Shown one piece after another: positions 1 to 64,000 of a DNA stretch of 64,000 nt. The translations under genes and the position numbers were made by a program. Source of the DNA: Rheinheimera sp. MM224 (GTDB lineage: Bacteria; Pseudomonadota; Gammaproteobacteria; Enterobacterales; Alteromonadaceae); assembly GCF_947090785.1 (NCBI RefSeq), contig NZ_OX352320.1:3275001-3339000 (forward strand), given 5' to 3'. The first letter of the stretch is position 1. Each line of letters opens with the position of its first letter. Below the pieces are notes generated by a model that saw only the letters and a program-made list of their open reading frames with translations, made no database searches and was not told the DNA's origin.

Positions 1-2
1 AA

Positions 3-287
3 CTTAGTGAGCTGACGCTGGTGCAATTCAGATCCGGCGATTTAGTTTGTCGTTACAGCGGCGACAAATTTGTCATATTGATGCCACAAAGTAATAAGGC
101 GATAGCTCAAAGTTTATTGCAAAATGCCACCAGCCAACTGAGTTTGCACCTTCATACCCAATTGCACTGGACCATCACTGAAATCACAGCAGTACAGCAT
201 GTGACTAAACCCCAGCGATTGTTATCTCAACTGTGGCAACAATTGCAAAAGCAAAAACAACAGCAAACTCAGTGGAGTCTGGTGTGA
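3..287 (+). CDS. GGDEF-domain protein, C-terminal part (5' end outside window)
   Basis: The frame is open to the left edge, so only about the last 94 codons are present. The segment RYSGDKFVILMP matches the strand-turn-strand that carries the active-site signature of diguanylate cyclases, but the signature reads SGDKF instead of GGDEF. The following helix and final strand (about 60 residues) fit the end of a GGDEF domain. Such domains make cyclic di-GMP from two GTP; the altered signature means this copy could be weakly active or act only as a GTP/c-di-GMP sensor. That is inference. Its stop overlaps the GTG start of the AraC-type gene, suggesting one transcript. Confidence 0.7.
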   Translation, partial: LSELTLVQFRSGDLVCRYSGDKFVILMPQSNKAIAQSLLQNATSQLSLHLHTQLHWTITEITAVQHVTKPQRLLSQLWQQLQKQKQQQTQWSLV

Positions 288-1297
288 GCAAAGTGCTGCT
301 GGCTTTTGATGACAAAGCGTTGCTGTTCAGTGCTGTAGCGCTGGATATGATTTTATTGTGCCAACGTCGCGGTTTCGCTTTAGATACTCTGCTTAAAGGC
401 ACCAGATTATTTGAAGAAGACTTACGTAAAGCCACGATAAAAATCAGCCCACAACAGTATTTGCAGCTAGTTAGCAATTGCCAAAAAGTCTTACCAGGGC
501 CTGAACTGGCCTATTTAACGGCCCAAAGTTGGTTGCATCACAATCACTCGCCTTTGCTATTGATGCTCAGACACAGTGCCAACTTACAGCAAGCTTTACT
601 GAGTTTTTACCGCTACCGCTCCCAACTGTTGCCTTTGGTTTATATGCGCCTGCAGCGGGTGCAGGGTCAATTACGTTTAGTGTTAAGGCCCTCTTTTGCT
701 TTGGGAAAACAGCAGGTTTTTATAGAGCAGTTGATTCTTCACTACCTACTGGGTTTAGTGAAACAACAGCTCAGTGATACATCAAAACTAAGTATCAGTG
801 CAACGAGCCTGGATCATGAAACCTGTTGGTTGTACCAGCATCAATGGCAACTGATACCAGAACTTTGTTTGCAAAATTGTTTGTCCTTGCCCCTTGCGCT
901 GCTAAAGCATTCTTTTGCCGACGCTAATCCTAAGCTTTGGCAACAACAACAGAATTGGTGCCAGTATTTGCAGCAGTCGATACCAGAAAAAATCAGCTTT
1001 ACTGAACAATTGGAACAATGGCTTTTTACTGTGCTAAGGCAATCGCCATCACAAGAAGAAGCCGCACGGCATTGGGGGTTGAGTTTAAGTAGTTTTAAAC
1101 GTTTATTGGCACAACAACACACCAGCTATCAACAGTTGCAGGATCAGGTGAAAGCCTGCGCTGCGCAGCAAGCCTTATTACTACAAGGCATGTCGAATAA
1201 AGAACTAGCAAGCCGGCTGGGGTATTCCGACGAACACAATTTCCGTCGCGCATTTAAGCGCTGGACAGGTTTACTACCAAGCCAGTTACGCTCTTAA
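284..1297 (+). CDS. AraC family transcriptional regulator
   Basis: A protein of 337 residues if GTG at 284 is used. This start sits 6 bases after GGAG (274-277) and overlaps the preceding TGA; the longer start at 233 would overlap the upstream gene by 55 bases. The N-terminal two thirds resemble the ligand-binding domain of OruR/ArgR-like AraC regulators. The last 90 residues hold the two helix-turn-helix units, the second recognisable as LASRLGYSDEHNFRRAFKRW followed by the usual TG-hydrophobic-PS-x-x-R ending. It should bind DNA as a dimer and respond to a small molecule; the target and ligand cannot be read from the sequence. Confidence 0.85.
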   Translation: MSKVLLAFDDKALLFSAVALDMILLCQRRGFALDTLLKGTRLFEEDLRKATIKISPQQYLQLVSNCQKVLPGPELAYLTAQSWLHHNHSPLLLMLRHSANLQQALLSFYRYRSQLLPLVYMRLQRVQGQLRLVLRPSFALGKQQVFIEQLILHYLLGLVKQQLSDTSKLSISATSLDHETCWLYQHQWQLIPELCLQNCLSLPLALLKHSFADANPKLWQQQQNWCQYLQQSIPEKISFTEQLEQWLFTVLRQSPSQEEAARHWGLSLSSFKRLLAQQHTSYQQLQDQVKACAAQQALLLQGMSNKELASRLGYSDEHNFRRAFKRWTGLLPSQLRS

Positions 1298-1394
1298 TCC
1301 TGCTTTCTGGCAATAATATCGTTTATTTATTGCGCTTTTGACAGGATCACGACATGCTTAAGCCAAGTGAATGCCCCAAGCAAGGATGTTGCGC

Positions 1395-1787
1395 ATGACC
1401 ATAGATCAATCCTCTATTCTGATCGTCGATGACGTCAGTTCAGTTCGTTATTTTTTAAGTCAAAATCTGCGTATTATGGGCGCTGAAAAAGTTGCAGAAG
1501 CCAGCACAGGTCAACAAGCCTTGATGGCCATCAGCACCGATCACCCTGATGTAATTTTTTTGGATATTGAACTGCCGGATAGCAATGGCCACGACCTATT
1601 AACCCGCATCAAAGCATTAGAACCCAACTGCCATGTGGTGATTATGTCAGCACACAGCACAGTGGAAAATGTGAAACGTAGTGTCGAAGGCGGTGCCAGC
1701 GGTTTTATGGCCAAACCTTTTACCCCGCAAAAAATTCAGGCAACTATCAATCGTATCTGCAACTTGCCTCAAGCCCAATCTGCTTAA
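1395..1787 (+). CDS. Single-domain response regulator (CheY-like)
   Basis: About 130 residues forming one receiver domain. The start at 1395 is preferred over the in-frame ATG at 1371 because AAGGA (1382-1386) lies 8 bases before it. The acidic pair is in LIVDDVSS (about residues 10-11), the phospho-acceptor aspartate is in VIFLDIELPDSNGHDL, the switch Ser is in VIMSAHS, and the conserved lysine is in FMAKPFTP. No output domain follows, so it must act by protein contact, like CheY. The partner kinase is not nearby. Its stop codon overlaps tail to tail with a decayed hopJ fragment on the other strand. Confidence 0.88.
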   Translation: MTIDQSSILIVDDVSSVRYFLSQNLRIMGAEKVAEASTGQQALMAISTDHPDVIFLDIELPDSNGHDLLTRIKALEPNCHVVIMSAHSTVENVKRSVEGGASGFMAKPFTPQKIQATINRICNLPQAQSA

Positions 1788-1850
1788 GCTGATTTGGGGC
1801 TCAATATCTGGTCAGCGAATTCAATCCCAGCCCTATTGCATAGTTGTATG
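1784..1850 (-). pseudogene. Decayed 3' fragment of a hopJ copy
   Basis: Read on the minus strand, this stretch resembles the last 20 or so codons of the intact hopJ immediately upstream. One frame gives GIEFADQILSPKSA then stop, against GIEFAGQALSPKAV in hopJ. A frame change and an in-frame TAG break the more 5' part. It is therefore a remnant of a second, diverged hopJ copy lying directly downstream of the intact gene. The similarity is seen directly; the origin by duplication or allele replacement is inference. Confidence 0.65.
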
Positions 1851-1859
1851 GATTAATTA

Positions 1860-2207
1860 TCAGACAGCTTTTGGGCTGAGCGCCTGACCGGCGAATTCAA
1901 TACCATCCCAGCCGTACTGCATAAACTGCCTTATATTGGCATGATCTGAACCTGCCGGGCTTGATAACACATCTTTGCGGTAATAATCGCCAAACATTTG
2001 CAAAGCTTGTGGCTCGGATAAACGGTGCAACAAAGCAAAAGCAAATATCTTGCACGAGCCGTTATTCTCCCCTGCCGCATTGTGTTTATCGCCATTACGA
2101 AAAGCCGTTTCGGAAAAATTATATAAGCTTTCAATCAGCTCTATACTTTGCGAAAAGCTAATACTGTCTGGATCTGTCGTCAACTGACGGAAAAAATTTT
2201 CTAGCAT
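1860..2207 (-). CDS. hopJ: HopJ type III effector family protein
   Basis: A protein of 115 residues starting at MLENFF (ATG complement at 2205-2207), with AGGAT just upstream. The longer frame to 2309 lacks an equally good start. The family hallmarks are plain: ETAFRNGDKHNAAGENNGSC, then a FAFALLHRL helix, FGDYYRKDVL, and a C-terminal NIRQFMQYGWDGIEF. The family was named from Pseudomonas syringae HopJ, but close relatives are common housekeeping-like genes in marine and freshwater gammaproteobacteria without type III secretion. The biochemical role is unknown and no secretion genes are in view. Confidence 0.85.
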   Translation of the reverse strand: MLENFFRQLTTDPDSISFSQSIELIESLYNFSETAFRNGDKHNAAGENNGSCKIFAFALLHRLSEPQALQMFGDYYRKDVLSSPAGSDHANIRQFMQYGWDGIEFAGQALSPKAV

Positions 2208-2282
2208 GATAGAGATCCTGGTTAAAGTTTGTACAATTTTGGTCGATACAGTCGTTAAGCCCAAGTCAGAGAGGGAGCTACA

Positions 2283-3293
2283 ATGCAAATCCTCAGCATC
2301 AAGCAACAACAGAACTCCAGCAGTCAGCAGCTATTGTATTCAGGCCGCAGTGTGAGTCCAGAGCGAAACGACCGCTCAACTGTAACAAAGGATAACAGAA
2401 GTTTAACTCAGACTTCTCCGTTACCTTCGGCTAATGGTATTTCCTCTGAAACTATGCCTGAGTCAAAACCTGCAGAAACAGCAGATAACAGCGGTGAAGA
2501 TGGCTTCTTTAACGCTGTGTATTCCATTGGCACCATCAAACGTTTGCTGGAGCAACTGACAGGTGAAGAGTTACAAGGCTGGGTAGACCCTGCTGAATTA
2601 AACCGCGCTTTAAACGGTACAGACAACAGAGCTCAGCCAGAACAGCCACAAAACCAAAATGCCAGTGGAGTCACTATTCGTGAATGGTCGTACCGTTATG
2701 AAGCCGTCAGCGCTGACTTTTCAGGTTCTGTCGCTTTAGAGGATGGCAGCAACTTTAGCTGGTCGATGCAATTTGCCATGAGCTACGAAGAATTCAGCTA
2801 CAGCGAACGCACAGAACAGCCGATGAAAGACCCTTTAGTGATGAGCTTTAACGGCCGTCCGGTGGAACTTACAGGCAAAAGCAGCGACTTTAACCTGACA
2901 GACAATGCCAAATCTATTCAGCAACTGGCGCAGGGTCAGTATTACCTCGCAAAAGACAGCAATAACAACGGCGCAGTCGACTCAGGCCAGGAATTATTTG
3001 GCCCCAGCTCAGGCGCAGGTTTTGCTGAACTTGCCAGTTATGATGAAGACCAAAACGGCCTGCTCGATCAACAAGACCCAATCTGGCAAAGTTTATGGTT
3101 ATGGCGTCCTGAAGATAAAGGCTTATATAGCTTAAAAGAAATGGGCGTAGCGGCTTTAAGCGTCGATTCAATAGCCACACCTTTTAGCTTGCGCCACAAA
3201 GACGAAGTACAAGGCCGGCTGGAACGCAGCTCCATTTTTATCACCGAAGATAAAGATGTCGGCTTATTGCAGCAAATTGATTTGAAGGTGTGA
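2283..3293 (+). CDS. Hypothetical protein with calcium-binding (EF-hand-like) loops
   Basis: 336 residues with a good Shine-Dalgarno (GAGGGAGC) before the ATG. There is no signal peptide, and the first 110 residues are polar and low-complexity, probably disordered. A central domain (about 130-220) is unassigned. The C-terminal third has two DxDxDG-type loops: DSNNNGAVDSGQELFG and YDEDQNGLLDQQDPIW, about 30 residues apart. This arrangement, followed by LWLW and a beta-rich tail, is shared with a family of proteobacterial proteins often found near RTX or secreted calcium-binding proteins. Calcium binding is inferred; function is unknown. It is divergent from hopJ, separated by 75 bases. Confidence 0.7.
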   Translation: MQILSIKQQQNSSSQQLLYSGRSVSPERNDRSTVTKDNRSLTQTSPLPSANGISSETMPESKPAETADNSGEDGFFNAVYSIGTIKRLLEQLTGEELQGWVDPAELNRALNGTDNRAQPEQPQNQNASGVTIREWSYRYEAVSADFSGSVALEDGSNFSWSMQFAMSYEEFSYSERTEQPMKDPLVMSFNGRPVELTGKSSDFNLTDNAKSIQQLAQGQYYLAKDSNNNGAVDSGQELFGPSSGAGFAELASYDEDQNGLLDQQDPIWQSLWLWRPEDKGLYSLKEMGVAALSVDSIATPFSLRHKDEVQGRLERSSIFITEDKDVGLLQQIDLKV

Positions 3294-3394
3294 GTGGGTA
3301 CATAGAAAAAGCTTAGTTGTACTGCCGCGTCTCGGCGAGTACAACCCACAAGCGTTTCCACGCAAGCCTTGTCGCTGCGGCTTCAAGCACAAAA

Positions 3395-3856
3395 CTAGCC
3401 AAACATCTCTGCAGAGCGTTTTGCCATTTCTTCTTCTGATACATCTTCAATATGAGTAGAAATCATCCAGTTATGGCCAAAAGGGTCTTGTAAACAACCA
3501 CTGCGATCGCCCCAGAATTGGTCTGATACTGGCATGGTAATAGTGGCACCAGCGGCAGCTGCGCGTTCGACAAAGGCATCCACGTCAGGTACATAAATCA
3601 TTAAGGTGACCGGACTCGCGCCCAGCATATCCGGGCTTTTAGTGCCCCAGTCATCATTTTGTTCACTAAACATAAATGTCGCACTGCCTATACGCATTTC
3701 GGCATGCATCACAGCGCCGGATGGCATATTCATGCACATTATCGTTTCGGCACCAAAAGCTTTTTGATAAAAATCAAATGCTGCGGCCGCATTTTTAATC
3801 ACCAGATAAGGCAATACCGCAGCAAGGCCTGGTGGAATAGCCTGAACGTCGGACAT
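3395..3856 (-). CDS. VOC family protein (PhnB/glyoxalase-like)
   Basis: 153 residues, one paired beta-alpha-beta-beta-beta unit set of the vicinal oxygen chelate fold. The start is supported by AAGGAG 6 bases upstream. The N-terminal PYLVIKNAAAAFDFYQKAFGAE and the later DPFGHNWMISTH are typical of the PhnB-like subgroup, which includes many uncharacterised proteins annotated as 3-demethylubiquinone methyltransferase-like or bleomycin-resistance-like. Metal ligands could be the His in MHAEMRIG and the Glu/His near the C-terminal half, but the substrate is not predictable. It stands alone, with STAS and phosphatase genes upstream on the same strand after an 67-base gap. Confidence 0.85.
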   Translation of the reverse strand: MSDVQAIPPGLAAVLPYLVIKNAAAAFDFYQKAFGAETIMCMNMPSGAVMHAEMRIGSATFMFSEQNDDWGTKSPDMLGASPVTLMIYVPDVDAFVERAAAAGATITMPVSDQFWGDRSGCLQDPFGHNWMISTHIEDVSEEEMAKRSAEMFG

Positions 3857-3923
3857 GATCTTCTCCTTGTCGTCTTTTATTTGAAGTAGAAAAACGCTAT
3901 CAGTATAGTCAGAGATCTTTGGC

Positions 3924-4415
3924 TCATTCGCCTAACTGCTGTTTTAATACATCCACCACAGACTGAAACTGCGTTTTATTTTTTTCATTCAGCGCAATCA
4001 GCGCTTCATGGGCATGCAGGATCATCAGGCCTTTTTGCTGATCGCTATAGGGTGCAGCCTGCACAGTGCTCAGCTCAACAGCAGGATGAGTAGGCTGCTG
4101 CACTATATCAAAAGCCTGATCCAGACAAAGGCTGAACAGTAGCTCATTGACGGCTGGTACAGTGCAAAACAACACAGGTTTTGCTAACTGATGCTGCTGG
4201 GCATAACGCGCTAAACCGGCCAGCAAACCAATATAAGTGCTGTCCATAAAACTGGCTTCGTTTAAATCGACCACCAGTTGGGTGCAGCGAAGTTCAGCAG
4301 AAAACAGCCGCTCCACCAGCTCGTCCATGCCACTGGCATTGGTGTAACGCAGTTCACCGGATAATTTGAAAAAACAGCATTGGTCAACGCAGGCGAACAG
4401 GATTTGCTCTGTCAT
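3924..4415 (-). CDS. STAS-domain protein, likely partner of the adjacent PP2C phosphatase
   Basis: 163 residues. The first 100 form a STAS (anti-sigma antagonist) domain: a beta strand near FFKLSGELRYTN, and the phospho-site segment ASFMDSTYIGLL, where the Ser of DST corresponds to the residue phosphorylated in SpoIIAA/RsbV. A 50-residue helical tail goes beyond the usual family length. It starts 11 bases after the stop of the receiver-PP2C gene, so the two are co-transcribed. By analogy with HsbR-HsbA of Pseudomonas and SypE-SypA of Vibrio, it is inferred to be the substrate of that phosphatase. The kinase that would phosphorylate it is not in the window. Confidence 0.8.
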   Translation of the reverse strand: MTEQILFACVDQCCFFKLSGELRYTNASGMDELVERLFSAELRCTQLVVDLNEASFMDSTYIGLLAGLARYAQQHQLAKPVLFCTVPAVNELLFSLCLDQAFDIVQQPTHPAVELSTVQAAPYSDQQKGLMILHAHEALIALNEKNKTQFQSVVDVLKQQLGE

Positions 4416-4426
4416 ACAGTTCTCAC

Positions 4427-5764
4427 TCAGGCTATCTGTTGCCGGGTTAATTTCAGTATAGTTAAGTCGTCTGGCAACTGTTGTTCCGGATCTATCGCCA
4501 AAGCCCGTAACAAATCAGCAATGTCTCTGTGTTGGTAACTTTGTTGCAATAAGTACTGCAGTTTTTGTTCAGTGTTTTGCTGGGGTAACAGATCTAAAAT
4601 GCCATCAGAACATAAAACTAAGCTGCTGTTTTGCTGCAAGACTAAACGCTGATTGTGGTAACTGGCAAAGTCAAACATGCCAACAGGGCTACTTTTAAGT
4701 TCCAGATAATGTTGCTGCTGATCCTGTTGCTGCAATAGCAAAGGCCAGGGAAAAGCCCCTGCATTGGCATAGGTCAATTCAGCCGTTTGCGTATCCAGCA
4801 CCGCATAAAACAGCGCTATGTATTTGCCGATTTTGTCTTTCAGCAGCTCTTTATTCAGTTCGGTTAACACAGCGGCCGGATCCACCACAGAAGCAGAGCT
4901 GTCCCGCTGATAACGCTCCAGCCTGGAGCTGATAAAACGTTTCAGGTACACAGTGACAAATGCCGAAGCCACGCCATGGCCTGAGACATCCGCGATATAA
5001 AACACCACTTTATGCTCATCCACACAAAAGTAATCGACAAAGTCGCCACTCATAAATTCTGACGGATAAAGCACATGGCTGAATTGATACTCAGCATAAT
5101 TAAAAACGGCGGGCGGCAGCATTTTAAACTGCACTTGTTTACCGGCCTTTTCGCCCGCTTCCAGCTCAGCCAACGAATGCTGCAACTGCTGATTGGTCGT
5201 TTGCAGCTGCTCTGTCCGGGTTTGTATTTGTTGCTCCAGATGTTCATTCAGATCAGCCAGTTGCCTGATGGCGATATAAGATCGTAATGCCGATACCACA
5301 CTGGTGGTCAGGCGCTGTACTGTCAATTCGGTTTTCGAGCGGTAATCGTTAATGTCATAGTCCAGAACTATCCGATGTTCAGGCGCTTGCCCTGGCTGAC
5401 CAGTGCGCAAAATAATACGTACCAGCTGGTTTTGCAGCTGCTCGCGGATATAACGCACCAGCATCAGCCCTGCGTCATCGGTTTCCATCACGACGTCCAG
5501 TAAAATCAGCGCTATGTTGTTGTTTTTCTCAAGAATATGCCGTGCTTCGGCCGCACTGTAGGCACTGATAAAACGAAGTTTGTGCTGCATAAAGCTAAAA
5601 TCACGCAGTGCCAGTAAAGTGATTTGATGGATTTCAGGTTCATCATCCACAATCAGTACAGTCCAGTAAGCTTGCTGCTCGTCTGTGATTTCAGCATCAG
5701 CAGCAAACAACAATCTGTCTTCGTTTGACTCTGTCATTTGTGGGGCATTAAGGTGTTGTTCCAT
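4427..5764 (-). CDS. Response regulator with PP2C (SpoIIE/RsbU-type) phosphatase output
   Basis: 445 residues from ATG at 5764, chosen because AAGGA lies 8 bases before it; a weaker in-frame start is 13 codons upstream. The receiver domain (about residues 35-155) carries IVDDEPEIHQ, ILLDVVMET with the phospho-Asp, and the distinctive ILRTGQPGQAPE and DINDYRSKTEL segments seen in receivers linked to DUF3369-type regulators. A coiled coil follows (about 175-215). The PP2C domain is marked by LYPSEFMSGDFVDYF, YIADVSGHGVASAFV and SSLVLCSDGILDL, which supply the metal-binding aspartates. It should dephosphorylate a Ser/Thr-phosphorylated STAS protein, probably the next gene. Confidence 0.88.
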   Translation of the reverse strand: MEQHLNAPQMTESNEDRLLFAADAEITDEQQAYWTVLIVDDEPEIHQITLLALRDFSFMQHKLRFISAYSAAEARHILEKNNNIALILLDVVMETDDAGLMLVRYIREQLQNQLVRIILRTGQPGQAPEHRIVLDYDINDYRSKTELTVQRLTTSVVSALRSYIAIRQLADLNEHLEQQIQTRTEQLQTTNQQLQHSLAELEAGEKAGKQVQFKMLPPAVFNYAEYQFSHVLYPSEFMSGDFVDYFCVDEHKVVFYIADVSGHGVASAFVTVYLKRFISSRLERYQRDSSASVVDPAAVLTELNKELLKDKIGKYIALFYAVLDTQTAELTYANAGAFPWPLLLQQQDQQQHYLELKSSPVGMFDFASYHNQRLVLQQNSSLVLCSDGILDLLPQQNTEQKLQYLLQQSYQHRDIADLLRALAIDPEQQLPDDLTILKLTRQQIA

Positions 5765-5886
5765 ACGGCATTCCTTCACATTAATGGCTGGTCGAACTGG
5801 CATTAGCGGTTCGTTTAACTATAGTCGTCTGAGATCAAACTGCAGTTGAGACTCGGCGAACAACTGTAAAAACGCGTTCTTTCAGT

Positions 5887-5898
5887 GCCGGATCCGGC
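5887..5898. promoter_or_regulatory. 12-bp perfect palindrome upstream of the Ada/AlkA gene
   Basis: GCCGGATCCGGC lies about 60 bases before the proposed start of the alkylation-repair gene and a little upstream of a possible -10 (TACACT at about 5923). The position would suit an operator or Ada-type control site, but the sequence does not match a known Ada box and no binding protein can be named. Confidence 0.3.
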
Positions 5899-5956
5899 CA
5901 GCTTTTTTTCTGTTCTCAAGGTACACTCTGTTTAGTTTTTGCTGATGAGCCTTACC

Positions 5957-7360
5957 ATGCTTGATCCTGTTGTCTGCCAACAAGCCCGTTTATCGCGTGA
6001 CAGCCGTTTTGATGGCCTGTTTTTTATTGCGGTAAAAAGCACAGGGATTTATTGCCGCACCATTTGCCCGGCTAAATCTCCGGCTGAACATCAGGTCACC
6101 TACTTTTCCTGTGCAGCGGCTGCTGCCTCTGCAGGCTACCGGCCTTGTTTACGTTGCAGACCGGACAGTGCGCCACAGTCTCCGGCCTGGCTTGGCGTGG
6201 AAACCAGTGTACGACGCGCATTAAAACTCATTGCTGAAGGTGCCTTAGTGCATGGCGATCAGGCTGCTTTAGCATCCCGTCTTGGCATTAGTGAGCGTTA
6301 TTTACGTAAACTCTTTCAGCAGCATTTAGGCGTCGCGCCAAAACAATATGCTTTGTATCAGCAGGTGCTTTTGGCCAAACAGCTGCTGCATCAAAGCCTG
6401 CTGCCAGTACATCAGATTGCTGCCTTATGTGGTTTTCATAGCATCCGGCGCTTTAATGATGCCTTTAAGCAACAATTGCTGCTTAACCCCAGCCAAATTC
6501 GCCGTAAAAAAATGACAGGACACTCATCAGTGATTGAATTACAACTTAGTTACCGTCCGCCACTGAACTGGCAAGCTCAGCTGGAATTCTGGCGTCAGCG
6601 TACTCTGGAAGGCATGGAATGGGTGAAAGGTAACGCCTATGGCAGAACTTTTAGCTGGCCAACTCAGGACGGAGTTGTGCATGGTTGGTTTGAATTAAGC
6701 CCGGCAAAAGAAGGTGTAATGCAGTTGAAGCTGCATTGGCCCAGCCAGCAAGAGTTAACCTCCGTGTTGCAACGTATTCGTCAACTGGCTGATTTAGATG
6801 CCAATATGCCGCAGATAGAACAGCAACTTGCAGCTGTGTTTGGCGACTCTTTGGAATCTGGTTTACGGTTGCCTGGGTTATGGAGTCCTTTTGAAGCAGC
6901 AGCTCGGGCTATTTTAGGACAACAAGTCAGTGTGCAAGGCGCCCGCACTCAGTTGAACCGTTTACTCTCTGAATTAGCAGAACCACTCCCAGATGACCCG
7001 GAGAAAACGCTGTTTCCAACCCCGGAAGCCATCACTCAAAACGAATTACTGATGCTGAAAGTGCCACAAGCCAGACGCGATACCTTAAAGCAACTGGCCG
7101 CTACTGTGATAGCTGAACCACAAAGCACGCCCGATGACTGGTTAAAACTCAAGGGCATAGGGCCATGGACTGTGGCTTACAGCAAAATGCGGGGTCTTGC
7201 TGATCCGGATATTTGGTTAGGTGGTGATTTAGGAGTGCAAAAAGCCTTAAAACGCCATGGCGATATCACACCGGAGCAGCTGGCGCCCTGGCGCAGTTAT
7301 GCCACCTTTCAGCTGTGGTTTAGCTTATCCCGTCCTGCTTTGAAGGAGACAACCGAATGA
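5957..7360 (+). CDS. alkA: Ada metal-binding/AraC-HTH/AlkA fusion: DNA-3-methyladenine glycosylase II
   Basis: About 467 residues. The start MLDPVVCQQARLS is chosen because the family begins this way; ATG at 5945 is the alternative, and neither has a strong Shine-Dalgarno. Order of domains: an Ada N-terminal zinc domain with four cysteines (GIYCRTIC and PCLRC), which in Ada takes methyl groups from phosphotriesters; an AraC-type HTH (LASRLGISERYLRKLFQQH and a second helix pair); an AlkA N-terminal domain; and an HhH-GPD glycosylase domain with GQQVSVQGA and the hairpin LKGIGPWTVAY, followed by GGDLGV, whose Asp is the catalytic residue. It would sense alkylation, activate transcription and excise alkylated bases. 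The downstream ogt overlaps by 4 bases. Confidence 0.9.
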   Translation: MLDPVVCQQARLSRDSRFDGLFFIAVKSTGIYCRTICPAKSPAEHQVTYFSCAAAAASAGYRPCLRCRPDSAPQSPAWLGVETSVRRALKLIAEGALVHGDQAALASRLGISERYLRKLFQQHLGVAPKQYALYQQVLLAKQLLHQSLLPVHQIAALCGFHSIRRFNDAFKQQLLLNPSQIRRKKMTGHSSVIELQLSYRPPLNWQAQLEFWRQRTLEGMEWVKGNAYGRTFSWPTQDGVVHGWFELSPAKEGVMQLKLHWPSQQELTSVLQRIRQLADLDANMPQIEQQLAAVFGDSLESGLRLPGLWSPFEAAARAILGQQVSVQGARTQLNRLLSELAEPLPDDPEKTLFPTPEAITQNELLMLKVPQARRDTLKQLAATVIAEPQSTPDDWLKLKGIGPWTVAYSKMRGLADPDIWLGGDLGVQKALKRHGDITPEQLAPWRSYATFQLWFSLSRPALKETTE

Positions 7361-7848
7361 GACAACTGCAATTTGCCACACCTTTAGGGCCATTGGTCGT
7401 TACAACGAATTTCAAAGGTATAGAGTCAGTCTTGTTCAGGGACAATAGCGAGGCACCAGATCACAGCAACGATAGCTTGCTACTGGACTGCAAAGCCCAA
7501 TTTGATTCCTATTTTACCGGAACCTTGCAACAGTTTGATTTGCCTCTGGCAGCTCATGGCACTGATTTTCAACAAGCAGTCTGGCAACAGTTAAGCAAAA
7601 TACCTTTTGCACAGCTTCGCAGCTACAGCAATATTGCCCATGCGCTGAATAACCCAAAAGCAGTAAGGGCCGTAGGCGCTGCCAATGGCCGTAACCCTCT
7701 GACTATTATTGTGCCCTGCCACAGAGTCATAGGTGCCAATGGCACTTTAACAGGTTATGCCGGCGGATTAGAGCGTAAAGACTGGCTACTCAAACATGAA
7801 CAAAATACGGCTTTAGCCTTGGGCTTGTTTCAACTGGAGGCTCACTGA
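7357..7848 (+). CDS. ogt: Methylated-DNA--protein-cysteine methyltransferase
   Basis: 163 residues; the ATG overlaps the stop of the glycosylase gene (ATGA), so translation is coupled. The active-site motif IVPCHRVIGANGTLTGYAGG contains the acceptor cysteine, which removes the methyl group from O6-methylguanine in a suicide reaction. The preceding helix-turn-helix region (FQQAVWQQLSKIPFAQLRSY) is also typical. The Ada C-terminal function is thus separate here from the Ada N-terminal sensor, which is fused to AlkA in the upstream gene; together the pair covers regulation, base excision and direct reversal. Confidence 0.95.
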   Translation: MRQLQFATPLGPLVVTTNFKGIESVLFRDNSEAPDHSNDSLLLDCKAQFDSYFTGTLQQFDLPLAAHGTDFQQAVWQQLSKIPFAQLRSYSNIAHALNNPKAVRAVGAANGRNPLTIIVPCHRVIGANGTLTGYAGGLERKDWLLKHEQNTALALGLFQLEAH

Positions 7849-7877
7849 TTATTCAATTTTTTCGAACAGTGATAACA

Positions 7878-7896
7878 AAACAATCCGCTATTGTTT
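7878..7896. promoter_or_regulatory. Inverted repeat upstream of pirin gene, possible operator
   Basis: AAACAAT and ATTGTTT form a perfect 7-bp inverted repeat with a 5-base spacer, about 65 bases before the pirin start in the short gap after ogt. Size and position suit a repressor or LysR-type site. No regulator gene is adjacent, so the assignment rests only on symmetry. Confidence 0.3.
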
Positions 7897-7959
7897 CGAT
7901 AAAAGAGCTGTTTTAATGAACCCATCAACCAGCCATCCCCTAATGAAGTGGAGTTTATG

Positions 7960-8844
7960 ATGACAGCCCGTACTTTAAAACAATTGATCCCTGCCATGCT
8001 GGCCTCTGACGGCGCTGGCGTAAAAATTAAACGTAGCCTGGGTCAAAGCCAGGGCGTGCGACTGGATCCATTTTTAATGCTGGACGCTTTTGGTTCAGAC
8101 AAAGCCGATGACTATATTGCCGGCTTTCCTGCCCATCCACACCGCGGTTTTGAAACCGTAACTTATATGCTGGATGGCCATATGTTGCACGAAGATCACC
8201 TCGGCAATCAGGGCCATTTAACCAGTGGTGGTGTGCAGTGGATGACAGCAGGCCGTGGCATTATTCACTCAGAAATGCCGCAACAGGAATCTGGCCTGAT
8301 GCGTGGTTTTCAGCTGTGGATTAATTTGCCTGCCGCGGAAAAAATGAAAGAAGCCGCTTATGTTGATATTCCGGCTGCTGATATTCCGCTGCTGAATTTA
8401 TCTCAGCAGAGTTTTGTCAAAGTGATTGCAGGCGAAACTGTAGTCAATGGTAAGACTGTGCGTGGTCCTATTTTTGGCCTGTCGACTGAACCTCTGTATC
8501 TGGATGTGCAGTTAGAAGCAGGACAAAGCCTGACCTTGCCGGTCACAGCTGGTCATAACGCTTATGTGTATCCTTTTGAAGGCGAAGTTTTTGTTGAAGG
8601 ATTAAGAGTTGCAAATCATCACGGCGCTGTGCTGACCGATGGTGACAGCGTGACTGTCTCAGCAAAAAACAAAGCACGTTTTATCTTGCTGGCCGCTAAG
8701 CCTATCAAAGAGCCTGTAGTGCAATACGGTCCTTTTGTGATGAACAAGCCAGAGGAAATTGAGCAAGCTATCCGTGATTATCAGGCCGGAACCCTGACCA
8801 ATAACCAGCAAGCCAAAACCATAGCTATTCATAAATCAATCTAA
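7960..8844 (+). CDS. Pirin family protein
   Basis: About 294 residues. Two adjacent ATGs occur at 7957 and 7960; the second is 6 bases after GGAG and is preferred. The N-terminal cupin carries the metal ligands: FPAHPHRGFETVTYML supplies two histidines, and GIIHSEMP supplies the third His and the Glu. A second, degenerate cupin fills the C-terminal half. Bacterial relatives such as YhhW have quercetin 2,3-dioxygenase activity in vitro, while other pirins act as redox or stress-responsive regulators. The physiological substrate here is unknown. A strong hairpin terminator follows at 8938. Confidence 0.9.
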   Translation: MTARTLKQLIPAMLASDGAGVKIKRSLGQSQGVRLDPFLMLDAFGSDKADDYIAGFPAHPHRGFETVTYMLDGHMLHEDHLGNQGHLTSGGVQWMTAGRGIIHSEMPQQESGLMRGFQLWINLPAAEKMKEAAYVDIPAADIPLLNLSQQSFVKVIAGETVVNGKTVRGPIFGLSTEPLYLDVQLEAGQSLTLPVTAGHNAYVYPFEGEVFVEGLRVANHHGAVLTDGDSVTVSAKNKARFILLAAKPIKEPVVQYGPFVMNKPEEIEQAIRDYQAGTLTNNQQAKTIAIHKSI

Positions 8845-8937
8845 TGCAGGGGCGGTGGCTTGTCCCCGCCCGTCTTGAATTCCAATCCGATGCTAAGTTG
8901 GGTTTATCCCCGCCCATCTATTGTTCGGGTGTAATTT

Positions 8938-8972
8938 AGAAAGGGCAGATGTTATCATCTGCCCTTTCTTTT
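8938..8972 (+). terminator. Rho-independent terminator between pirin and mtnN
   Basis: A perfect 14-bp stem (8938-8951 with 8956-8969), loop TTAT, then a T tract to 8972. It lies directly before the mtnN Shine-Dalgarno (AGAGAGGA, 8973-8980). It therefore ends the pirin transcript or could act as an attenuator in an mtnN leader. Confidence 0.8.
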
Positions 8973-8987
8973 AGAGAGGATCGGCAG

Positions 8988-9701
8988 ATGCAACTTGTGG
9001 GTATTATCGGCGCTATGGAGCCGGAAATTGCAATTTTAAAAGCTCAACTGAGCGATATGACCACGGTCAAACTGGCGGATTATGAGTTTTATCAGGGCTG
9101 TCTGGCCGACACTGACGTGGTATTAGTGCAATCTGGTATAGGCAAAGTGGCTTCAGCTGTCGCTACTACCTTATTAATCAGTCAGTTCAAACCAGACTGT
9201 GTCATTAACACTGGTTCAGCCGGTGGTTTTGACCCGGAGCTGAATGTAGGCGATGTGGTGATTTCTTCTGAAGTACGTCATCACGATGTGGATGTCACAG
9301 CTTTTGGTTATGAAATGGGTCAGGTGCCACGCATGCCTGCAGGTTTTACGGCCCACCCGGCTTTGATCAGCGCAGCAGAGCAAAGCATCAATACCTTAGG
9401 TTTTTGCAAAACTAAAAAGGGGTTAATCACTACGGGCGATGTGTTTATGTGCCAGCCTGAGCGTATTGCTCAAACCCGTGCACAATTCCCGACCATGCTT
9501 GCTGTGGAAATGGAAGGTGCAGCCATAGCTCAGGCTTGTTATCAACTGAACACACCTTTTGTGGTGATCCGCAGCTTAAGCGATATCGCAGGCAAAGAGT
9601 CTCCTAGCTCTTTTGAAGCTTATTTAGAAATCGCCTCTAAAAACAGTTCTGCCATGGTGCTGGAACTTTTGAAAAACCTCAAAACAGTTCAGCTTAACTA
9701 A
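8988..9701 (+). CDS. mtnN: 5'-methylthioadenosine/S-adenosylhomocysteine nucleosidase
   Basis: 237 residues starting at MQLVGIIGAMEPE, with AGAGAGGA 7 bases upstream; the longer frame from 8949 would run through the terminator hairpin and is rejected. The enzyme cleaves MTA and SAH to adenine and a ribose thioether, feeding methionine salvage and the activated methyl cycle, and gives rise to the AI-2 precursor in species with luxS. Visible motifs are the N-terminal AMEPE with the proton-donor Glu, NTGSAGGF, the VEMEGAAIAQ segment that binds ribose, and RSLSDIAG with the catalytic Asp. The next gene starts at once after the stop. Confidence 0.95.
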   Translation: MQLVGIIGAMEPEIAILKAQLSDMTTVKLADYEFYQGCLADTDVVLVQSGIGKVASAVATTLLISQFKPDCVINTGSAGGFDPELNVGDVVISSEVRHHDVDVTAFGYEMGQVPRMPAGFTAHPALISAAEQSINTLGFCKTKKGLITTGDVFMCQPERIAQTRAQFPTMLAVEMEGAAIAQACYQLNTPFVVIRSLSDIAGKESPSSFEAYLEIASKNSSAMVLELLKNLKTVQLN

Positions 9702-10661
9702 ATGCCATATTGGCTGGCCGATCTTTCAGCTTATCCACTGGTTCTGCTAAGCATTTGGTTGCTTGGCAGCATGGTGTTATTGCCGCAGGATTACCAGCCT
9801 TTAACCTTCTTTCGTATTTTCGCCAAACAGTTAGCTGCAAAAGTTCATCCGGATCCAAACCGAGCGACCAGCCAGCAGCTGATTTCCGGCAGTTTGGCTT
9901 TGGTTTTGGTGATGTTGCCAACTCTGGCTTTACTTGCGCCTTTGTACTGGTTATCCGACTGGCCTTTAGTGCTGGATGCTTTGCTACTGTATTTTTGTCT
10001 GGACTTTGTCCACTACCGCCAGCAAAGCCACAAAATAGCTTTGGCTATTAGCCAGCAACAAAACAGCAGAGCCAAAGATCTGTTACAACCCCTGGTGTTA
10101 CGTCAAACCCAGAGTTTAAGCAGCACGGGCTTATGCAAAGCAAACATTGAGATGTTATGGCTTCGTACCGCCAAACAATGGGTAGGGGTTAGTTTCTGGT
10201 TTTTAATAGGCGGTGGTTTAGCCGCTGTGGCTTATCGCTTGCTGTTGTTGTGTAATCAGCAATGGAACGATAAACAAAGCAACTTCCGTTATTTTGGTCG
10301 CCCTGCTTCTTTGTTAGCTCAATGGGCCAGCTTTCCCGCCAGCCTGCTCACTGCCCTGCTGTTGGCATTCCTGACAGATATAGCAGGAGCGTTCCGCCAA
10401 TGGCGTCAGGCTTCACAGCTAAAACTCTGTTTACCCCATCTGCTTATTCTGGGTGCTCTAGCTTCTGCCTTGCGGATTAATCTGGCAGGCCCAGTGATGT
10501 ACCAGCAACAGAAAAACCAGCGTCAGCGGCTCGGGCCTGCACAGTTACCACAAGTTGGTGACGTATTGGGAGCCCTCAAACTAAACCGGCAATTTCAACT
10601 GTATTCAGCTCTTCTGGTATTTATTTTCAGCCTGTTACAATGCCTTTGGTTTATTTATTAA
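9702..10661 (+). CDS. CobD/CbiB-like cobalamin biosynthesis family membrane protein
   Basis: 319 residues with several hydrophobic segments (about 10-30, 65-100, 155-185, 205-225, 240-260, 300-317). Its ATG follows the mtnN stop without a gap, which fits the mtnN-cbiB neighbourhood known from Vibrio and Shewanella. CbiB/CobD joins aminopropanol phosphate to adenosylcobyric acid at the membrane. Conserved-looking pieces are HPDPNRAT, RQTQSLS, IEMLWLR and the polar segment RYFGRPASLLAQWASFPAS. The protein is a divergent member; no other cobalamin genes are nearby, so a salvage role or a changed function is possible. Confidence 0.7.
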   Translation: MPYWLADLSAYPLVLLSIWLLGSMVLLPQDYQPLTFFRIFAKQLAAKVHPDPNRATSQQLISGSLALVLVMLPTLALLAPLYWLSDWPLVLDALLLYFCLDFVHYRQQSHKIALAISQQQNSRAKDLLQPLVLRQTQSLSSTGLCKANIEMLWLRTAKQWVGVSFWFLIGGGLAAVAYRLLLLCNQQWNDKQSNFRYFGRPASLLAQWASFPASLLTALLLAFLTDIAGAFRQWRQASQLKLCLPHLLILGALASALRINLAGPVMYQQQKNQRQRLGPAQLPQVGDVLGALKLNRQFQLYSALLVFIFSLLQCLWFIY

Positions 10662-10789
10662 CAGCCTGATAATTTTTGTAATAATTCTTTGGAACTATAC
10701 TGGACTTTTAAGCGCTATTCGCTGTATTTTCTAGGGCTTCTTACAGCAGACAACTATAAAAATAACAACCGACCTACTGAGGAATCGTT

Positions 10790-13700
10790 TTGCCTGTTTT
10801 AGCCCTATTGCGCTATGTATGCATCTTGTTGCTGCTTGTTTGTTTTTGCCAATCCACTCTGGCTGCGCCGCTATTGCAACCATTAACACCGGATCAAAAC
10901 TTATCTCAGGGTTCAGTCAACGACCTATTACTCGACCGTCAGGGTTTTTTATGGGTTGCTACCGATGCAGGTTTAAACCGCTTTGATGGCTATAAAAACC
11001 TGATCATAGGCGCTGGTTCTGCGCAGTTACAAAGTCTGGCATTCACCAAATTATTGATCGACCAAAAACAACGTTTATGGGCTTTAGCACCACGCTCGGG
11101 TTTGTATGCCTTTGATCCAGTCAAAGCACAGCTGTTTTTACATGGCTCCTTACCAGGTGCAATGACACTGGAAAACCGCTTTATCAATTTAACTCAGGCA
11201 GACAATGACGATTTGTTACTCAGCAGCAGAACTGAGTTGTATAGCTATCAGATAGACAACAGCCAACTGACTCTGTTGGCAAAGCTGGCCGATCTGGATT
11301 TAGCCCATGCCCTGATCCGCACTGTGCTCAATACCAAAGAATGGATTTTACTGGGCACCAGTCACGGTTTAGTACTCTATGACAAAGCTGCGAAAAAACT
11401 CAGTCTGGTGCCGCATTTACCACAAGGGCAAACACTAGACTATCAACGTCATGTCAAGACGTTGGAACTCAACAAAAATCAGCTGCTGATTGGTACAGTC
11501 GAAGGTCTGTATCAATTGCAACTGGATGAAATCGCGCAATTCCTGCAAACAGGACAAAACCCGATCAGTACAGAGCTGATTGCAGGCCCCAATGTCTGGC
11601 AAATTCAGGTTCAGTCGGATCACTTCTTAGTAGGCACAGAACGTGGTTTATTGCGTTACACGCCTGAGCTCAATAGCACAGAATTGGTACTGAATTTCAG
11701 CGAAAGTAACTTCAATTTATCCGACGATAATGTGGTGGCTTTGCAACAGGATGGCCAGGGCGGTTATTGGCTGGGCAGTCGTTTTGATGGCGCTTATTAT
11801 TGGCATCCTCGCAGCAAAGCTATCCGCAGTTTCAGTCAGACAGGCACCGATGCACTAAGCAATGACAAAATTACGTCTATTGCTGAAAAAAGCAGGGAAG
11901 AGCTTTGGCTTGGCAGCCGCAATGGCTTGAATTTATTAAATCTTGAAACTCAGCAAGTTCAGCATTTTCTGGTTAACCCGGATCCAAAAGCGGTCTGGCA
12001 TACCAGCACCATCATGAATCTGTCGATGGATAAAACAAGTGGCTTATGGTTTTTGTCGTCCAGCGGTTTAAACTATTTTTCAGTCCAACACAAAGAACTG
12101 CAACAACCTAAGCTGACCGATGCCACTAAAAAAACGATATTGGAAACAGCGCGACCGGGCAGCTGGCTAAACCAACAACAGCCCTTTTACCTGCTGACAG
12201 AGAAAAGTTTTTATCTGTATAACGCAGAGACAGGTGAACTGGACGAACTAACCGACTTAAGCAAAAAAATAGCTGCCAGTACAGTGCGGATTATTTTAGG
12301 CAAATGGCCAGGTCAGCCAGAGTGGCTGGTGTTATCTGCCTATGAAAAAATCTGGCTATACAATGAAAAAACCCAAGAACTAAAACCCTTGTATCAAGCC
12401 GAAGCGAACCCGGCTTTTAGTATGCGTTTTGCCGACAAAATGGCGCTGGATAAAAATAATACCTTGTGGTTCAGCGCTTCAGATATTGGTTTACTGGCCT
12501 TTGATGCCAATACCATGCAGCTGAAACACCACTTTCATAGTAAAAACAAACTCAATACCAATGTGGTTTACGCGGTCAATCGTGACCAAGTGGGGCAGAT
12601 CTGGTTTTCCAGCTTGCATGGTGTGTCTTCGCTGAATGTCGACACTTTGCATATTGAACAGTTCAGTAAAAAAGACGGCCTAACCAGTAACGAATTTATC
12701 AGTCAAAGCAGTGACACCTTAAGTAATGGCGAAATGGCTTTTGGCTCAATACGGGGTCTGAATCTGTTGTCTCCGGTGGCCTTGACTGAACCCAGACGCA
12801 AACCACGTATTGTTATTACTCAGCTGGATTTATTGTCATCGCCTATAGAAAGCCCGATGACAGATTTATCAGGTCAGTCTTTTACTTTGCCTTACGATAG
12901 TCAGGGTTTAACCATTAGTTATTCCAGCCTGAATTTCCGTGACAGTGGCAAAATGCGTTATCGCTACTGGCTGGATGGTCCGCAGCGTTTGGTTTTCCCG
13001 GAGCAAAGCTCAAGCTCAGTGATGTTTCCACAACTGACTCCGGGCAATTACCAGTTTAATGTAGTGGCTGTATCCCCTGTCACAGGCCTTGAAAGTGAAG
13101 TCGCAACCTTGCGACTTCAAGTGCAGCCTGCGCCATGGCTTAGTCATTGGGCTTTTATAGCTTACGCTTCTATTTCTTTGATTGTGATGTTGTTTTACCT
13201 GCGCACCCGTCAAAAACAGCAACGTATGCTCAAAGTAGCTCACTCAAAAGTGACCGCCAGTGAACAACGCTTAAAACAAGCTCTGGACTCTATCGATAGC
13301 GGAGCCTGGGAATGGCATGCGCATAAAAATATTATGTTCGCGTCCAGGATCTACAGCATGCTTGGCTATCAGGAAGCCCTGAATCCGCTGGCGATGACTC
13401 AGCACCTGTCATTATTGCATCCTGAGGATAAAGAGGCTTACCAGCAAGCCTGGCTGAAGCTAATGCAAACACCGGATAAAACCTTCGACCACACCTATCG
13501 TATGCAGCATAAAAACGGCAAATGGCTGTGGTTCCGTGACATAGGTAAAGTGGCTGAAGTGGATGACAAAGGTCAGCCTGAGCGGGTGATAGGTACCTTC
13601 AGTAACATTACCGAAACCCGAGCGAACCAGGAAAAAGCCAGGTTATTTGGTGAAGCTTTTCAGCAAACCCGTGATTGGGTGGTCATTTTAGATGCCAGTC

Positions 13701-15295
13701 AGCGTGTCATAGCTGCCAACCAGTCTTTTGCTGATGTATTTGGATCTGTGGATCAGTATCTGGTCAGCCCTAAAACCCATCATTTAGGTATCAGTTTACA
13801 ACGCCGTCGTTTTTATACCAGCTTGCTGCGTGGTTTAACCGTCAACCAGCACTGGCAAGGTGAAGAGCTGGTGCATACGCCGGATGGCAAAGAGCGCCCT
13901 ACCCTTATTAATATCAGCGCTATTGGCGATATAGATAAAGTAGAGTTTTTTGTCTTGGTGTTTACCGATATCACCGCACAAAAAGTGGCAGAAGAAGAAC
14001 TACGTTATTTGGCCAGTTATGACTCACTGACAGGCTTGCCTAACCGTACTTTGCTGATGGACCGTATTCAGCATGGCATTGAGCAGGCAAAACGGGCGAA
14101 AAAATCTCTGGCCTTGTGTTTTATCGATCTGGATAAATTTAAGCAGGTAAACGACTCCTTAGGCCATGATGTTGGCGATCAATTACTGCAGGAAGTTGCC
14201 AGACGTTTGCGTACCACTTTAAGAGAAACAGACACTATAGCGCGCCTGGGCGGTGATGAATTTGTCGTGCTGCTGGAAAGCTATAAAAACGATGACAACA
14301 TCAGCCATGTTGCACGCAAAATGCTGCAGTCTATTGGTGAACCTATGCAGTTGGGAATTCATACCGTCAGCGTATCACCCAGTATTGGTATCGCAGTTTA
14401 TCCGGACGATGCGACAGACGCTAATTCGTTATTGAAACATGCTGACGTGGCCATGTATCACGCCAAAGATTTGGGCCGTAATAACTTCCAGTTTTTTATT
14501 GCTGAAATGAACGAAAAAGCCCATATGCAGCTGGCCAAAGAAACTCAGTTGCGCCAGGCCTTTAAAGATGGCGAATTTATTAACTACTACCAGCCTATTG
14601 TCGATTGTCGCAGTCAGTCGGTGATAGGTGTTGAAGTCTTAATGCGTTGGATCCACAAAGGCAGCTTCATTCCACCGACTGAATTTATTCCTATGGCAGA
14701 AGATTTACGTCTGATTATTCCTATGACGTTATCTTTGCTGGAACGGGCACTCGTTGATTTACAGCAATGGCGTCAGGCTGGATTAGATTTGTATTTGTCG
14801 GTGAACTTGTCCACCAGTCATTTAGAACAGCTTTCTTTGGCAGAACATACTGAAAAGCTGTTGGCGAAATATCAGTTGCCTCCTTCTTGCCTGCGTTTTG
14901 AGGTGACTGAAAGTGCTCTGATGCGGGATCACGAAAAAGCCATTACCACTATGCTGGCACTGAACCAACTGGGAATTCAGCTGGCTTTGGATGACTTTGG
15001 TACAGGGTATTCATCATTAAAATATTTAAAAGAATTACCTATAGATGCCATCAAAATTGACCGCAGTTTCGTCAAAGACATCGGCATAGATCCAGACGAT
15101 GAAACTATTATCGAAGCAATTCTGTCGATGGCAGGCAGCTTAGGTATGAGTTGTGTCGCTGAAGGCGTAGAAACCGAACAACAACTGGCATTTTTCAGCA
15201 GCCGCCAGTGTTATCTGATCCAGGGTTATTTGTTTGCCAAACCAATGCCAGCTATTGAGCTGATTAACTGGCTGCATAGTGAACATTTGAATTAA
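10790..15295 (+). CDS. Hybrid sensor: two-component propeller, Y_Y_Y, PAS-PAS, GGDEF-EAL
   Basis: 1501 residues. No ATG is available; the TTG at 10790 follows TGAGGA by 6-7 bases and opens a clear signal peptide ending near residue 26. Order: periplasmic Reg_prop beta-propeller (about 40-680, repeats such as LLLDRQGFLWVATDAGLNRF); Y_Y_Y domain (about 700-770); one membrane segment (about 782-802); two PAS domains (about 825-1060); GGDEF (about 1072-1225) with intact RLGGDEFVVL; EAL (about 1245-1495). The EAL signature reads EVL, but the other catalytic pieces (VTESAL, LDDFGTGYSS, IKIDRSF, AEGVET) are present, so phosphodiesterase activity is likely. It should couple an extracytoplasmic ligand, perhaps a polysaccharide product, to cyclic di-GMP turnover. 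Confidence 0.92.
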   Translation: MPVLALLRYVCILLLLVCFCQSTLAAPLLQPLTPDQNLSQGSVNDLLLDRQGFLWVATDAGLNRFDGYKNLIIGAGSAQLQSLAFTKLLIDQKQRLWALAPRSGLYAFDPVKAQLFLHGSLPGAMTLENRFINLTQADNDDLLLSSRTELYSYQIDNSQLTLLAKLADLDLAHALIRTVLNTKEWILLGTSHGLVLYDKAAKKLSLVPHLPQGQTLDYQRHVKTLELNKNQLLIGTVEGLYQLQLDEIAQFLQTGQNPISTELIAGPNVWQIQVQSDHFLVGTERGLLRYTPELNSTELVLNFSESNFNLSDDNVVALQQDGQGGYWLGSRFDGAYYWHPRSKAIRSFSQTGTDALSNDKITSIAEKSREELWLGSRNGLNLLNLETQQVQHFLVNPDPKAVWHTSTIMNLSMDKTSGLWFLSSSGLNYFSVQHKELQQPKLTDATKKTILETARPGSWLNQQQPFYLLTEKSFYLYNAETGELDELTDLSKKIAASTVRIILGKWPGQPEWLVLSAYEKIWLYNEKTQELKPLYQAEANPAFSMRFADKMALDKNNTLWFSASDIGLLAFDANTMQLKHHFHSKNKLNTNVVYAVNRDQVGQIWFSSLHGVSSLNVDTLHIEQFSKKDGLTSNEFISQSSDTLSNGEMAFGSIRGLNLLSPVALTEPRRKPRIVITQLDLLSSPIESPMTDLSGQSFTLPYDSQGLTISYSSLNFRDSGKMRYRYWLDGPQRLVFPEQSSSSVMFPQLTPGNYQFNVVAVSPVTGLESEVATLRLQVQPAPWLSHWAFIAYASISLIVMLFYLRTRQKQQRMLKVAHSKVTASEQRLKQALDSIDSGAWEWHAHKNIMFASRIYSMLGYQEALNPLAMTQHLSLLHPEDKEAYQQAWLKLMQTPDKTFDHTYRMQHKNGKWLWFRDIGKVAEVDDKGQPERVIGTFSNITETRANQEKARLFGEAFQQTRDWVVILDASQRVIAANQSFADVFGSVDQYLVSPKTHHLGISLQRRRFYTSLLRGLTVNQHWQGEELVHTPDGKERPTLINISAIGDIDKVEFFVLVFTDITAQKVAEEELRYLASYDSLTGLPNRTLLMDRIQHGIEQAKRAKKSLALCFIDLDKFKQVNDSLGHDVGDQLLQEVARRLRTTLRETDTIARLGGDEFVVLLESYKNDDNISHVARKMLQSIGEPMQLGIHTVSVSPSIGIAVYPDDATDANSLLKHADVAMYHAKDLGRNNFQFFIAEMNEKAHMQLAKETQLRQAFKDGEFINYYQPIVDCRSQSVIGVEVLMRWIHKGSFIPPTEFIPMAEDLRLIIPMTLSLLERALVDLQQWRQAGLDLYLSVNLSTSHLEQLSLAEHTEKLLAKYQLPPSCLRFEVTESALMRDHEKAITTMLALNQLGIQLALDDFGTGYSSLKYLKELPIDAIKIDRSFVKDIGIDPDDETIIEAILSMAGSLGMSCVAEGVETEQQLAFFSSRQCYLIQGYLFAKPMPAIELINWLHSEHLN

Positions 15296-15303
15296 GTGGT
15301 TGT

Positions 15304-15370
15304 GCATAACATTGACCTGAATGGCTAGCTACTCATTATGAGTTCAGCGCGGCAGGCAATAATGTTTAAG
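15304..15370 (-). other. Degenerate attC-like site closing cassette D
   Basis: Arms AACATTGACCTG (15308-15319) and CAGGCAATAATGTT (15353-15366) form an imperfect inverted repeat around a perfect inner palindrome ACTCATTATGAGT. The outer cores GCATAAC and GTTTAAG deviate from RYYYAAC and GTTRRRY by one or more bases. The TAA stop of the 148-residue gene lies inside the right-hand core. The position and symmetry support an attC; the cores make it the weakest of the set. Confidence 0.45.
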
Positions 15371-15812
15371 GTGTTTTTATGCACGTTTTTTTTAAAAGCC
15401 AACGTACCGGAACTCTCACTAACGCAAATGTTAAAAACCAAATCAGCACTAATCCCAAGCCAGCAGCATAAAATCCTGAGTCATGCAAAACTTTATCGTT
15501 TTCTTTTAACTCTATGATCAAACCATTAGATTTTAAGTACCTTGCAATTAATGGCTTACCTGCCATTTCAGCTATAAAATCGTCGCAAGAATTATATTTC
15601 TTCAAGGTATAATATTGTTCATTATCCAAGCGAAAATAACCTTGATAATTTGACCATTTTTCATCTTTTTTGCAGGTTAGAACACTCCCTGCCAGATCGA
15701 CCTTACCGATATTTGAATCACTTCTGCTGTTTATAAACCATCCAATAAAAAGCAGAGCCAGTACCGTCGATATAAAAAAATCAACCTTAAATAAATGGCT
15801 AGCTTTAAGCAT
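15366..15812 (-). CDS. Hypothetical two-pass membrane protein (cassette D)
   Basis: 148 residues with hydrophobic segments near residues 10-28 and 113-133, and a polar loop of about 85 residues between them that contains two cysteines (VLTCKKDE and NSCDDF). No family is recognised. Its ATG overlaps the stop of a 25-codon ORF that has the better Shine-Dalgarno, so it may be translated by coupling. The stop codon lies in an attC-like core. Base composition is richer in A+T than the flanking housekeeping genes. Topology suggests an inner-membrane protein with a periplasmic loop, possibly a small stress or immunity function, but no function can be assigned. Confidence 0.6.
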   Translation of the reverse strand: MLKASHLFKVDFFISTVLALLFIGWFINSRSDSNIGKVDLAGSVLTCKKDEKWSNYQGYFRLDNEQYYTLKKYNSCDDFIAEMAGKPLIARYLKSNGLIIELKENDKVLHDSGFYAAGLGLVLIWFLTFALVRVPVRWLLKKTCIKTP

Positions 15813-15882
15813 TATTGCGTCTCATCAATGGCATGGTCTTAAATTTGGGGGAAAGGTCAACCTGAAGATTCCATTTTGACAT
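15805..15882 (-). CDS. Short 25-residue ORF preceding cassette D gene
   Basis: ATG at 15882 follows AAAGGA at a spacing of about 8 and sits just inside the cassette after the attC core. The peptide begins MSKWNLQVDL and ends MRRNNA; its stop overlaps the start of the 148-residue gene by 8 bases. It may be a leader that couples translation of the main gene, or the remains of a longer protein. Not homologous to anything recognised. Confidence 0.45.
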   Translation of the reverse strand: MSKWNLQVDLSPKFKTMPLMRRNNA

Positions 15883-15899
15883 TGATGCAATCCTTTCCA

Positions 15900-15998
15900 A
15901 CCTAACTATTTGCTAATGGGCTGCCGCAGCGCAGCGTAGGCAGTTCAGTGGAGGCCACGTTGTTTGTGGCCGGAACGGAATTCAGCAACTTGTTAGAA
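15900..15998 (-). other. attC site (cassette C)
   Basis: 99 bp bounded by ACCTAAC (15900-15906, a perfect RYYYAAC) and GTTAGAA (15992-15998). The outer arms pair imperfectly, CTAACTATTTGCTAATG with the complement of CATTCAGCAACTTGTTAG-like sequence, and the interior has GGCCAC/GTGGCC and GCCGCAGC segments that can fold. It begins 10 bases after the stop of the 96-residue gene, the expected place. Length is within the usual attC range. Confidence 0.7.
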
Positions 15999-16008
15999 GT
16001 TTCTACCA

Positions 16009-16299
16009 CTACCAGCCCTCCAAATGTGTGCCAAGTTCCCTACCTCTGACAGCTTCATCTTTGCTCAAGAAGGCTTCGAGAGCTTCCGGCTTTCTTAAAC
16101 TAAGCCTATGAAATAACACGTTCGTCAGAAAGTATATAAGCCACAGAAAAACAAGAAAAAATGCAAACAAGCCCACTTTTTCGCTCAATTGAAGATCTTT
16201 GTCAAAGTAGAGCATTGGCACACCGATAATTGAGACAAGCCAAGTCATATGAATGAAAGAAACTCTAGCAGCAAGCAGCAATACTTTCGTTGAGTACAT
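16009..16299 (-). CDS. Hypothetical small membrane protein (cassette C)
   Basis: 96 residues from ATG at 16299, which has AGAGGAAC upstream; the longer frame to 16383 would translate the cassette boundary and is unlikely. Two hydrophobic segments lie near residues 15-32 and 45-68, followed by a charged C-terminal tail. No family is recognised. It occupies a complete cassette: core site, short leader, ORF, then attC 10 bases after the stop. Confidence 0.6.
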   Translation of the reverse strand: MYSTKVLLLAARVSFIHMTWLVSIIGVPMLYFDKDLQLSEKVGLFAFFLVFLWLIYFLTNVLFHRLSLRKPEALEAFLSKDEAVRGRELGTHLEGW

Positions 16300-16325
16300 C
16301 GTGTTCCTCTGATCTTCAGTAGGTC

Positions 16326-16357
16326 TTCTAACGTCCCTCTCGACGGATTTGTTAGAC
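16326..16357 (-). other. Truncated attC-like site between cassettes B and C
   Basis: On the minus strand GTCTAAC, then AAATCCGTCGAGAGGGAC, then GTTAGAA: two core sites only 32 bp apart in total, with matching flanks (GGTC and GACC). The inner sequence looks like the left part of a Vibrio-type attC, so the centre of the site has probably been deleted. It contains the stop codon of the cassette B gene. Confidence 0.55.
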
Positions 16358-17047
16358 CGATTTGACGTAGGAGCGTAATGCATCGGCTATGTTTCTTCGG
16401 TTCATGTAATGGTAATAGCCATCGGAATCAACAAGCTCGTAGTCCATGGCACCACACCAGTTGTTGATTCTTCCATACCCTGGAGCGCGTGGAATGACGC
16501 CATCTTTTCCCGGAGCACAGTGTTTCGCTAAGTTCATGCGGAACAACTCAACCATTCTGTAGATAGGCTCTAGCCCATCCCATGTTTTGTTGATCCTTTC
16601 CCGATACTCCTCGGAGTCTCGATACGTTTCGAGCTGCCTGCGTCTTACATCTATTGTGAGGTTTCCAAGTTCGTCATCAGGCAGGTCATTTAACTTTGGC
16701 TCTATGCCGCCATTAACGAACAGCTTGTTGAATTGGAATTTTCTGTCTCGCCACATTCGAAGTACTTCGTACAGGTTGTACACCCACATTTGAGAGAGAG
16801 CTGACACGGCAAGAGCGGACTCCATTGGAGTTTTTTCTATTTCGAAGTATTCACGAAGCAAAGCGTACTCATGCTCAGTGATGATGGAGTCCACAATGCC
16901 AACATTCATTGCTTGCATGCCAAGCCACAAGTCATCTTCAAAAAACGGAAGTTTCTTCATCCCCATCGTAACTATGCTGAAATCCAGTTCGTTCCAGCTC
17001 TGATATGGAATTTCGTCTCGCTCCGATTGGTTGTCAATGTCCTCCAT
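16352..17047 (-). CDS. Hypothetical protein (cassette B)
   Basis: 231 residues from ATG at 17047 (MEDIDNQSERDE), which has AAAGGA about 10 bases upstream; ATG at 17125, directly after the attC core, would add 26 residues. A start at 17206 would translate the attC and is rejected. The protein is soluble, acidic at its N terminus and rich in aromatic residues (GKDGVIPRAPGYGRINNWCG, YELVDSDGYYHYMNRRNI). Homologues of this kind are found as lone hypothetical genes in accessory DNA; no function is known. The TAA stop lies inside the next core site. Confidence 0.65.
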   Translation of the reverse strand: MEDIDNQSERDEIPYQSWNELDFSIVTMGMKKLPFFEDDLWLGMQAMNVGIVDSIITEHEYALLREYFEIEKTPMESALAVSALSQMWVYNLYEVLRMWRDRKFQFNKLFVNGGIEPKLNDLPDDELGNLTIDVRRRQLETYRDSEEYRERINKTWDGLEPIYRMVELFRMNLAKHCAPGKDGVIPRAPGYGRINNWCGAMDYELVDSDGYYHYMNRRNIADALRSYVKSV

Positions 17048-17127
17048 GTTCTCTGTGTCCTTTGTGGGCGAAGTTGCTCGCTTGAAGAGTGTGTGCAAGA
17101 GTCGACGAAGTCGAGCAATTAGCATAG

Positions 17128-17202
17128 GTCTAACGCCGCAAGCAGCGGCGAGCGATAGCGAGTCCAGCACCGAAGGTGCGTTGCTGCCTTGCCTTGTTAA
17201 GT
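17128..17202 (-). other. attC site (cassette A)
   Basis: 75 bp with ideal cores at both ends: GTCTAAC (17128-17134) and GTTAAGT (17196-17202) on the plus strand, i.e. ACTTAAC and GTTAGAC when read with the cassette genes. Inner hairpins CGCCGC/GCGGCG and GCACC/GGTGC are visible. It begins just after the stop of the Imm41-like gene, and the next ORF can start 3 bases beyond it. This is the clearest attC in the window. Confidence 0.78.
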
Positions 17203-17205
17203 GCA

Positions 17206-17625
17206 TTATCTGCTAGGGTCAAAATAGTCGAAGCTATCATTCGGAATCATTTCACCTTTAAAAAAGCCTTCAAAAACTAGCTGCACTCTTTCTCTGCGGT
17301 CAAATACCTGGTCAGAATCCAAGTCTTTAATGGCGAAGAAGTCATTTTTGTTGTGGTGTGCTTCAAATGTCATCATTAGATAGCTAAAGATTCTAGCTAT
17401 CGGCCAAGCAATCTCTCTAGGTATGCAATCATCGTCGCCATGTTTTATTGCAAGGTCGTAGATCGCGTTATCTAGTTTCCTGTATTCATCATCCCATATG
17501 TGAGACTCATGAAGTTTTGATATGAAAGATTGCTCATCAAATAACTCGCTTGATGCCCAATTCCTAAACAGATCTTCGATAATGTAATCTCCTGAGCACT
17601 TAACATTTGTATATTGTGCCGGCAC
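17206..17625 (-). CDS. Imm41-like immunity family protein (cassette A)
   Basis: 139 residues from GTG at 17625, the only usual start codon available after an upstream in-frame stop. The middle and C terminus, IPREIAWPIARIFSYLMMTF and RRERVQLVFEGFFKGEMIP, together with the N-terminal LFRNWASSELFDEQSFISKL, match my memory of the Imm41 family of predicted immunity proteins, which protect against toxins of polymorphic or contact-dependent systems. No toxin gene is adjacent, so it would be an orphan immunity gene carried in a cassette. The family call is from recognition only. Confidence 0.55.
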   Translation of the reverse strand: MPAQYTNVKCSGDYIIEDLFRNWASSELFDEQSFISKLHESHIWDDEYRKLDNAIYDLAIKHGDDDCIPREIAWPIARIFSYLMMTFEAHHNKNDFFAIKDLDSDQVFDRRERVQLVFEGFFKGEMIPNDSFDYFDPSR

Positions 17626-17974
17626 ACTTTACCTGGTTATACCAGATCACAAGCCAGCGTTAACGAATTGATGAAGATTGATTAATCAAAACCAACCTCT
17701 ACAAGCTAGGGCCAAAAGCGTGCTGGCACATTATTACTTTTCTCTGGCCTGTTATTTTTTTTCCGCCCAACGCTAAGTGCCTAAATTAGAGCGTTTTTCC
17801 TTCTTCAGCAACAAATAAATGTGCCTGTTGACTTGTTCAAAGCGTGCCTGTTTTATGGTTATAGCAAATTACACTGTGTATTCGCCTCTATCTGCAAGCA
17901 ACACCCTGCACAGCTTTGCAACATCAATATCTTCGGGTATATACTGCGCGCCTCTTCGATTGATGTGATTTCCG
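17626..17974. other. Intergenic region between cassettes and EamA gene
   Basis: 349 bases without a convincing gene. It holds a possible cassette boundary core GCCCAAC (17765-17771; GTTGGGC on the minus strand) next to an AACGCT/AGCGTT inverted repeat, and two related palindromes, GTGCCGGCAC (17616-17625) and GTGCTGGCAC (17721-17730), 105 bases apart. A promoter for the EamA gene is presumably in the right part, but no strong -10/-35 pair stands out. Confidence 0.4.
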
Positions 17975-18826
17975 ATGCAACCCAATCTGCTGAAAGGCGC
18001 ATTATTGCTTTTATTGGCTGAAGCTTGTTTTGCCGGTATAGGCGCTTTGGTTAAACTGACCAGCGATAGTGCCAGTCATGCGCAGGTGGTATTTTTCCGC
18101 AACTTTTTTGCCTTACTGGTCATGCTGCCCTGGCTTTGGGTGCAGGGCAAACAACTGCTCTATACAAAGCGCTGGTATCTGCATTTAAGCCGCTCCATTA
18201 CCGGCATTATTTCGATGTACTGTTTCTTTTATGTCATCAGCCAACTGCCTTTAGCGCAAGCCATGGTAGTGCTGTTGATGTCGCCTTTTATAGTGCCACT
18301 CATAGCTAAATTCTGGCTAAAAGAAACGGCCAGCCGCCTGACCTTGTTCAGCATAGCGCTGGGCTTTGGTGGTGTATTGCTGGCTTTGCCTATTGCCACA
18401 GGCGGTGGTGCTTTTTACCTGTTTTTAATAGCACTGCTGTCAGCCGTGTTAGTGGCGGTCACCAAAACCACCATTCGGTATATGTCCGACACTGAACCTG
18501 CGGCACGTATCGTCTTTTATTTTTCCTTACTGACCGCCATTATCTCCTTTGTTCCTGTGCCTTTTTACTGGCAGGAATTACCAGTTATTGCCTGGTGGGC
18601 TTTTGGGTTTATGGGCGTATTAGCAGCTATAGGCCAGATGGCGATGACCAAAGCTTATGCTTTAGCTCCCGCTTCTGATATTGGCATCTGGACCTACAGC
18701 TCTGTGATTTTTGCCGGCCTCTTTGGTTATTTATTCTGGTCTGAACCTGTCACCATGAGCTGGTTTGCTGGTGTGGCTATTATCTTTTACGCTGGGTATA
18801 TCAGTACCAGACAACGTTTATGGTAA
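17975..18826 (+). CDS. EamA family (DMT superfamily) transporter
   Basis: 283 residues with about ten membrane segments in two homologous halves, as expected of EamA/RhaT-like exporters. The first half begins ALLLLLAEACFAGIGALVKL and includes RSITGIISMYCFFYVISQLP; the second begins FLIALLSAVLVAVTKTTIRY. It sits in the inner membrane and probably exports metabolites or amino acids; the substrate cannot be predicted. It stands alone between the cassette cluster and a small secreted protein gene. Confidence 0.88.
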   Translation: MQPNLLKGALLLLLAEACFAGIGALVKLTSDSASHAQVVFFRNFFALLVMLPWLWVQGKQLLYTKRWYLHLSRSITGIISMYCFFYVISQLPLAQAMVVLLMSPFIVPLIAKFWLKETASRLTLFSIALGFGGVLLALPIATGGGAFYLFLIALLSAVLVAVTKTTIRYMSDTEPAARIVFYFSLLTAIISFVPVPFYWQELPVIAWWAFGFMGVLAAIGQMAMTKAYALAPASDIGIWTYSSVIFAGLFGYLFWSEPVTMSWFAGVAIIFYAGYISTRQRLW

Positions 18827-18901
18827 ACATTTTTTTGACAAATAGAACAAAAAACGGAACAATCAGGACTAAAATAAAAACCAAAAAATATGGATATTTG
18901 C

Positions 18902-19336
18902 ATGATACCTAAGGTTTTGTTGCTTGGAATAATGCTGTTTTTTTCGGCTCTTGCGTTAGCAATGACTGATACTGAAGGTTCAGATAGTCATAACAGCCCC
19001 CATGCTCAACAATTAAAGCCCGTTTTATCGACAAACCTCGCGCAGACACCGCGATTTCTTATGGTTGTTAAAACTATGGCTCCTGACAGCCCCATATCTG
19101 TTTGTTTTATAAAAAACTCTGGCTGCTTTGAGCTCAAGGGCTATGTCCATAAAAATGAAAATAGCGCTAACCTGTCACTGAATCATCAATACGGCATGGA
19201 CACTCATGTTCAACTGGAAAGCTTTCTGCAAAAATATTTTGTCACAGATAAGCACATGTCATGCCGTACAAGCCAAACAGGATGTGATACAGACACCGAT
19301 ACTTGCTCTATTGCAATGAAATGCGAAAAGCCGTAG
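18902..19336 (+). CDS. Hypothetical secreted protein, cysteine-rich
   Basis: 144 residues from ATG at 18902; the ATG at 18890 is an alternative and neither has a strong Shine-Dalgarno. The N terminus MIPKVLLLGIMLFFSALALA is a typical signal peptide. The mature part is polar, with six cysteines (CFIKNSGCF, then CRTSQTGCDTDTDTC and a final C) that may form disulfides in the periplasm. No family is recognised. A hairpin terminator follows directly. Confidence 0.6.
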   Translation: MIPKVLLLGIMLFFSALALAMTDTEGSDSHNSPHAQQLKPVLSTNLAQTPRFLMVVKTMAPDSPISVCFIKNSGCFELKGYVHKNENSANLSLNHQYGMDTHVQLESFLQKYFVTDKHMSCRTSQTGCDTDTDTCSIAMKCEKP

Positions 19337-19361
19337 ATGCTTGTGTTTCATTTTGAAATCG

Positions 19362-19384
19362 GGCCCTTAGCGGGCCTTTTCTTT
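19362..19384 (+). terminator. Rho-independent terminator
   Basis: GGCCC (19362-19366), loop TTAGC, GGGCC (19372-19376), then TTTTCTTT. It lies 25 bases after the stop of the small secreted protein gene. Confidence 0.75.
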
Positions 19385-19414
19385 ATTTAGTTAGTTCTGT
19401 TGTTCTTCCCCAAA

Positions 19415-19455
19415 AATTTATTTTTATTCCGTTCAAACCTTTTTTCATCCTGCTA
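19415..19455. repeat. 41-bp direct repeat, copy 1 (upstream of RidA-like gene)
   Basis: Identical to 20200-20240 except for one base (T/A at position 11). The shared sequence includes ATTCCGTTCAAACC and CATCCTGCTA. The two copies bracket the RidA-like gene, with a period of 785 bases, and each lies upstream of a separate transcription unit. Confidence 0.85.
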
Positions 19456-19610
19456 TGTTCGTCCTATATTCGTCAGGGTCATCACATTAGACCTGACACC
19501 ATTTTTGCTGCTTTGTTGTCCCGCATCTGCCGCCATTTATCCCAAACCAAAAACAAGTTCTTCGAAATCCCCCTCAGACTGAACGTAGTTTTCACTCTAT
19601 GAGGTGTTTT

Positions 19611-20129
19611 ATGTCCGTTATAAAAACCACCCTGCTTAGCCTAGCGCTGTTAAGTACTGCTTTAATGGCTCAGTCTGGCGAAGAAGCTATCCCTACTGTG
19701 GATGGTTATGTCTATATCGACAGCGCCAAAACAAAAAAAGCTTATGAGGAATGGCATTATTCACCAGCGCGCAGCTCCGGCGATTTAGTGTTTTTCTCCG
19801 GTGTGATTGTCGGTGCTCCGGTTGAGGGCGTCACACCTGAATTGTTTAAAAAGAATTTACGTCGGGCCTTTGGCAACCTGAATACGTTGTTGAAACAAGC
19901 AGGCCTTGGGCCTGAACATGTGGTGAAAATGAATAGCTACCACCTGTTCAGAAGTCCGTTGTTTAAAGGCACGAAAGAAGAACATATAGCGGCGGTCATG
20001 GCGGTAAAAGACGAGTTTTTTAAAGCCCCTTACCCGGCATGGACAGCTGTGGGCGCCGCAGAATTATTTGCCGATCGGGGTTTAGTCGAAATCGAAATTA
20101 TTGCACGTAAACCAGCTGCCAAGCCTTAA
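19611..20129 (+). CDS. RidA (YjgF/YER057c/UK114) family protein with signal peptide
   Basis: 172 residues from ATG at 19611, which has GAGG 7 bases upstream. A signal peptide (about residues 1-21, LLSLALLSTALMAQS) precedes a RidA fold of normal length: FSGVIVGAPVEGVTPELFKK, LNTLLKQAGLGPEHVVKMNSY, and the end VEIEIIARK. RidA enzymes hydrolyse reactive enamine/imine intermediates in the cytosol. A periplasmic relative may do another task, and the usual active-site Arg near the end is replaced in context (PAWTAVGAAELFADRGLVEIE), so activity is uncertain. The gene lies between two copies of a 41-bp direct repeat. Confidence 0.85.
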   Translation: MSVIKTTLLSLALLSTALMAQSGEEAIPTVDGYVYIDSAKTKKAYEEWHYSPARSSGDLVFFSGVIVGAPVEGVTPELFKKNLRRAFGNLNTLLKQAGLGPEHVVKMNSYHLFRSPLFKGTKEEHIAAVMAVKDEFFKAPYPAWTAVGAAELFADRGLVEIEIIARKPAAKP

Positions 20130-20174
20130 AACAGCTGAAATCAACTTTAGTTTTTTCTAGAAAACTGCGAGTCG

Positions 20175-20193
20175 GGCGACCATAAAGGTCGCC
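20175..20193. repeat. REP-like hairpin after RidA-like gene
   Basis: GGCGACC, loop ATAAA, GGTCGCC: a perfect 7-bp stem flanked by GTCG and GCTAC, without a T tract. The form recalls short repetitive extragenic palindromes; it may also help end the upstream transcript. Confidence 0.5.
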
Positions 20194-20199
20194 GCTACA

Positions 20200-20240
20200 A
20201 ATTTATTTTAATTCCGTTCAAACCTTTTTTCATCCTGCTA
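20200..20240. repeat. 41-bp direct repeat, copy 2 (upstream of ABC efflux operon)
   Basis: Second copy of the repeat at 19415-19455, one mismatch. It ends 64 bases before the start of the membrane fusion protein gene, so it may carry shared promoter or regulatory sequence, or mark the edge of a rearranged segment. Confidence 0.85.
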
Positions 20241-20304
20241 CGACTCATTGGTAATAGCGGCATTTTTTGATGCCTTTCCAAAGACGCAAAGTGCAGGAAA
20301 AACC

Positions 20305-21579
20305 ATGAAAATAGCGGATACCAGCAGCCAGGACGAGCGACTAGCACCAAAAAAAACCAATAAAAAAATCTGGGTAGCAGGCTCCGTCAGCCTGCTTCTG
20401 GTGTTGCTGTTATGGCAAATTATTCCGGCAGCGCGCAGCTGGTCACAATCGGACATGTCGGTATCTTTGTCACGTGTGCGTTTGGATATCGTCAAAACAG
20501 CAGATTTTACCCGTGATATTTCGGCTCAGGGCCAAGTGGTCGCTGCAGTCAGTCCTAAGCTCTATGCAACAGCGGAAGGCACCATCAGCTTGCTGCTTGA
20601 TGCCGGTACTGAAGTCAAACAAGGCGATGTGCTGGCCATTATCGACAGCCCTGAGTTAAACAACAGATTACAGCAAGAGCAAGCCACCTTTTACAGCTTA
20701 GAAACCAGCCATAACCGTCAAAAAATCTTAGCGAAAAAGCAGCAACTGACTGACAAAAAAGCCGTGGATATAGCTCAGATGACGCTCACCACAGCGGACA
20801 GAGAAAAACGCCGTGCCGACCAGGGTTTTGAAAAAGGCGTGATCAGTAAATTAGAACTGGAAAAAGCGCAGGACGATTTAGAAACCGCCAAAGTACAGCA
20901 TCAGCACGCCGTTGAAGATGCCCGCCTGAATAAAGAAAACCTCGATTTTGAAGTGCAAAGTTTAGCCCAGCAGTTGGACCGTCAACGTTTGCTGGTGGAA
21001 GACTTCCAGCGTCAGGTCAATGGCCTGCAGGTGCGTTCTCCGGTGAATGGCTTACTGGGTAATCTGGCGGTAGAAAACAAAACCTATATCACTAAAAACC
21101 AGCTGATTTTATCTGTGGTGGATTTAAGTCAGTTTGAAGTGGAAATCGCTGTGCCTGAAAGTTATGCCAACGACTTAACCATTGGCCTTCCGGTCGAAGT
21201 CACAGCTGAGCAGAAGCTGTATATGGGCAAACTGGTGACTATTTCCCCTGAAGTGTTCGAAAACCAGGTGAAAGGCCGGGTACGTTTTACCAAAGAAGCG
21301 CCTCCTGCCCTGCGTCAAAACCAACGCTTAAGCAGCCGTATTTTGCTGGAACACCGTGAAGGCGTGATGCAGGTAGCCCGTGGTCAGTTTCTTGACAGCA
21401 GTAATGGCAAATTTGCCTACAAAGTCAGTAATGGCATGGCCATCAAAACCCCGATTGAACTGGGAGCCCGCAGTCTGAACTCAGTCGAAATTCTGGCAGG
21501 GCTGCAACCAGGCGATCAAATCATTACCTCTGGCACCGATATATTCGACGGCGCCAGCACAGTACAACTTAACCAATAA
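20305..21579 (+). CDS. Efflux membrane fusion protein (HlyD/MacA type)
   Basis: 424 residues from ATG at 20305, with AGGAA 6-7 bases upstream; the longer frame starts inside the repeat-flanked leader. One N-terminal membrane anchor (about residues 23-41, IWVAGSVSLLLVLLLWQII) is followed by a biotinyl-lipoyl half (LDAGTEVKQGDVLAIIDSPE), a long coiled coil (about 130-230), the second lipoyl half (VRSPVNGLLGNLAVENKTYI), and a beta-barrel domain. It would link the inner-membrane ABC pump encoded downstream to an outer-membrane channel such as TolC, which is not encoded here. First gene of a four-gene operon. Confidence 0.9.
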   Translation: MKIADTSSQDERLAPKKTNKKIWVAGSVSLLLVLLLWQIIPAARSWSQSDMSVSLSRVRLDIVKTADFTRDISAQGQVVAAVSPKLYATAEGTISLLLDAGTEVKQGDVLAIIDSPELNNRLQQEQATFYSLETSHNRQKILAKKQQLTDKKAVDIAQMTLTTADREKRRADQGFEKGVISKLELEKAQDDLETAKVQHQHAVEDARLNKENLDFEVQSLAQQLDRQRLLVEDFQRQVNGLQVRSPVNGLLGNLAVENKTYITKNQLILSVVDLSQFEVEIAVPESYANDLTIGLPVEVTAEQKLYMGKLVTISPEVFENQVKGRVRFTKEAPPALRQNQRLSSRILLEHREGVMQVARGQFLDSSNGKFAYKVSNGMAIKTPIELGARSLNSVEILAGLQPGDQIITSGTDIFDGASTVQLNQ

Positions 21580-21627
21580 ATAAACCAACACAATCAACCG
21601 AATTTATAACCAGGGCGGGAAAGTTTT

Positions 21628-22332
21628 ATGTTAACTATGAATAAAATCAGTAAATCTTTTATCACGGACGATGTGGCCACTCATGCACTGCGTGATATTC
21701 AGCTGCATGTTAACGAAGGCGACTTTGTCAGTGTGACTGGCCCTTCAGGCTCAGGCAAAACTACCTTTTTAAATATTGCCGGTTTGCTGGAAACCAGCAC
21801 CAGCGGCGAATACCTGCTGGACGGAGAAGACATAGCCAAATTGAACGACAGCGGCCGTTCACGCATGCGTAATCAGAAAATAGGTTTTATTTTCCAGAGC
21901 TTTAACCTTATTCCTGATTTAAACCTGTTCGACAACGTAGATGTACCTTTGCGTTACCGTGGTCTGAACACAGCTGAGCGCAGAAAACGTATTGAACACC
22001 ACCTGGATCAGGTGGGTTTAGCCTCCCGTATGAAACACCTGCCAAGTCAATTGTCCGGTGGTCAGCAGCAACGTGTGGCAATAGCCAGAGCTTTGGCGAC
22101 TTCACCACGCTTTTTACTAGCGGATGAACCCACAGGTAACCTTGACAGCCAGATGGCACAAAGTGTGATGAGTCTGCTCGAAGATATCAATAAAGCCGGC
22201 ACCACCATTTTAATGGTTACGCACGATCCAAGCCTTGCAGCCCGTGCCAAACGCCAAATTTATATCAAAGATGGCCACGTCAGCGAGCTGACCAGCAAAA
22301 ACTCTAACCTGCATGTGGTTGGCGAAGCTTAA
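21628..22332 (+). CDS. ABC transporter ATP-binding protein (MacB/LolD type)
   Basis: 234 residues. Walker A GPSGSGKTT, Q-loop IFQSFNLIPDL, signature LSGGQQQRVAIARAL, Walker B FLLADEPTGNLD and the switch His in VTHDPSLAA are all intact. This type drives FtsX-like permeases (MacB, LolCDE, YknYZ families). It follows the fusion protein gene by 48 bases and precedes the first permease by 9 bases, so it is the energy unit of the same complex. Confidence 0.94.
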   Translation: MLTMNKISKSFITDDVATHALRDIQLHVNEGDFVSVTGPSGSGKTTFLNIAGLLETSTSGEYLLDGEDIAKLNDSGRSRMRNQKIGFIFQSFNLIPDLNLFDNVDVPLRYRGLNTAERRKRIEHHLDQVGLASRMKHLPSQLSGGQQQRVAIARALATSPRFLLADEPTGNLDSQMAQSVMSLLEDINKAGTTILMVTHDPSLAARAKRQIYIKDGHVSELTSKNSNLHVVGEA

Positions 22333-22341
22333 GGAGCTGCT

Positions 22342-23652
22342 ATGTTTTCTTATTATCTGAAGCTGGCGTATTTAAGCTGCAAACGTACCTGGGGCATGAC
22401 GCTGTTGATGGTCTGCGCCATAGGTTTAGGTATTGGTGCGTCTATGACTACCATTACAGTGAACTACCTGATGTCGGCCAACCCTATCCCACAGAAAAGT
22501 GAGCAGCTGTTTTTTGTGCAGATGGATAGCTGGGAGCCAAATAACCCTTACAACGACGACGGTGATGCGCCAGAGCAATTAACTTACCGCGACGCCACTT
22601 ACTTATGGCAAGCCCAAAAAGCCAAACGTCAGAGTATTCAAAGCGGTATGGCTGCTGTGATTGAACCTGCCGACAAAGAAGTTTTGCCTTTTATGGTGCA
22701 GGGCCGTGCCAACAGTGCCGATTTTTTCCCTATGTTTGATGTGCCTTTTTTATATGGCAGCGGCTGGGACCATCAGGCTGATCTGAAAAAAGAACGGGTG
22801 ATTGTCATTAATGCCGAACTGAATGAACGCCTGTTTGGTGGCAAAGATTCAACAGGCCAGACAGTACGTATGGCGGGTGAAGATTACAAAATTACTGGTG
22901 TTATGGACCGCTGGAACCCAAAACCGCGGTTTTACGATATCAGCACCGGCTCTTTTAACGACGTGGAAGAGGTCTTTGTGCCTTTTAGTTTAATTACCGA
23001 ACAGAAATTCAGCCGTTCCGGTAATACCAACTGCTGGAAACCAACAGAATCAGGCTTTCAGGCTTTCTTAGACTCTGAATGTATCTGGGTGCAACTCTGG
23101 GTGGAATTACCCACAGCTCAGGATAAAGAAGCCTACTTCAGCTTTATGAATGCGTACGCCAAAGAGCAGCACCAATATGGCCGTTTTGCCCGTACTGACA
23201 ACAACAAATTACGTGATGTGATGCAGTGGCTGGAATATGCCGAAGTGGTATCAGACGACGCCAGCATGATGATGGCGATGTCGCTGATGTTTCTGCTGGT
23301 GTGTTTACTGAATACCGTAGGTTTATTGCTGGCGAAGTTTTTAGGTAAAGCTTCAGAAATTGGCGTACGTCAGGCTTTAGGCGCCAGCCGTAACGATTTG
23401 TTTATCCAGCATTTAATCGAATCAGGCTGTATAGGGTTAGCAGGTGGCTTATTGGGTCTGATCCTAGCCTTACTTGGGCTTGAAGCCATCAAAGTGATGT
23501 ATGGCGACTGGATCCGCGATTTAGCTCAGCTGGATTTCACCTTGGTCGCTATGGCGATAGGACTGGCGGTGCTCAGTGCTTTATTAGCCGGTTTATATCC
23601 CACATGGCGTGCCTGTCAGGTGCAGCCGTCCGTTCAGCTGAAAAGCCAATAA
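22342..23652 (+). CDS. ABC transporter permease, MacB/FtsX type (first subunit)
   Basis: 436 residues with AAGGAG 6 bases before the ATG. Layout is that of MacB-family permeases: a membrane helix near residues 17-40, a large periplasmic MacB_PCD domain (about 45-310), then three helices in the FtsX domain, with the conserved segment ASEIGVRQALGASRNDLFIQ. The substrate is unknown; related systems export peptides, macrolides or lipoproteins. Two different permeases in one operon imply a heterodimer. Confidence 0.9.
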   Translation: MFSYYLKLAYLSCKRTWGMTLLMVCAIGLGIGASMTTITVNYLMSANPIPQKSEQLFFVQMDSWEPNNPYNDDGDAPEQLTYRDATYLWQAQKAKRQSIQSGMAAVIEPADKEVLPFMVQGRANSADFFPMFDVPFLYGSGWDHQADLKKERVIVINAELNERLFGGKDSTGQTVRMAGEDYKITGVMDRWNPKPRFYDISTGSFNDVEEVFVPFSLITEQKFSRSGNTNCWKPTESGFQAFLDSECIWVQLWVELPTAQDKEAYFSFMNAYAKEQHQYGRFARTDNNKLRDVMQWLEYAEVVSDDASMMMAMSLMFLLVCLLNTVGLLLAKFLGKASEIGVRQALGASRNDLFIQHLIESGCIGLAGGLLGLILALLGLEAIKVMYGDWIRDLAQLDFTLVAMAIGLAVLSALLAGLYPTWRACQVQPSVQLKSQ

Positions 23653-23662
23653 GGAGTTTGCC

Positions 23663-24898
23663 ATGTTAGAACTACTAGCCCGATTGGAACTGGGCCCGAT
23701 GTTCCGCGCTTTAATGCGCAATAAAATTGGTGCTTTGCTGATAGCCCTGCAAATCGCCCTGACCCTGACCATTATGGTAAACGCCATTTTTATGATGCAG
23801 GAACGTAGTCAGCAAATGGCCAGAGCCAGCGGTTTGGATGAAACCAATACCTTTTATCTGAGCAATACTGTCTTTGCGCAAAACTACAATCTGAAAACAG
23901 CGCTGCAGCAGGATTTACAACGAATCCGCCAGACACCAGGTGTGGTGGATGCCACTCAAATCAATGCTATCCCTTTAAGCGGCGGCGGCTGGTCTATGAG
24001 CCTGCAAACCAAACCGGGCGACGATATTGAAGGCACAGGCACCGCGGTTTATATGGTGGACGAACACGGTATCAATGCGCTGGGCGTAGAACTGATTGCT
24101 GGCGAGAATTTCCAGAACTCAGATATCGGCTGGCGTGAAGAAGGCAGCACGAAATGGCCACCTAAAACCATTATTAGTCAGGCTTTGGCTGAAACTATGT
24201 TTGAAGGTGACTGGAAAAAAGCCTTAGGTAAAACCCTCTACATCGACAATCATCAACCGGTGCAAATCATAGGGATAATGAAAACTCTGCAAGCACCATG
24301 GAACGGCTGGAATGGCGTAGAACGTAGCATGCTGGTACCGCAACAACTGGACAGCAAAGGCAGCCGCTTTTTTATCCGCACCGAGCCTGGTCGTCGTGAC
24401 GAGTTAATGCCACTAATTGAAAAAATGCTGGCTGAAAGTGACAGAGGCCGCATTATCCGCAATGTTACCAGCATGGAACAAACCCGTGACGAAAGTTATC
24501 AGGAGCATCAGGCGACTAACACTATTCTGCTGACCGTCATTATTGTGCTGACGCTTATCACAGGCTTTGGCATTGTTGGCCTGGCTATGTTCAGCATTAA
24601 CAGACGCACCCGCCAAATCGGCACCCGCCGCGCTTTAGGTGCTAGCCAGTGGCAAGTGATGCGCTACTTTATGCTGGAAAACCTGCTGATAAGCGTTGCT
24701 GGCGTAATACTAGGTGCAGCAGGAGCCGTAGGTTTAAATATCTGGCTGGTGGCGACTTTTGAGATGAGCCCGTTAAGCCCGGTCTTGCTGGTAATAGGTG
24801 TAGTGGCCTTGCTGATAGTTGGCCAGCTAGCCGTCAGTTATCCAGCCTTAGTCGCCTCGAAAATTTCGCCGGCAACGGCAACAAGAGGACGAGCTTAA
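23663..24898 (+). CDS. ABC transporter permease, MacB/FtsX type (second subunit)
   Basis: 411 residues; AAGGAG precedes the ATG and the gap to the first permease gene is 10 bases. One N-terminal helix, a periplasmic domain (about 45-280), and three C-terminal helices with RRTRQIGTRRALGASQWQVM, the FtsX hallmark. It should pair with the first permease. A strong terminator at 24944 ends the operon. Confidence 0.9.
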   Translation: MLELLARLELGPMFRALMRNKIGALLIALQIALTLTIMVNAIFMMQERSQQMARASGLDETNTFYLSNTVFAQNYNLKTALQQDLQRIRQTPGVVDATQINAIPLSGGGWSMSLQTKPGDDIEGTGTAVYMVDEHGINALGVELIAGENFQNSDIGWREEGSTKWPPKTIISQALAETMFEGDWKKALGKTLYIDNHQPVQIIGIMKTLQAPWNGWNGVERSMLVPQQLDSKGSRFFIRTEPGRRDELMPLIEKMLAESDRGRIIRNVTSMEQTRDESYQEHQATNTILLTVIIVLTLITGFGIVGLAMFSINRRTRQIGTRRALGASQWQVMRYFMLENLLISVAGVILGAAGAVGLNIWLVATFEMSPLSPVLLVIGVVALLIVGQLAVSYPALVASKISPATATRGRA

Positions 24899-24943
24899 AA
24901 GTTTTGTAACAACTCCCTGGTAAGTCAAAAGTGACCAACCTTT

Positions 24944-24985
24944 CCCTCAGCTTTTTTGTCCTTCGGCTGAGGGATTTTTGTTTTT
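24944..24985 (+). terminator. Rho-independent terminator of the ABC efflux operon
   Basis: CCCTCAGC (24944-24951) pairs with GCTGAGGG (24966-24973), followed by ATTTTTGTTTTT. Confidence 0.85.
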
Positions 24986-25021
24986 AGCTTTTACTGCCAA
25001 AAGATTTGCGTTTACAAGATC

Positions 25022-25639
25022 TTATTGATATTTCGATGCAATGTCTTTTTGAGATATTTGGCCAGATTGATAGCTTTTTATATCTTCAATCAATCGCAAT
25101 ACGTTGGCACGATTGAGTGCTGTATTACCAGCGCAAATTTCCCCAACTAATGCACTCGAGGAACAAGAAGAAACTAACAGATAATGAGACTGTTCATTCC
25201 CTGAGTGAAAAGAAAGTTTATAGTAGGAGTCAAAATCTGAAATTTCAGTACCATAGCGTATTTTGGCTATGTCTTTACTAAAAGCATCTCCATCAGTCTT
25301 AGCTCTACTTTCCCACTCCAAGTATTTACTTGTGGCACTCAGAAACTCATTTATCTTTGTAGATTCAATATTAAAACCCAATACATTTTTGGTAACTCCC
25401 ACATGCTGATTGTAGTTACTACCGTAACCATCGGCTCGATAAACCAATGACTCAGCATATTCACCTTTAGGGTAAGTCATCAAAAAACCAAATGTGCCTT
25501 TTTCGATAAATTGTCCTGACACATTATTAAATTCACTTAAAGATACTTTTGTCGGAAATCTTGTTTCCTTGAACTCAGGAACCTTTACCGAAACACAGGA
25601 TGATAGAGTCACCAACATTACGAAGATCGAAAATCTCAT
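25022..25639 (-). CDS. Hypothetical lipoprotein
   Basis: 205 residues from ATG at 25639, 10 bases after AAAGGAG; a TTG two codons upstream is the alternative. The N terminus MRFSIFVMLVTLSSC is a lipoprotein signal with lipobox LSSC. The mature part has no recognised domain; it is rich in Ser, Tyr and Phe and has a cysteine pair near the C terminus (SSCSSSALVGEICAG). Probably anchored to the outer membrane and periplasmic. It is convergent with the ABC operon. Confidence 0.6.
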   Translation of the reverse strand: MRFSIFVMLVTLSSCVSVKVPEFKETRFPTKVSLSEFNNVSGQFIEKGTFGFLMTYPKGEYAESLVYRADGYGSNYNQHVGVTKNVLGFNIESTKINEFLSATSKYLEWESRAKTDGDAFSKDIAKIRYGTEISDFDSYYKLSFHSGNEQSHYLLVSSCSSSALVGEICAGNTALNRANVLRLIEDIKSYQSGQISQKDIASKYQ

Positions 25640-25674
25640 AAACAATTCACTCCTTTAAATTTAAGATTCACTAT

Positions 25675-25708
25675 AAGCGGAAATATTCTGAAAGCGGAAA
25701 TATTCTGA
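25675..25708. repeat. Tandem 17-bp duplication upstream of lipoprotein gene
   Basis: AAGGCGGAAA-like unit AAGCGGAAATATTCTGA occurs twice head to tail (25675-25691 and 25692-25708). It lies about 36 bases before the lipoprotein start, so the promoter of that gene may be affected. Confidence 0.85.
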
Positions 25709-25779
25709 CCGTCAAGGCAAGCATGCTAGTGTGCATTTACTGTAAACACAGCTATAAAATAATGATTTGCAAACGATTT

Positions 25780-25924
25780 CGCCGTTGGCGAGATACTTTG
25801 CTTTTGCTTCGCCAAAAGAAAGTATCCAAAGTTAGAAAGTGCAGGACGCACTTTCTAACAGCCGAAGGCTGACCCGCAGGGTGAATTACATGGATGTAAT
25901 TCATAAAAGGCGACCCCAGGTCGC
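25780..25924. repeat. Array of seven consecutive hairpins
   Basis: Stems follow one another with almost no spacing: CGCC/GGCG (25780-25790); GATACTTT-CTTTTG with its complement (25792-25826, one bulged G); GTTAGAAAGTGC/GCACTTTCTAAC (25831-25859, loop AGGAC); CAGCC/GGCTG (25859-25871); ACCC/GGGT (25872-25882); GAATTACAT/ATGTAATTC around GG (25883-25902); GCGACC/GGTCGC (25910-25924). Two loops present GGA, and the sixth reads ACATGGATGT, close to the CsrA binding consensus. A further imperfect inverted repeat spans about 25935-26045. It may be a structured RNA or a repeat element; no promoter was identified. Confidence 0.6.
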
Positions 25925-26065
25925 AGCGAAAGCCCGGCCCAAAATTGTGCGTCCAAGGCGACTCGGCAACTCGTTCGTCGCTACCGCTCCTCGCTCAAAC
26001 ACTCCCCGTCTTAAAACCTTGGCCACCCAATTTTGTCCGGCTCGCGCCCTTATATGGACTCCCCT

Positions 26066-26257
26066 GAACTATCAACAGATTCTTTTCACTGGTATAGATG
26101 CGTTCTTATATACGGGCTTTATTGAGGAGCTACCTCTGCCCTTTAATGTATTCGCACCATCATGCCTTTCCTAATGGTCGGTTTTTTCAACCCTTGGGCG
26201 CGTCAGGCTCTTGATGGTCGGTCTTACCTGTGTTTAAGCATCTGTAGATAGAACTTG
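26066..26257 (-). ncRNA. Predicted bridge RNA region of the IS1111-group element
   Basis: The 192 bases between the transposase stop and the end repeat are too long for a simple terminus and hold no gene. In IS1111-group elements the bridge RNA that pairs with donor and target DNA is encoded in this position. On the minus strand there are hairpins ACCGT/ACGGT near the stop and a 9-bp direct repeat ACCGACCAT, about 40 bases apart (plus-strand ATGGTCGGT near 26175 and 26215). Assignment is from location and structure only; boundaries are not defined. Confidence 0.45.
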
Positions 26258-27295
26258 TTACACCGTTTGTAACGACGGTTTGTAATCTTCGCCACGGCTG
26301 AGCATCGCCCAAGCAGTGCGGATTGTTTTATTGGCAAGCGCCACTGCCGCAATTCGCTTTCCTCTGCGTTGCATTAGCGCTTTTAACCAGTTCTCTTTTG
26401 CGTTTTTTGGCTCCCGCTTTTCCAGATAGCTCAGAACAGAGATTGCCCCCATAATAAGCAGTGATCGTAATCGCTTATGACCACCGGCTTGACTGATAGA
26501 GCCTATTTTTTGCTTACCGCCACTGCTGTGCTGAACGGGGGTTAAACCCAAACAGGCGGCGGCATCCCGGCCATTTTTGAAACTAGCCCCATTTCCTATT
26601 GCCAGTTTTAAACCCAAGGCTCCTATCGGTCCCACACCTTCAAGCTCAATCAATGAGCGACTTTGTGCATCCTGCATGGTCAGCTGCGTTTGGTGGGATG
26701 TGAGTTGCGCGAGCTCTGTCTCAATAGTCAGAAATAATGACCACATTTGAGCCAGGCTTTGACGAAAACAGTCAGGTACACCGTTTTCTCCATCTTCGAG
26801 CAGATTGGGAATGGCTCGTTTGAGTGCCACATCACTTTTAGCTATCACCAGACCAAACTCGTGTAATAAACCACGAAGCTGATTACTCATCGCTGTTTTG
26901 TGAGCGACCAGCAACTGGCGCATTTTTTCAATACTTTGCAAACCTTGCTCTTCTGTCGTCAAAATTCTTGCAGGTTTTAAATGGGGCTGCCTGGCCGCAG
27001 TGGCGATAGCCAGCGCGTCATTAGCATCCGTCTTATGACCTTGACGAAATGCTTTGACCCGACGTGCAGGTAACGCTTTTACTTCATGACCAAGGGATTG
27101 AGCGTACCGACACCAGTAATGACTTCCGCCACAAGCCTCCATCACCACCAAAGCTTTAGATTCTTTATGCAGTAACTCTTTTAATTTCTCGCGACTCACA
27201 GTTTTGTTGTAAGCCAATGAACCATAACCTGTTGTTTTTACAACCTGGAAGACTTGTTTTGCAAGGTCGATAGCGAGCACGGTATAGTTTTGCAT
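26258..27295 (-). CDS. IS110 family transposase (DEDD type, IS1111 group)
   Basis: 345 residues. The N-terminal DEDD RuvC-like domain has AIDLAKQVFQV, the acidic VVMEACGGSHYW and KTDANDALAI motifs. The C-terminal transposase_20 domain has LEGVGPIGALGLKLAIG, AAACLGLTPVQHSSGGKQK and QAGGHKRLRSLLI with its catalytic-type serine. The frame is intact, so the element could be active. Such recombinases act with a bridge RNA to join donor and target without flanking duplications. Confidence 0.95.
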   Translation of the reverse strand: MQNYTVLAIDLAKQVFQVVKTTGYGSLAYNKTVSREKLKELLHKESKALVVMEACGGSHYWCRYAQSLGHEVKALPARRVKAFRQGHKTDANDALAIATAARQPHLKPARILTTEEQGLQSIEKMRQLLVAHKTAMSNQLRGLLHEFGLVIAKSDVALKRAIPNLLEDGENGVPDCFRQSLAQMWSLFLTIETELAQLTSHQTQLTMQDAQSRSLIELEGVGPIGALGLKLAIGNGASFKNGRDAAACLGLTPVQHSSGGKQKIGSISQAGGHKRLRSLLIMGAISVLSYLEKREPKNAKENWLKALMQRRGKRIAAVALANKTIRTAWAMLSRGEDYKPSLQTV

Positions 27296-27439
27296 GTATG
27301 GACTCTCTTTTGGTTAGTGTGACAACTTCACCATAATTCCTCTCGGGGAGGGGAGTCCATACATCTAATGGGGGCCCATTCGGCATCAAGTCAAATTGCT
27401 GTAGAGGTCTTTTAACTACAGTAGGCATTGTTCAAAGCT

Positions 27440-28084
27440 TTACGCCAAAGCCAATCTCACTGCAAAGCCGGTAAATAACAGGCCTAACACTAAATTCCCT
27501 GCTTGCCCTGCTTTGGGTTGGCCTTTGAAGAAACTGGCTATGGCTGCGCCTGCGTAGACTAAAGTCGTCAGGTAGATCAAGCTGATAACTTCCAGTACCA
27601 AGGCAAGCACCAGATAAGGCACCCAGTTTGGGGTGAAGCTGGAGTCGATAAACTGGATAAAAAATGACAGGAAAAACAAAATGGCTTTTGGGTTAGTCAG
27701 GCTTAATAACAAGGACTTACGGAATACTGAAGCGCAGCTGGCTGCGGCGACTACCGCTGGGCCCTCGGCACCTTCGCTTGCTTTAGATTGACGTAAACTC
27801 AGTAAAATTTGCACGCCAATAAATAGTAAATAGGCCGCGCCTAAGTAACGTATCCAGCGGAACAACTCTGGTGAGGCTAATAGCACAGACGCCAGACCAA
27901 GGTAAGACAACAAAATCAAAGTTGCATCACCCAATAGCACAGCGGCAAGTGCACACCATGCGTGCTTTGGTCCCTGCACTATGCTGGTTTTCAGCACAAA
28001 CAGACTATTTGGTCCTGGCATCAATATAATCACTACCACACCGGCCAAAAAGGTCCAAAACTGAATTACACCAAAACTTTCCAT
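27440..28084 (-). CDS. leuE: LeuE-like amino acid exporter (LysE/RhtB family)
   Basis: About 214 residues; of two adjacent ATGs the second (28084) is better spaced from GAGG. Six hydrophobic segments fit the LysE/RhtB fold. The segments FGVIQFWTFLAGVVVIILMP, GPNSLFVLKTSIVQG, RYLGAAYLLFIG and LSLTNPKAILFFLSFFIQFI align well by eye with Escherichia coli LeuE (YeaS), which exports leucine and related amino acids. It stands alone; the IS element sits just downstream of its stop. Confidence 0.8.
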   Translation of the reverse strand: MESFGVIQFWTFLAGVVVIILMPGPNSLFVLKTSIVQGPKHAWCALAAVLLGDATLILLSYLGLASVLLASPELFRWIRYLGAAYLLFIGVQILLSLRQSKASEGAEGPAVVAAASCASVFRKSLLLSLTNPKAILFFLSFFIQFIDSSFTPNWVPYLVLALVLEVISLIYLTTLVYAGAAIASFFKGQPKAGQAGNLVLGLLFTGFAVRLALA

Positions 28085-28391
28085 CATTATCCTCTGAGCT
28101 TTATCTTTACTGTCTCTGTGCTGTTGTTTATCTATAAATATTATCAGGCTAGCGGCTTATAAAAGTCACTGCAATTTAGCGGGGAAACTGATAAAACGCA
28201 GCGAAAATGAGTCACTGCAAGCAACTTCGCCTCAGACTATGCTGTAAAAGTTACCTTGCCGATTTTTTAAGTTCGATTTAAAAGGTCACAAATCCTCTCC
28301 CAGCCGATCCACTGCTGGCACTTCAAGCCCTACTAGGATAAAATGCGCGTCCTTTTTCTTGGCGTTAACTTTTTTACGGGCTACAACACAA
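28085..28391. other. Intergenic region between leuE and miaB
   Basis: 307 bases with no gene. It holds the divergent promoters. AGTCACTGCAA occurs twice (28164-28174 and 28210-28220), 46 bases apart, a possible binding site pair. TAGGATAAAATGCGCG near 28333-28350 resembles an extended -10 region placed to transcribe miaB. Confidence 0.4.
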
Positions 28392-29819
28392 ATGGGCAAA
28401 AAGCTGCACATTAAGACCTGGGGCTGCCAGATGAACGAATACGATTCATCCAAAATGGCAGACCTGCTGGATGCAACTCATGGCTACACTCTGACTGAAG
28501 ATGCTGCTGAAGCGGACGTGATCCTGCTGAACACCTGCTCTATTCGTGAGAAGGCTCAGGAGAAAGTATTCCATCAGTTAGGTCGCTGGCGTCCGCTGAA
28601 AAAGAAAAACCCGGATTTGATTATTGCGGTTGGTGGTTGTGTGGCGTCTCAGGAAGGCAAAGCCATCCGTGAGCGTGCGCCTTATGTCGATATCGTATTT
28701 GGACCTCAAACTCTGCACCGTTTGCCTGAAATGATTAACTCAGTGCATGGCAACCGATCTCCAGTGGTTGACGTGTCCTTCCCGGAAATCGAGAAGTTTG
28801 ACCGTATGCCAGAGCCAAAAGCAGATGGCCCAACGGCTTTCGTATCTATTATGGAAGGCTGTTCTAAGTACTGTACCTTCTGCGTAGTGCCATACACCCG
28901 GGGTGAAGAAGTCAGCCGTCCACTGGATGACGTCTTACTGGAAATTGCCCAGCTGGCTGAACAAGGTGTACGAGAAGTGAACCTGCTGGGGCAGAACGTG
29001 AACGCCTACCGTGGTGAAACTTTTGATGGCGAAATCTGCCATTTCTCTGAGTTATTGCGTTTAGTAGCGGCCATTGATGGTATCGACCGTATTCGTTACA
29101 CCACATCGCACCCTGTTGAATTTACAGATGATATTATCGAAGTGTATCGTGATGTGCCTGAGCTGGTGGATCACCTGCATTTACCTGTGCAATCTGGTTC
29201 AGACCGTATTCTGGCGCTGATGAAACGTAACCATACAGCGATAGAATACAAGTCGAAAATTCGTGCGCTGAAAAAAGTACGACCGAATTTATGTATGTCG
29301 TCTGACTTTATTATCGGCTTCCCTGGTGAAACCGCAGAAGACTTCGAAGCCACTATGGATCTGATCAAAGCGATGAACTTTGATATGAGCTTCAGCTTTG
29401 TCTACAGCGCCCGTCCTGGTACTCCTGCGGCCGATTTACCGGACGATGTATCGGAAGATGAGAAAAAACAACGTCTGTATGTGCTGCAAGACCGTATTAA
29501 CCAGCAGTCATTACAAATTGCCCGTGCTATGCTCGGCACTGAACAACGTATTCTGGTGGAAGGCCCGTCGAAAAAAGACATTATGGAGCTGACCGGACGT
29601 ACGGAAAACAACCGTGTGGTGAACTTTGAAGGCTCACCAGACATGATTGGCCAGTTTGTAGATATTTTAGTGACTGATGTCTTTACCAACTCATTAAAAG
29701 GTAAAGTGATCCGCACTGAAAAAGATATGGATTTACGTCGTGAAGTATCGCCACAACAAATTCTGGCGGCTAAAGCGGCAAAAACAGACGAATTGGGAGT
29801 AGCAACTTTTACTCCTTAA
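28392..29819 (+). CDS. miaB: tRNA-2-methylthio-N6-dimethylallyladenosine synthase
   Basis: 475 residues from ATG at 28392 ([18 protein letters not shown]); the 11 upstream codons in the longer frame are not conserved. MiaB adds a methylthio group to i6A37 of tRNAs reading UNN codons. Three domains: UPF0004 with cluster-binding cysteines (TWGCQMN, NTCSIRE, VGGCVAS); radical SAM with [14 protein letters not shown]; and a C-terminal TRAM domain ([10 protein letters not shown] onward). First gene of the miaB-phoH-ybeY-corC-lnt block, which is conserved across gammaproteobacteria. Confidence 0.97.
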
Positions 29820-29827
29820 TTAAAACA

Positions 29828-29864
29828 GCATGCTGAGGCCAACAAACAATCAGCCTCAGCATGC
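29828..29864. other. Long hairpin in the miaB-phoH gap
   Basis: GCATGCTGAGGC (29828-29839) and GCCTCAGCATGC (29853-29864) form a perfect 12-bp stem with a 13-base loop. There is no T tract, so it is more likely a processing, stability or attenuation element than a full terminator; the phoH start is only 22 bases beyond it. Confidence 0.6.
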
Positions 29865-29885
29865 GATTTGATATGAGACAAAGCA

Positions 29886-30938
29886 TTGGATACGCCAATA
29901 ACCAGCTTAGAATTTTCTCTCTCCCCTTTTGAACCTCAGCGTCTGGCTTTTTTATGGGGCCCCTTTGACGATAACTTACGTCAGATTGAACGCCGTTACC
30001 GCGTGCAGGTGTCCTACCGCGATAACCAGCTGCGTTTAGTCGGCTTAACTGACCAGCTTGAACCGGTAAAACACATTATCGAAACTCTGTATGGCGAAAC
30101 CGCCAATGCCCAGGGCAAAGCCGTGCCTTTAAGCCCGGAGCAAGTGCATATGGTGATCCAGCAACAGCAGCAGGACCCCACAGAGCAGCAGTTTGACGAA
30201 GAACAGGTCAGCATTAAAACCAAAAAAGGTGCAGTCAAAGGCCGCAACGCCAATCAAAGTGCGTATGTGCGCAATATTCAGCGTCACGACGTGACTTTTG
30301 GTATTGGCCCTGCCGGTACAGGCAAAACCTATTTGGCTGTGGCTTGTGCTGTCGACTCGCTGGAAAAAGGCGAAGTGCGCCGTATAGTGCTCACCCGCCC
30401 AGCGGTGGAAGCTGGCGAAAAATTGGGCTTTTTACCTGGTGATTTAGCGCAGAAAGTCGACCCTTACTTACGGCCTTTGTACGACGCTTTATTTGAAATG
30501 TTAGGTTTTGAAAAAGTAGAAAAGTACTTAGAGCGTGGAGTGATTGAAATTGCACCGCTGGCTTATATGCGTGGCCGTACTTTAAGCGATGCTTTTATTA
30601 TTCTGGATGAAAGCCAAAACACCACTGTCGAACAAATGAAGATGTTCCTGACCCGTATTGGCTTTAACGCCAAAGCCGTGATCACAGGGGATATCACCCA
30701 GGTGGACTTACCACGAGGCCAGTACTCGGGTTTAAAACATGCGATGGATGTATTGTCCGAAGTGCCTGAGCTGAGTTTTAACTTCTTTAAAGCCAAAGAT
30801 GTGGTACGTCACCCTGTGGTGCAAAAAATTGTTATGGCGTACGAAGCTTTTGAAGAGAAAAAGCAACAAGCGCTGGAAGCGGAAAAACAAGCTGCAAAGC
30901 AGGCCGCCCAAGCTGCAGCCAACACGAGTAAAGACTAA
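29886..30938 (+). CDS. ybeZ: PhoH-like ATPase (YbeZ)
   Basis: 350 residues from a TTG start; no in-frame ATG is available nearby and the first residues (TSLEFSLSPFEPQRLAFLWG) fit the family. An N-terminal KH-like segment (about 20-75) precedes the PhoH ATPase core with Walker A GPAGTGKTYLA, a VEAGEKLGFLPGDL segment and Walker B AFIILDESQN, ending in an Ala/Gln/Lys-rich tail. The protein acts with YbeY in rRNA and RNA metabolism; ybeY starts 3 bases after its stop. Confidence 0.94.
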   Translation: MDTPITSLEFSLSPFEPQRLAFLWGPFDDNLRQIERRYRVQVSYRDNQLRLVGLTDQLEPVKHIIETLYGETANAQGKAVPLSPEQVHMVIQQQQQDPTEQQFDEEQVSIKTKKGAVKGRNANQSAYVRNIQRHDVTFGIGPAGTGKTYLAVACAVDSLEKGEVRRIVLTRPAVEAGEKLGFLPGDLAQKVDPYLRPLYDALFEMLGFEKVEKYLERGVIEIAPLAYMRGRTLSDAFIILDESQNTTVEQMKMFLTRIGFNAKAVITGDITQVDLPRGQYSGLKHAMDVLSEVPELSFNFFKAKDVVRHPVVQKIVMAYEAFEEKKQQALEAEKQAAKQAAQAAANTSKD

Positions 30939-30941
30939 AAC

Positions 30942-31403
30942 ATGAGCATTACCCTGGATTTACAGCTGGCAAGCGAAGCGCAAAACCTGCCTACAGAAGC
31001 GCAATTTCAGCAGTGGCTGGAAGCCGCTATTCTGCCGTTTCAGGAGATAGCAGAAGTCACAGTGCGAATTGTCGACGAAGAAGAAAGTCAGCAATTAAAC
31101 TTTGATTATCGTGAAAAAGATAAACCGACCAACGTGCTGAGCTTCCCTTTTGAGCTGCCACCAGGTGTGGAAGAATTGCCATTATTAGGTGATTTAGTCA
31201 TTTGTGCCCAGGTGGTTGCCGCAGAAGCGCAAGAGCAAGGCAAAGAATTACATCATCACTGGGCTCATATGGTGGTGCACGGTTGCTTGCATTTATTGGG
31301 CTTTGACCATATAAATGACGAAGACGCCGAGCAAATGGAAGCAGAAGAAATTCTGATTTTGCAGCAATTGGGTATAAAGAACCCTTATATTTTAGAAGAT
31401 TAA
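30942..31403 (+). CDS. ybeY: Endoribonuclease YbeY (16S rRNA maturation)
   Basis: 153 residues. The zinc-binding motif [11 protein letters not shown] is intact, and the preceding [10 protein letters not shown] segment is typical. YbeY is a metal-dependent endonuclease required for 3' maturation of 16S rRNA and for ribosome quality control. It lies directly between phoH/ybeZ and corC/ybeX, the usual order. Confidence 0.97.
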
Positions 31404-31520
31404 CTGGTATTTTAATTCTTTGCGTACCTGAAGCTGCAGCTTTACTGACATTGATGTCTCGCTGCAACTTACATGACTTTGGGTATTTTCTTTTTCATTA
31501 TTTGGAGCTTAAGTTCACTC

Positions 31521-32399
31521 ATGGGTGACGACCATTCCCACTCTAGTCGGGGTTCTGCCGCAAAATCGTGGCTGGATAAAATAGCAGCGATTTTTACTGC
31601 AGAACCACAAGATTTATCTGATCTGGTTGAAGTGATCAATGAAGCGGCCATGCGCAAGCTGATTGATAACGACACTCAAAGTATGTTGCAAGGTGTTTTG
31701 GACGTATCCAAAATGCGCGCCCGCGACATTATGGTGCCCCGCTCTCAGATGGCCACCATAAACATTGACCAGAGCCTCGAACAAATGATGCCGCTGCTGC
31801 TGGAGAACAACCACAGCCGTTATCCTGTGGTCAATGAAGACAAAGACCATATCGAAGGCATACTGCTGGTTAAAGATTTACTGCAGCACACCCTACAAGG
31901 CAACACCGAATGGAGCTTGCGCGATTTATTACGCCCTGCTGTCATTATCCCTGAAAGTAAAAGAGTGGATGCCTTATTAAAAGAATTCCGCCAGAAACGT
32001 TACCATATGGCCATAGTGGTCGATGAATACGGTGGCGTGTCAGGCCTTATTACCATTGAAGATATCCTTGAACAAATTGTCGGCGAAATCGAAGACGAAC
32101 ACGACGATGAAGAAGATGTAGATATCAAAAAAATGGCCAGCCATGTCTATCAGGTCAGCGCTTTAACCCCTGTGGATGAGTTTAACGAAAGTTTCGGCAC
32201 GACCTTCGATGAAGAAGAAGCCGGCACTATAGGCGGTATTGTGCTGCACGCTTTTGGTCATATGCCGGAAAAAGGCGAAACCATTGAACTGCAAAATCTG
32301 ACCTTTAAAGTCAGCAAAGCCAATAACAGAAGGCTGGTGCAGTTGCAGGTTATTCGCGCTAAAACTGCCGCAGAAACTTCAGCGCTACAGAAGGACTAA
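31521..32399 (+). CDS. corC: CorC/YbeX family CBS-domain protein
   Basis: 292 residues from ATG at 31521 ([11 protein letters not shown]), the same length as the Escherichia coli protein; the frame from 31473 adds 16 hydrophobic residues that do not fit the family start. Two CBS domains (about 70-195; [10 protein letters not shown] and [20 protein letters not shown]) are followed by a transporter-associated CorC_HlyC domain (about 205-285). Earlier work tied it to magnesium/cobalt efflux, and recent work on YbeX to ribosome metabolism. Its stop is 3 bases before lnt. Confidence 0.94.
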
Positions 32400-32402
32400 C
32401 TT

Positions 32403-33932
32403 TTGCTGTTGTCGAAAACCACCTGGTTTCCAGCCCTGCTTTTAGCAGGGCTGGGTGCATTAAATACCTTAGCTTTTGCCCCTTTTACTTACCATATGCT
32501 GCCGCTGCTTACTCTGTCAGTGCTGGCGTATTGCCTGCTGCAAGCGCAAAACCCAAAACAGGCTGCCATCATTGGTTATGCCTATGGCTTGGGCTGGTTT
32601 GGTGTGGGTATTAGCTGGGTGCATGTCAGTATCGCCACTTTTGGTGGTATGCCACTGATCGCCAGCCTGGCCATTATGGCTTTACTGATAGGTTATCTGG
32701 CGCTATTCCCTGCCCTTGCTATTTGGTTTAGCTGGCGTTTTCGTGGCAATTTCTGGTTTCCGCTGCTGTTGGCCTCAAGCTGGTTTATCGCTGAAAATAT
32801 CCGCTCCTGGTTCTTAACCGGTTTCCCCTGGCTGTCTGTAGGTTACAGTCAGACCGATGGCTGGATGGCGCCCTGGGCACCAGTCATAGGCGAAACCGGC
32901 ATCAGCTTTTTAATGTTGCTGATTGCAGGTTCCGTAGCTGTTGCTGCTCGTTCTAAACATTGGGTTTGGCCTGCAATAGCCGCCCTAGTCTTGATAGTTA
33001 GCCCAGCCCTGAGCACAATCAAAGGCTGGCAAGAGACCGGCGATCACGTCAAGGTTGCCTTAGTGCAAGGCAATATAGCGCAGGATTTACGCTGGGATCC
33101 GGAGCAAGAAGCCATCACTATGCGCAAGTATATGGAGCTGAGCCGCCCACATCTGAATGCCGACATTATGATTTGGCCTGAAGCCGCTATTCCACAATTA
33201 GAGCCTTTAGCTTTAGCTTATTTGTTTAATCTGGATATCCTGGCGGCAGAAAACAATACGGCCGTAGTGACAGGTATTCTGGATTACAAAGAAAACGGTG
33301 ATGCCTATAACGGCATGATAGTTCTGGGTAAATCAGGCAAAGAAGCCACTGGCGGCGATTACAGATACAACACCAGCAACAGATACCAGAAACACCATTT
33401 ATTGCCTGTTGGCGAATTTGTGCCTTTTCAGGACGTGCTGAAATATGTGGCACCGCTGTTTAATCTGCCAATGAGTTCATTCAGCCGGGGTGCCTGGCTG
33501 CAGCCTAATTTACAAGCCAATGGCTATTCGTTGCTGGCCGCTTTGTGTTTTGAAATTGCGTTTCCACGTCAGATGATTGCCAATTTCAACGACAACACTG
33601 ACTTTCTGCTGACGGTCAGCAACGACGCCTGGTTTGGTGATTCGATTGGCCCACATCAGCATTTGGAAATAGCCCGGATGCGTGCTTTGGAGTTAGGTCG
33701 CCCCTTGTTGCGTGCAACCAATAACGGCATTACCGCCACAGTCACAGCAGATGGTAGAGAACAGGCGCGTTTACCTCAGTTTGAAGAAGGTGTATTAACG
33801 GCCGAAGTACCATTAGTGCAAGGCCGCACTTTGTACAGCCTTTGGAGCGACTGGCCTTTGCTTGCCATTAGCTTATTGTGTGTTGGACTGTTAAGTTTCA
33901 GACGTTACCAGTTGGCAAAACAAGCGAAGTAA
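32403..33932 (+). CDS. lnt: Apolipoprotein N-acyltransferase
   Basis: 509 residues from TTG at 32403, just after AAGGA; no ATG is nearby. Lnt transfers the third acyl chain to the N-terminal cysteine of lipoproteins in the inner membrane. Six or so membrane helices occupy residues 1-200, and a nitrilase-like domain spans about 220-480. The catalytic triad is visible: Glu in IWPEAAIP, Lys in YQKHHLLPVGEF, Cys in LAALCFEIAFP. A final helix is near residues 485-503. Last gene of this block. Confidence 0.95.
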   Translation: MLLSKTTWFPALLLAGLGALNTLAFAPFTYHMLPLLTLSVLAYCLLQAQNPKQAAIIGYAYGLGWFGVGISWVHVSIATFGGMPLIASLAIMALLIGYLALFPALAIWFSWRFRGNFWFPLLLASSWFIAENIRSWFLTGFPWLSVGYSQTDGWMAPWAPVIGETGISFLMLLIAGSVAVAARSKHWVWPAIAALVLIVSPALSTIKGWQETGDHVKVALVQGNIAQDLRWDPEQEAITMRKYMELSRPHLNADIMIWPEAAIPQLEPLALAYLFNLDILAAENNTAVVTGILDYKENGDAYNGMIVLGKSGKEATGGDYRYNTSNRYQKHHLLPVGEFVPFQDVLKYVAPLFNLPMSSFSRGAWLQPNLQANGYSLLAALCFEIAFPRQMIANFNDNTDFLLTVSNDAWFGDSIGPHQHLEIARMRALELGRPLLRATNNGITATVTADGREQARLPQFEEGVLTAEVPLVQGRTLYSLWSDWPLLAISLLCVGLLSFRRYQLAKQAK

Positions 33933-33945
33933 AGCAAGTCCAATA

Positions 33946-33978
33946 AACAAAGCCACCTTGCGGTGGCTTTGTTGTCTT
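33946..33978. terminator. Bidirectional terminator between lnt and phoD
   Basis: AACAAAGCCACC (33946-33957), loop TTGC, GGTGGCTTTGTT (33962-33973), then GTCTTT. It separates convergent genes and can serve both. Confidence 0.8.
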
Positions 33979-33988
33979 TAAAGGCAAC

Positions 33989-35704
33989 CTAAAGCTTATA
34001 GCTTTGCTGGTGCCCTAACTTGGTTTGATACTGCTTTTTCGTTATGTCATCGACAAAAAACCACTGTGCATCCATTTGCTCTTTGCTAAAAGCCACCAGC
34101 AAATAACCACGCTGATGCAAATTACAGTACTCCAGCTCGTTGATCAGTTGCGGTAATACATCAGCTAAATGCTCTACCTGAGCGGTATTCAGCTTCAGAT
34201 AGGTTTCAATACCAGGGGAGCTGACTGAAGGTGTAGCCAATTCTATGCCCACTTTATTACCTTGTTGATCATGTAAAGTCGAAGCCCAGGCGTTATGGGT
34301 ATCACCCGCCAGCACCACCAGTTGTTTGTTCTGCTGCTGCGCTGTTTTATAAACCAGCTCACGCTCGTACGGATAACCATCCCATGCATCCAGGTTATAG
34401 GCGATGACGGACTCTAAACGTTGTTTATCTTTTGTGCTCAGGCTGCTATCACCTTGAACTGCGCGCTGCTTTAAGGCTGATAATTCGGCAATATGCGCCA
34501 CCAGTTCCGGGCCAGGTTTAGAAAAAGCAGATAATAGCTCAGACGGAAACATCATCTTTGCCATCAACACCTGCTGCCCCAACACCTGATATTGAGCTTT
34601 AGAGCGCATCAACTGAGTTTGCAACCATTGCTGTTGTTTTTGCCCAAGCAAAGTACGGTTTGGATTGGTTAAATCGCCGACAAAACGCTGAGTATCAAAG
34701 GCTCCGGTTTTTTCATCTGTGTAGTGCTTGTATTCCAGTTGCAGGTTACGACCTTCAATACGAGTGTCGAGCATATGCAAGTCAACTAAATCACCAAAGG
34801 CAAAACTGCGGCTTAAGCTTTGCTGCTGCCCTGACTGCTGCTTGCCAAACACCAGGGGCCGTATTGGCATCCACTCGTAATATGCCTGCAGCGCGTTGAG
34901 TTTACGCACCTGATAATCGCCTTCATTCGGCTGATGGTTTTCGGCACCATCTGTCCAGGCGTCATTGGTTATTTCATGATCATCCCAAACACAAATAAAA
35001 CTATGGCTGGCATGAGCCTGCTGTAAATCTTTATCGCTACGGTACAAGGCATAACGTTTGCGATAATCCTGTAGGCTCACCATTTCAGCCTGATTGTCTG
35101 CAGCCAAAGCCCGGCCTAATTCAACAGAGCGCTCTGTGGCATAACCGCCTTGCTCGTATTCATAAATGTAATCACCTAAATGCAGTACAGCATCAAGCTG
35201 TTGCTGAGCAACCTGTTGATACACATGGAAATAACCGGCCGGATAATTGGAGCATGACAACACAGCAAAACGGACTTGTGACACCGAACCTGCTGGCAAA
35301 GTTTTACCATGTCCGATTGCGGATGCCGTATTGCTGTCGCTAAAACGATAGTAATAACTACGGCCAGGCTGTAGACCTGTTAAATCAACTTTGCAGCAAT
35401 AATCAGCTTGCTGGCGCGCCAGACAAAGCTGCTGATGTTTTACTGCAGAAAAATCAGCGGTTTCACTGACTTCCAGCAACAATTGCACTGAATCTGGTTG
35501 TTGTGCCGGAGTGACTTTAGTCCACAAAATCAGGCTATCAGTTAAAGGATCACCACAGGCAACACCATGTAAAAACTGGATAGGGCTGCTGTTTTTCGCA
35601 GTTTTGACTGTACTGCTGCAGCCAAACACACTGGTACTTAACCAGGCGGCTCCGGTAAAAAAAGCGCTGTTTTTAAGAAAATCGCGTCTGCTAACGTTGG
35701 CCAT
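33989..35704 (-). CDS. phoD: PhoD-family alkaline phosphatase/phosphodiesterase
   Basis: 571 residues with GGAGGAACT before the ATG. The N terminus SRRDFLKN followed by a hydrophobic stretch is a twin-arginine signal, and VFGC suggests it may be a lipoprotein. A fibronectin-like PhoD N domain (about 45-135) precedes the metallophosphatase domain with LSCSNYPAGYF, HLGDYIYEY, VWDDHEITNDAW and VVLAGDTHNAW, the metal ligands of calcium/iron PhoD enzymes. It would release phosphate from phosphodiesters and monoesters outside the inner membrane. No Pho box was recognised upstream. Confidence 0.92.
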   Translation of the reverse strand: MANVSRRDFLKNSAFFTGAAWLSTSVFGCSSTVKTAKNSSPIQFLHGVACGDPLTDSLILWTKVTPAQQPDSVQLLLEVSETADFSAVKHQQLCLARQQADYCCKVDLTGLQPGRSYYYRFSDSNTASAIGHGKTLPAGSVSQVRFAVLSCSNYPAGYFHVYQQVAQQQLDAVLHLGDYIYEYEQGGYATERSVELGRALAADNQAEMVSLQDYRKRYALYRSDKDLQQAHASHSFICVWDDHEITNDAWTDGAENHQPNEGDYQVRKLNALQAYYEWMPIRPLVFGKQQSGQQQSLSRSFAFGDLVDLHMLDTRIEGRNLQLEYKHYTDEKTGAFDTQRFVGDLTNPNRTLLGQKQQQWLQTQLMRSKAQYQVLGQQVLMAKMMFPSELLSAFSKPGPELVAHIAELSALKQRAVQGDSSLSTKDKQRLESVIAYNLDAWDGYPYERELVYKTAQQQNKQLVVLAGDTHNAWASTLHDQQGNKVGIELATPSVSSPGIETYLKLNTAQVEHLADVLPQLINELEYCNLHQRGYLLVAFSKEQMDAQWFFVDDITKKQYQTKLGHQQSYKL

Positions 35705-35956
35705 AGTTCCTCCAAAAAGAAACCATTCTCTCTGGCCTTGATGATTTTTTGATGACGAAAAACTGCAATGGACTACACTTCGTCTATCCAGAACAGGTAT
35801 TCAACTCAGCTTGTGATCCAAAGCAATAAAACCACGTATCAGTGCGCCTGACTTTAGAAAAGTATTTTTCTTAAATTCCAAACATCAATTCAAGTGCAGG
35901 ACGCAGTTGTAGTAGCAAAACCGGTAAGCTTAGCTTGCGGTCCACAAGAGGTCTTT

Positions 35957-37444
35957 ATGCACATTTATCCATTCCGCCAACAAGCTTTTCGTATAATGAA
36001 CAGCATCAACCTGGTCTTAATGCTATTGGCGTTAGCTTTGGCCAGCTGGCATCAAAGCTGGGGAGCAGCCTTGTTGATTGGCTTGCCAGCCTTGATTGTG
36101 CCTTTTGTATTGTACAAAACTTTAAGAGATCACCGCTTGTCGCGTATCGCTTTTGGTGTGTCTTTTATGTTGTTTTGCGCCTTGCATATTCATCAGTCCA
36201 ACGGAATGACTGAACTGCACTTTGGCATTTTTGTGCTGCTCGCCGTGCTAAGTGCTTTTCGTGACTGGCTGGTGATTGCAGTGGCCGCAGGCACTATTGC
36301 TGTGCATCATTTGTTATTTGCTTACCTGCAAACCCAGCACAGCGCTGTATTTTTAGTGCCAGCTCAGGACGCAACCTTCAGCAACGTCGTGGTACATGCC
36401 GCTTATGTAGTGGTGGAATCTGCAGTGCTTATTATCATCACCTTAAATTCGTATAAAGAAGCTATGGTGGGTTTAGCTTTTTCAGAGACCACTAAAGAGT
36501 TAGTTGCAGATCCTGCCCATATTAATTTAACAGTACGCTGCCCTGATATTCGCTCCCGCCTGGTACAACAATTTAATCAGGCACTGGATGGCATTCAGCA
36601 CACTGTGCAAACCATTAACCAGTCTGTGGCTTTGCTACATAGCGAAAGTGCGCATTTGTCTGACGATGGCCAGCAACTGGTGTCAGGCATGAATGAGCAA
36701 AACACTCAGGTCAAACGTATAGCCGCAGCGTCTGAAGAAATGGCACAAAGCATTCAGGCGTTGGGTGAACTGGCAGCAGCAGTATTGAGTGCAGCAAAAC
36801 AAGCGGAGCTAAGTTCAGTGTCTGGTAAAGAGTCTGTGGATCAAACCATAGCGGCCATCTCCACTTTGGCGGTGACCTTGCAGGACGCCGGACAAAAAGT
36901 GGATAGCATGGCGTTATCCAGCAAAGAGATCACCTCTGTACTTGAAGTGATTAAAAGTATTGCTGAACAAACCAATCTGCTGGCATTAAATGCAGCCATC
37001 GAAGCAGCCAGGGCTGGTGAACAAGGCCGGGGCTTTGCGGTAGTGGCTGATGAAGTTCGTACTTTAGCTGGCCGTACCCAGCAATCCACAGAGCAAATTC
37101 AGCGCATGATCCAAACCTTAACTGAAGCCAGCCAAAGCTCAGTGAAATCAGTACAACACTGTTTAAGCCAGGTCGACCATACCGTCAGTTTGGCAAAACG
37201 CAGTGATGAGCTGCTCAATACCATTGCAGGTGAAGCTCAATCTGTAGCTCGCTCTGCAGATATTATGGCGGGGTCTTTAGAGCAACAACGCCATGCCAGT
37301 GCTGAAATGGCACAAGGCGCACAGTATCTGAATGACAGTGCCGCCGCTCAGATGCAGCGTAGCGAAAAGGTAAAACAAAGCACAACCCAGATTGAACAGG
37401 TAGCCAACCAACTGGCGATTGAAGCCAACAGATTCAGCAGTTGA
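35957..37444 (+). CDS. Methyl-accepting chemotaxis protein with multi-helix membrane sensor
   Basis: 495 residues from ATG at 35957, with AAGAGG 5-6 bases upstream. Five or six hydrophobic segments in the first 175 residues replace the usual periplasmic ligand domain; this layout is known in chemoreceptors with integral-membrane sensors. No clear HAMP follows. The signalling domain contains the invariant hairpin tip [20 protein letters not shown] followed by [15 protein letters not shown]. It should control CheA from the inner membrane, possibly sensing membrane or energy state. The following gene overlaps its stop. Confidence 0.92.
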
Positions 37445-37974
37445 ATCAACGACAAATGACCAGGCGAGTGAAAGCCGCTATAGTTTTGCTTATGCTTTGG
37501 ATTGCAGGCAGTGCAGCAGCTTTTTATTGGTTTTTTTTAGGTCATTATGGTGTATTCGATCAGCAAGCTGTGTGGCAGCAACAGCCGCTTTTACCTGCGC
37601 AAGTACAACACAAACTAAAACAACAACTGGTGCCAGACGCTGTTTGGCAAGCTGTGCTAATCACAGATGCAAACTGCAGCTGCAGCTCTTTTGCCAAAGA
37701 GCATCTGCTGCGTATGCAGCAACGTCAGCCTGATTTAATGGTAAAAGAGCTGGAATTGGATGACGCCAAAGCACTGGGGCTGAATGTCATAGCCGCACCG
37801 TTATTACTGCTGTTTCAACATCAACAACTGCTTTACGCCGGGCCATTAGCAACAGATTTGATGTGCAGCGATAATGCCAGTCTGCTGGACGGTATTGTTA
37901 GCGGCACCACTCAATTACCCGGCTTTTGGTTGAATGGTGAAAGTACGGCCTGCCGATGCCTAACAACCCATTAA
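37441..37974 (+). CDS. DUF6436-like thioredoxin-fold membrane protein
   Basis: 177 residues from TTG at 37441, which overlaps the chemoreceptor stop (TTGA); ATG at 37456 is the alternative, and neither has a Shine-Dalgarno, so coupling is likely. One N-terminal membrane helix (about residues 11-31). The periplasmic part has [18 protein letters not shown], a CxC where thioredoxins have CxxC, then [24 protein letters not shown] and a final ACRCLTTH. Four paired cysteines at these places match the DUF6436 pattern as I recall it. A redox or metal-handling role is possible but not shown. Confidence 0.65.
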
Positions 37975-38007
37975 TTTATTTGAGCGCGCCATCAGCCAGG
38001 AAACAAC

Positions 38008-38049
38008 TTTACCTACAAAACAAACAAAACATTGTTGCAAATAGGTAAA
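38008..38049. promoter_or_regulatory. Spaced inverted repeat upstream of the 972-residue gene
   Basis: TTTACCTA (38008-38015) and TAGGTAAA (38042-38049) are perfect inverted repeats 26 bases apart in an A-rich region about 155 bases before the start of the surface protein gene. It could be a pair of half-sites for a regulator; no match to a known factor. Confidence 0.3.
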
Positions 38050-38204
38050 ATGATACGAAACCAGGGAAAAACCAAATAAAAAAGGAAAATAAGAAACAAA
38101 AACGTAAAATTAAATAAGCGGCTAATTGATTTGATTCAGTACTCAGCTGTATGATTTCAACGTCTTAACCTTCATTATTTAACTTACTACAAGGAAGTGT
38201 ATAA

Positions 38205-41123
38205 ATGTTACGTCTCACATCAGTGGCATGTGCTGTTGCTATTGTTTTATCAAGCCCTTTAGCTGCTTTTGAAATTCCGTTTTATCAACAAATCCCAGTT
38301 ACCTCAATGCAAGTTGAAAGTCCGCAAGCATTAACGATTACGGAAGAAGCGACTGAACGTGAAGGTTTTTTACATCTGGCGGAAAACCTGACTTCAGCTG
38401 CGGATCTGACAGTTGCATACAGCCAGCATGGGCTTTCTTTGATCAGACAAACGGGAGACCAGTTTACACTGCTGAAAGAATACAGTCTTCAAGACTTAAA
38501 CATAAGCAGTTTGCAGGACATAAACCTTAGTGCTGATGGTGCTACCTTATTTGCCTTTCAATACAATCAAGTAGTTGCTTACTCAGTAGCAACCGATGGC
38601 ACACTGACAAAAGTAGCGTCAAAAAGTAGTTATTATTATGACCAGTATCGCATGGACGCAAACAGCAACTACATAGAAACTGACTATGGCTCTCCAGATT
38701 TGAATGTGTATGTTCATAGCTTCGATAAAGCAACCAATAGTTTCATCACCTTATCAACAACAACTCTATCCGGTAGTCCAAGATTTGCCTTCTATGATGA
38801 AACAAAAGCGCTATTAGTTGTTGGTTATTACGACTACAACCTGTCAGCTGATTTAGTGAGAACTTATAAAGCGGATTCGTCAGGACAACTGAGTCTGGTT
38901 TCTGAAATATCGGTCAATCAGGTTCCCTACCAGCAAAATGTGGTTTATGCAAAAGACTCGGGTAACCTTTTATTGATGGGATATTCCACCACCCAATTAC
39001 ATGTAGCCAATGACGGCACTTTGCAGCAAATAACCGCCAACGATTCTTTACTGCCTGCTAGCTACCACCAGAGCGCCATATTTTCCGGCAATACACTTTA
39101 TGTTAATTACGGCAACAGCATACAAGCGCTGAGCTTCAGTGGCACGGACATTACTTCTGTAGATACCCTTACAGATGTATCCATCAAATCTGTAACGGCA
39201 TTAAACGGCAGCTTTGCCAGCTTGCAAGAAAACAGTCTGAGTTTTTATCCACAAGGACTGAATAGTTCAGAAAAAATAACGCTTAAACGTGGTCAACAAA
39301 GTATGTCTTTACTGCCATTAGATATGAGCGTTGGCGATAGTATCATGTTGGGTGACAATTACTTTTTCAGGGCTACAACAGAAATAGCTGAATTATATAA
39401 AAAAGAAGCCGATGGTAAAATTAAATCATTGCAGTTCTTTGAAAATAACGAATTCTATCCGACAACAAATTACGCGTACCCACCTAGTGTCCATAAAAAC
39501 GGCGAATCAACAGTTCTGGCCGTGCGTAACTCTAAAGTCCGTTTCTTTGCCTTTGATCAAAGCAGCGAAACTCTGACCCAAACGGCAGAAGTCGAATTAA
39601 ACAGCAAGCTAAGTAGTATAAATCAACTTACTGACGTTGATTATGCTGAAGTCTTTGGCTCGTATTTGCTGATCAAAGCGCACAATAAGCTGCATCTGTT
39701 TGAACTTGGCGATAACACCTTAACTTATTTTGATACCGCTGCTGCGGGAGTTAATGAATTCACAGCATTACCCGATTTGGCATATACCGTTGAAATGAAT
39801 GGTAGCTTGGTGGTGAACAACACCAATACAGGTACGGTGCAAGAATTAAGTGTCGTCAATAAAAAGTTGAAGCAACGTGACTTATTCGCTACGCCGCAAC
39901 CGGGTTATGGCCTCACTCAATTAAAATATGTTTCTGGTCAGTTGCACATGCATATCAATTCAACTGTGTACGTCTATAAAGAAATGGATAGCCAGTTCAG
40001 ATTGTTGTCACTTAATAACCTGCCTAATCAAAGCATTTATTATCTGGACGACAGGATGGTATTGATCCCTGAAAGCCAATACAGAGTAAAAATTGCCAAG
40101 CTGGATTTAGAGTCAGGCATTACTGAAGAACAGCAAACCATTGATTTTGATGGGTTTTCAAACTTACGCGATGCCTTTATGCTGGGCCAACATCTTTATC
40201 TGGAAGATAATACCAATCAACTTGCGCTAAAACGTTACTTGGTAAACAGAGCTCCGGATTTGACTGAAATCCCTGTCCCTATACAGTTGAACCAAGGTGT
40301 CGCTTACAGCACTGAATTAACAGCGCTGATCCAGGACGCGGACGCCAACGACACGCTGACCTTCTCTTTGGTCAATGCTGTCACAGGTATTACAGTGACT
40401 GAGCAAGGGACTCTGAATTACGATGGCAGCCCTTTATCTACAGGTGAAATTATCATCAGAGCGACAGATGATAAAGGTCTGTATTCCGACATTACCCTGT
40501 CATTTGAGCACAATAAAGCACCGTCGCTGGCTCAAGCCTGGGTTGCACCAGTGTTCAATCAGAACAAAGCTTTTGTACTGGATTTAAATGAATTCTTTGC
40601 TGACCCTGAAGGTTCGGTATTAACTTATGAAATCACGTCAACGGCAGACCTGACGGTATCCGCTAAGGGCATTGTCAGTGGCACTATAACAACAGGACAA
40701 GCTCACCAGTTAACTGTACTGGTAAAAGACAGCAAAGGAGCAACCAGCTCTCATACTCTGGATTTAACTGTGAATGCTGCGCCTGTATTAACAGGTTCTG
40801 CCAATCTGACGCTGTCTACTGATGAAACAGTGTCTATTAATCTGGCAACTTTGTTCAATGATGCAGAGGGACAGGCGATGAGTTTCAGCGCAAGCAATTT
40901 GCCTGCGGGTTTAACTTTATCTGGCAGCACTATTGCGGGTAAAGTTGCTAATGCAGGTAAGTTCAGTACATTGATCACAGCCACTGACAGTGCTGGCGCT
41001 TCGTCGCAAGCGACTTTAAACTTTGAGGCCACTCAGCCTAAAGGTTCAAGTGGTAGCTTTGGCTGGTATTCAGTCTTTGCTTTCATCGCATTAGCTCTGA
41101 GTCGTCGTTTCAGAAAAGCTTAA
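38205..41123 (+). CDS. Large secreted protein with propeller-like and cadherin-like domains and GlyGly-CTERM-type tail
   Basis: 972 residues with AAGGAAG upstream. Signal peptide 1-21 (ends LSSPLAAFE). Residues about 50-680 are repeated beta-rich units with a pattern typical of propellers (YSVATDGTLTKVAS and similar). From about 685 come three Ig/cadherin-like modules, each with an NxAP-type start (NRAPDLTEIP, NKAPSLAQ, NAAPVLTG). The C terminus is GSSGSFGWYSVFAFIALAL followed by SRRFRKA: a Ser/Gly stretch, one hydrophobic helix and basic residues, the layout of GlyGly-CTERM sorting signals processed by rhombosortase. It is probably exported by type II secretion and anchored at the surface. 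Confidence 0.75.
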   Translation: MLRLTSVACAVAIVLSSPLAAFEIPFYQQIPVTSMQVESPQALTITEEATEREGFLHLAENLTSAADLTVAYSQHGLSLIRQTGDQFTLLKEYSLQDLNISSLQDINLSADGATLFAFQYNQVVAYSVATDGTLTKVASKSSYYYDQYRMDANSNYIETDYGSPDLNVYVHSFDKATNSFITLSTTTLSGSPRFAFYDETKALLVVGYYDYNLSADLVRTYKADSSGQLSLVSEISVNQVPYQQNVVYAKDSGNLLLMGYSTTQLHVANDGTLQQITANDSLLPASYHQSAIFSGNTLYVNYGNSIQALSFSGTDITSVDTLTDVSIKSVTALNGSFASLQENSLSFYPQGLNSSEKITLKRGQQSMSLLPLDMSVGDSIMLGDNYFFRATTEIAELYKKEADGKIKSLQFFENNEFYPTTNYAYPPSVHKNGESTVLAVRNSKVRFFAFDQSSETLTQTAEVELNSKLSSINQLTDVDYAEVFGSYLLIKAHNKLHLFELGDNTLTYFDTAAAGVNEFTALPDLAYTVEMNGSLVVNNTNTGTVQELSVVNKKLKQRDLFATPQPGYGLTQLKYVSGQLHMHINSTVYVYKEMDSQFRLLSLNNLPNQSIYYLDDRMVLIPESQYRVKIAKLDLESGITEEQQTIDFDGFSNLRDAFMLGQHLYLEDNTNQLALKRYLVNRAPDLTEIPVPIQLNQGVAYSTELTALIQDADANDTLTFSLVNAVTGITVTEQGTLNYDGSPLSTGEIIIRATDDKGLYSDITLSFEHNKAPSLAQAWVAPVFNQNKAFVLDLNEFFADPEGSVLTYEITSTADLTVSAKGIVSGTITTGQAHQLTVLVKDSKGATSSHTLDLTVNAAPVLTGSANLTLSTDETVSINLATLFNDAEGQAMSFSASNLPAGLTLSGSTIAGKVANAGKFSTLITATDSAGASSQATLNFEATQPKGSSGSFGWYSVFAFIALALSRRFRKA

Positions 41124-41139
41124 TAACTTTATAAAATCA

Positions 41140-41177
41140 AAGGGCTTCAGCAGAGAACTTTGCTGAAGCCCTTTTTT
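41140..41177 (+). terminator. Rho-independent terminator after the surface protein gene
   Basis: AAGGGCTTCAGCA (41140-41152) pairs with TGCTGAAGCCCTT (41161-41173), followed by TTTTA. One of the strongest in the window; it also shields the convergent DoxX operon. Confidence 0.9.
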
Positions 41178-41196
41178 ATCTCCAGAGGATGCTAAA

Positions 41197-41583
41197 TTAG
41201 CGCCTCGATGGCCAATGATGCACTGCAACAGAGAGCAACAGCAAAATCAGCAAAGCACTGAATTCAGCGCCGTTACGGCCAGGTCCTACGACAAACCAGC
41301 CGACTTTGGCGTGCAGAATGGCGATACCAGTCGCATAAATACCGACATAACCCAGACAAACCAAAGTGACATAACGGTTTAATGCCAAAAATAACGTGCC
41401 TATGATTTCAAAAGCTGTGATCGCAACCGCTATTAATACGCCCATAGGCCAGCCGTGATTATCTAACCACTGACCAAAGGGTTCAACACCTCCGGTTAAG
41501 GCTCTGTGCCAGCCATGCGCGCCTATCAATCCGGCTAACGCCAGTCTTAATGTGCCCCAGCCAAAAATTTGTTGTAATGACAT
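41197..41583 (-). CDS. DoxX family membrane protein
   Basis: 128 residues with four hydrophobic segments and the family pattern LRLALAGLIGAHGWHRAL near the N terminus and NGAEFSALLILLLLSVAVHHW at the end. AAGGGA precedes the ATG. DoxX-like proteins are small inner-membrane proteins tied in a few cases to redox defence; most are uncharacterised. Third gene of an operon with the GH3 and ACT-domain genes. Confidence 0.85.
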   Translation of the reverse strand: MSLQQIFGWGTLRLALAGLIGAHGWHRALTGGVEPFGQWLDNHGWPMGVLIAVAITAFEIIGTLFLALNRYVTLVCLGYVGIYATGIAILHAKVGWFVVGPGRNGAEFSALLILLLLSVAVHHWPSRR

Positions 41584-41596
41584 TCACTATCCCTTT

Positions 41597-42010
41597 CTAC
41601 GTCTTGTTTTGTTTACTTTGTTGTAATTGCTCTAATGCCAACAGAGCAGCCTCTGCCTGATGCACAGGCACAAGCAGATGATCATGGTAAGCACCGGCAA
41701 ATACGTTACAGCTTAAACCTCTATCTGCTAAAGCTGTGGCAAAAGCTGCTGTTAAACCCACAGCTTCTAAATCTGAATGTACTGTCAGACTGATCCAACG
41801 CGCTCTGAATAAAATATCCAGTTGATAGTCTTCCGCCTGTTGTTCTGTCAGAACCAAAGTCAGGCCTTCTTTTTCTTTAAAAGTAGCCAGAGGCAAAGGC
41901 CCGTGCCAGCTCTTATTCAAAGGCCAAACGCAATAAACATAAGTCTGTGGTTGCAACTCTGGCTGCATAGTACTGATTAACTGATCCAGTGCTTTGATAG
42001 CAGCTGTCAT
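41597..42010 (-). CDS. ACT domain-containing protein
   Basis: 137 residues with AAAGGAG before the ATG, starting 3 bases after the GH3 stop. It has two ACT-like halves: the second (WISLTVHSDLEAVGLTAAFA, then GLSCNVFAGAYHDHLLVPV) is the clear one. ACT domains bind amino acids and regulate metabolic enzymes; this stand-alone form (COG3602-like) has no known target. Confidence 0.8.
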   Translation of the reverse strand: MTAAIKALDQLISTMQPELQPQTYVYCVWPLNKSWHGPLPLATFKEKEGLTLVLTEQQAEDYQLDILFRARWISLTVHSDLEAVGLTAAFATALADRGLSCNVFAGAYHDHLLVPVHQAEAALLALEQLQQSKQNKT

Positions 42011-42013
42011 TTC

Positions 42014-43855
42014 TTATCTCCTTTGAGCAGAGCCGTCTTCAGCTGTTAAAGACACAGGCAGCTGACCTGGGGCTTGAGTTTTTCCAAGTAAAAAGGCGAT
42101 CACCGCATCATAAGCCGGGCCTGAAAATGGTCGCAGCGCTGTTTGAGGTTTCTGGTTATAGCTGTAGGTTGCCAGTCGTAAGTCTGCACTATCAGCAAAA
42201 TCTGTCAGCTCATAAGGGGTGCGCAGCGATACCATCACCGTCTTTTTGCCTTGAACTTTAGCCTGTTGCAACAACTGAACTAACAACTGTTTTTGTTCTG
42301 CCACAGTGAGTTTCATGGTGGGCAAAGCCTGTAAGTCCGCCAATACACCCAATTCAGCAGCACTTTGGGCTGGCGAAATCAGCGACCCCAGCACCAAATC
42401 AGCCTGCTTAATGTGCTGCAACGCCAGATTTTGCTCTAAAGAGGTTAAATCGCTGCATGTGACTGACTGTGGCTTAACGCCCCATAAACCCAATGCCTGT
42501 AACCAGCTTTGGCATTTGGTTTGATCAGGGGCAATCAGGTGCAGCTTTAAAGCGGCTAAATTAAGCGGTAACTGTAATTTATTAGTGCCAACCAAAGTCA
42601 GGCTGGCTTCTGCAAGTTGTTGCTCCAGTTGCAAATCATCGGCTAAACGTTCGCTGTCCGGTAATACAAGCGCATGCTGTTCGGTCGAAAGCTGTTGACG
42701 TAAGCTGGTGATACGTTGGGCCGACTCTGCGACTTCATCGCCATTAAGCTTACCTTGTTGTACTGCCGCTACAACCTGATCAATCAGCACAGCCAACGCC
42801 TTAATATCAGCCGGAGTTTTCATCTCATAAGGCATCAACGCTATATCAGCACCAGCAGCAAAGGTTTGGATCACAGCTTCAGCAGGAGTAAAAAACTGGC
42901 TGATACCGGCCATATTCAGCGCATCGGTAATAATAATACCGTCAAAACCCATATCTTCCCGTAATAAGTCGGTCAGAATAGCGCGGGATAAAGTAGCGGG
43001 TTTGATCACTGCTTCGCCGGATTTAGTAGTCAAGCTGCTGTTATCCAGCGCCGGATACTGAATATGAGCCGTCATCACCATAGCGGGTTGATGCTGCTGA
43101 ATTAGCTGCCGGAATGGATACAAGTCAACAGCTTCCACTGTGGCCCTATCATGTTCCACCAAAGGCAAACCAGTGTGACTATCAACATGAGTATCACCAT
43201 GGCCAGGGAAATGTTTAATGGTGCCTAACACGCCCGCAGCCTGCATGGCACTTAGCATAGCACCTCCAGCCTGCGCTACTGCAGCAGCATTATCACCAAA
43301 AGAGCGGGCGTTGATCACAGGGTTGGCCGGATTGTTGTTTACATCCAGACTAGGAGCGAAGTTTAAGTTAATACCAAGCGATCTTAATTGCTGCGCTATA
43401 GCTTTACCGACATCCGCTGCATAACGATTGCCTGACGATGCCAAAGTGGCACCTATGGCCATATTGCCGGCAAAGGCAGGAAACTCCAGGGTTGGCAGGC
43501 GAGCCACACGGCCCCCTTCCTGGTCAATACCAATCAGCAAAGGCAACCCATCACTGCTGGCTTGCTGCAAATCAGCAGTTAAACGACGGATTTGGTTTTT
43601 ATCTTTTAAGTTATTGGCAAATAAAATCACGCCGCCTAAATGCAGCTGTGTTATGGCGTCAGCAAATTCTTTGGGTAATTCAGTTAAGTCGGTTTTGCAT
43701 TCAGCTGAGGAGCCTTCAGCACAAAAGTGTCGCAGGTCAATCATCAGTTTTTGTCCAATCTGACGGCGTAATTCCTGCTGATCTACTGATTTTTGTCCCA
43801 TACAACCTCCTGCACCTAACGTCATTACAGCCAGCAGCAGTGCATATTGTTTCAT
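42014..43855 (-). CDS. Glycoside hydrolase family 3 lipoprotein (NagZ-like beta-N-acetylhexosaminidase)
   Basis: 613 residues. A lipoprotein signal ends in lipobox GAGGC. The GH3 N-terminal barrel shows IGIDQEGGRVARLP, NFAPSLDVN, the NagZ-type dyad segment KHFPGHGDTHVDSHTGLP, with the acid/base His-Asp, and GFDGIIITDALNM, with the catalytic Asp. About 230 residues of C-terminal GH3_C-like domain follow, so it is longer than cytosolic NagZ (about 340) and lies outside the inner membrane. Probable substrates are chitooligosaccharides or peptidoglycan fragments. Confidence 0.88.
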   Translation of the reverse strand: MKQYALLLAVMTLGAGGCMGQKSVDQQELRRQIGQKLMIDLRHFCAEGSSAECKTDLTELPKEFADAITQLHLGGVILFANNLKDKNQIRRLTADLQQASSDGLPLLIGIDQEGGRVARLPTLEFPAFAGNMAIGATLASSGNRYAADVGKAIAQQLRSLGINLNFAPSLDVNNNPANPVINARSFGDNAAAVAQAGGAMLSAMQAAGVLGTIKHFPGHGDTHVDSHTGLPLVEHDRATVEAVDLYPFRQLIQQHQPAMVMTAHIQYPALDNSSLTTKSGEAVIKPATLSRAILTDLLREDMGFDGIIITDALNMAGISQFFTPAEAVIQTFAAGADIALMPYEMKTPADIKALAVLIDQVVAAVQQGKLNGDEVAESAQRITSLRQQLSTEQHALVLPDSERLADDLQLEQQLAEASLTLVGTNKLQLPLNLAALKLHLIAPDQTKCQSWLQALGLWGVKPQSVTCSDLTSLEQNLALQHIKQADLVLGSLISPAQSAAELGVLADLQALPTMKLTVAEQKQLLVQLLQQAKVQGKKTVMVSLRTPYELTDFADSADLRLATYSYNQKPQTALRPFSGPAYDAVIAFLLGKTQAPGQLPVSLTAEDGSAQRR

Positions 43856-43999
43856 CTTGTCACCACATCCTGAGTTTATGACGCCACTATATCAGGCAGG
43901 AGGATCAGGGCAAAGGCTCAGCTTTTAATACAAACTTCAGTAAAGTCAGTCAGATTGCCGCAAAACAGCCATTTCGCAGCAGAAAAAACAGATAAAAGT

Positions 44000-44030
44000 T
44001 TGCATAGGCCATAGCTTAGGCAGTTATAAT
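44000..44030 (+). promoter_or_regulatory. Candidate sigma70 promoter
   Basis: TTGCAT (44000-44005) and a perfect TATAAT (44025-44030) are separated by 19 bases, about 44 bases before the ATG at 44074. Spacing is slightly long, but the -10 is ideal. Confidence 0.45.
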
Positions 44031-44073
44031 CCCCCCAGTCTTTTGTTGTTTAGCCGTATCCGGACAGGTTGTT

Positions 44074-44565
44074 ATGTATAAGCCCACACCATTGTTAAGC
44101 TATTTCTGGGGTTTGTTTAGTGGTTTGATTGTCTCCGCTTTTTTGTTTAATTCCCTGACTCAAACTGAAGTGAAGCCAGAAAAAACAACTGTCCAAACGG
44201 AACAAAAACAAAGTACAGCCAGCCCGGTTCGTGCTGCAGACGCTCCTGTTTTGACTTTAGCGGCCAGAGCCGAGTTATTACTGAAGTACTACACCATCAG
44301 AGATGGTGCAGAAGAAACTAACTTAGCGCCTTTATTGCAAAAAAATGGTCATCTGGAGATTTTTAAGCAGATGTTGCAGCAAAGCACAGCAGATGTCAGC
44401 GACCTGATCCAATCGACTCAATCTTTTACTGCGGCACAATTTTACGCTTCGCTAGTGCGTATTAAACAAAAAGATGAAGAGCAGCAAGCCAAAGCTCAGC
44501 TGGAATTATTAAAACCAGCTCAGGTCACAGCGCCAGTCAAAACACAACAAGCGCCGAACAACTGA
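44074..44565 (+). CDS. Hypothetical membrane-anchored protein
   Basis: 163 residues. One N-terminal membrane helix (about residues 9-26), then a Lys/Gln/Thr-rich linker (30-65) and a helical domain (65-140) with no recognised family. It ends in a polar tail, and a terminator overlaps its last codons. Likely inner-membrane anchored with a periplasmic domain. Function unknown. Confidence 0.65.
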   Translation: MYKPTPLLSYFWGLFSGLIVSAFLFNSLTQTEVKPEKTTVQTEQKQSTASPVRAADAPVLTLAARAELLLKYYTIRDGAEETNLAPLLQKNGHLEIFKQMLQQSTADVSDLIQSTQSFTAAQFYASLVRIKQKDEEQQAKAQLELLKPAQVTAPVKTQQAPNN

Positions 44566-44578
44566 TCGGCGTTTTTTT
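44552..44578 (+). terminator. Rho-independent terminator overlapping the stop codon
   Basis: CGCCGA (44552-44557) pairs with TCGGCG (44566-44571), then seven Ts. The left arm encodes the last residues of the upstream protein. Confidence 0.85.
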
Positions 44579-44589
44579 AATAAGCGCAG

Positions 44590-45231
44590 TTATTCCGCCT
44601 GCATCTGCGCAATAAACTTATTCGAATCTGCTATCGCCTTGTTCATTTCACTGATCAAGCTGCTGACATCCTGCTGTAAACCGGCAAAATCAGTCTGAAT
44701 AGAACCAATGGCTTTGGCGTTTAAGTTATGCTTTAAAAACAGTACATTGTCGTGCATGATTTTAAGCACAGGCTGCATTTTCTTTTCAGCGGAACGCATC
44801 TTTTTCAGCAGTACATCAAACTGCTTTTCTGTAGTCACCAGCTTTTGTTTGCTTTGAGCTTTTAAACTGGCGTTCTGGTATTGCTCCAGCTCATCCCGCC
44901 ATTCATTAAACAACGCATCAGCTACTGATTCTACTTTGTTAATACGGCTGCTAACCAGTTCAGCCGCTTTGACGCTTTGCTGATACTCTGCATCCAGCTC
45001 TTCGTATTTAACCTGCAAATCACCGCCATGAAACTTCAGCAACTGACTGAGTTCGTCCAATGCATCTTTAAACTGTTGCTGCCCTTCAACCTGCGCATCA
45101 CGGGCATCTTTTACCCGGTCAACCAGGATTTCACGTTTCTCCACACCAAACTTTTCCATAGTGGCGTAGTAAGCTTGCTGGCAACCGCTCAGACACAGGC
45201 TAAGCAGCAGTAATACTGAGATTTGACGCAT
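44590..45231 (-). CDS. DUF2959 family lipoprotein
   Basis: 213 residues with GGAG 6 bases before the ATG. Lipoprotein signal with lipobox LSGC at about residue 17. The family start AYYATMEKFGVEKREILVDR and the following long alpha-helical coiled-coil body (EGQQQFKDALDELSQLLKF and onward) identify DUF2959. Such proteins are periplasmic, common in marine gammaproteobacteria and of unknown function. Confidence 0.85.
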   Translation of the reverse strand: MRQISVLLLLSLCLSGCQQAYYATMEKFGVEKREILVDRVKDARDAQVEGQQQFKDALDELSQLLKFHGGDLQVKYEELDAEYQQSVKAAELVSSRINKVESVADALFNEWRDELEQYQNASLKAQSKQKLVTTEKQFDVLLKKMRSAEKKMQPVLKIMHDNVLFLKHNLNAKAIGSIQTDFAGLQQDVSSLISEMNKAIADSNKFIAQMQAE

Positions 45232-45572
45232 CCGTTACTCCATTATTTCGCAGCCACATCAGTGCCTGTCGTGCTATTAAATTTTATACTAAAGAACTGA
45301 TAGTACAGAGCTTAACTGCAAAATGCACCCTGACTTGCCTGGCTGACAACTGGCAGGCAAAACTCTGCCACCAGCTCACCACTTGGCAAATAACCGGCAC
45401 GTTTAAAACCTACTTTAGACATTTTTCTGAGAAATTGCGTTTATTTACAAACCTTAACCAACTTTTCCTTACCCAACTTTACCCAACATACACAGATCTA
45501 AACCTGTTTTGGTCGGTCCTTTGCAACCATATTTGGGCGATCAATTCCGATCGCGTCAAATGGAGAGCATGA
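45232..45572. other. Intergenic region between DUF2959 and EF-hand genes
   Basis: 341 bases with no credible gene. It holds the divergent promoter regions. A small hairpin TTGCCTG/CAGGCAA lies at about 45338-45363, and a repeated ACCCAAC (near 45473-45488) precedes the EF-hand gene. No promoter could be assigned with confidence. Confidence 0.4.
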
Positions 45573-46490
45573 ATGAGCATTCAATTCTCTACCCAAAGTG
45601 CATACAGCACGGGGTATGCCACAAGGCCGCAACTCAGTAAGGAACAACTGACTGAAGCTGCGGGTAATTTGTTCGGTAAATTAGACAGTCAAAATAAAGG
45701 CTATTTAGAGCAAAGTGACTTTTCGGGCCTGTTGAGCGGTCTGCAAAACGACGAAGCCAGCACAAAAAGTGAGGAGTTGTTTAGCTCACTGGATTCAGAC
45801 AAGGATGGCCAACTGACCAGTTCTGAGTTCAGTGATAATTTCAGCAACTTACTGTACAGCGCTCAGGGCACTATGGGTCCGATGGGGTCCAGACCAGCTC
45901 CACCCCAGGATAGCGGCAAATCAAAAGACGAGCTGACCGCTTTGCTGGAAGAGCTGGAACAGGACGATGAAAAGTCCACTGAAGGTCTGCAATCCTTGTT
46001 GGACAACTTTGATACTGCCGACGCGGACGGTGATGGCAAAGTGACGATGCAGGAGGTCATGGCTTACAGGCAAAGTACTGAACAGAACTCTGATACAGCC
46101 TCAACTCAGAGTATGCCTCCACCGCCTCCTGGTGCTATGGACGGTCCTAAACAAGATAGTGGAATAACAGCTGAAGAGCTTACAGCCCTGCTGGAATCGT
46201 CTGGCGAAACGGACTCAGATATGGCTGCCAATATACAGTCACTGATCGATAACTTTGACAGTGCCGACAGCGATGGTGATGGCAAAGTGACGATGCAGGA
46301 AGCTAAAAGTTTCAGAGAAAGCCAGCAGACTGAGTCGTCGTCTTTAGCCAGCAAGGTCAGCACGGGTTCAGACCAGAGCGAAAGTATCAGCAAGTTACTG
46401 AGTCGCACTATGCAACAGCTGATGGACACTTATGGTGGCATGGCCAAAGCAAATTATCCGTCTGGCTCAGCAGTAAATATTAGGGCCTGA
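45573..46490 (+). CDS. EF-hand calcium-binding protein with internal duplication
   Basis: 305 residues with GGAGAG upstream and no signal peptide. Four EF-hand loops: LDSQNKGYLEQSDF, LDSDKDGQLTSSEF, ADADGDGKVTMQEV and SDGDGKVTMQEA; the last two are canonical. Residues about 105-170 and 190-250 are an internal duplication, each with a proline-rich lead (RPAPPQDSGKSKDELTALLE; PPPPPGAMDGPKQDSG), a helix ELTALLE and the EF-hand. The protein is very acidic and probably a calcium buffer or sensor; export without a signal peptide cannot be excluded. Confidence 0.8.
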   Translation: MSIQFSTQSAYSTGYATRPQLSKEQLTEAAGNLFGKLDSQNKGYLEQSDFSGLLSGLQNDEASTKSEELFSSLDSDKDGQLTSSEFSDNFSNLLYSAQGTMGPMGSRPAPPQDSGKSKDELTALLEELEQDDEKSTEGLQSLLDNFDTADADGDGKVTMQEVMAYRQSTEQNSDTASTQSMPPPPPGAMDGPKQDSGITAEELTALLESSGETDSDMAANIQSLIDNFDSADSDGDGKVTMQEAKSFRESQQTESSSLASKVSTGSDQSESISKLLSRTMQQLMDTYGGMAKANYPSGSAVNIRA

Positions 46491-46540
46491 AAAGAAGCAG
46501 CGGATAAAAGAGTATAAAATTCAGGAGTTTCGGGGCGTCC

Positions 46541-46555
46541 GGCAGGGATGCTGCC
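46541..46555. repeat. Small hairpin with GGGATG loop after EF-hand gene
   Basis: GGCAG, GGATG, CTGCC: a 5-bp stem with a GGA-containing loop, 50 bases after the stop. It resembles the GGA-loop hairpins at 25831-25902 and may be a weak terminator or an RNA-binding site. Confidence 0.4.
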
Positions 46556-46656
46556 CCCATTTATAAAATAAATCAAAAAAAATTGTCACAGTTTTAGTGG
46601 TCATAGTGTCTTTGTAATAACGCAAGTTACTGCAACAAAAAACAAAGGATTTAACT

Positions 46657-46932
46657 ATGAAATCAACAACTGTTTCTGCTTCTACCCAGTTCCATATAGC
46701 CGCCACTATCAGTGCTGCCGTTGCTTTTAATATGGTCTGTAGTTACAGCTCTGGCTGGTTTATGCCACTGGTCTGTTATCTGCTGGCGATGGCGGCTTTA
46801 TTTAGTTTGATCCAGCGCTTTGGCCCATTAAGCAAAGCGCAAAAAACCGGCTTATGGCTGGTACAACTGGCGGCAACACCAGCATTCGTTGCCGCGTTAT
46901 GGTTCAGCGGTAAACTGAATTCTATGTTCTAA
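46657..46932 (+). CDS. Small hypothetical membrane protein
   Basis: 91 residues with AAAGGA before the ATG. Three hydrophobic segments (about residues 12-27, 34-52, 65-84) fill nearly the whole chain. No family is recognised. It is a single-gene unit convergent with yjjG. Confidence 0.6.
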   Translation: MKSTTVSASTQFHIAATISAAVAFNMVCSYSSGWFMPLVCYLLAMAALFSLIQRFGPLSKAQKTGLWLVQLAATPAFVAALWFSGKLNSMF

Positions 46933-46948
46933 GCACTCACTGTTTTAC

Positions 46949-47632
46949 TTAGAGAAAAGCGCTTAATGCCGCTTCCAGCTCTGTTAAAGACTGTACTTCC
47001 AGATCTGCCGTGATACCTGCTGGTAAAGTTGCACTAAAGCGATTAAGCCAGCAGGTATAAAAACCGGCTTGTTTACCCCCACCAATATCAGCTATTGGGT
47101 TATCGCCCACCATCAGCACGCTGGCCGGATCAGGCAAACCCATTAGCTCTTTGGCATGTGTAAATATCTGTGGATGAGGTTTAGCAGCCCCTACCTGCTC
47201 AGAAATCACCAGAATATCAAAGTGATTGTGTAAGCCAGTGCGCTCTAAACGGATTTGCTGTAAGTCGGTAAAGCCGTTAGTGATAATGCCTAATTTGGCT
47301 TTACCTTGCAGAGCATTGAGTAAACTGACAGCACCAGGCAAAGGTGTACAGACCTCTGCCATGGCTTGTAAAAAGCCGGCATTAAGCACTGAAGGCGCAA
47401 CATTCAGCTGTTCGCCCCAATAGCTAAAACGCTGTTCCTGCAACTGTTTTGCACCGATTTCGCCGCTTTGGTATTGCAGCCAGAGTGGCTGATTGAGTGC
47501 CTGATAGACGTCGTACTGCTCAAGCGTAAAATCCACACCATAACCTTTAAACATCAGCTGTAAGCCAGCGTAGGCATCAAAATGAAACAAGGTTTCGTCG
47601 GCGTCGAATAAAATCCAGTTAAAAGCTTTCAC
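46949..47632 (-). CDS. yjjG: Pyrimidine 5'-nucleotidase YjjG (HAD family)
   Basis: About 227 residues if GTG at 47632 is used; a TTG five codons upstream is the alternative. HAD motifs are all present: FDADETLFHFD (motif I nucleophile), GIITNGFTDLQQIRLERTGL (motif II), AAKPHPQIF (motif III Lys) and LMVGDNPIADI (motif IV). The C-terminal GFYTCWLN also fits. Alignment by eye to Escherichia coli YjjG is close along the full length. It removes phosphate from noncanonical pyrimidine nucleotides and so keeps them out of DNA. Confidence 0.92.
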   Translation of the reverse strand: MKAFNWILFDADETLFHFDAYAGLQLMFKGYGVDFTLEQYDVYQALNQPLWLQYQSGEIGAKQLQEQRFSYWGEQLNVAPSVLNAGFLQAMAEVCTPLPGAVSLLNALQGKAKLGIITNGFTDLQQIRLERTGLHNHFDILVISEQVGAAKPHPQIFTHAKELMGLPDPASVLMVGDNPIADIGGGKQAGFYTCWLNRFSATLPAGITADLEVQSLTELEAALSAFL

Positions 47633-47675
47633 GTTCTTTCTCTTCAAATGTGGAGTAGAGGAAACCTAAGATTTG

Positions 47676-47702
47676 CGGGTCAGAGCTGATAGCTCTGACC
47701 CG
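47676..47702 (-). terminator. Hairpin after the Lon-family protease gene
   Basis: CGGGTCAGAGCT (47676-47687), loop GAT, AGCTCTGACCCG (47691-47702): a perfect 12-bp stem just after the protease stop. No T tract follows on the minus strand, so termination may be partial and yjjG may be read through. Confidence 0.5.
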
Positions 47703-47707
47703 GGAGG

Positions 47708-50098
47708 TTAACTGTCAGATGAACCGTTGACTATCTCGGCTATCTCTTCCAAACGGCGCAGCGCCAGGTAGTTGATAGTGCGTTTTGGATACTGGCCTTT
47801 GCTGTTACGCTCACCAGCCGGCATATCCATTAACAGTTCCAGCGCTTCATCTACACCTTTGACCACATAAATATGGAACTGGCCCTGCTCTACCGCTTTG
47901 ATCACTTCGTCATTCAGCACCAGATTCAACTGGTTGCTGGCAGGAATAATACAACCTTGTTTACCTGTTAAACCACGAGACTCACACAGGCGGAAGAAAC
48001 CTTCAATTTTTTCGTTGACGCCACCAATGGCCTGCACCTGACCATGCTGGTTAATAGAACCAGTCACCGCCAGACTTTGAGTAATAGGAATATCGGCTAT
48101 GCCTGAAATCAGCGCACAGACCTCAGCCAGCGATGCGCTATCACCATCTATTAAGCCGTAGGATTGTTCCATCGCTATATTGGCCGATAAGGTCAGCGGG
48201 AAATGCTGGGCGTATTTAGCACCTAAGTAACCTGTCAGAAGCATCACACCTTTGGAGTGAATGGATTTACCCAGTTCTACTTCACGCTCAATATCAACCA
48301 CACCAGTGGAACCAGCGAAGACTGTAGTACTGATACGGGCTGGCGTACCAAAAGCAGTATCACCAATTTCAAGCACTGTTAAACCGTTAATTTTGCCAAC
48401 AGCCCAGTCGTCTGTGTCTATTAAAATCTGGCCTTCCTGAATATCTTCCAAAAAGGATTCACTGATACGGCCTGTGCGGTATTGTTTGCCTTCCAGCGCC
48501 ATTTGCACATGCTCTGCGCGCAGTTCAGACGAGTCATGCTGAGCAGCGTAAAAACAAGCTTCGCGCACCAGCTCCAGCACTTCAGCAAAACGGGCAGAGA
48601 GTTTGCGCTGATGTTCGGCCTGACGGAAACTGAAATTCAGCAACTGCTTTAAACCGCAGGCGGACAAGGTTTCCATATCCATTTGCTGAATTTGATCCTG
48701 AATTTGCAGCGACATATAACGCACTGTTTGCTCGTTAAACGGCAAATAATGCTCAAAGTCAGCTAAAACACGGAATAGTTCGTTAAATTCATCGTCCACG
48801 TCCTGCACCAGATAATACAAATCCCGGGATCCAAGCAGCACTATTTTTACACTGAGTGGTATCGCCTTAGGAGTAATAATGGTGGAGTTGGTGACTGCAT
48901 GATCGCTTAGCGTATCAATCAGTATCTCACCGGTTTTCAGCGCCAGTTTCAGCGCATCCCACAGGCTTGGCTGTGACAATAAACGATCGGCATCGAGCAC
49001 CAGATAACCGCCATTGGCTTTATGCAAAGCACCAGGGCGGATCATGCGGTAATTGGTATACAAGGAGCCTTGCATTGAGCTGTATTCAACCCGGCCAAAT
49101 AAATTGCCGTAGCTTGGATTCGGCTCAAAAATGATAGGAGCGCCGTCCATCAATTCGTGATGCATCAGCACATTAGGCACAAAGTCGCCGACAAAGATGC
49201 TACGGATATCCAGCTCTTCCAGCTTATCGCTTTCGGCTTCTTCAGGCAGCAGTTCCAGCATGGCTTTGACTAAAGCGGGTTTCATTTCACGCAGATAACG
49301 TAATACACCCAGCTCACCTGAATAGTCGTGTTCCAACTGCTTCAGCAATGGCTTAATGGCTTGTTCAATAGTCTCACGACGCAGCGCCCGCAGGTTTTCC
49401 GACAGTTCACGTTTCCACTGCGGTAATTCCAGCAACTGCTCGTTCAAAATGGTTTCAAGCTCTGAGACTAGATCGTAGAAAAACTGGCGTTTTTCTTCCG
49501 ATAAATTAGCAAATTCATTGTCATCCAACGCCTTGCCATCTACCACTGGCGAAAAGCTGACTGCACCATTTTCTTCGTACAGCACCACTTGCTGCTCTAA
49601 GGCTTTGCGTTCCACTAACTCTATAGCGGCTTCGTATTTATCATCAAATTCCTGATGAATGGCTTTTTTCTTACGTTGATAACCCGGGTTATCAAAAGCT
49701 GCCGGGAAAGTATCGAGTAGCTCATCAATTAAGGCTTCGACCTTTTTCACCAACACTTTGCCTTCACCTGGCACTAAACGTAAGGTGCCCGGAATACGCT
49801 CATCGTCAAAGTTATTGATATAACACCAGTCGTCCGGCGTGGCTTTTTCGCTGGCGGCTTGCTGCAGAATGTCCTGCACTAAGGTGTAGCGGCCTAAAGC
49901 TGGCTCGCCCATCACATAGAGGTTATAACCCGGCATATCCATGCCGATAGCAAAATTTAATGCCGCCTTTGCTCTGTCCTGGCCAATAAAAGTGCTGGAT
50001 AAACCTGTGACATCCAGCGCTTGCTGGATCAGGTTTTTATCAAGTTGTGGGCCTAAATGTTCGGCGGTTAAAGCATATTTATGGCTGTTGTGCGTCAT
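47708..50098 (-). CDS. ATP-dependent Lon-family protease (YcbZ/LonB-like)
   Basis: 796 residues with AGG upstream. The N-terminal half is an AAA_32-type ATPase: a degenerate P-loop region VMGEPALGRYTLVQDI, a coiled-coil insertion (about 120-280), and a Walker B-like YLVLDADRLL. The C-terminal Lon proteolytic domain (about 560-760) has the catalytic Ser in DGDSASLAEVCAL and Lys in GGVNEKIEGFFRL. It lacks the LAN domain of LonA and belongs with soluble Lon-like proteases of the YcbZ group. Substrates are unknown. Confidence 0.9.
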   Translation of the reverse strand: MTHNSHKYALTAEHLGPQLDKNLIQQALDVTGLSSTFIGQDRAKAALNFAIGMDMPGYNLYVMGEPALGRYTLVQDILQQAASEKATPDDWCYINNFDDERIPGTLRLVPGEGKVLVKKVEALIDELLDTFPAAFDNPGYQRKKKAIHQEFDDKYEAAIELVERKALEQQVVLYEENGAVSFSPVVDGKALDDNEFANLSEEKRQFFYDLVSELETILNEQLLELPQWKRELSENLRALRRETIEQAIKPLLKQLEHDYSGELGVLRYLREMKPALVKAMLELLPEEAESDKLEELDIRSIFVGDFVPNVLMHHELMDGAPIIFEPNPSYGNLFGRVEYSSMQGSLYTNYRMIRPGALHKANGGYLVLDADRLLSQPSLWDALKLALKTGEILIDTLSDHAVTNSTIITPKAIPLSVKIVLLGSRDLYYLVQDVDDEFNELFRVLADFEHYLPFNEQTVRYMSLQIQDQIQQMDMETLSACGLKQLLNFSFRQAEHQRKLSARFAEVLELVREACFYAAQHDSSELRAEHVQMALEGKQYRTGRISESFLEDIQEGQILIDTDDWAVGKINGLTVLEIGDTAFGTPARISTTVFAGSTGVVDIEREVELGKSIHSKGVMLLTGYLGAKYAQHFPLTLSANIAMEQSYGLIDGDSASLAEVCALISGIADIPITQSLAVTGSINQHGQVQAIGGVNEKIEGFFRLCESRGLTGKQGCIIPASNQLNLVLNDEVIKAVEQGQFHIYVVKGVDEALELLMDMPAGERNSKGQYPKRTINYLALRRLEEIAEIVNGSSDS

Positions 50099-50173
50099 GC
50101 AACCTGCTCAGTGTTGAAAGATGAAAACTACAATTTCCGTCATCTTAACAAATCATTGAATAAAATGAAGGTT

Positions 50174-50629
50174 TTAAACAGGTAATCCATGACGGCTAAA
50201 GTGCGTGCCCCCACAATAAACACAGACGCTTAATTCAGCCGGATGATAAAAGGCCTGCTGTTGCTGACACTGCTGGCATTGATACAGCCCCATACCCACT
50301 TCTTCACCTTGTAGATACGTACCCTGATGTTCCAAATCCTGCATCAGTTCCTGCCATTCAATCTGGGTTTTGTCGGTAATAAGTGAAAGTTCATACCATA
50401 GAGTTTCAGGCCAAAGGGATGGCGCTTGCTCTGCTTCTGTGGCCTGACGTTTAAAGGTTTCGATAAAAAGCTGAGTTTCATAAGCCGTCAGCTCTTTACC
50501 TGCTTTGACATAAGCTTTGACTGTGTCGGCAAAGTCCACCAGATTATCCAGTTGCTGCTGCCGCCCCTCTTTGAACATAGTGGCTAACTCATTGAGCCAA
50601 TTCTGATATTTATCTTTAAATTCGGACAT
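50174..50629 (-). CDS. Zinc ribbon-containing protein (DUF1451, YbeL-like)
   Basis: 151 residues with a strong GGAGGT before the ATG. The N-terminal two thirds are helical; the C terminus holds a zinc ribbon with LYQCQQCQQ and VCVYCGGTHF. In Escherichia coli the homologue ybeL lies close to leuS, and here leuS is 2.2 kb away, so part of the old synteny is kept. Function unknown; a role in cell envelope or stress has been suggested for relatives without proof. Confidence 0.85.
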   Translation of the reverse strand: MSEFKDKYQNWLNELATMFKEGRQQQLDNLVDFADTVKAYVKAGKELTAYETQLFIETFKRQATEAEQAPSLWPETLWYELSLITDKTQIEWQELMQDLEHQGTYLQGEEVGMGLYQCQQCQQQQAFYHPAELSVCVYCGGTHFSRHGLPV

Positions 50630-50778
50630 AAGACCTCCTTACTGCTTTTCTTCAGTATAGTCGGCTAAAAACGAACAACTGAGTTTTAAACCTGTAGCCC
50701 GGCTTTTTAGTCGCAAGGCTATTGCGGCTTTTTGCTCTGAAGCTCAGTCTGCAGACAGAACTATAAAAGGGGTTGTTG

Positions 50779-51936
50779 ATGAAACTTTATTTTGCGTTTA
50801 CCGCTTTTGCTTTGTTATTCGGTGCTGCTAATGCGGCAGAGTACTTTCCACCTGCAGGTCAATGGCAACAAAAACCAGCCGCCGAATTAAAAGTGGATGC
50901 TGTCTTGCTGCAACAAGCTGTGGATTACGCCATAAAATCCGAAAACAAAGCAGACCCGGATCAGGCCATTAATCAGGCAACCACTTTTGGTGCCAAAGAG
51001 CCTTATGATCAGATTATTGGCCCGATGAAAACCCGCGCTCCTGCCAATGGCATCATTATTTACAAAGGCACAGTGATAGCACAGTGGGGTGATACACAGG
51101 CTGTAGATATGACCCACAGCATCACCAAAACTTTTTTAACCACTGTGACAGGCCTGGCGTTGCAACAAAGCTTAATTCATAACCTGCAGGATAAAGTAGA
51201 TAGCTACATGCCACATGGTGTGGATTTATATCAGGGTGACCACAACAGTCAAATTCGCTGGGATCACCTGCTGCGTCAAACCAGTGACTGGCAAGGTACC
51301 TTATGGGGTAAACCCGACTGGGCCGACCGACCTGAAGGCAAAACACCGGCAGACTGGCCAAAACGGCCGTTACGCACTCCTGGTAGCCATTACAAATACA
51401 ATGATGTACGGGTCAACCTGCTGGCGTTATCCACCTTGTATGTCTGGCGTAAACCTTTACCCCAAGTGCTGAATGAACAGATCATGACACCTATTGGCGC
51501 TTCGTCCACCTGGCGCTGGTATGGCTACGACAATAGCTGGATTGAGCTGGATGGCCAGAAAATGCAGTCCGTATCAGGTGGCGGTCATTGGGGCGGCGGT
51601 ATGTTTATTAATGCCTGGGATTTAGCCCGTTTTGGTTATCTATTTTTACGGGATGGTCAATGGCAGGACAAGCAACTGATCAGCAAAGAATGGATCCGGC
51701 TTGCCAGTACAGGCGGCTCAGCCAATGCTGAATATGGCTTTGCCAACTGGTTTTTAAACCCAGGCCGTAAAGCTCTGCCGAACGCTCCTGAAACAGCTGT
51801 TACTTTTCAGGGAGCAGGCCGCAATATTATTTACATAGATAAAGAAAACGATCTGCTGATGGTCGCACGCTGGATAGGCAATGGCGATGAGCTGAATCAA
51901 CTGGTGAGTAAGGTTTTAGCTGCGTTACCCAATTAA
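50779..51936 (+). CDS. Serine hydrolase of the beta-lactamase (class C/EstB) family
   Basis: 385 residues from ATG at 50779, with AAGGGG 6-7 bases upstream. Signal peptide 1-19 (LLFGAANAAEY). The SxxK active site is THSITKTFL, the YxN motif is KYNDVRVN, and a late GGHWGGGMF stretch resembles the KTG-equivalent region. Family members include esterases, DD-peptidases and 6-aminohexanoate-dimer hydrolase-like enzymes; the substrate is open. A perfect hairpin follows between this gene and the convergent LysE gene. Confidence 0.85.
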   Translation: MKLYFAFTAFALLFGAANAAEYFPPAGQWQQKPAAELKVDAVLLQQAVDYAIKSENKADPDQAINQATTFGAKEPYDQIIGPMKTRAPANGIIIYKGTVIAQWGDTQAVDMTHSITKTFLTTVTGLALQQSLIHNLQDKVDSYMPHGVDLYQGDHNSQIRWDHLLRQTSDWQGTLWGKPDWADRPEGKTPADWPKRPLRTPGSHYKYNDVRVNLLALSTLYVWRKPLPQVLNEQIMTPIGASSTWRWYGYDNSWIELDGQKMQSVSGGGHWGGGMFINAWDLARFGYLFLRDGQWQDKQLISKEWIRLASTGGSANAEYGFANWFLNPGRKALPNAPETAVTFQGAGRNIIYIDKENDLLMVARWIGNGDELNQLVSKVLAALPN

Positions 51937-51942
51937 ACTCTG

Positions 51943-51972
51943 AAGCTAGCGCTGGTCTGCCAGCGCTAGCTT
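51943..51972. terminator. Hairpin between convergent serine hydrolase and LysE genes
   Basis: AAGCTAGCGCTGG (51943-51955), loop TCTG, CCAGCGCTAGCTT (51960-51972): a perfect 13-bp stem without a long T tract. Read on the minus strand it also encodes the last residues of the out-of-frame LysE tail. Confidence 0.55.
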
Positions 51973-52044
51973 CACGCCCAAAGCGACAAATAAAGCACCA
52001 ATACTCTTATTCAGCCAATGTGCAACCAGCGGGCTTACTTTCAT
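51946..52044 (-). other. Out-of-frame C-terminal tail of the LysE gene
   Basis: Directly after the A7 run and TGA stop, the -1 frame opens with ATG and encodes 32 residues beginning MKVSPLVAHWLN and ending GVKLALADQR before TAG. This is the sixth helix and end expected of LysE/RhtB exporters. It is either a frameshift mutation (or sequencing indel) or reached by slippage. Confidence 0.7.
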
Positions 52045-52580
52045 TTTTTTCCGGCAAGGCCAGCACTGACAGCTAAAAACACACACCAGAGCATGCCATT
52101 CAGATTAAAAATAAAACCCAGAATGACAAAAGCTAAAGCTTTGTTGGCCGCATCCACAGCAATAAACTGCGGTACAAAAGCTAAGAAAAACAGCGCCACT
52201 TTCGGATTCAGCACATTAGTGACAAAGCCCTGCAGGAAAATACTACGAAAGGAAGCAGCTGAAACCTGTTGTGCAACAACGCCATGTTCAGGACGTTTTG
52301 CCAACAACATTTTCACCCCGAGATAAACTAAATAGGCAGCACCAGCCAGCTTCACCAGCGTAAAGGCCGTTGCAGAAGTAGCCAGCAAAGCGGAGACCCC
52401 CAAAGCAGCGGCAAAAATATGTACACAAACACCAGTGCCAATACCTGCAACTGCGACCAAACCAGCACGCCAGCCCTGACTGGCACTGCGGCTGACAATC
52501 AGCACTGTATCCGGTCCTGGTGAAATATTCAGCAGCAAGCCAGAAATGATAAACAACATCAGATTTTCAATACCAAACAC
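52041..52580 (-). CDS. LysE family amino acid exporter, truncated at an A7 run
   Basis: 179 residues: ISGLLLNISPGPDTVLIVSR, the GAAYLVYLGVKMLLAK repeat half, and LQGFVTNVLNPKVALFFLAF are classic LysE/RhtB motifs. The frame stops at TGA after GGA AAA AAA, about 30 residues short of the family length. The missing helix is encoded in the -1 frame (51946-52044). The slippery heptamer A AAA AAA is in register for -1 frameshifting exactly before the stop, so both versions of the protein could be made. A plain inactivating indel is the simpler alternative. Confidence 0.75.
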   Translation of the reverse strand: MFGIENLMLFIISGLLLNISPGPDTVLIVSRSASQGWRAGLVAVAGIGTGVCVHIFAAALGVSALLATSATAFTLVKLAGAAYLVYLGVKMLLAKRPEHGVVAQQVSAASFRSIFLQGFVTNVLNPKVALFFLAFVPQFIAVDAANKALAFVILGFIFNLNGMLWCVFLAVSAGLAGKK

Positions 52581-52766
52581 AAGCTATTCCTTGATGAAAC
52601 CCGCATCTTCAATTCACCACTTTATGCAGCAGGAGTAACGCAGACAAGAGCACCTGAACAAAATAAAACAAAGCAAGGATTGTCCCTTGTTGCAGTTGTT
52701 GCCGACCCCTCGCTTGCGGTATGCTAGCGGCAATTTTTCCCGCCGGTTTCATCGGTCTGGTTTTGA

Positions 52767-55376
<2,610 letters not shown>

Positions 55377-55377
55377 A

Positions 55378-55863
55378 ATGAAAAAACACTCCGTATGGAC
55401 AGGGCTGCTGCTTGCAAGCAGCCTGCTTCTGACCAGCTGCGGCTTCCATTTGCGTGGCAGCCTGCCGCTGGAGCGTTATCCGGCTATTTTTGTTGATGCA
55501 AAAAAGCATTCTGAACTGGCAAGCTTGTTATCGCAGCAACTCACCAGCAATGAAGTAAAATTGCTGACCGAACTGGATCCCAAAGCACCAGCCCTGATGT
55601 TGCAGCAGGATAGTCTGGAACGCCGGACTTTATCTTTATTCCCCAATGGTCAGGTGGCGGAATACGAGCTGATTTATCGGGTGAAGTATCAGTTACTGCT
55701 GCCGGGTCAGGATATTCAGGAGTTTCAGTTTGAACTGACCCGTGACTATCAGGACGATCCAAACCTTGCGCTTGCCAAAGCCAAAGAGCTGGATTTGTTA
55801 TTGCAGGAACTGAGAAATCAGGCCGCCAGCCGCATAATCCGCCAGTTAAACCGGATCCGCTAA
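55378..55863 (+). CDS. lptE: LPS-assembly lipoprotein LptE
   Basis: 161 residues starting 1 base after leuS. Lipoprotein signal with lipobox LTSC, followed at once by the family hallmark GFHLRGSLPL. LptE plugs the LptD barrel in the outer membrane and assists LPS insertion. Its stop overlaps the holA start (TAATG). Confidence 0.95.
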   Translation: MKKHSVWTGLLLASSLLLTSCGFHLRGSLPLERYPAIFVDAKKHSELASLLSQQLTSNEVKLLTELDPKAPALMLQQDSLERRTLSLFPNGQVAEYELIYRVKYQLLLPGQDIQEFQFELTRDYQDDPNLALAKAKELDLLLQELRNQAASRIIRQLNRIR

Positions 55864-56915
55864 TGCTGAAACTGTATAGCAATCAGCTTGCTGCACAGTT
55901 ACAAAAAAACCTGGCACCTGTGTATCTGGTGTTTGGTGAAGAGCCGCTGCAAAAGCAGGAAAGCATTGATTTAATTCGAGCTGCTGCAAAAAAGCACGGC
56001 TTTGATGAACGGCAAAGTTACAGCTGGGACAATAGTTTCAGCTGGAACGACTTTCTGATGGAATTAAATAACTTATCTTTATTTTCGCCCCGTCGTGTGT
56101 TTGAGCTGGAACTACCGGCGAAGTTGCCGACAGGCGCAAGCGACTTATTAAAACAACTGCCTTCTTTAGTGCATCCGGATTTAATTCTGGTGTTACATGC
56201 CGCCAAAAATGCCAATGATTATGCAAAATCCGCCTGGTTTAAAACTTTAGCGGAACAAGCAGTACAAGTGCAGTTTTATCCGCTGGACGATCAGCAATTT
56301 CAGCGTTGGTTACAGCAACGTGCCTCTGCACTTAAGCTGCATTTAACCCCAGATGCCATTACCTTAATGCAGCATCACTGTGCCGGTAATTTATTGGCAG
56401 CAGCACAGGAACTGGAAAAACTGGGGTTAAGTCTGGTCAGTGGTTCTGTCGATGCTGAACTTCTGGAACAGCATTTAGCCGACCAGTCGCACTTTTCAGT
56501 GTTTCAATTGGTAGATGCTTTGCTGTCAGGTCAAGGTAACGAAGCTTTGCACCGGCTTGACCGTTTATTACAGCAGGACACAGAGCCTGTGATTATTGCC
56601 TGGCAGTTGCAAAAAGAAGTCACTACGTTGATGCAAATGCATTTGGCACAACAGCAAGGTAAACCGCTGGCAGATTTTTTCAAAAAGAATGCGATTTGGC
56701 CTAAACGCCAGCCTATGTATCAGACCGCTGTGTCGCGTTTACCTGCCAAATGGCTGGGTTATGTACAACAGGAACTGGCCGCCTTTGATCGCGCTTTTAA
56801 ATCCGGCGCTTTAAGCTGCCCTGAACTGGCTTTGGCGCATTTAGTCAGTTTATTGGTCAGCCCTGTCTCCAAAGTATTTTCATTGCAGCAACGTTATGCC
56901 GACTTCACGCCCTGA
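55863..56915 (+). CDS. holA: DNA polymerase III subunit delta
   Basis: 350 residues. N-terminal segment APVYLVFGEEPLQKQESIDL and DNSFSWNDFLMELNNLSLFS, then FELELPAKLPTG, are typical of HolA. It is the wrench subunit of the clamp loader that opens the beta clamp. The gene overlaps lptE by one base and nadD by 20, indicating tight coupling. Confidence 0.96.
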   Translation: MLKLYSNQLAAQLQKNLAPVYLVFGEEPLQKQESIDLIRAAAKKHGFDERQSYSWDNSFSWNDFLMELNNLSLFSPRRVFELELPAKLPTGASDLLKQLPSLVHPDLILVLHAAKNANDYAKSAWFKTLAEQAVQVQFYPLDDQQFQRWLQQRASALKLHLTPDAITLMQHHCAGNLLAAAQELEKLGLSLVSGSVDAELLEQHLADQSHFSVFQLVDALLSGQGNEALHRLDRLLQQDTEPVIIAWQLQKEVTTLMQMHLAQQQGKPLADFFKKNAIWPKRQPMYQTAVSRLPAKWLGYVQQELAAFDRAFKSGALSCPELALAHLVSLLVSPVSKVFSLQQRYADFTP

Positions 56916-57558
56916 TCGTGCTTTTGCCGTATTTGGCGGCACTTTTGACCCCATACATCTGGCGCATGTAGCCTGCGCACAGTACGTGTTAACACATTGT
57001 GCTGTGCGTGAAGTGCAACTAATGCCCTGCCACCTTCCCGCTCATCGCGCCAGTCCGGGCGTTAGTGCAAAACACAGAGCTGCGATGGTACAAATCGCAA
57101 TTGAGCATATTCAGGGTGTGTCTCTTCAGCCACTGGAGCTGAATAAACATAGCCCTTCGTACACTGTCGATAGTTTGCGTTTACTGCGTGAACAGTATCC
57201 ACGTGGCGGCTTGTTATTCGTGATGGGTATGGATTCATTGGCTTATTTTAAACAATGGCATCAGTGGCAGAGCATTTTGCAGCTGGCGCATCTGGTGGTC
57301 TGTCAAAGACCCGGCAGTACAGCCGAAGATGGTGATTGTCCGGTGCTGCTGCAGCAATTCGGCACAAACTCTCTGCAAGATCTGCATTTACTGGACTCTG
57401 GTAAAATTATGCTGCTGGATAACCCTCCTTTAGATCTGAGCGCAACCCGGGTTCGGGCCTTACTGGAAAAAAACCAGCAAAGCAGCGAACTAAATCAGCT
57501 GATACCAGCCGAAGTGCTGCAGTATATAAAAACAGAAAGGCTGTACAGCGGCATATAA
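56896..57558 (+). CDS. nadD: Nicotinate-nucleotide adenylyltransferase
   Basis: 220 residues, starting inside the end of holA. The nucleotidyltransferase motif FGGTFDPIHLAHV and the C-terminal LSATRVRALLE (ISSTxxR-type) are present, along with FVMGMDSLAYFKQWHQW. It makes deamido-NAD from nicotinate mononucleotide and ATP. Confidence 0.96.
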   Translation: MPTSRPDRAFAVFGGTFDPIHLAHVACAQYVLTHCAVREVQLMPCHLPAHRASPGVSAKHRAAMVQIAIEHIQGVSLQPLELNKHSPSYTVDSLRLLREQYPRGGLLFVMGMDSLAYFKQWHQWQSILQLAHLVVCQRPGSTAEDGDCPVLLQQFGTNSLQDLHLLDSGKIMLLDNPPLDLSATRVRALLEKNQQSSELNQLIPAEVLQYIKTERLYSGI

Positions 57559-57610
57559 GATCAAAACAAAAAGTGTTAACATGTCGCGTTTTTAGATCCC
57601 GGAGTTAAAA

Positions 57611-57931
57611 GTGCAAGCACAAGAGTTATTAGCCTTCGTCCTCGACAAGCTGGACGACATGAAAGCCAAGGATATCGTCAGTCTGGATGTCAGAGAAAAA
57701 TCCAATGTGACAGATTCCATGGTGATCTGCTCAGGCACCTCAAACCGTCATACCCGTTCTATCGCCGATCATCTGGCCAAAGAAGCTAAAAAAGCTGGCA
57801 TCAGTGTGTTAGGTATTGAAGGTTCTGGTTCAGGTGAATGGGTACTGATTGATTTGGGTGAAGTCATTGCCCATGTTATGCAGGAAGAAAGCCGCAGTTT
57901 TTACCAGTTAGAGAAACTCTGGAGCGTTTAA
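57611..57931 (+). CDS. rsfS: Ribosomal silencing factor RsfS
   Basis: 106 residues from a GTG start with GGAG 7 bases upstream. The family core is evident: [33 protein letters not shown], and [20 protein letters not shown]. RsfS binds ribosomal protein L14 and blocks subunit joining under starvation. rlmH starts 4 bases after its stop. Confidence 0.96.
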
Positions 57932-57935
57932 CGGC

Positions 57936-58406
57936 ATGAAGTTAATGCTGATTGCAGTCGGCACCAAAATGCCTGATTGGGTCACTACGGCTTATGAAGA
58001 ATATGCCCGTCGTTTTCCGCGTGATTTACCACTGGACTTGATTGAAATTCCGGCTGGTAAACGCGGGAAAAATGCGGACATTAAACGTATTCTGGAAACC
58101 GAAGGCGAAAAAATGCTGGCCGCTGTGCCCAAAGGCGCCCGCATTATTACGCTGGAGGTGGAAGGTGCCAACTGGAGTAGTCCACAACTGGCACAAAAAC
58201 TGACCCAATGGCAAATGGATGGTCGTGATGTCTGTTTATTGGTGGGCGGTCCTGAAGGCCTAGCTCCAGCTTGCATAGCTGCGAGTGAAGGCAAATGGTC
58301 GTTATCAGCTCTGACCATGCCACACCCTATGGTTCGGGTGGTATTGGCAGAAAGCTTGTACCGCGCCTGGAGCATTAGTACGAATCACCCTTACCATCGC
58401 GAATGA
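57936..58406 (+). CDS. rlmH: 23S rRNA (pseudouridine1915-N3)-methyltransferase
   Basis: 156 residues, the usual length. SPOUT knot signature [17 protein letters not shown] and the C-terminal [20 protein letters not shown] followed by HRE are conserved. The last codons and stop (CATCGCGAATGA) have a near copy (AACCGCGAATAA) 145 bases further on, next to mrdA, part of the duplicated junction. Confidence 0.96.
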
Positions 58407-58408
58407 CC

Positions 58409-58561
58409 ATGATGAAGCAGCTCCCATCCATTCAAACAGGCGCCACACAAAACCAGCTATTTCATCAAAAGGCCTGGTTTGATTTTGCTAAGGCACTGAT
58501 TTGTGGGAGTATCAACACCACCCCGCTCTCTCTTTATGTAACCGCGAATAACCATGATTAA
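58409..58561 (+). CDS. 50-codon ORF: diverged copy of the mrdA 5' end
   Basis: It starts 2 bases after the rlmH stop and overlaps the mrdA ATG by 8 bases. The peptide MKQLPSIQTGATQNQLFHQK and the following AWFDFAKALICGS align without gaps with the first 36 residues of PBP2 (IKKRPSIQDPAAESQMFNQR, ALFGFAVVLICFC). Similarity ends there, then an unrelated stretch leads to CTCTCTTTATGT and a second rlmH-like tail. It may be a remnant of the former mrdA, and if translated it could couple ribosomes onto mrdA. Confidence 0.7.
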   Translation: MMKQLPSIQTGATQNQLFHQKAWFDFAKALICGSINTTPLSLYVTANNHD

Positions 58562-60428
58562 AAAACGCCCGTCCATTCAGGATCCAGCAGCCGAAAGCCA
58601 GATGTTTAATCAAAGGGCTTTGTTTGGTTTTGCCGTAGTACTGATTTGTTTTTGTGTGGTGGTATTTAATCAATACAAGTTACAGGTGGTAATGCACGAG
58701 CACTATATGACCCGTGCAGATGGTAACCGCATTAAACTTATTCCACAGCCGCCAAATCGCGGCTTGATTTATGACCGCAACGGCATTTTATTAGCGGAAA
58801 ACCGCCCTATTCATTCAGTTGAACTTATTCCAGAACAAGTAAAAAACATTCCTGAAACTCTGGCTGAGATTGCCCGCCTGATTGAAATTACACCAGAGCG
58901 CCAGCAGGAATTTTTAAAAGAAGTGAAGTACCACAGACGTTTTGTCAGCATAGCCGTTAAAGAGCATCTGACCGAGCAGGAAGTGGCTATTATTGCGGTG
59001 AATCAACACAGACTAACTGGCGTTACTTTAGAAGCGCGTTTAACCCGGCATTATCCTTTTGGCGAGTTGTTCACTCATGCTTTAGGTTATATCGGCAAGA
59101 TTAATGCTAAAGAACTGGCAAAGCTGGAGGAAGAAGGCGTCAGCGCTAATTATGCGGCCAGCCGGGATATAGGCAAAATTGGTCTTGAGCGTTTTTACGA
59201 AAGCCAGTTGCATGGCCAGGTGGGTTTTGAGCAGGTGGAAGTGAATAACAGAGGCAGGGTGATCCGTATTCTGGACTCTAAACCTGCCACTTCAGGCGAT
59301 GATTTAATCTTGTCTATCGATATGAGCCTGCAGTTAAAAGCTCAGGAGCTGATTGGCGAAAACCGTGGCGCTATAGTAGCCATGGACCCACGTGATGGTG
59401 CTGTTTTAGCCTTTTACAGTAATCCAAGCTATGACCCGAATTTATTTGTACACGGCATCAGCGGTAAAAACTACCGTGAACTGCTGAATTCCCCTGACCG
59501 TCCACTGGTAAACCGTGTCACTCAGGGGGTGTATCCACCGGCTTCTACTATTAAGCCTCATATGGCTGTACTGGGACTAGAAAACGGCACTGTGACAGAA
59601 CAAACCCGTATAGCGGATCCTGGCTTTTATAAATTACCTAATTACAGTCGGGCTTATCGCGACCACATTAAATGGGGTCATGGCTGGGTTGATGTCTACA
59701 CTGCAATTACTAAAAGCTGTGACACTTATTTTTATGATTTAGCAGTGAAACTCGGTATAGATCGAATTTATGACTACATGAAAAAGTTTGGCTTTGGCTC
59801 CCGCACAGGCATAGATGTGATGGAAGAGAGCGCAGGTCTGATGCCATCTAAAGAATGGAAAAGAGCCAGACACAAACAAAGCTGGTATCCAGGCGATACG
59901 GTGTCCTTGGGTATAGGCCAAAGTTACTGGAGCGTAACTCCTATGCAACTTGCGTTGTCAACTGCGATTCTGGTGAACGATGGTCAACGACCTACACCGC
60001 ATATGGGTCGTTACTTCCGCAGCCAGGGCCAGGACACTAGTCTGATAGCACCGTTGCAAACCGCGATGGAAGTGAAAGATCACAATAACTGGCGTATTGC
60101 CAAAGAAGCTATGCGCCAGACCGTTATGGTTCAGGGTGGTACAGGTTTTAATGCCTTTAAAGGCATCAGTTACAGCGCTGCTGGTAAATCAGGTACAGCT
60201 CAGGTCATTAATATGGCTGCCAACCAAAAGTACAATGCAAATGCTATTAAAGAAATCCACCGGGATAATGCGATGTTTATCGCTTACGCTCCGGCAGAAA
60301 ACCCAAGCATTCTGGTGACTGTAGCTTTAGAAAACGCCGGTGGCGGTGGTGCCAACGCTGGTCCTATAGCCCGTAAAATGATGGACCACTACTTTACCCG
60401 TCAAAGTGCTGCGGGAGCACAACCATGA
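58554..60428 (+). CDS. mrdA: Penicillin-binding protein 2 (peptidoglycan transpeptidase)
   Basis: 624 residues. One N-terminal membrane helix (about 21-41), a pedestal/dimerisation domain (about 60-235) with RGLIYDRNGILLAENRP, and a transpeptidase domain with the three penicillin-binding motifs: YPPASTIKP (SxxK), KSCDT (SxN position) and AGKSGTAQ (KTG type). It cross-links peptidoglycan for rod-shaped growth together with RodA. The N-terminal start has a diverged copy upstream and its C-terminal [11 protein letters not shown] is repeated three more times downstream, so the gene is flanked by scars on both sides. Confidence 0.97.
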   Translation: MIKKRPSIQDPAAESQMFNQRALFGFAVVLICFCVVVFNQYKLQVVMHEHYMTRADGNRIKLIPQPPNRGLIYDRNGILLAENRPIHSVELIPEQVKNIPETLAEIARLIEITPERQQEFLKEVKYHRRFVSIAVKEHLTEQEVAIIAVNQHRLTGVTLEARLTRHYPFGELFTHALGYIGKINAKELAKLEEEGVSANYAASRDIGKIGLERFYESQLHGQVGFEQVEVNNRGRVIRILDSKPATSGDDLILSIDMSLQLKAQELIGENRGAIVAMDPRDGAVLAFYSNPSYDPNLFVHGISGKNYRELLNSPDRPLVNRVTQGVYPPASTIKPHMAVLGLENGTVTEQTRIADPGFYKLPNYSRAYRDHIKWGHGWVDVYTAITKSCDTYFYDLAVKLGIDRIYDYMKKFGFGSRTGIDVMEESAGLMPSKEWKRARHKQSWYPGDTVSLGIGQSYWSVTPMQLALSTAILVNDGQRPTPHMGRYFRSQGQDTSLIAPLQTAMEVKDHNNWRIAKEAMRQTVMVQGGTGFNAFKGISYSAAGKSGTAQVINMAANQKYNANAIKEIHRDNAMFIAYAPAENPSILVTVALENAGGGGANAGPIARKMMDHYFTRQSAAGAQP

Positions 60429-60532
60429 GCTTACAAAAAGATCTGAACTACAAGGCTGCAGAACCCAAAAGCCATCTTGATGGACCTCTCTTTATGTTTA
60501 CCCGTCAAAGCGCTGCGGGAGCACAACCATGA
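60425..60532 (+). CDS. Coupled 35-residue chimeric ORF, unit 1
   Basis: Starts in the ATGA that ends mrdA, 7 bases after GGGAG. The peptide [20 protein letters not shown] then PLFM resembles the RodA N terminus ([18 protein letters not shown]), and its last 11 residues [11 protein letters not shown] repeat the PBP2 C terminus. It ends in ATGA, opening unit 2. Whether the peptide is stable or has any role is unknown. Confidence 0.6.
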   Translation: MSLQKDLNYKAAEPKSHLDGPLFMFTRQSAAGAQP

Positions 60533-60636
60533 GCTTACAAAAAGATCTGAACTACAAGGCTGCAGAACCCAAAAGCCATCTTGATGGACCTCTCTTTATG
60601 TTTACCCGTCAAAGCGCTGCGGGAGCACAACCATGA
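60529..60636 (+). CDS. Coupled 35-residue chimeric ORF, unit 2
   Basis: Same peptide as unit 1, in the next reading frame because the unit length (104) is not a multiple of three. Start and stop both lie in ATGA overlaps with the neighbouring ORFs. Confidence 0.6.
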   Translation: MSLQKDLNYKAAEPKSHLDGPLFMFTRQSAAGAQP

Positions 60637-60740
60637 GCTTACAAAAAGATCTGAACTACAAGGCTGCAGAACCCAAAAGCCATCTTGATGGACCTCTCTT
60701 TATGTTTACCCGTCAAAGTGCGGCAGGAGCTCAACCATGA
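60633..60740 (+). CDS. Coupled 35-residue chimeric ORF, unit 3
   Basis: Same peptide again; the last 11 codons use the diverged fourth tail (AGTGCGGCAGGAGCTCAACC) and the stop overlaps the rodA ATG at 60737. Ribosomes that finish mrdA would need four successive re-initiations to reach rodA. Confidence 0.6.
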
Positions 60741-61852
60741 CCTTGCTAAAAGATCCGAGCCATAAAGGTTTTTTGGCTAAATTACATTTGGACGGTCCAT
60801 TGTTTGCTGGCCTGCTGGCCTTGTGCTGCACAGGTCTTTTTGTACTCTACAGTGCAAGCGGTCAGCATTGGGACATGATGGCTGCACACAGCACCCGTTT
60901 ACTTATTGCCTTTGGTGCCATGTTATTACTGGCTCAGGTGAAACCTCAGACCTTTAGCTTTTGGGCCGTACCGTTGTTTTTAGCGGGTACAGCTATGCTG
61001 GTGATGGTGCTGGCATTTGGTCATATAGGCAAAGGCGCACAACGTTGGCTGGACTTAGGTTTTATGAAGTTTCAGCCTTCAGAAGTGATGAAACTGGCTG
61101 TGCCTATGGCTGTCGCCTGGTATGTATCTTCTCACCCTTTGCCATTGAAGTTTAAGCACTTGATTATTGGTTTTATCATGTGCGCCATCCCTACTGTGCT
61201 GATACAACAACAACCGGATTTAGGCACCTCAATTCTGATTTTTGTCGCCGGGGTTTTTGTGCTTTTTTTAGGTGGTATGAGCTGGCGAATTATTACCGCC
61301 ATCGCCATGATTATTCCGGTAGCGTCTTATACGATGTGGTTGTTTTTTATGCACGACTACCAAAAGCGCCGGGTACTGACTTTTTTAAATCCTGAGAGTG
61401 ACCCGCTTGGCTCGGGTTATCATATTATTCAGTCAAAAATTGCCATAGGTTCAGGTGGTTTTGAAGGTAAAGGCTGGATGCATGGCACCCAGTCACAGCT
61501 GGAGTTTTTACCTGAACGTCATACTGACTTTATATTTTCGGTGTTCAGTGAAGAGCTGGGCATGATAGGTGTGTTATTTTTGCTGGCCTTGTATGCCTTT
61601 ATTATTGCCCGTGGTTTGATTATCGCCAGCCGTGCACAGGACAACTTCAGTAAACTGCTGGCAGGCAGCATTACTCTGACATTCTTTGTCTACGTGTTCG
61701 TTAACATTGGTATGGTATCAGGCTTGTTACCAGTGGTCGGCGTGCCTCTGCCTTTGATTAGCTACGGTGGGACATCCATGGTTACACTGATGGCTGGTTT
61801 TGGTATTCTAATGTCAATCAGCACCCATAAACGACTTTTAGCTCAGCAGTAG
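60737..61852 (+). CDS. rodA: Rod shape-determining SEDS glycosyltransferase
   Basis: 371 residues with about ten membrane helices. SEDS family segments: [34 protein letters not shown], and the C-terminal [20 protein letters not shown]. RodA polymerises glycan strands with PBP2 in the elongasome. The start ATG overlaps the stop of the last repeat ORF; AGGAG from the fourth mrdA tail is its Shine-Dalgarno. The first 23 residues differ from the rodA-like heads in the repeats. Confidence 0.97.
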
Positions 61853-61861
61853 AAAGAATCA

Positions 61862-62863
61862 ATGATAAAAAAAATAAGCGCTTTATGTTGTACTCTGATG
61901 CTGGCTTCCTGTTCACAAACACCAGAGCCAAAATCAGCAGCCACTGAAACCAGCCCTGGTTGGGAAGAGCCAAACAAAGGCCGTTACTCACAAGCAACAG
62001 ACAGTCACCCGACTCGTCTGCCGACCTTGTTGGAGATGACCGATCCAGAACCCCGTGCAGAAGCCTTAAGCCGCGGTGGTAATAAACCTTATAATATTTA
62101 TGGCGTGGACTATTCACCCCGTACCGACCTGATGGAATACAAAGAAAGTGGCATTGCCTCCTGGTATGGTCATAAGTTTCATGGTCATCTGACCTCCAAT
62201 GGTGAAACTTATAATGTATTTGCCATGTCTGCTGCACATAAAACCTTGCCTTTACCGTCTTATGTCAGGGTCACCAACCTCGACAACGGTAAATCCGCCG
62301 TGGTACGGGTGAACGATCGTGGCCCTTTTCATAACGACAGAGTGATCGACTTATCTTATTCTGCCGCTTATAAAATTGGCATGATGGGCAAAGGTACAGC
62401 CCGTGTTCAGGTGGAACTGTTAGCCTCGCCAGCCATGACCAGTCAGGAAAGTTATGCCATGGGTTTAGGCAGCAGAGGTAATCAGTTTGAAGAAACGACC
62501 ATAGCCTCTAACCCGGCAGGACCTAGACCAGGTAGTGTTGCAGCCCCTGTTGCAGCTGTGGCTTCTGCACCAGTACGCTCAGCTCCAGCGGCGGCAGTAT
62601 CTGCCCCTGTATCCACTGCCAGCAAAGTGACAGGCTGTTTTATTCAACTGGTCGCCAGCAGTAACAGAGAAAAACTACAAAAGCTAGGTGCAGATCTGCA
62701 GCAGCAATGGTCAGTCTCTACACAAATTAATGATGGCAACGGAATTTTCCGGTTATTGGCAGGTCCAATGCCATCAGCGGCCGAAGCGAACAGCTGGCTG
62801 GAACGTTTTAAAAGTGCCGATTATCCGTCGGCTTATATTACAGATAAAAAAAGCTGTGGTTAA
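61862..62863 (+). CDS. rlpA: Septal ring lytic transglycosylase RlpA
   Basis: 333 residues. Lipoprotein signal with lipobox LASC. The double-psi beta-barrel (about 95-185) shows GIASWYGHKFHGHLTSNGE, with the catalytic-type Glu, and VVRVNDRGPFHNDRVIDLS with the Asp. An Ala/Pro/Val-rich linker (about 215-255) leads to a C-terminal SPOR domain (about 258-330) that binds denuded glycans at the septum. It begins 9 bases after rodA. Confidence 0.94.
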   Translation: MIKKISALCCTLMLASCSQTPEPKSAATETSPGWEEPNKGRYSQATDSHPTRLPTLLEMTDPEPRAEALSRGGNKPYNIYGVDYSPRTDLMEYKESGIASWYGHKFHGHLTSNGETYNVFAMSAAHKTLPLPSYVRVTNLDNGKSAVVRVNDRGPFHNDRVIDLSYSAAYKIGMMGKGTARVQVELLASPAMTSQESYAMGLGSRGNQFEETTIASNPAGPRPGSVAAPVAAVASAPVRSAPAAAVSAPVSTASKVTGCFIQLVASSNREKLQKLGADLQQQWSVSTQINDGNGIFRLLAGPMPSAAEANSWLERFKSADYPSAYITDKKSCG

Positions 62864-62920
62864 AACCACGGTTGATTTCGTTTAAGAATGAACACAGCTC
62901 AACAACATAAGAAAGGTCTC

Positions 62921-64000
62921 ATGAATACGTACTCCAGAATTTTTATTGCTTGCTCCTTTGGTGTTGCCAGTTTTTTAGCAGCCGGACAAACAGCCCCACT
63001 AACCGCAGCGCAAATGACGCCGCAACCGCCCGAAGTGAATGCCAAAGGCTACATTCTGATTGATTACCATACAGGTGCAGTGCTGGCCGAAGGTAATGCG
63101 GATGAGCCACTGGCTCCTGCCAGTCTGACCAAAATGATGACCAGCTACATCATTGGTACAGAAATCAAAAACGGCACCATTAAGCCAACAGATCCTGTAA
63201 CTATTACTGAGAACGCCTGGGCTAAACAGTATTCAGACTCTTCAAAAATGTTTATCGAAGTGGGTGAAACCATCAGCGTTGAAGAATTAAACCGTGGCAT
63301 TATTATTCAATCAGGCAACGACGCTTGTGTGGCTATGGCCGAACATATAGCGGGCACTGAAGGCGCCTTTGTTGAACTGATGAACGCCCATGCCGTACGT
63401 TTAGGCATGGACAATACCAATTTTGCCAACGCCCATGGTTTGCCGGATGAAAGCCAGCGCACCACAGCTCGTGATATGTCGAAATTATCGGTTGCCCTTA
63501 TTCGCGACACACCGGACGAATATAAAATTTACTCAGAAAAAGAGTATGTATTTAACGGCATCAAACAATACAACCGTAACGGCTTATTGTGGGATAAAAG
63601 CCTGAATGTAGATGGTATCAAAACAGGCCATACCTCAGAAGCGGGCTACAGCCTGATCACTTCTGCAACCAAAGACGATATGCGCTTAATCTCTGTGGTC
63701 ATGGGCACAGACAGCGCAAAAATCCGTGAAGCAGAAAACAAAAAGTTATTGACCTATGGCTTTCGCTTTTTCGAAACGTTTTCTCCGTATAAAGCAGGTG
63801 AAAAGTTTGCTGAACAACGTGTATGGCAAGGCACTAAAGAAATCATCACGTTAGGTGTACTGGCAGAAACCCCTATTACCCTGCAACGTAATCAACGTAA
63901 AGATTTAAAAGCCGACTTTAAATTGAATCAGGAATTAATTGCCCCCATATCTAAGGGTCAGGTACTGGGTACTGTTTACCTAAAGTTAGGTGACAAAGAT
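62921..64000 (+). CDS. dacA: D-alanyl-D-alanine carboxypeptidase (PBP5/6 type), 3' end outside window
   Basis: 360 codons are present and the frame is still open at the right edge. AAAGG precedes the ATG. Signal peptide about 1-21. Penicillin-binding motifs: APASLTKMM (SxxK), IQSGNDACVAMAEH (SxN), and GIKTGHTSEAGY (KTG). From about residue 290 the PBP5_C beta-rich domain begins. It trims the terminal D-Ala from pentapeptides. It follows rlpA by 57 bases in the usual gammaproteobacterial order. Confidence 0.95.
   Translation, partial: MNTYSRIFIACSFGVASFLAAGQTAPLTAAQMTPQPPEVNAKGYILIDYHTGAVLAEGNADEPLAPASLTKMMTSYIIGTEIKNGTIKPTDPVTITENAWAKQYSDSSKMFIEVGETISVEELNRGIIIQSGNDACVAMAEHIAGTEGAFVELMNAHAVRLGMDNTNFANAHGLPDESQRTTARDMSKLSVALIRDTPDEYKIYSEKEYVFNGIKQYNRNGLLWDKSLNVDGIKTGHTSEAGYSLITSATKDDMRLISVVMGTDSAKIREAENKKLLTYGFRFFETFSPYKAGEKFAEQRVWQGTKEIITLGVLAETPITLQRNQRKDLKADFKLNQELIAPISKGQVLGTVYLKLGDKD

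Follow-up and report, generated by a model that had tools for sequence, protein, structure and literature searches.

Candidate ribosome-relay reading frames of junction origin in the mrdA operon of Rheinheimera

Why should mrdA and rodA of Rheinheimera sp. MM224 be separated by three tandem mini-genes that encode one and the same 35-amino acid peptide, and what would keep such mini-genes in place? The window analyzed here is a stretch of 64,000 nucleotides of contig NZ_OX352320.1, and all positions below are positions within it. We think it probable that this array, together with a second kind of mini-ORF that lies between rlmH and mrdA, consists of junction-born relay ORFs, that is, duplicates of the gene junctions at which they lie that would be kept for handing ribosomes downstream by termination-reinitiation and not for the peptides that they encode. 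The features concerned are:

57936..58406, + strand: rlmH, SPOUT methyltransferase (Pfam PF02590, E 6e-48), upstream partner of the first candidate relay
58403..58561, + strand: mini1, candidate 52-aa relay ORF; ATGA overlap with the rlmH stop, and a closing TAA that gives an overlap of 8 with the start of mrdA
58554..60428, + strand: mrdA, PBP2 transpeptidase, 624 aa (Pfam PF00905, E 9.3e-67, and PF03717)
60393..60428, + strand: mrdA tail, 11 aa plus stop, source of the tail of every unit; both GGGAG and the ATGA at which relay copy 1 starts lie in it
60425..60532, + strand: mini2 copy 1, candidate 35-aa relay ORF (from the ORF list, the repeat and the comparison with relatives)
60529..60636, + strand: mini2 copy 2, candidate 35-aa relay ORF (same three sources)
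60633..60740, + strand: mini2 copy 3, candidate 35-aa relay ORF; its tail has AGGAG 7 nt 5' of the rodA ATG
60737..61852, + strand: rodA, 371 aa, downstream partner (Pfam PF01098, E 3.4e-110)

The array between mrdA and rodA

A sequence-only reading of this DNA had described three 104-bp repeats with 35-codon ORFs at this place, and Tandem Repeats Finder and the ORF coordinates bear it out. Three 104-bp units lie head-to-tail at 60393–60740 and separate mrdA from rodA (repeat row 60393–60755, period 104, 3.5 copies, 96% matches, score 670; the window yields four rows in all, and the runner-up scores only 68). Each unit is a 35-codon ORF with an ATGA overlap at its start and at its end, and ATGA is present at every junction from mrdA through the three mini2 ORFs to rodA, the reading frame shifting by -1 at each, just as that reading had it. 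The copies had also been called nearly identical; this holds for the peptide, which is the same in all three, and for the heads, which are identical, but the tails carry a few synonymous differences, and that of the third unit differs from the others at synonymous sites and has AGGAG in place of GGGAG before rodA. Among the close relatives considered below, AGGAG precedes rodA in 7/7 species with inserts vs 1/5 without (Fisher p = 0.01, kinship ignored). The array occurs once in the complete, single-contig genome of 4,642,311 bp.

Two other kinds of element were considered for the array and rejected. A structured RNA is not indicated, as both the array (z 0.65) and the mini2 unit (z 0.13) fold with no unusual stability and Rfam gives nothing at gathering score across 57500–62000. 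Hits for an internal promoter or terminator in 58300–61000 are at the level of shuffled sequence, and none lies inside the array.

Residues 2–23 of the window mini2 align with RodA without gaps and agree at 12/22 positions (permutation p = 0.00005), and the mini2 end is the 11-aa PBP2 C-terminus. Judged from both ends, then, mini2 is a duplicated mrdA-rodA junction. The claim that this junction is repeated almost perfectly needs refining at the head, which is not the rodA start of today and matches it at only 38/65 nt (27 differ) and, as just given, at 12/22 aa. Likeness of the mini2 head to RodA positions 2–23 recurs in the related species that have a unit, with permutation p <= 0.00025 in 6/7 and 0.0052 in the seventh (G009), and synonymous differences between mini2 and rodA heads are saturated in most of them. 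The parent unit is thus an old duplicate composed of mrdA tail and rodA head that was amplified recently in the window.

The genus was searched in 22 genomes, all of which contain rodA; 12 belong to a close clade (the window's own genome included) and ten are more distant. The array does have counterparts in related genomes, where the sequence-only reading had suggested looking: units are present in 7/12 close species in one, two or three copies, with three in the window's genome (G000), two in G001 and one each in G012, G002, G005, G009 and G018, and mini2 is absent from G020, G015, G003, G014 and G006. Four species have units of 104 bp and three have units of 101 bp, and all ten copies have ATGA at both ends (spacing -4/-4). 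Copies are nearly identical within G000 and within G001, whereas the two species are ∼12% apart, so the copies were gained recently. The order of mini2 gains and losses may be read from a two-gene tree (mrdA and rodA, midpoint-rooted, weak forks, one genome per species), which polarizes them without certainty. Peptides of the mini2 family from further contigs fall into clusters whose members outnumber their contigs (P0002, seven members on four contigs; P0003, two members on one contig), which suggests that multi-copy arrays may exist elsewhere.

By RodA, the closest named relatives are R. tangshanensis (98%), Rheinheimera sp. YQF-1 (95%) and Rheinheimera sp. A13L (95%); R. tangshanensis and A13L have a single mrdA-rodA junction, and YQF-1 has one 101-bp unit. 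Among 80 named loci, in which gene starts were chosen by a heuristic and the spacing was taken from all 80, a mini-ORF of the mini2 kind was found between mrdA and rodA only in YQF-1. Odd mrdA-rodA spacings were noted in L035, L065 and L068. In the distant members of the genus PBP2 continues for 80–144 residues beyond the match and the mrdA frame meets or overruns the rodA start, which leaves no space for mini2 in 10/10 of them (rodA start placed in all but G004 and G007).

A second mini-ORF between rlmH and mrdA

The sequence-only reading of the array makes no mention of the mini-ORF that lies on the other side of mrdA. The gap between rlmH and mrdA is 129–151 nt long and holds mini1 in 11/12 close species (R. 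tangshanensis, without mini2, has mini1 as well); the twelfth, G002, has a bare +2 junction with no mini1, and as this species is nested in the clade its junction looks like the result of an exact mini1 loss. No mini1 was found in 8/8 distant genus members judged (of ten; G013, whose contig is without rlmH, and G017 were left out), where the rlmH-mrdA spacing is +2 or +3. Where its make-up is legible, mini1 consists of an MrdA-like head and an RlmH-like tail; in G005, for example, the head reads MIKKCSSIQTIPTQSQVFNQRALYDFAKTLICGSISTNHPLFAYNRE vs MIKKRPSIQDPAAESQMFNQRALFGFAV in MrdA and is followed by an RlmH-like tail. Likeness of the heads to the N-terminus of MrdA has p = 0.0005 in 8/11 species and 0.019 in G014; in G003 the value is 0.17 (0.0175 by local alignment), and in G009 the likeness to the MrdA N-terminus is not significant by either alignment. 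Tails resemble RlmH at p <= 0.008 in 4/11 species. The window's own mini1, which has an alternative in-frame start at 58409 (+2), gives p = 0.0005 against the MrdA N-terminus and 0.19 against the RlmH C-terminus; its head thus resembles that of MrdA, and the likeness of its tail to RlmH has lost significance in this species.

Despite several indels, mini1 starts at -4, +2, +5 or +8 from the rlmH stop in the 11 species (the outlying values being +5 in G020 and +8 in G009) and stops at +2 or -8 relative to the start of mrdA, five species ending at the overlap ATGATTAA rather than at +2. In most species of the clade, inspection by eye shows no Shine-Dalgarno (SD)-like motif ahead of mrdA or mini1, which would make mrdA translation dependent on coupling.

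The rlmH-mrdA spacing could be judged in 72/80 named loci, and it exceeds 15 nt in 34. A test for bridging by an ORF was applied to 21 of these 34 gaps, picked after inspection (Colwelliaceae 7, Aeromonas 4, Shewanella 10), and to the 11 of the clade, 32 in all; the 13 gaps outside the test are those of L002–L004 (R. tangshanensis, YQF-1 and A13L), which repeat clade members, and ten others. In Colwelliaceae 7/7 gaps are bridged vs 1.91 expected, and in Colwellia L026 and L032 the heads of the ORFs resemble MrdA (p = 0.00005 and 0.0004, respectively); the heads in L018 and L027 are without likeness to MrdA. In Aeromonas 4/4 gaps are bridged vs 2.45 expected, hardly above chance, and there the tail of RlmH is copied over 16 aa in A. 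veronii L072 (p = 0.00005; A. dhakensis L055 is at 0.027). In Shewanella 4/10 gaps are bridged vs 0.82 expected, by ORFs with TTG starts, and mrdA is preceded by GGAG or GGGG SD-like motifs. By these likenesses the Colwellia ORFs appear to be independent relay cases and one Aeromonas ORF is a likely one, so that junction duplication at rlmH-mrdA seems to have occurred more than once.

Within the window's own genome, a scan of 464 kb (10%; the window and 20 further stretches) covered 460 same-strand gene pairs, and 16 ORFs passed a lenient coupling rule that is blind to chains and therefore misses the triple array itself. Only for the ORF before mrdA did likeness to the start of the next gene give the lowest p that could be reached (0.0025). 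One further ORF was at p 0.01. No other convincing junction-born relay was found in this 464-kb sample, and a genome-wide habit of junction duplication was accordingly rejected. A mosaic origin of the locus was likewise set aside; sliding distances differ only modestly along it, and therefore no claim of recombination is made.

Open frames and near-neutral residues

In 18/18 units, taking one copy per species per junction, the relay frame is free of stop codons, whereas the other two frames are stop-free in 0/18 and 2/18 and hold 63 and 51 stops in total. For mini1, neutral evolution was simulated on one midpoint-rooted tree of mrdA and rodA third positions, from a guessed ancestor and with substitutions only. 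At the observed mean distance of 0.381 all 11 frames remained open in 0/3000 runs (average 3.03/11 open), at 0.366 in 1/3000 runs, at 0.28 in 0.001 of 1000 runs and at 0.46 in 0 of 1000. When the interiors of the mini1 gaps are shuffled, 1.02/11 are expected to be bridged vs 11/11 observed. For mini2 alone a star estimate (the product over five lineages) gives 0.009–0.016, and its openness test is by itself modest (about 0.01).

The residues, on the other hand, change at a near-neutral rate, and there is no clear selection on them. Over seven species pairs, changes in the units come to 28.5 synonymous and 70.5 nonsynonymous, a nonsynonymous fraction of 0.712, where 0.743 is expected under neutrality at kappa 2 and 0.711 at kappa 4; with no transition bias (kappa 1), 18/400 neutral runs fall at or under the observed fraction, so a mild constraint on residues is possible. 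In the corresponding mrdA and rodA heads changes are mostly synonymous. The 10-aa tail of the unit beside rodA is unchanged in four species and shows 13 synonymous and 0 nonsynonymous differences from the mrdA tail; gene conversion with the mrdA tail or selection on the peptide could account for this.

The proposed relay, its rivals and known systems

That mrdA, the mini-ORFs and rodA form a chain of coupled frames, as the sequence-only reading had proposed, is supported by the sequence and by the comparison alike: frames have stayed open and spacing has been kept while residues drift, and this is so at two junctions. From this anatomy, the junction ancestry of most units and the copy differences between species, the following course of events can be proposed. 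A gene junction would be duplicated locally and in tandem, the copy taking in the last ∼35–40 nt of the upstream gene and the first 70–105 nt of the downstream gene, and since each duplicate has its own start and the upstream gene's stop in the right frame, the chain would be unbroken. A ribosome finishing rlmH or mrdA would restart on the mini-ORF, terminate at the next junction and restart on mrdA or rodA; we infer both this passage of ribosomes by termination-reinitiation and the dependence of downstream translation on it. Selection would then hold the mini-ORF open and its ends close to the neighboring genes, presumably because closing it would cut the ribosome supply to the next gene, and its residues would drift. 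Flanking repeats may mediate gain and loss of copies, and loss may re-create the original junction; a tolerated loss would have to be exact, and recombination between the repeated tails could supply it.

Several observations count against this relay. The bridging in Aeromonas is near chance, the mini2 openness test alone is modest, and the hint of mild constraint at kappa 1 and the constant 10-aa tail beside rodA could reflect selection on the peptide. AGGAG precedes rodA in all seven insert-bearing species, and rodA might therefore initiate without coupling. In Shewanella, bridging is above expectation although mrdA has SD-like motifs. Finally, the mini1 starts at +5 and +8 and its ends at -8 fall outside the range given as most efficient in passages of a review of coupling (PMC12548453).

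If the insert were inert, rodA would use its own SD and the ORFs would be open merely from their recent origin. AGGAG does stand 7 nt before rodA, and the three window copies are recent, but the parent unit is old (it is saturated at synonymous sites against the rodA head in most species and is common to G000 and G001), 18/18 units are open, and mini1, which lies ahead of an mrdA without visible SD, has the same pattern; we consider inertness unlikely. A function as micropeptides, acting for example on the RodA-PBP2 complex whose fragments they carry, would explain why openness and translation signals are conserved, and it could draw on the 10-aa tail that is constant in four species despite 13 synonymous differences and on the mini2 heads of G005 and G018, which differ by two nonsynonymous and four synonymous changes. 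However, residue change over the seven pairs is near-neutral, the mini1 head has lost its likeness to MrdA in G009 and retains little in G003, mini2 is missing from 5/12 and mini1 from 1/12 close species, and neither window peptide (mini1 or mini2) matches a Pfam family; this too is an unlikely explanation, perhaps a little more so.

A copy-number switch or rheostat, in which each step shifts RodA relative to PBP2 and slippage alters the number of copies within a population, is in our judgment an improbable reading of the array; the sequence-only reading had suggested such a role as a possibility. Species do range from 0 to 3 copies, and copies are near-identical within G000 and within G001, species that are ∼12% apart; nevertheless, the array is missing from 5/12 close species, and three copies of a 104-bp unit do not make a classical short-repeat contingency locus. 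A passive relay accounts for the data more sparingly than either a switch or a tuning of RodA against PBP2. A mobile element inserting at the start codons of coupled genes would share its architecture, in which a short unit carries an ORF with coupling at -4, with the mycobacterial MIRUs discussed below. Such an origin is very improbable: the unit sequences come from the local flanking genes, the two junctions carry different sequences, and when four unit types (mini2 of G000, G009 and G018, mini1 of G000) were sought as dispersed copies across 12 genomes (E <= 0.1), none of full length turned up at a second locus, long matches being confined to the unit's own junction and those elsewhere short and weak. 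Least probable of all, to the point of being hardly credible, is that the three copies are an assembly artefact, as the genome is a complete single contig whose copies differ at a few sites, and as other species' assemblies contain one or two units (two in G001) and the peptide clusters suggest multi-copy arrays.

If the relay is real, the locus is a natural experiment on translational coupling, in which the requirements (an open frame, and proximity of stop and start) can be read from the sequence. It would mean that an insertion of no use can become trapped in an operon from which it is hard to remove, that non-functional ORFs can remain translated over long times, and that hypothetical mini-genes between operon genes need no functional protein to explain them; for cell-wall biology it raises the question of whether the extra steps alter the PBP2:RodA ratio. 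More tentatively, coupling-dependent junctions might serve as a gene nursery, in which duplicates whose loss would harm the next gene are held open and translated while they drift, and so become a source of new small-protein functions. The Rheinheimera mrdA operon would then, conceivably, display the stages: in G005 the MrdA head is still plainly copied, in G003 it is barely recognizable, and in G009 the ORF has no recognizable ancestry, with Colwellia perhaps having arrived there independently.

Several known systems resemble this arrangement in part. Partial tandem gene duplications and variable-number tandem repeats (VNTRs) at gene boundaries arise by local tandem duplication and later change in copy number, as the relay units appear to have done; the relay units differ in that, long after divergence, their frame is still open and each end still has its coupling signals. 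MIRUs, the mycobacterial interspersed repetitive units, were reportedly described by Supply et al. in 1997. Their tandem copies vary in number, as do those seen here (0, 1, 2 or 3 between species). As portrayed in passages of the review (PMC12548453), a MIRU is short and repetitive and contains an ORF that is coupled, at a spacing of -4, to the gene downstream; its insertion is thought to disturb expression minimally, and MIRUs are interspersed and apparently mobile. On spacing, mini2 (10 copies, seven species) is likewise a short intergenic unit whose ORF lies at -4 at both ends and would be coupled there. Unlike MIRUs, relay units of the four types checked in 12 genomes are not dispersed; they are built from their own flanking genes and stay at that junction, their sequences differ by junction and by species, and mini1 ends at +2 or -8 rather than -4.

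For termination-reinitiation itself, the same passages of the review give distances of -4 to +3 as most efficient and note an enrichment of -8 (PMC12548453), and in part of another study removal of the SD motif lowered reinitiation in 4/5 E. coli gene pairs (PMC6728339). The overlaps and short spacings found here, -4/-4 for mini2 and starts at -4, +2, +5 and +8 with ends at +2 or -8 for mini1, would suit such a process, and an SD-like motif stands ahead of the mini2 and rodA starts; the cases in the passages cited couple two genes (PMC6728339, PMC12548453), whereas here one to three drifting extra ORFs are interposed, and some mini1 starts (+5 and +8) exceed the most efficient distances. Upstream ORFs and bicistronic designs, in which short ORFs deliver ribosomes (PMC12548453, in the portion cited), share with the putative relay a short ORF that serves to supply the following gene with ribosomes; relay ORFs would differ in coming from junction duplication within an operon and in lying between two conserved genes. 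A literature search over titles and abstract openings, with few subscription papers covered, found no description of junction-born relay ORFs at mrdA. Relative to MIRUs, with which they have similar working parts, relay ORFs that are locally born and, in the four types checked, not dispersed would be new.

The junction between rlmH and mrdA

The window holds a second mini-ORF, junction-born like the units between mrdA and rodA:
58403-58561, located between rlmH and mrdA; its head is similar to that of MrdA.
When this junction was compared across the clade, inserts carrying a mini-ORF were found between rlmH and mrdA in 11 of the 12 close species.

Mini-ORFs with MrdA-like heads also lie between rlmH and mrdA at two Colwellia loci (L026 and L032; 39 and 41 aa), and the stop of each is at -1 relative to mrdA. 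In further Colwelliaceae the gap is likewise bridged by ORFs, and in the two of these tested (L018 and L027) no MrdA likeness was found in the bridging ORFs. In Aeromonas veronii (L072) a 16-aa ORF, MRLWSLTSHIHPYHRE, lies directly 3' of the rlmH stop and duplicates the RlmH C-terminus. In the records of Candidatus Enterovibrio escacola (L022) and E. coralii (L062), the matched rlmH frame stops early.

The Shine-Dalgarno-like motif before rodA

Two window segments were compared for such a motif:
60705-60740, the end of the third unit, before rodA
60393-60428, the segment set against it
AGGAG lies 5' of rodA in all seven species with mrdA-rodA inserts versus one of the five insert-free species (Fisher p 0.01, kinship ignored).

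The mrdA-rodA junction outside the close clade

In a gammaproteobacterial MAG (L065), a 28-aa ORF sits between mrdA and rodA with spacings of -4 and +1, and it does not resemble the beginning of RodA (p 0.53). In all ten distant genus members (G004, G007, G008, G010, G011, G013, G016, G017, G019, and G021; loci L094-L103 and L131-L139), the PBP2 frame runs 80-144 residues beyond the matched end, a C-terminal extension that the close clade lacks.
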